Source: Anaerolineales bacterium | GTDB lineage: Bacteria > Chloroflexota > Anaerolineae > Anaerolineales > Villigracilaceae | DNA: 12,783 nt | Reading direction: 5' to 3' | Assembly (NCBI GenBank): GCA_028689195.1 | Contig: JAQTWR010000035.1 | Location: 1 to 12,783 of the forward strand | Part shown: positions 1 to 12,783 of the stretch, one piece after another | Layout: the number at the start of each line of letters is the position of its first letter | Numbering within the stretch: position 1 is the stretch's first letter | Notes under the pieces: generated by a model | What the model was told of the DNA's origin: nothing | The model's input: only the letters and a program-made list of their open reading frames with translations | Databases searched by the model: none | Program-made: the position numbers and the translations under genes

Positions 1-15
1 CGAAAAACTTTGCAT
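1..15 (-). CDS. 5' end of a truncated minus-strand gene
   Basis: Only five codons are visible (Met-Gln-Ser-Phe-Ser) before the left edge of the window. The start is supported by a good Shine-Dalgarno sequence on the minus strand (AAAGGAGAG, complement of 22-30), with 8 bases between GGAG and the ATG, and by a TATAAT box further upstream (complement of 45-50). The product cannot be guessed from five residues. It lies downstream of the lipoprotein at 85-804, with a strong hairpin terminator between them, so it is probably an independent transcript. Confidence 0.45.
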
Positions 16-44
16 GATTCACTCTCCTTTGTAAAGTTAGTTTG

Positions 45-50
45 ATTATA
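45..50 (-). promoter_or_regulatory. Candidate -10 box for the truncated gene
   Basis: The minus strand reads TATAAT here, about 30 bases upstream of the ATG at 15. The matching -35 position falls inside the upstream terminator hairpin and reads CGCTTA, which is a poor match, so only the -10 box is convincing. Confidence 0.4.
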
Positions 51-52
51 GC

Positions 53-79
53 AAAAAGCGGACGCGATAAGCGTCCGCT
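53..79 (-). terminator. Intrinsic terminator of the repeat lipoprotein gene
   Basis: A perfect 9-bp stem (AGCGGACGC at 57-65, GCGTCCGCT at 71-79) has a 5-base loop. On the minus strand it is followed directly by a run of five T. It starts 6 bases after the stop codon of the lipoprotein gene at 85-804. Confidence 0.85.
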
Positions 80-84
80 GATGA

Positions 85-804
85 TTATTGCGCCAGTATT
101 CTGATCTTGTAATTGACGACCTTCCCGCCGACGGGAACGACGTCAATGATGTAATCCTGATCCGCGGGGACTTCAAAACTGTAGTCGGTCGCGCCGCTTT
201 CAGCCTGAACAAATTGCTGGCTGTCGTTGAATCCCCAAATGGTGATTCCCGCGTCTTCGGCTTCGAGCGATACTTCCAGCGTTTGACCGGCTTTGGCAAA
301 AACCGCATATGAGACGATTAATCCGTTGGGCGTTTGCCCGTTCAATTTGACGTAGTTTTGTCCCGCGGGAAATTCGACGCGCGCCATCATGGTCGTCAAT
401 AATTTGAAGTCTTCGGCGCTCGCGCCGCCCGTCACTTGAAAATGATAATTCTGGCTGGCGGGCAAAACGCCGCTCCATGATTTGCGTTGCAGTTCCGCGT
501 CTAAAAGGACGGTTTTATCCTCGCCGACAATGGACAGAGTCGCGTCGTTATTCTTCGAGCGTACAACCGCGATGACAGGCTGATTTTCAGAAGCCCACGC
601 GTAGTAATCTAAGGTTTGCGCGGGTTGAATGATTCCTTCCACGACGCCGGTCGTCGCGCCTGCGGGGAAGACAATCTGGTTCGAGCCGCCCCCGCCCGCG
701 CTTCCAGATGGAAGAGATGGAAGGGATGGCAGGGCGGGCATAACGCAGCCGTATGTCAACAGTGCGGTAATTGCAAAGATAAAAGCGGACGGGAATCGTT
801 TCAT
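85..804 (-). CDS. Lipoprotein with two tandem beta-sandwich (PPC-like) repeats
   Basis: This is a 239-residue predicted secreted lipoprotein. The N-terminus has Lys-Arg, a hydrophobic segment (residues 6-17) and Cys20 in the context LTYGC. That is an acceptable but not ideal lipobox, because the -3 residue is Thr. A low-complexity linker rich in Pro, Ser and Gly follows (about residues 23-42). The rest looks like an internal duplication. Two copies of about 95 residues each start with an aromatic-FPAG motif (around residues 46 and 144) and contain a GQTL or AQTLDYYA strand, an acidic 'DAxxxI' strand and a P-A-x-x-x-Y-x-(I/F) strand. This pattern resembles bacterial pre-peptidase C-terminal (PPC) type domains, usually found on secreted proteins. 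The start is supported by AGGAGA on the minus strand, about 8 bases upstream. No enzyme motif is visible. It is probably a surface-exposed binding or structural protein. Confidence 0.8.
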   Translation of the reverse strand: MKRFPSAFIFAITALLTYGCVMPALPSLPSLPSGSAGGGGSNQIVFPAGATTGVVEGIIQPAQTLDYYAWASENQPVIAVVRSKNNDATLSIVGEDKTVLLDAELQRKSWSGVLPASQNYHFQVTGGASAEDFKLLTTMMARVEFPAGQNYVKLNGQTPNGLIVSYAVFAKAGQTLEVSLEAEDAGITIWGFNDSQQFVQAESGATDYSFEVPADQDYIIDVVPVGGKVVNYKIRILAQ

Positions 805-858
805 TGTGAGGTCTCCTGTATGAAGGGATGATGCCGTATTTTACATGTTAAACGAAAA

Positions 859-876
859 GGACGGCGCGCGCCGTCC
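859..876 (-). terminator. Palindromic terminator after the cytochrome c gene
   Basis: This is a perfect 18-base palindrome (GGACGGCGC then GCGCCGTCC). On the minus strand it is followed by TTTTCGTTT, consistent with termination after the cytochrome gene. On the plus strand a T-run (880-885) also follows, so it could act in both directions. The 4-base centre would have to open as the loop. Confidence 0.7.
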
Positions 877-900
877 CTTGTTTTTAATTTAATTCAACGG

Positions 901-1371
901 TTATTCCTTATTCAAACTGTAGAGATATGAAATAACGTCCGCGATTTGCTGCGGCGTGAGCGCGCCTAAATCTCCCCAGTTGGGCATCACTTTGAGGGGA
1001 TTTGTCGTTACGCCTTCCGCCATTGCCGGCGTGGAACCATGCTCGATGAAGAGGTCGGCATTATAGGCGAAGGTTTTGAAATCATCGTTCCAAAGGTCTT
1101 CTACGGCTGGATTCAAAGATGGGACAGTTCCGTCCGCGGTACCGGGATTTTCCACGCCGCCCTCGCCTTCTTCTCCATGACAAATAACGCAATTTGCGGC
1201 GAAAATTTCTTTGCCCGAAGCGGGGGCGCCAGTTAGTTTGAGAGCCTCGCCCGCGTCGCCCGGGTTTGAGGGACGCGCCGGCTCAATGGGCAGTGCGGCT
1301 TTTGAACCGCACGCCGAGACAAGCGTCAATAGCAAACCAACAACAATCGCAAATGCCATTCTGTTTTTCAT
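901..1371 (-). CDS. Lipid-anchored mono-haem cytochrome c
   Basis: This is a 156-residue class I type cytochrome c, predicted to sit on the outer face of the membrane and carry single electrons. Residues 1-20 form a signal sequence ending in the lipobox LVSAC, with Cys21 lipidated. A Pro/Ala-rich tether follows. The haem-binding motif CVICH occupies residues 61-65 (His65 is the proximal ligand). Met129, in the VMPNWG motif before the C-terminal helix, is the likely distal ligand. The ending 'LTPQQIADVISYLYSL' is typical of the family. I chose the start at 1371 and not the in-frame ATG at 1392, because the Shine-Dalgarno sequence (TAAGGAGAG, complement of 1377-1385) lies between the two and is correctly spaced only from 1371. 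No partner oxidoreductase lies next to it. The tungsten oxidoreductase further right uses ferredoxin in known members, so a link would be speculative. Confidence 0.9.
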   Translation of the reverse strand: MKNRMAFAIVVGLLLTLVSACGSKAALPIEPARPSNPGDAGEALKLTGAPASGKEIFAANCVICHGEEGEGGVENPGTADGTVPSLNPAVEDLWNDDFKTFAYNADLFIEHGSTPAMAEGVTTNPLKVMPNWGDLGALTPQQIADVISYLYSLNKE

Positions 1372-1532
1372 TTTTTCTCTCCTTATTTCCATAGATTTTG
1401 CCGATTTTAGAACACGCTTCCGAAGTTAAGTAACACGCAATGCCGCGATGAGATATGAAATATATATAATCAACTTTGTGTCAATAACCGAGACGATAGT
1501 CGCTTCTTCATTTTTAATAGTGTTTAATATAA

Positions 1533-1561
1533 TTGACTTGGGCGGATTTAATTTATACAAT
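1533..1561 (+). promoter_or_regulatory. Sigma-70-type promoter of the S74 fibre gene
   Basis: TTGACT (1533-1538) and TACAAT (1556-1561) are separated by exactly 17 bases, and each matches five of six consensus positions. Transcription would begin near 1568, giving a leader of about 33 bases that contains the Shine-Dalgarno sequence. An alternative perfect TATAAT at 1528-1533 has only a weak -35 box (TCTTCA at 1505-1510). Confidence 0.55.
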
Positions 1562-1589
1562 GATAGTGGATTTATCCATTATCCAAAAA

Positions 1590-1595
1590 AGGAGA
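1590..1595 (+). promoter_or_regulatory. Shine-Dalgarno that fixes the fibre gene start
   Basis: AAAAAAGGAGAAAAAC runs into the ATG at 1601, with GGAG at 1591-1594. This decides for the start at 1601 over the upstream in-frame ATG at 1448. The 51-residue extension from 1448 would be encoded by the AT-rich promoter region and would bury the signal peptide. Confidence 0.85.
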
Positions 1596-1600
1596 AAAAC

Positions 1601-3268
1601 ATGAAAAACAATAAGGCGACAAGAGCCTGGTTAATCACGATTGTGGGTTTGGTTGCCCTTCTCGTGTTGCAGGCAACCTCGACGGTCGTGGCTCAAGGCG
1701 CCAACCCAAACGACATTGTTGAAGTGACTATTCAGTCCTCTTCGATTATGTGGACGCCCTTGGTTGGCGATATAAGGGGTATGACCCTGACGATTACAGG
1801 TCCTGACGGCTTTTACTTTCGGGAAGAGTATGCGGCAAGCGCTCGCCCAACCATTTCCAGCGGAAATTTTGGGGATGGCGCATATATTTATGAGGTTGTC
1901 CTTTTGCCCATAGATTCCCAGCCGGCAACCGATGACCAGTCGCTAAGAGGATTGGACTCCTCGCTCAAAAACACGATGACGCAATTTGGCGCTTTTTCCG
2001 TTTTGGGCGGCGCATTTGTCACGCCGTCTACCGAAGGCGGAGTGACTCCGCTTGATGTGGTACATGCCGATGACGTAATCACGACGGGTAGCCTTTGCGT
2101 CGGTTTTGACTGCCTTACAGATGGGACTGAAAATTTTGGCTTTGACACCATCCGATTGAAAGAGAACAACACCCGTATTGCTTTTGACGACACCAGCCTT
2201 ACCGCGGGATTCCCCGCCAATGACTGGAATATTGTTGCAAATGATAGCTCCAGCGGCGGCGCAAATTATCTGGCGTTCGCGGATATAACTGGCGGTAAAG
2301 TTCCCTTCATGGTCATGGCAGGCGCGCCGACCAATTCCCTTTTTGTAAGCGGCACAGGCAGGCTTGGCGTTGGCACAGGCGTTCCGACTTTGACTGTTCA
2401 TGCGGTTGCCGGCGATAGTCCCGGGCTTCGCTTGGAGCAGAATAATACCTATGGTTGGACTCCTCAAACATGGGATATTGTTGGGAATGAATCTAACTTT
2501 TTTATTCGCGATACCACCAACGGAAGCAAACTTCCCTTCCGCATTCAGCCCAGCGCGCCGACCAATTCCCTGACCATTAAGTCGGATGGGAAAGTCGGCG
2601 TTGGAACGTGGTCTCCGGCTTTTGATATGGAAATTGAAAGAACAGGCTTGAATACCAGTTTTGGTTTGCAACGTACTGACGGCGCGCTCCTTAAACTGAT
2701 TGCAAGCAATTCCAGGGGAATTGTCGGAACGCACAATAATTACCCATTGGAATTCTGGGTAAAAAATACGCCCAAAATGACTCTGGCGACGAGCGGCGCC
2801 TTGACCGTTTTAGGTCCCGTGAACGCCACCGCTTTTAATGTTACTTCGGATAGGAATGTCAAAGAGAATTTTGCCCCCATTGACCGCGCAAGCGTATTGG
2901 AGCGTTTGTCTTTGATGCCGATTTCCACTTGGAATTTTATTGAAAGCGACAACAAGGTAACGCACTTGGGTCCTATGGCGCAGGATTTTTATGCGGCATT
3001 TGGTCTTGGTATGGATGAGAAACATATCAGCACAATCGACGCTGACGGCGTGGCTTTTGCGGCTATTCAAGAACTCAACGCTGAAAATACATCCCTCCGC
3101 GTTCAAATTGACGATTTGACGAAGCGCCTTTCCGCTTTAGAATCAAACCGCGCCGCGCTCTCCGCTCAATCGAATCCCATGATATTCGCGGTTGTCTTGT
3201 TGGTTTGCATGAATCTGGTTTTGATCGCCGCGCTGCTTTGGTCAACCCGAAAAATCAGAAGCGTTTGA
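1601..3268 (+). CDS. Secreted fibre-like protein with C-terminal S74 chaperone domain and membrane anchor
   Basis: This is a 555-residue protein. Residues 9-25 form the hydrophobic core of a signal peptide, with likely cleavage after VVA (Ala31). Residues 32 to about 180 form an N-terminal region I do not recognise. Then come stalk-like repeats with the motif GVGTxxP, at residues 256-262 and 333-339, each preceded by an 'APTNSL' segment. A degenerate third repeat follows to about residue 410. Such repeats are typical of trimeric beta-stalks. Residues 416 to about 515 match the peptidase S74 intramolecular chaperone of endosialidases and tail fibres. The Ser-Asp-x-x-x-Lys motif (Ser416, Lys421) has the spacing of the known autocleaving dyad. 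A coiled coil (about 487-524) and a membrane helix (about 527-547) with a basic tail end the protein. There are no phage genes nearby, so a host surface fibre is more likely than a prophage tail. The gene converges on the oxidoreductase gene. Confidence 0.82.
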   Translation: MKNNKATRAWLITIVGLVALLVLQATSTVVAQGANPNDIVEVTIQSSSIMWTPLVGDIRGMTLTITGPDGFYFREEYAASARPTISSGNFGDGAYIYEVVLLPIDSQPATDDQSLRGLDSSLKNTMTQFGAFSVLGGAFVTPSTEGGVTPLDVVHADDVITTGSLCVGFDCLTDGTENFGFDTIRLKENNTRIAFDDTSLTAGFPANDWNIVANDSSSGGANYLAFADITGGKVPFMVMAGAPTNSLFVSGTGRLGVGTGVPTLTVHAVAGDSPGLRLEQNNTYGWTPQTWDIVGNESNFFIRDTTNGSKLPFRIQPSAPTNSLTIKSDGKVGVGTWSPAFDMEIERTGLNTSFGLQRTDGALLKLIASNSRGIVGTHNNYPLEFWVKNTPKMTLATSGALTVLGPVNATAFNVTSDRNVKENFAPIDRASVLERLSLMPISTWNFIESDNKVTHLGPMAQDFYAAFGLGMDEKHISTIDADGVAFAAIQELNAENTSLRVQIDDLTKRLSALESNRAALSAQSNPMIFAVVLLVCMNLVLIAALLWSTRKIRSV

Positions 3269-3310
3269 TATTTCCCCCAAGCATGTCGCTGGCTGATTGA
3301 TATTCCCGCT

Positions 3311-3349
3311 AATTAAAAATACGTCGCGTCTTATGAAGACGCGACGTAT
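3311..3349 (-). terminator. Strong terminator between convergent genes
   Basis: A perfect 14-bp stem (3319-3332 with 3336-3349) has a 3-base loop. On the minus strand it leads into TTTTTAATT, giving a classical intrinsic terminator for the oxidoreductase gene, whose stop codon is 16 bases upstream. It may also stop plus-strand transcription of the fibre gene, although the T-run on that side is poor. Confidence 0.88.
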
Positions 3350-3364
3350 TCATTCAGGATATTT

Positions 3365-5185
3365 CTACGCCAACCCCAGTTCTTCCAACTTCTCCTTCGT
3401 GGGCCAGCCCTTCTCGTCCCAGCCGCGCAACTTGTAAAACTCCGGCAGCATCTTGTCGAGTTCCACTACCTTGCCTTTGGCGGGACCATCGGGCAGCGGT
3501 TCGTTCAACATGCGCGGCGGGAGCGTATCTTCCGTAGAACCTGCTTTCAGGATGAACATGCGCTCCAGGTTATACACGCGCTCGGCGGCTTTCAGCGCCT
3601 CTTCGGAGGTATAGTCTGCGCCAGTGGAGAGGTTCAACATTTCGGAAAGTCGTTGCGGAAGAATCATGCGGTCTTTGCTGAACGCATAACGGATTGCGAC
3701 GAACACGCACAAACCGGAAGAATCCATCAACGCGAAGGAATCCTCAAAATGTTTTACCAGTTCGGGTTTGCCATCCGTCGTCAGCGGATTTTCCTTGACG
3801 GGAACGCCGAAAACTTCTTCGTAAGCCACATCGCCTTCCATGTGCGACGCGCCCTTGTTAGACGTGGCGTACAGCAAGCCCATGCCCTGCGAGCCGCGCG
3901 GATCGTAGCCGGGGAATTCCTGCTTGCGCGTGGTCACCGCCAATTCGGGATGATCGTATTTATCCGCGAGGCGGTAACTGCCGTCTGCGAGATCGTTTCC
4001 AAAACCTTTGCGATGCGCCATCAACTTGATCATCTCGATCATCGCGTCATGGTCGCCGAATTTCAGCGGCATCCCGATCACGTCCTCGGTGATGTAGCCC
4101 TTCTCGTACATTTCCATCGCGACGGCAATCGTCATGCCGGTGGTGATGGTATCCATGCCGTATTCGTTGCACAAATAATTCGCCTTGACCAGCGCGGCGA
4201 GATTGCTCACGCCGCAGCCTGTTCCCAAAGATGAAATTGTTTCATATTCGGGACCTTCGCCCTTGCCCTTATACGGACCGTCCGGCACTTCGGTCAAGCG
4301 TCCGCACGAAAGCGGGCAGCGATAGCAGGGCGTGTGACGAATCAAATATTGATTTTTCAGCGCGTCGCCGTCTATGTTATTCACGCCCTCAAATGTTCCT
4401 TGCTGGAAATTTCGCGTGGGCAGAATGCCGAGCGTGTTCGTCACCTGCGGCACATACGACGTTCCGTAAATGCGCATGTTCGAGCCTTTCTTCACATCCG
4501 CGCCCACGTTTTTGGATGTATCCACGCTCAATGTGCGCATTCCTTCGGCGTCATGCAGCGCGGGATTTTTATTTCCCATCGCGACAACCGCCTTAAGGTT
4601 TTTCGATCCCATCACCGCGCCGACTCCCGAACGAGCCGCCGCGCGATGTTTGTCGTTCATAATCGCCGCCATCAACGCGAGGTTTTCTCCCGCCGGTCCA
4701 ATACATGCGACTCGCGCGTCTGCGGATGTTTCGCCCTTCAAGATGTCCGTCGTTTCAGGGACGTCCTTGCCCCACAGGTGCGCGGCGGAACGCAGTTCAA
4801 TTTGATCTTCGTTGACGAAGAGATACACAGGTTCAGGCGACTTGCCCTCGAAGAGGAACAGATCGAAGCCAGTACGCTTCATCCATGTAGGAAACTCTCC
4901 GCCCGAGTTGGAGTGCGCGAGTGCGCCCGTCAACGGGGATTTGGTAATCACCATGTAGCGATTCCCCGTCGGCGCGGGAGTCGCGGTGAGCGGTCCCGTC
5001 GCAAAGATGAGCAAATTTTCCGGCGCAAGCGGATCCACCATCGGGTCTACTTCCTTATATAGATAGTGGATCGCCAATCCGCGCCCGCCGAGATAATCGC
5101 GCGCGATCTTTGGGTCAATGTCTTCGGTGGTGATTTTTTTTGTGGTGAGGTTTACTCGCAAAAGTTTGAGGTGCCAGCCGTACAT
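3365..5185 (-). CDS. aor: Tungsten-containing aldehyde:ferredoxin oxidoreductase
   Basis: This 606-residue protein has the full length of the AOR family, whose members oxidise aldehydes to carboxylic acids (or act in reverse) with ferredoxin as electron partner, using a tungsten bis-pterin cofactor and one 4Fe-4S cluster. The N-terminal AOR domain shows YLGGRGLAIHYLY (about residues 31-43) and GGEFPTWMKRTGFD (about 95-108), which belong to the cofactor-binding part. The cluster ligands are present: Cys287, Cys290 and Cys294 in CYRCPLSC, and Cys493 in DSSGLCVF. These positions are almost identical to the four cysteines of the Pyrococcus enzyme. There is no signal peptide, so it is cytoplasmic. 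The start has AGGAG 6 bases upstream (complement of 5192-5196). A MoaD-like carrier gene lies 108 bases upstream on the same strand and probably helps make the cofactor. The aldehyde specificity cannot be read from the sequence. Confidence 0.95.
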   Translation of the reverse strand: MYGWHLKLLRVNLTTKKITTEDIDPKIARDYLGGRGLAIHYLYKEVDPMVDPLAPENLLIFATGPLTATPAPTGNRYMVITKSPLTGALAHSNSGGEFPTWMKRTGFDLFLFEGKSPEPVYLFVNEDQIELRSAAHLWGKDVPETTDILKGETSADARVACIGPAGENLALMAAIMNDKHRAAARSGVGAVMGSKNLKAVVAMGNKNPALHDAEGMRTLSVDTSKNVGADVKKGSNMRIYGTSYVPQVTNTLGILPTRNFQQGTFEGVNNIDGDALKNQYLIRHTPCYRCPLSCGRLTEVPDGPYKGKGEGPEYETISSLGTGCGVSNLAALVKANYLCNEYGMDTITTGMTIAVAMEMYEKGYITEDVIGMPLKFGDHDAMIEMIKLMAHRKGFGNDLADGSYRLADKYDHPELAVTTRKQEFPGYDPRGSQGMGLLYATSNKGASHMEGDVAYEEVFGVPVKENPLTTDGKPELVKHFEDSFALMDSSGLCVFVAIRYAFSKDRMILPQRLSEMLNLSTGADYTSEEALKAAERVYNLERMFILKAGSTEDTLPPRMLNEPLPDGPAKGKVVELDKMLPEFYKLRGWDEKGWPTKEKLEELGLA

Positions 5186-5293
5186 GGGAAACTCCTAGGG
5201 GAAAGGATGAATTACACTTGCATCGAACGCAAGTGCGATGTGAAGGATGAAGGATGAAAAAAAGATTCCTTAGTGTCCTTCGTGTTTAAAGAT
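5186..5293. other. Spacer between sulfur carrier and oxidoreductase genes
   Basis: This 108-base spacer holds a 7-bp hairpin (CACTTGC at 5215-5221, GCAAGTG at 5229-5235) and a repeated GAAGGAT motif (5242-5256). On the minus strand it also holds an A/G-rich string, ACACGAAGGACACTAAGG, followed by AATC and seven T (complement of about 5258-5286). The last resembles the repeats in the spacer at 8977-9220. No promoter is obvious, so read-through from the carrier gene into the oxidoreductase gene is plausible. Confidence 0.45.
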
Positions 5294-5533
5294 TTATCCG
5301 CCAGCAATCGCGGAAAAAGCCGTGACCATATCGCCTTCGACAAGCGGCGTGGACATATCAACGGTGAGACCATTCAATACGATCACGCTTGTATCGTCGA
5401 GCGGAATGTCAAAACGCGAAACCGCATCGTAGACCGTTGCGCCGTTTGGAACGTCCAACTCTACCACGCCGTTTTTTGCTTCAAGCGGAAGGGCTTCACG
5501 GTAATTGGCGATTAGTTTAACACGAATCAACAT
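5294..5533 (-). CDS. MoaD/ThiS-family sulfur carrier protein
   Basis: This is a 79-residue ubiquitin-like protein ending in Ala-Ile-Ala-Gly-Gly. The C-terminal Gly-Gly is the residue pair that is adenylated and converted to a thiocarboxylate in MoaD and ThiS. The beta-grasp pattern is visible: a basic first strand (MLIRVKLIAN), the central GATVYDAV helix start and the VLNG turn, then 'EGDMVTAFSAIAGG'. It is slightly divergent from housekeeping MoaD. Being next to the tungsten oxidoreductase, it probably donates sulfur to the dithiolene of the tungsten pterin. Such AOR-linked carriers are a known arrangement in archaea and bacteria. There is no Shine-Dalgarno sequence. Instead, TAGAAT lies exactly 6 bases upstream of the ATG, which suggests a leaderless transcript. 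It is divergent from the thioesterase, with only 37 bases between the two starts. Confidence 0.88.
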   Translation of the reverse strand: MLIRVKLIANYREALPLEAKNGVVELDVPNGATVYDAVSRFDIPLDDTSVIVLNGLTVDMSTPLVEGDMVTAFSAIAGG

Positions 5534-5570
5534 GCGTGGATTCTAGCACGAAAGGGGATAAAATAATCCC
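5534..5570. promoter_or_regulatory. Compact divergent leaderless promoters
   Basis: This 37-base gap separates two divergent starts. On the minus strand TAGAAT (complement of 5540-5545) lies 6 bases before the ATG at 5533. On the plus strand TAAAAT (5559-5564) lies 6 bases before the ATG at 5571. The -10 boxes would put both transcription starts at, or next to, the start codon. The -35 matches are poor, and each would overlap the other promoter, so the two units probably compete. Confidence 0.5.
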
Positions 5571-6008
5571 ATGAAAAAAGCCCTCCCTTATCACGGTTCT
5601 TGTTTTGTGTGCGGACACGATAACCCGCATAGTATCGGTCTCACTTGGTATGTGGACGACGACGGCGTCCTCACTTCCGAGTTCGTGTTGAATGAAGCGC
5701 AGCAGGGACCTCCCGGCAACGCGCATGGCGGCGCATCCGCAGCGATATTAGACGAAGCGATGGGGCTTGTCGTCTGGGCGGCGGGGTTGAAGGTGGCGGC
5801 GGTGAATCTTGAAATCAATTATCACAAGCCGCTTCCGCTGAATCAGCCGCTGGCGCTCGAAGCGCGCGTCACGCAAAAAGACGAACGCAAAATATTTTCT
5901 ACAGGCGAGATCAAATTATCCGACGGAACAATCTGCGTCAGCGGGCGTGGCATCTATGTCGTCGCGCCGCAATTGTTCAGCGAGGTCTGGTTGTCTGAAA
6001 AGAAATGA
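5571..6008 (+). CDS. Hotdog-fold acyl-CoA thioesterase (PaaI/4HBT family)
   Basis: This 145-residue single hotdog domain is predicted to hydrolyse an acyl-CoA thioester. The family signature HGGASAAILDEAMG starts at His52, with the acidic residue Asp61 in the helix. This matches the HGGxxxxxxD/E pattern of PaaI and THEM4-like enzymes. The N-terminal CFVCGHDNP (Cys11, Cys14) is common in this subgroup. The following strands (INYHKPLPLNQPL, and the 'DGTICVSGRGIYVV' end) also fit. The substrate is unknown. The ATG has a TAAAAT box 6 bases upstream and no proper Shine-Dalgarno sequence, since the GGGG at 5554-5557 is too far away. The stop codon overlaps the start of the next gene as ATGA, so the two are translationally coupled. 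Confidence 0.88.
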   Translation: MKKALPYHGSCFVCGHDNPHSIGLTWYVDDDGVLTSEFVLNEAQQGPPGNAHGGASAAILDEAMGLVVWAAGLKVAAVNLEINYHKPLPLNQPLALEARVTQKDERKIFSTGEIKLSDGTICVSGRGIYVVAPQLFSEVWLSEKK

Positions 6009-6460
6009 AAAGGATGGCGCTCGTTTATTTCGCTTTTATGTTGAGCGCCTGCCTTGCGCCGCCAATATCCGCGCCGACGGCGGTTGTTCGCGCGCCATCC
6101 GTCATTGCGGCGGAGGAAAATCCGCACGCGCCCAAACCCGAAGACGCGCAGTTGAATCGCGCTGAAATAATCGTCGCTTCCGTTGATTTATCCGACCGCG
6201 CCGACCTCGATCCCGTGCGCGTTCAGGTTAACTTCCTTGGTTCGATGCCGGGCGTGTGTAAAGAATTGCGCCTGCAAGTGAAACCGCCCGACGAACAGTA
6301 TCGCATTTTCATCGAAGCGTACAGCGTGGCGAACCCGAAGATAAAATGCCCGAATGTTTTTCAACAATTTGAAACCAATATCCTGCTCGGAGTTTACACG
6401 TCGGGCAAGTATTCGGTTTGGGTTAATGAAAAATTTGTCGGGGATTTCATTTCGTATTAA
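6005..6460 (+). CDS. Small lipoprotein of unknown function
   Basis: This is a 151-residue protein. It starts with Lys-Arg and a short hydrophobic segment ending in the lipobox LSAC (Cys16), so it is predicted to be exported and lipid-anchored. A tether rich in Pro, Ala and Glu follows to about residue 50. Then comes a compact domain of about 100 residues with alternating beta-type segments (IIVASVDLSD, VRVQVNFLG, LRLQVKPP, YRIFIEAYS, KYSVWVNEKFVGDF). Two cysteines, in GVCKEL and KIKCPNV, could form a disulfide. I do not recognise the family; an immunoglobulin-like sandwich is a guess. It overlaps the thioesterase gene by 4 bases (ATGA), so the two are expressed together. The functional link between them is not clear. 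Confidence 0.75.
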   Translation: MKRMALVYFAFMLSACLAPPISAPTAVVRAPSVIAAEENPHAPKPEDAQLNRAEIIVASVDLSDRADLDPVRVQVNFLGSMPGVCKELRLQVKPPDEQYRIFIEAYSVANPKIKCPNVFQQFETNILLGVYTSGKYSVWVNEKFVGDFISY

Positions 6461-6506
6461 TCCCATATTGCGATATTCATGCCGCCGAATTTTATAACGC
6501 AACCAT

Positions 6507-6536
6507 GCGACATAAATGTCGCGTTACCTGTATAAT
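6507..6536 (+). promoter_or_regulatory. Leaderless promoter with overlapping dyad upstream of the epimerase
   Basis: A perfect TATAAT (6531-6536) lies 7 bases before the ATG at 6544. The best -35 is GCGACA (6507-6512, 18-base spacing). That -35 lies inside an inverted repeat, GCGACAT (6507-6513) with ATGTCGC (6516-6522). A dyad covering the -35 box is a typical operator position. No U-run follows it, so it is not a terminator. Confidence 0.5.
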
Positions 6537-6543
6537 ATTGTTT

Positions 6544-7467
6544 ATGAATTTTCTAATTACCGGAGCCGCGGGATTCCTCGGCTCTTCTCTTGCCAATCAA
6601 CTTGCCCGCGAGGGACATCAAGTGCGCGGACTCGACGATCTTTCCGCCGGCAACCCGCAGGCTCTTGCGCCAGACGTCCACTTTACGCGCGGCGACGTGA
6701 ACGACCGCCCCAAGTTGTGGACTCTGCTTCAAGATGTGGACGTGGTCTATCATCTCGCGGCGCGCGTATCGGTGCAGGAATCAATTCTCTACCCGCGCGA
6801 CTATAACGCCATCAACGTCGGCGGCACGGTTGCGTTGATGGAAGCCATCCGCGACGTGGGAGTCAAGCGCGTGGCGCTGGCTTCGTCGGGCGCGGTCTAT
6901 GGCGATCTTGGCGAACAGGCGTTTGTCGAAAGCGTCACGCCAAATCCGCGCTCGCCATACGCGGTATCTAAACTCGCGGCGGAATATTATGTCCGCACGA
7001 TTGGCAGGTTATGGAATATCGAAACGGTCAGCCTGCGAATTTTCAACGCGTATGGACCCGGTCAAAATCTGCCGCCGTCGCATCCGCCCGTTGTGCCGCA
7101 TTATTTGAGGCAGGCGTTGCGCGGCGGGACTTTGGTCGCGCACGGAGACGGCGCGCAAACCCGCGATTATATTTATGTGGACGACGTCGTCAGCGCGATG
7201 GTCGCCGCAGCTACCGCGCCGAATATCAACGGGTTGGTGATCAATGTCGCTTCGGGAGTCGAAACTTCGATCAAAGACCTGATCCGATTGGTTTTGGATA
7301 TTACCGACAGCAAAGCCAATGTCGTGTACAATCCGCAAACTTCAGGCGGGGTCTCGCGCATGAAGGCAGATTTGTCCCTCGCGCAGGAGAAATTGCGCTT
7401 CACGCCTTCCATCAAACTGGAGGACGGTTTGCGGTTGACGCTCAAGCGTGACGCGAGATTCAAATAA
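6544..7467 (+). CDS. NAD-dependent sugar epimerase/dehydratase (extended SDR, GalE-like)
   Basis: This 307-residue extended short-chain dehydrogenase acts on nucleotide sugars. The Rossmann motif is GAAGFLG (Gly7, Gly10, Gly13). Asp31 at the end of the second strand fits NAD binding. SSGAVYG (residues 114-120) and Tyr139-x-x-x-Lys143 (YAVSK) supply the catalytic Ser, Tyr and Lys. The sugar-binding parts RIFNAYGPGQ and the DYIYVDDVV motif near residue 220 are typical of UDP-glucose or UDP-N-acetylglucosamine 4-epimerases, but dTDP-glucose dehydratase-like activity cannot be excluded. It probably feeds cell-surface glycan synthesis. I chose the ATG at 6544 because the Rossmann fold must begin there (MNFLITG) and a TATAAT box lies 7 bases upstream. 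The in-frame ATG at 6505 would add 13 residues encoded by the promoter. Confidence 0.92.
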   Translation: MNFLITGAAGFLGSSLANQLAREGHQVRGLDDLSAGNPQALAPDVHFTRGDVNDRPKLWTLLQDVDVVYHLAARVSVQESILYPRDYNAINVGGTVALMEAIRDVGVKRVALASSGAVYGDLGEQAFVESVTPNPRSPYAVSKLAAEYYVRTIGRLWNIETVSLRIFNAYGPGQNLPPSHPPVVPHYLRQALRGGTLVAHGDGAQTRDYIYVDDVVSAMVAAATAPNINGLVINVASGVETSIKDLIRLVLDITDSKANVVYNPQTSGGVSRMKADLSLAQEKLRFTPSIKLEDGLRLTLKRDARFK

Positions 7468-7525
7468 AGACCGAAGACCGAGCAAAATCCTCCGTCCCCG
7501 ATCTTCTATCATCCGTCTTAAAGCC
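7468..7525. other. Short spacer with GACCGAAGACCG motif
   Basis: The 58 bases between the epimerase and glycosylase genes begin with a direct repeat, GACCGAAGACCGAG (7470-7483). There is no clear terminator, promoter or Shine-Dalgarno sequence. The glycosylase is probably read from the epimerase transcript. Confidence 0.35.
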
Positions 7526-8131
7526 ATGATCCTTCCGCAATCTTTTTACAATCGTCCAACGCTGACCGTCGCCCGCGAATTGCTTGGCGCGCGCCTGACG
7601 CGGATTTTAGACGGCGTGAAACTTGTCGGAATTATCAGCGAGACCGAAGCGTATATCGGCGAAGAAGATTTAGCCTGCCATGCAAAAGCGGGTTTGACCA
7701 AACGCACCGCGCCCATGTATGGAGAAGCGGGTCGCGCGTATGTTTACTTCACGTATGGCAATCACTGGATGTTGAACGCGGTCACCGAACGCGAAGGATT
7801 TCCCGCGGCGGTTTTAATCCGCGCAATTCAGCCGATTGAGGGAATTGAGGTTATGATGAAGCGGCGCGGCGGGCGCGATATTTTGGGTCCGGGAAAATTA
7901 ACGCAGGCGATGGGAATCGCTAGAGCCGAGAATAATATCCGCTTAACAGAGGAAAATCGGCGGTTGTGGGTCGAAGCGGGGCGTTTCGTCCCCGATAAAA
8001 GCGTGACGATTACTCCGCGCGTGGGTTTAAACAAAACGCCAGAGCCGTGGTTATCCAAGCCCTGGAGATTTTTGGTAAAGGACTATGTCATTGCGAGCCG
8101 TACTTTGGCGAGGCGCTCCCCGATTAAATAG
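7526..8131 (+). CDS. 3-methyladenine DNA glycosylase (AAG/MPG family)
   Basis: This 201-residue base-excision repair glycosylase removes alkylated purines such as 3-methyladenine and hypoxanthine. The active-site segment ETEAYIGEEDLACH aligns with the human enzyme: Glu41 is the catalytic base (human Glu125), Tyr43 stacks on the flipped base (human Tyr127) and His52 matches human His136. The DNA-intercalating segment AYVYFTYGNHWMLN, ALIR-like 'VLIRAIQPIEG' and GPGKLTQAMGI are all present. The start at 7526 (MILPQSFY) matches the family; the in-frame ATG at 7448 overlaps the upstream gene and encodes a non-conserved basic stretch. No Shine-Dalgarno sequence is visible. The last 14 residues before the stop are encoded inside a palindromic repeat (8087-8170), so the C-terminal tail has been replaced or extended by repeat DNA after the conserved PWRFLVKDY. 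Confidence 0.93.
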   Translation: MILPQSFYNRPTLTVARELLGARLTRILDGVKLVGIISETEAYIGEEDLACHAKAGLTKRTAPMYGEAGRAYVYFTYGNHWMLNAVTEREGFPAAVLIRAIQPIEGIEVMMKRRGGRDILGPGKLTQAMGIARAENNIRLTEENRRLWVEAGRFVPDKSVTITPRVGLNKTPEPWLSKPWRFLVKDYVIASRTLARRSPIK

Positions 8132-8170
8132 GAGATTGCTTCGTCGGGACGAACACTTCCTCGCAATGAC
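8087..8170. repeat. Palindromic dispersed repeat (MITE/ERIC-like)
   Basis: The 84-base element is bounded by perfect 11-base inverted ends (GTCATTGCGAG at 8087-8097, CTCGCAATGAC at 8160-8170). Its interior contains GGAGATTGCTTCGTCGG. Short elements with CATTGCGAG ends and a GAAGCAATCTCC core are, from general memory, dispersed in many environmental bacterial genomes. This copy covers the 3' end of the glycosylase gene and ends 20 bases before the FabI start, next to its Shine-Dalgarno sequence. No transposase is present. Confidence 0.75.
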
Positions 8171-8177
8171 GAATAAC

Positions 8178-8183
8178 GAGGAG
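8178..8183 (+). promoter_or_regulatory. Shine-Dalgarno that fixes the fabI start
   Basis: GAGGAG ends 7 bases before the ATG at 8191 but only 1 base before the in-frame ATG at 8185. This decides for 8191, giving Met-Gly-Leu-Leu-Glu-Gly, the usual start of FabI proteins. Confidence 0.8.
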
Positions 8184-8190
8184 AATGATC

Positions 8191-8976
8191 ATGGGATTAC
8201 TTGAAGGTAAGAACGCTTTAATTTTTGGTCTTGCAAACGATAAATCTATCGCGTGGGGCATCGCGCAGGCGTTCAAACGCGAAGGCGCAAATATCGGCAT
8301 CAGCTACGCGGGCGAGGTTCTTGAGCGTCGCGTGAAACCGTTGGCTGAAAAATTGGAATGTAAATGGCTTGAAGAATGCGACGTGACAAAGGACGATCAC
8401 ATTGCGGCGGTTGCCGGGAAAGCCGCCGCGCATTTCGGCAAAATTGACGTGTTGGTTCATTCCGTCGCGTATGCGGGGCGCGAGGAATTGAGCAGACCGT
8501 ATTATCAAACCAGCCGCGAAGGATTCAAGACCGCGATGGATATTAGCGTGTTTTCGTTCGTCGCGTTGACCAATGCCTTCGCGCCGATTTTAAATCAGGG
8601 CGCTTCGGTGATGTGCATGACCTATTACGGTTCGGTGAAGGTCGCGCCGCATTACAACGTGATGGGCGTAGCGAAAGCCGCGCTGGAATCCTCGACGCGC
8701 TATTTGGCGTACGATTTGGGACCGCAAAAAATCCGCGTGAACGCGATTTCGGCGGGACCGATCCGCACGTTGGCGGCGGCGGGCGTGGGTAAATTCCGCG
8801 ATATGTACAAACGCTTTGCCGACGTGGCTCCGCTGCGCGAAAATGTGACCATCGAAGACGTCGGCAATTCGGCGGTTTTCCTCGCTTCGAATATGTCATC
8901 GCACATCACCGGCGAGGTTTTATATGTGGATTCGGGATTCAACACAATGGGCGTGCAGATGACGGAAGAAGCGTAA
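8191..8976 (+). CDS. fabI: Enoyl-[acyl-carrier-protein] reductase, FabI type
   Basis: This 261-residue protein matches the length of E. coli FabI (262). It catalyses the last step of each fatty acid elongation cycle, reducing trans-2-enoyl-ACP with NADH or NADPH. The nucleotide loop is GLANDKSIAWGIA (residues 13-25). The active site has Tyr145, Tyr155 and Lys162 in 'YYGSVKVAPHYNVMGVAK', with the Y-x6-Y-x6-K layout adapted to FabI, where the two tyrosines are 10 apart. The C-terminal EVLYVDSGFNTMG is also typical. It is the essential type II fatty acid enzyme targeted by triclosan. It has its own Shine-Dalgarno sequence directly after the palindromic repeat. The promoter is not clear: either the repeat carries one or transcription continues from the glycosylase gene. 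Confidence 0.96.
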   Translation: MGLLEGKNALIFGLANDKSIAWGIAQAFKREGANIGISYAGEVLERRVKPLAEKLECKWLEECDVTKDDHIAAVAGKAAAHFGKIDVLVHSVAYAGREELSRPYYQTSREGFKTAMDISVFSFVALTNAFAPILNQGASVMCMTYYGSVKVAPHYNVMGVAKAALESSTRYLAYDLGPQKIRVNAISAGPIRTLAAAGVGKFRDMYKRFADVAPLRENVTIEDVGNSAVFLASNMSSHITGEVLYVDSGFNTMGVQMTEEA

Positions 8977-8986
8977 AAGATCGTAA

Positions 8987-9041
8987 ACGGCAAATACGGA
9001 AACACGGAGAAAAAACTTAAAGGATCTTTGAGGTTTGCCGT
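8987..9041. repeat. Short inverted-repeat element A
   Basis: Perfect 8-base ends (ACGGCAAA at 8987-8994, TTTGCCGT at 9034-9041) flank an A-rich core containing ACACGGAGA and AAAGGATCTTTG. It starts 10 bases after the fabI stop. It has no T-run, so it is not a typical terminator. Confidence 0.5.
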
Positions 9042-9082
9042 GATAAAGATAAGCGGGAGTGGCTAAAAGAATGGGCTTTCAT

Positions 9083-9156
9083 TAACCACGAAGCCACAAA
9101 GGCGCGGAGACTCAAAGGATTCTTAGCGACTTGGCGGCTTTGAGCCTTTGTGGTTA
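9083..9156. repeat. Inverted-repeat element B (AACCACGAAG type)
   Basis: The right arm GCCTTTGTGGTTA (9144-9156) pairs with TAACCAC (9083-9089) and with CACAAAGGC (9095-9103). The left arm therefore looks like the right arm with an 8-base insertion, or a small internal duplication. An inner pair, CTCAAAG (9111-9117) and CTTTGAG (9138-9144), extends the structure. Such ACCACGAAG...CTTTGTGGTT elements are common dispersed intergenic repeats in environmental genomes. Confidence 0.6.
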
Positions 9157-9207
9157 GTTCGCAAGATTAGTCGCTCTTAGATAAGCAACATGTCTACTTA
9201 CATAAGG

Positions 9208-9213
9208 TAAAAT
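9208..9213 (+). promoter_or_regulatory. -10 box of a probable leaderless bactofilin transcript
   Basis: TAAAAT ends 7 bases before the ATG at 9221. The -35 position at 17-base spacing reads GCAACA (9185-9190), sharing only the last three bases with consensus. No Shine-Dalgarno sequence precedes the ATG. Confidence 0.5.
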
Positions 9214-9220
9214 TACAACC

Positions 9221-9730
9221 ATGTTCAAACGCAACTCCGCTCCCAACGAAACCGCTCCAGCCATACAAGCCGTCGAGCGCATTACTTCTGTGCTTGGTTC
9301 GGGCGTCATCTGGCATGGAAGCGTCAACGGTTCGGGCGGCGTGCGTATCGAAGGCGCGTTTGAAGGCGAGATCGCCTTGCGCGGGACGCTGGTCATCGGC
9401 GAAACGGGGCGCGTAACCTGCCAGAACGTGCGCGCGAATACGGTCATTGTGGCGGGCGCGGTGCGCGGAAATATCACCACGCAGAAGTTGGAAATCCGCG
9501 CGACAGGGCGCGTATGGGGGGACGTAGTCACTACCGCGTTTGTCACCGAAGAGGGCGCGTTTCTGCGCGGTCAAATCCGCATGGAAGAGACGGTCGAGTT
9601 AGACCTCGAGCCGACCCCTGAAACGACCCCGTCCGAAGCGGCGCAAGCGGAATCTATCGCAGCTGCGCCGATTGCGCCGCCAGACCAGACCATTGTGGCG
9701 GATAAAAAAAAGAAAAAGGCTGACGCGTAG
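9221..9730 (+). CDS. Bactofilin (DUF583 family cytoskeletal protein)
   Basis: This is a 169-residue protein. Residues about 20-130 form the bactofilin beta-helix, seen as regularly spaced Gly and aliphatic residues: 'GSGVIWHGSVNGSGGVRIEG', AFEGEIALRGTLVIGETG, VIVAGAVRGNITTQKLEI and GRVWGDVVTTAFVTEEG. Bactofilins polymerise without nucleotide into filaments at the inner membrane face, where they organise cell shape, septa or envelope enzymes. The tail is disordered, rich in Pro, Ala and Glu, and ends in a lysine cluster (DKKKKKADA) that could contact membrane or polymer partners. The N-terminus is short and polar, with no membrane helix. The next gene starts immediately after the stop codon (TAG ATG), so the two are cotranscribed. 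The -10 box 7 bases upstream suggests a leaderless mRNA. Confidence 0.92.
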   Translation: MFKRNSAPNETAPAIQAVERITSVLGSGVIWHGSVNGSGGVRIEGAFEGEIALRGTLVIGETGRVTCQNVRANTVIVAGAVRGNITTQKLEIRATGRVWGDVVTTAFVTEEGAFLRGQIRMEETVELDLEPTPETTPSEAAQAESIAAAPIAPPDQTIVADKKKKKADA

Positions 9731-10924
9731 ATGAATCCGCAAGCCGCCATGAAATACCGCGAACTCGATATTCAAACTCAACGCGACTTTCCCTCGAACA
9801 TGCGGACGCATGGATTCGGCTGGCTTGTGCGCGCGGGGTATATCACGCGCGAGAGCGGGGTTTTGCCGCTGGGGGAGCGAACGCCAAAACAAATTCATCC
9901 ATCCATTCCCGTCATCGCTAACGAATGCGAAACCTACTTTCCCATTTCAACAGGTTCGATTGAAATCATCCATTGCCCCGCGTGCAAATACGCCGAGCGC
10001 AAAGAACTCGCGCGGTTCAAGAAATCTCCCTTTTCGCAGGAAGAACCGCTGCCTCTCGAAAAAGTCCTCACGCCCGATTGCGGCACGATTGAATCGCTTG
10101 CAAATTTTTTGAATATCCCCAAAGAAAAAACCGCCAAAGCGTTGATGTACGTCCGCGTCGCGGATAACCGTTTTGTTTTCGTCGTCGCGCGCGGTGATAT
10201 GACCCTGAGCGAAGCAAAACTCAAAAGCGCGGTTGGCGAAACCCGCCTGGCGATGGCGGATGAAATCGCTAACGCGGGCGCGGCGGCGGGATACGCTTCG
10301 CCGATTGGCTTGAAGGACGCGCTGATTATCGCGGATGATTTGATTCCGCAGTCGGCGAATCTCGCGGCGGGCGCAAACGAATCGGGCTATCATTTCAAGA
10401 ATACAAATTACGGGCGCGATTATTCCGCCGAAATCATTGCGGATCTTGTCCAGGCGAAGGCGGGCGACGCCTGCGTCAATTGCGGCGGCGCGCTTGAATC
10501 TACCGCCGCGATTCTTCTTTCCACGCCTTCCGAATTCTATTTTGAGAACATGCTGCTCGCGCTTGCCGAAACGCATCACGACGAAAAAGGACTGACGTTT
10601 CCCAAATCCGCCGCGCCGTTCGACGTGTATCTTATGCACGTCCCCGGCAAGGAAATAGATACGCGCGCCAAAGCGGATGAGATTTGCGAAGCGTTTCAAC
10701 GCGCGGGGATTCGCGTCTTATTCGACGACCGCGACGAGCGGGCGGGAGTCAAATTCAACGACGCGGATTTAATCGGCTGCCCCGCGCGCGTGACCGTAGG
10801 GGAACGCGGCTTGAAGGAAAATAAAGTGGAAGTGAAAACGCGCAAAGGCGGCGAAAGCTTCAGCGTTGAAGTTGGGAATATCATCGAGGCGATAGAAGAT
10901 TTGCTCGACAATATGACCCCGTAA
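9731..10924 (+). CDS. Prolyl-tRNA synthetase paralogue with editing and anticodon domains but no intact catalytic core
   Basis: This 397-residue protein compares with about 570 for bacterial ProRS. Residues 7 to about 53 match the ProRS N-terminus ('LVRAGYI...LPLGERTPKQI'). The stretch that should hold class II motifs 1 and 2 (about 140 residues) is absent. The match resumes at TGSIEIIHCPACKYAE (Cys82, Cys85). Residues about 105-235 form the INS/YbaK-like editing domain. Lys136 in EKTAKAL corresponds to the key Lys279 of E. coli ProRS, and GYASPIGL supplies the GxxxP-type loop. CVNCGG (Cys248, Cys251) follows. The motif 3 region (GCYGIGVTR in normal enzymes) is replaced by unrelated sequence (about 255-278), so the ATP-binding Arg is missing. 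Residues 295-397 form the anticodon-binding domain. It should not form prolyl-adenylate. It probably hydrolyses mischarged Ala-tRNA(Pro) in trans. The reading frame is intact, so simple decay is unlikely. Start at 9731 abuts the bactofilin stop; Met7 (9749) is an alternative. Confidence 0.8.
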   Translation: MNPQAAMKYRELDIQTQRDFPSNMRTHGFGWLVRAGYITRESGVLPLGERTPKQIHPSIPVIANECETYFPISTGSIEIIHCPACKYAERKELARFKKSPFSQEEPLPLEKVLTPDCGTIESLANFLNIPKEKTAKALMYVRVADNRFVFVVARGDMTLSEAKLKSAVGETRLAMADEIANAGAAAGYASPIGLKDALIIADDLIPQSANLAAGANESGYHFKNTNYGRDYSAEIIADLVQAKAGDACVNCGGALESTAAILLSTPSEFYFENMLLALAETHHDEKGLTFPKSAAPFDVYLMHVPGKEIDTRAKADEICEAFQRAGIRVLFDDRDERAGVKFNDADLIGCPARVTVGERGLKENKVEVKTRKGGESFSVEVGNIIEAIEDLLDNMTP

Positions 10925-10934
10925 CGGGTTTTTT
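10918..10934 (+). terminator. Mini-terminator wrapped around the stop codon
   Basis: CCCG (10918-10921), the stop codon TAA as a 3-base loop, and CGGG (10925-10928) are followed by six T. The stem is only 4 bp, so it is weak at best. It sits directly before the next promoter. Confidence 0.35.
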
Positions 10935-10935
10935 A

Positions 10936-10964
10936 TTGCGAAAAAACTTGCCTTCGCATAAAAT
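10936..10964 (+). promoter_or_regulatory. Leaderless promoter of the acyltransferase pair
   Basis: TTGCGA (10936-10941) and TAAAAT (10959-10964) have exactly 17 bases between them. The -10 box ends 7 bases before the ATG at 10972. This is the best complete example in the window of a promoter placing transcription start at the start codon. Confidence 0.6.
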
Positions 10965-10971
10965 TCAGAAT

Positions 10972-11646
10972 ATGAAAAAATTTTTGCGCTGGCTTATTCA
11001 TTTTGTCATTGATTCGATTGCAAATGTGGAAAGGCGCGGTTACGAAAACTTCCCCGTAACGGGCGGATTTGTCATCGCGGTAAATCATCTCGGTTTTCTG
11101 GACGTTCCGCTGGCTTTATATTCGCTCGAAAAATGGGACATCTTTATCATGGTCGCGGAGAAATGGGAGAAATTTTTCCTGTGGCGCTGGCTGGGCAAAC
11201 AGTTCGATTTTGTGTTTGTAGACCGCTATAACCCCGATTTGAAAGCGCTGCGAAATATGATGCGCCGTATGGAAAATGGGCAAACGCTGGTTGTCGCGCC
11301 CGAAGGCACTCGCGCGCGCGACGAAAAAATGGCGCGGGGAAAACCCGGCGTGGCGTATCTCGCGTCTAAAATGGGATGGCAAATCGTTCCCGTCGCCATC
11401 AGCGGCTCGGAAGATAGAATCCTGCTCGGCAACCTCAAACGCTTTCGGCGCACGCACATCAGCCTGACGGCTGATAAAGCCTTTACGCTGCCGCCCTTTC
11501 CAAAAGAAAACCGCGAAGAAATTTTGCAGGAATACACCGACGAGATCATGTGCCACATCGGCGTGATGCTGCCCGAAAGAAATCTTGGCTACTACGCAAA
11601 TCATCCCCGCTTGAAAGAATTATCGAAAGAGAAAAATGAAATATAA
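10972..11646 (+). CDS. 1-acylglycerol-3-phosphate acyltransferase-like protein (PlsC/LPLAT family), copy 1
   Basis: This 224-residue acyltransferase is predicted to act at the membrane in phospholipid synthesis, moving an acyl group to lysophosphatidate or a related acceptor. Motif I is NHLGFLD (His39, Asp44; the HX4D catalytic pair). Motif III is PEGTR (Glu111 to Arg114). VAISGSED near residue 145 matches the last family block. There is no strong transmembrane helix, but the N-terminal segment (residues 4-17) is amphipathic or hydrophobic. The start at 10972 is preferred because of the promoter spacing; a TTG in frame at 10936 lies inside the -35 box. The gene overlaps copy 2 by 11 bases. 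The two proteins have motifs at identical residue numbers, so they arose by tandem duplication. The acceptor could also be a glycolipid or an ornithine lipid. Confidence 0.88.
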   Translation: MKKFLRWLIHFVIDSIANVERRGYENFPVTGGFVIAVNHLGFLDVPLALYSLEKWDIFIMVAEKWEKFFLWRWLGKQFDFVFVDRYNPDLKALRNMMRRMENGQTLVVAPEGTRARDEKMARGKPGVAYLASKMGWQIVPVAISGSEDRILLGNLKRFRRTHISLTADKAFTLPPFPKENREEILQEYTDEIMCHIGVMLPERNLGYYANHPRLKELSKEKNEI

Positions 11647-12304
11647 AACCTTGCGCTCGATTGTCCGTTTTGTGATGAATATTATCGCCGATGTGGAAGT
11701 GGTCGGCATGGATAAACTGCCCGAAGGCAGCGCCATGATTGCCGCGAATCATTTGGGTCGGTTGGATACGGCTGTGCTTTTATACCTGATTGACCGCGAA
11801 GACATTATCATGGCGGTCGCCGAAAAGTATAAAGACCATCCGCTGTTTGGCGCAATCGGCAAAGCGGTGGACGCTATCTGGCTCAATCGCTTCGATGTGG
11901 ATTACGCGGCGCTGCGCGAAATTCTAGCGCGGATGAAGAAAGGCGGATTGATGGTCATTGCGCCCGAAGGAACGCGCTCCAAAACGGAGGCGCTGCAAGA
12001 AGCCAAAATGGGAGCCGCCTTCCTCGCCAGCAAAAGCGGATATCCCATCCTGCCCGTCGCGTTGATTGGCACGGAAGACCGCGGCATTGTCGCCAACATG
12101 AAGCGTTTTCGCAAATCGAAAATCAAAGTAGTGGCGGGCGAACTGATGACGATTGAAATTCCTCACGGCAAGGGGCGCGAGGAAGCGCTGAAGCAAGCCA
12201 CCGACGAACTCATGTGCCGCATTGCGGCGAATCTCCCTGAGAAATATCGCGGCGTGTATGCCGAACATCCGCGATTGAAAGCGATGTTGGGGGAAATCCG
12301 CTAA
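11636..12304 (+). CDS. 1-acylglycerol-3-phosphate acyltransferase-like protein (PlsC/LPLAT family), copy 2
   Basis: This 222-residue paralogue of the preceding protein has NHLGRLD (His39, Asp44) and PEGTRS (Glu111 to Arg114) at the same positions as copy 1. Both copies end with a related Tyr-Ala-x-His-Pro-Arg-Leu-Lys motif. The differences in motif I (Gly-Arg-Leu against Gly-Phe-Leu) and in the acceptor region (copy 2 has AVDAIWLNRF where copy 1 has QFDFVFVDRY) suggest different acceptor or acyl preference. The start codon lies inside the end of copy 1, with only a weak purine stretch (GAAAGAGAAAA) upstream, so translation is probably coupled. Its stop overlaps the stop of the convergent SulP gene (shared CTAA). 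Confidence 0.88.
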   Translation: MKYKTLRSIVRFVMNIIADVEVVGMDKLPEGSAMIAANHLGRLDTAVLLYLIDREDIIMAVAEKYKDHPLFGAIGKAVDAIWLNRFDVDYAALREILARMKKGGLMVIAPEGTRSKTEALQEAKMGAAFLASKSGYPILPVALIGTEDRGIVANMKRFRKSKIKVVAGELMTIEIPHGKGREEALKQATDELMCRIAANLPEKYRGVYAEHPRLKAMLGEIR

Positions 12305-12766
12305 CAGAATTTACATCCGCGTTTTTCGGCTTCGACGATGGCTTGATCGCTCGACCAGAAGAAATTCTCCGCGCCGATTAAATTCACAAGACCGCCGCGC
12401 TCCATCATATTGCGCGCATTGTCGTGAACGCCCGCGAACATGAGCGTCCCGCCGCGTTGATGCACGCGCTCGTATAAACGATGAATCGATTCGAGTCCGG
12501 CGGTATCTATGAGCGATACGCCGCGCATGGAGAGAATGAGCGCGTGCGTCTCCGTCAGGTTTGCAAACGCTTCGTTGAATTGTCCCGTCGCCGCGAAGAA
12601 GAGCGGACCCGTGAGGAAGGCGACGCGCACATGCTTGCACTTTCCTTCCGTAGCGATGCCGCGCTGTTTTAACCTGTCAATATTGATTTCCTGAACTTCA
12701 ATATCAATGCCCGCGATTTTATTCAAGAAGACCGCGCCCGCGAGGAAAGAGCCGATCATAATGGCT
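12301..12766 (-). CDS. SulP-family anion transporter, C-terminal part with STAS domain (5' truncated)
   Basis: About 155 residues are real. The visible part begins with the end of a membrane helix (AIMIGSFLAGAVFLNKIA), as expected for the last helix of a SulP sulfate or anion permease. A linker of about 30 residues follows (EVQEINIDRLK...), then a STAS domain: VRVAFLTGPLFFAATGQFNEAF as the first strands and helix, LILSMRGVSLIDTAGLESI as the conserved phosphorylation-loop region, and GGTLMFAGVHDNARNMMERGGL to the end. STAS domains regulate transport and bind partners in the cytoplasm. The membrane part is missing because the contig ends here. The apparent N-terminal codons for Val-Cys-Ser-Ser-Asp-Leu come from adapter sequence, so the apparent GTG start is false. 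The transported anion cannot be told. Confidence 0.85.
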
Positions 12767-12783
12767 AGATCGGAAGAGCACAC
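12767..12783 (+). other. Illumina adapter remnant
   Basis: The last 17 bases read AGATCGGAAGAGCACAC, identical to the start of the Illumina TruSeq read 1 adapter. Read on the minus strand they encode the well-known spurious peptide VCSSDL at the start of the SulP fragment. These bases are library artefact and not genome. Confidence 0.97.

Follow-up and report, generated by a model that had tools for sequence, protein, structure and literature searches.

A core-deleted prolyl-tRNA synthetase of Chloroflexota as a proposed trans-editing factor for tRNA(Pro)

A synthetase reduced to proofreading is known from archaea, where ThrRS-ed (NCBIfam NF011500), a Ser-tRNA(Thr) hydrolase, works beside a second ThrRS without editing. 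ThrRS-ed is described as a truncated synthetase that lacks the catalytic site and keeps the editing and anticodon-binding domains (PMC9976931, PMC11295145). For proline, bacterial INS domains are reported to act on Ala-tRNA(Pro) (PMC3973320, PMC11295145), and in INS editing by Escherichia coli prolyl-tRNA synthetase (ProRS), whose INS domain is the best studied, the anticodon-binding domain reads G35/G36 and the acceptor stem is not read, as described in PMC3973320. The same source names ProXp-ala, which reads the acceptor stem, as the protein responsible for editing in many species with an INS-less ProRS, and describes YbaK as having no tRNA specificity of its own. A preliminary description of the locus studied here had stated that known trans-editing proteins lack an anticodon domain; this holds for YbaK and ProXp-ala but fails outside the ProRS world, where ThrRS-ed has one. 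Given the ThrRS-ed precedent, an editor with its own anticodon domain is therefore not new in principle, and only a version built from ProRS and INS would be new.

The window, by which we mean the whole stretch of DNA that was analysed, comprises 12,783 nucleotides of a contig from an Anaerolineales bacterium and contains the following features:

9221..9730, + strand: bactofilin gene (Pfam PF04519), directly upstream of the truncated ProRS
9731..10924, + strand: core-deleted ProRS of 397 aa, proposed to edit tRNA(Pro) in trans
9740..9901, + strand: remnant of the ProRS N-terminus, residues 4-57, aligned to canonical residues 2-59 (alignment blocks)
9974..9985, + strand: Cys82-x-x-Cys85, first Cys pair, at the INS border (alignment)
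10070..10408, + strand: INS-type editing domain (Pfam tRNA_edit, PF04073)
10136..10138, + strand: codon of Lys136, which occupies the position of the INS catalytic lysine in the alignment
10472..10483, + strand: Cys248-x-x-Cys251, second Cys pair (alignment)
10511..10573, + strand: second deletion border, residues 261-281 (alignment, structure model)
10625..10900, + strand: anticodon-binding domain, HGTP_anticodon, residues 299-390 (Pfam)

The open reading frame at 9731-10924 reads as a bacterial-type ProRS without the class II catalytic core. The preliminary description had recognized a ProRS reduced to its editing and anticodon-binding parts, and the frame of 397 aa, Lys136, the GYASP loop, both Cys pairs and the anticodon-binding domain are indeed all present. 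Residues 4-57 show weak phmmer stretches to 5znj/2j3l, and the main deletion falls right after residue 57, where about canonical residues 60-211, which hold motif 1, the TxE loop and motif 2, are gone in the alignment. At the site of motif 3, a strand and a helix persist in the structure model and the Gly-x-Gly-x-x-Arg residues are substituted, so that the alignment agrees with the earlier statement that motifs 1 and 2 are deleted and motif 3 is replaced. The structure model, proposed earlier as a check, fits bacterial ProRS and matches the INS folds 1wdv and 2cx5. The landmarks of the INS domain are Lys136, the RGD of residues 154-156, the GYASP of residues 187-191 and His221, with Arg229-Asp230 just beyond. 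By numbering match, Lys136 presumably corresponds to Lys279 of E. coli ProRS. The E. coli K279A mutant is reported to be defective in editing (PMC3973320). Fold (PF04073), catalytic lysine and glycine loop place the protein in the INS superfamily, and the additional HGTP_anticodon domain sets it apart from the single-domain, stand-alone INS families. The Cys82-x-x-Cys85 pair may have a role in zinc binding.

Common ancestry, domain order and gene position are shared with bacterial-type ProRS (TIGR00409 / NF006625), as are the INS and anticodon residues and the Cys pairs, which indicates from the sequence that the ancestor of the 397-aa protein was a bacterial-type, INS-containing ProRS. Unlike this parent, the protein lacks the residues of motif 1, the TxE loop, motif 2 and motif 3: the 25 truncated rows compared keep 0-1 of 12 catalytic sites against 11-12 of 12 in canonical rows (n=29), and the window's protein scores below the curated cut-offs (238 versus 558 bits for NF006625; 166.6 versus 306.7 for TIGR00409). 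It would thus be unable to make prolyl-adenylate.

As the preliminary description had supposed, the same genome encodes a second ProRS of the archaeal/eukaryotic type (TIGR00408), split into two pieces, each at a contig end, whose 168-bp overlap contains 3 mismatches. The pieces carry RPTSE (TxE), the motif 2 region and TSWGLSTR (motif 3), and no INS domain was found in them. No full bacterial ProRS was found elsewhere in this genome, which is 82% complete; a 604-aa frame on its contig C138 is probably ThrRS. In a phylum sample of 399 genomes (the own genome included, the others at least 90% complete), the truncated protein occurs in 25 other genomes (E <1e-100), among them G320, whose copy has an in-frame stop. 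All 25 carry the archaeal-type ProRS (E <=1.5e-164) and none has a bacterial ProRS above the cut-off. Likewise, a count by eye shows the archaeal-type enzyme in all 25 genomes with a best bacterial-ProRS match that is weaker than the cut-off (about 1e-91) but reaches E 1e-30, although the copies in two of these genomes, G080 and G173, do not qualify as clean decayed ones; these co-occurrence counts are raw and are weakened by kinship among the genomes. The arrangement known from ThrRS-ed, in which the same tRNA is served by a second synthetase that lacks an editing domain, is therefore present in the own genome and in all 25 other carriers. Three genomes without an archaeal-type ProRS (G137, G247 and G302) have a low-scoring bacterial ProRS just above the cut-off (E 1e-92 to 1e-98), which may represent contig-cut genes or an exception to the pattern.

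The truncated protein belongs to a conserved family. The best 120 of 4369 database relatives, the own one included, are 381-438 aa long and have the same two Pfam domains. Among 49 aligned sequences, K136, R154-G155-D156, K163, H221, D230 and all four cysteines are invariant, and the R334-G349 block of the anticodon domain is mostly so. In a scan of GTDB genome contigs, 48 among the best 80 of 589 loci were of the truncated kind, a few of them cut by contig ends. Orthologues with the same deletion, for which the preliminary description had called, are present in 83 of 105 genomes of the window's family (own included; E <=1e-80, counted by eye). The remaining 22 comprise four with core-decayed copies of 515-566 aa (G417, G419, G420 and G421), 11 with a long form and seven with neither, all seven being in many contigs, so that gaps are possible for some. 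Six of the long forms have intact motifs (G401, G427, G439, G440, G441 and G442); G304 and G328 keep 11/12 catalytic sites and G063 9/12, the copy of G438 is cut by a contig end and that of G437 lies in broken frames. One stop within the matched stretch was recorded in eight carriers (G457, G472, G404, G467, G425, G258, G431 and G320); in a closer reading of two of them, G258 and G320, the copy of G258 turned out to have a full 404-aa frame despite the listed stop. In one lineage the truncated gene is apparently decaying (L064, at G320:C155:16513-17451, and L243); L064 has an in-frame TAG, RSD instead of RGD, changed INS residues and its anticodon part in a separate frame.

The gene order is conserved as well. 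In the window, the stop codon of the bactofilin gene is followed immediately by the ATG of the truncated ProRS, and a same-strand bactofilin frame lies upstream in 43 of 47 truncated loci (L198-L244), often preceded by fabI, a methylpurine-DNA glycosylase and an epimerase. Four loci lack it; the upstream flank is shorter than 160 bases at three of them and about 2 kb long at the fourth, L209. Bactofilin also lies upstream of the full copies L133, L134 and L136 and of the decayed copy L115, which is most simply explained by one gene at different stages; among the other decayed and full copies, most lack it in the flanks examined. At L246, on a 3.2 kb contig that bears the label Herpetosiphon sp., a truncated ProRS is preceded by relatives of the epimerase, glycosylase, fabI and bactofilin. 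This is the gene order of the Anaerolineales loci, and the bin label is probably wrong. Downstream in the window, two overlapping neighbouring genes of the PlsC acyltransferase type (236 and 222 aa) occupy 10936-12304, and no relatives of either were found in the 47 truncated loci searched. The contig end (12767-12779) holds an exact copy of AGATCGGAAGAGC, with 0 expected by chance, which we take to be an Illumina adapter core; the minus-strand reading frame starting MCSSDL there is probably an adapter remnant and no protein.

Both ProRS types occur together in many Chloroflexota, in tandem in some. The two genes are close and on the same strand at L129, L138 and L143 (genome family f33), at L137, L157, L338, L339, L341 and L345 (f1), at L142, and at L247 and L252. 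Besides a full copy on contig C188, G061 has ProRS pieces at C130:5291-7166, where a 464-aa frame matches the bacterial model at positions 1-227 and 404-565. This frame lacks INS and not the core, and it is followed by a further N-terminal piece. Bacterial-type copies were taken from 60 dual genomes (30 of low or middling score, 30 of high score), and 58 of them were compared, at 12 catalytic, 13 INS and 10 anticodon-domain sites, with 25 truncated copies and with 29 canonical ones taken from high-scoring genomes. Canonical rows keep on average 11.97 catalytic, 12.93 INS and 9.86 anticodon sites, and the full-length dual rows (n=30) 11.43, 12.67 and 9.87. The decayed rows (n=28) keep 4.14 catalytic sites (range 0-10) with 12.86 INS and all 10.0 anticodon sites, and the truncated rows 0.28, 12.76 and 9.96, respectively. 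A lysine stands at the Lys136 column in all 112 rows (29/29 canonical, 30/30 dual, 28/28 decayed and 25/25 truncated). These scores rest on 25 of the 26 truncated rows, counting the own one, and on 28 of the 30 low-scoring copies, L120 (G276, contig cut), L114 (G173, in pieces) and L064 (G320) being left out and the G080 sequence being absent; four genomes of genus g229 and more long copies of f1 stand outside the means. As the decayed set was chosen by low model score with a match at E 1e-30 required, copies without any INS would be missed. The full-length dual copies L155 and L157 keep only 9/12 catalytic sites and perhaps represent an early stage of decay.

Decayed copies come from genome families f2, f4, f6, f7, f12, f15, f28 and f61, and genomes with a full-length, high-scoring copy also occur in f1, f2, f6, f28 and f61. 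Genus g75 of f28 is, to judge by its protein, Chloroflexus or very near: the closest database protein to the copy of G109 (96% identity) is from Chloroflexus sp. and is annotated as proline--tRNA ligase. No synthetase core domain was found in that protein, so annotation counts enzymes that probably cannot charge tRNA. In a quick IQ-TREE phylogeny of the INS and anticodon columns (118 rows, 294 columns, SH-aLRT support only, some long branches), the truncated form is one clade (support 99), and its nearest sister is L245, a 520-aa core-decayed copy (support 82) similar to copies in g229 of the window's family. The decayed label changes seven times on this tree, at least five of the changes being forced by starred branches, and these amount to separate losses provided that an active site, once lost, does not return; one common origin of all decayed copies is unsupported by this quick tree.

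Substitution rates follow the same division between core and editing parts. By the Nei-Gojobori method, with pairs that share sequences and some dS near saturation, intact pairs (n=3) show slower evolution ahead of INS (dN/dS 0.02-0.04) than within it (0.12-0.18). This order is reversed in every decayed pair (n=11) and every truncated pair (n=7), the dN of the pre-INS region exceeding that of INS. The dN/dS of INS is 0.07-0.26 over decayed and truncated pairs (0.08-0.18 in the truncated ones), and that of the decayed core is 0.13-0.49. The decayed core is therefore relaxed yet not free and still seems constrained, perhaps being retained as a scaffold. Judged from these rates, purifying selection acts on the 397-aa protein, and the main reason why it is kept appears to be its INS domain together with its anticodon domain.

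We consider it quite likely that the 397-aa product of this gene is a dedicated trans-editing factor, guided by its own anticodon domain, that acts on mischarged tRNA(Pro). This is the function that the preliminary description had proposed, and the conserved orthologues, the INS-less partner ProRS and the structure model all lend it support. The archaeal-type ProRS would charge tRNA(Pro), occasionally with Ala or a similarly small amino acid; the truncated protein would grip the mischarged tRNA(Pro) by anticodon bases G35 and G36, and the tRNA 3' end would be placed in the INS pocket, where the ester would be hydrolysed. Because in E. coli the tRNA specificity of INS comes from the anticodon-binding domain, this scheme would explain why just these two domains were retained: an INS domain freed from ProRS would lose its specificity without the anticodon domain, which is what was kept. 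The own tRNA(Pro) genes with anticodons GGG and CGG have C1:G72, A73 and G35/G36, and no tRNA(Pro) UGG gene was seen among the typed loci (30 loci and C371 of 34 tRNA matches in the own genome). Bacterial-type ProRS copies in several other lineages of Chloroflexota with the archaeal-type enzyme would likewise have lost charging and kept editing, with deletion of the core as the final step in the window's family. As the decay in G320 and the seven family genomes without any form suggest, the protein would be useful or advantageous rather than universally needed.

Both the deacylase activity and its amino acid substrate are predicted here, and the substrate is likely Ala-tRNA(Pro) made by the archaeal-type ProRS. 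The preliminary description had named Ala- or Cys-tRNA(Pro); of these, Ala or a similarly small residue appears the likelier and Cys the less so, since bacterial INS acts on Ala-tRNA(Pro) and a YbaK-like protein is present in the genome. It is unlikely that the protein edits tRNA(Pro) with a main target other than Ala, be it Cys, Ser, 2-aminobutyrate or some non-protein amino acid that the archaeal-type ProRS activates. The INS pocket may differ, as TAKA is found mostly in decayed and truncated copies against mostly TLKA in canonical ones and the pocket-side loop varies, and INS-superfamily proteins are described as varying in amino acid specificity (PMC11295145); on the other hand, the scored INS positions are those of canonical ProRSs and the YbaK-like protein, albeit below its model cut-off, is there for Cys.

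The truncated protein might instead be a subunit of the archaeal-type ProRS that edits in a cis-like manner within a complex and is not a free factor, a reading that we regard as rather improbable. Some full-length bacterial-type copies do adjoin the archaeal-type gene (L137, L157, L129, L138, L143, L142, L247 and L252, and also in G427, G440, G439 and G401), and YbaK is thought to work complexed with ProRS (PMC3973320). However, the neighbour of the truncated gene is bactofilin at 43 of 47 loci, and with its own anticodon domain kept the protein needs no partner for the choice of tRNA. Retired synthetases with new roles, such as HisZ-like proteins, have lost the core and kept a tRNA-binding domain, and a non-enzymatic tRNA(Pro)-binding regulator or chaperone of this sort is conceivable here too. 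It is very unlikely, as the INS residues are retained in full, constraint on INS exceeds that on the core remnant, and the INS lysine, for which a regulator would have no need, is present in all 28 decayed and all 25 truncated rows. Finally, a decaying relic or an assembly artefact, to which the in-frame stop of the G320 copy and the single stops in the matched stretch of eight listed carriers might point, has next to no probability, and the mis-assembled deletion considered in the preliminary description is ruled out, as is a pseudogene, by the same architecture in the best 120 of 4369 relatives and in 83 of 105 family genomes, by the conserved gene order and by the low dN/dS of INS.

Three further single-domain tRNA_edit proteins are encoded in the own genome, and a fourth runs into a contig end, so redundancy with the truncated ProRS is possible. 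One of them is YbaK-like, with a score below the YbaK model cut-off, and two that were searched against the PDB gave no match to ProXp-ala (5vxb). ProXp-ala itself was found in 3 of 399 phylum genomes (E <=1e-15) and in 1 of 26 truncated carriers. A strict replacement of ProXp-ala by the truncated protein is not supported, ProXp-ala being rare in the sample and one carrier having both. In G253, G296 and G336 (f2, g16), all with the archaeal-type ProRS only, no protein with a tRNA_edit domain was found, and these genomes apparently have no INS-type proofreading of tRNA(Pro); on the strength of these three tested genomes we reject the idea that an editor is needed whenever the archaeal-type ProRS is present.

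By analogy, the 397-aa protein appears to work like ThrRS-ed without being a member of it. Both are core-less synthetase paralogues with an editing domain and their own anticodon domain. ThrRS-ed differs in having a ThrRS parent, an unrelated editing fold and an archaeal distribution, against the ProRS parent, INS fold and bacterial hosts found here; unlike ThrRS-ed, the present case also involves several decays in one phylum and an archaeal-type partner. No description of a ProRS-derived protein with INS and anticodon domains was found in searches of the open-licence PMC literature. We think it likely that, in Chloroflexota with an INS-less archaeal-type ProRS, the bacterial ProRS has repeatedly become an editing-only protein, so that charging and proofreading are split between synthetases of two origins. 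Every stage is extant: full-length pairs (tandem in some), core-decayed copies (in Chloroflexus relatives) and the core-deleted form of the window, which would be the first trans-editor of the INS superfamily with a dedicated tRNA-reading domain.

How anticodon recognition reaches the INS site about 70 angstroms away is described as an open question (PMC3973320), and the truncated proteins would be natural minimal enzymes (INS and anticodon domain in 397 aa) for studying this anticodon-to-INS signalling. If our reading is true, they would constitute a ProRS counterpart to ThrRS-ed and an instance of synthetases turning into proofreaders in parallel within a single phylum.
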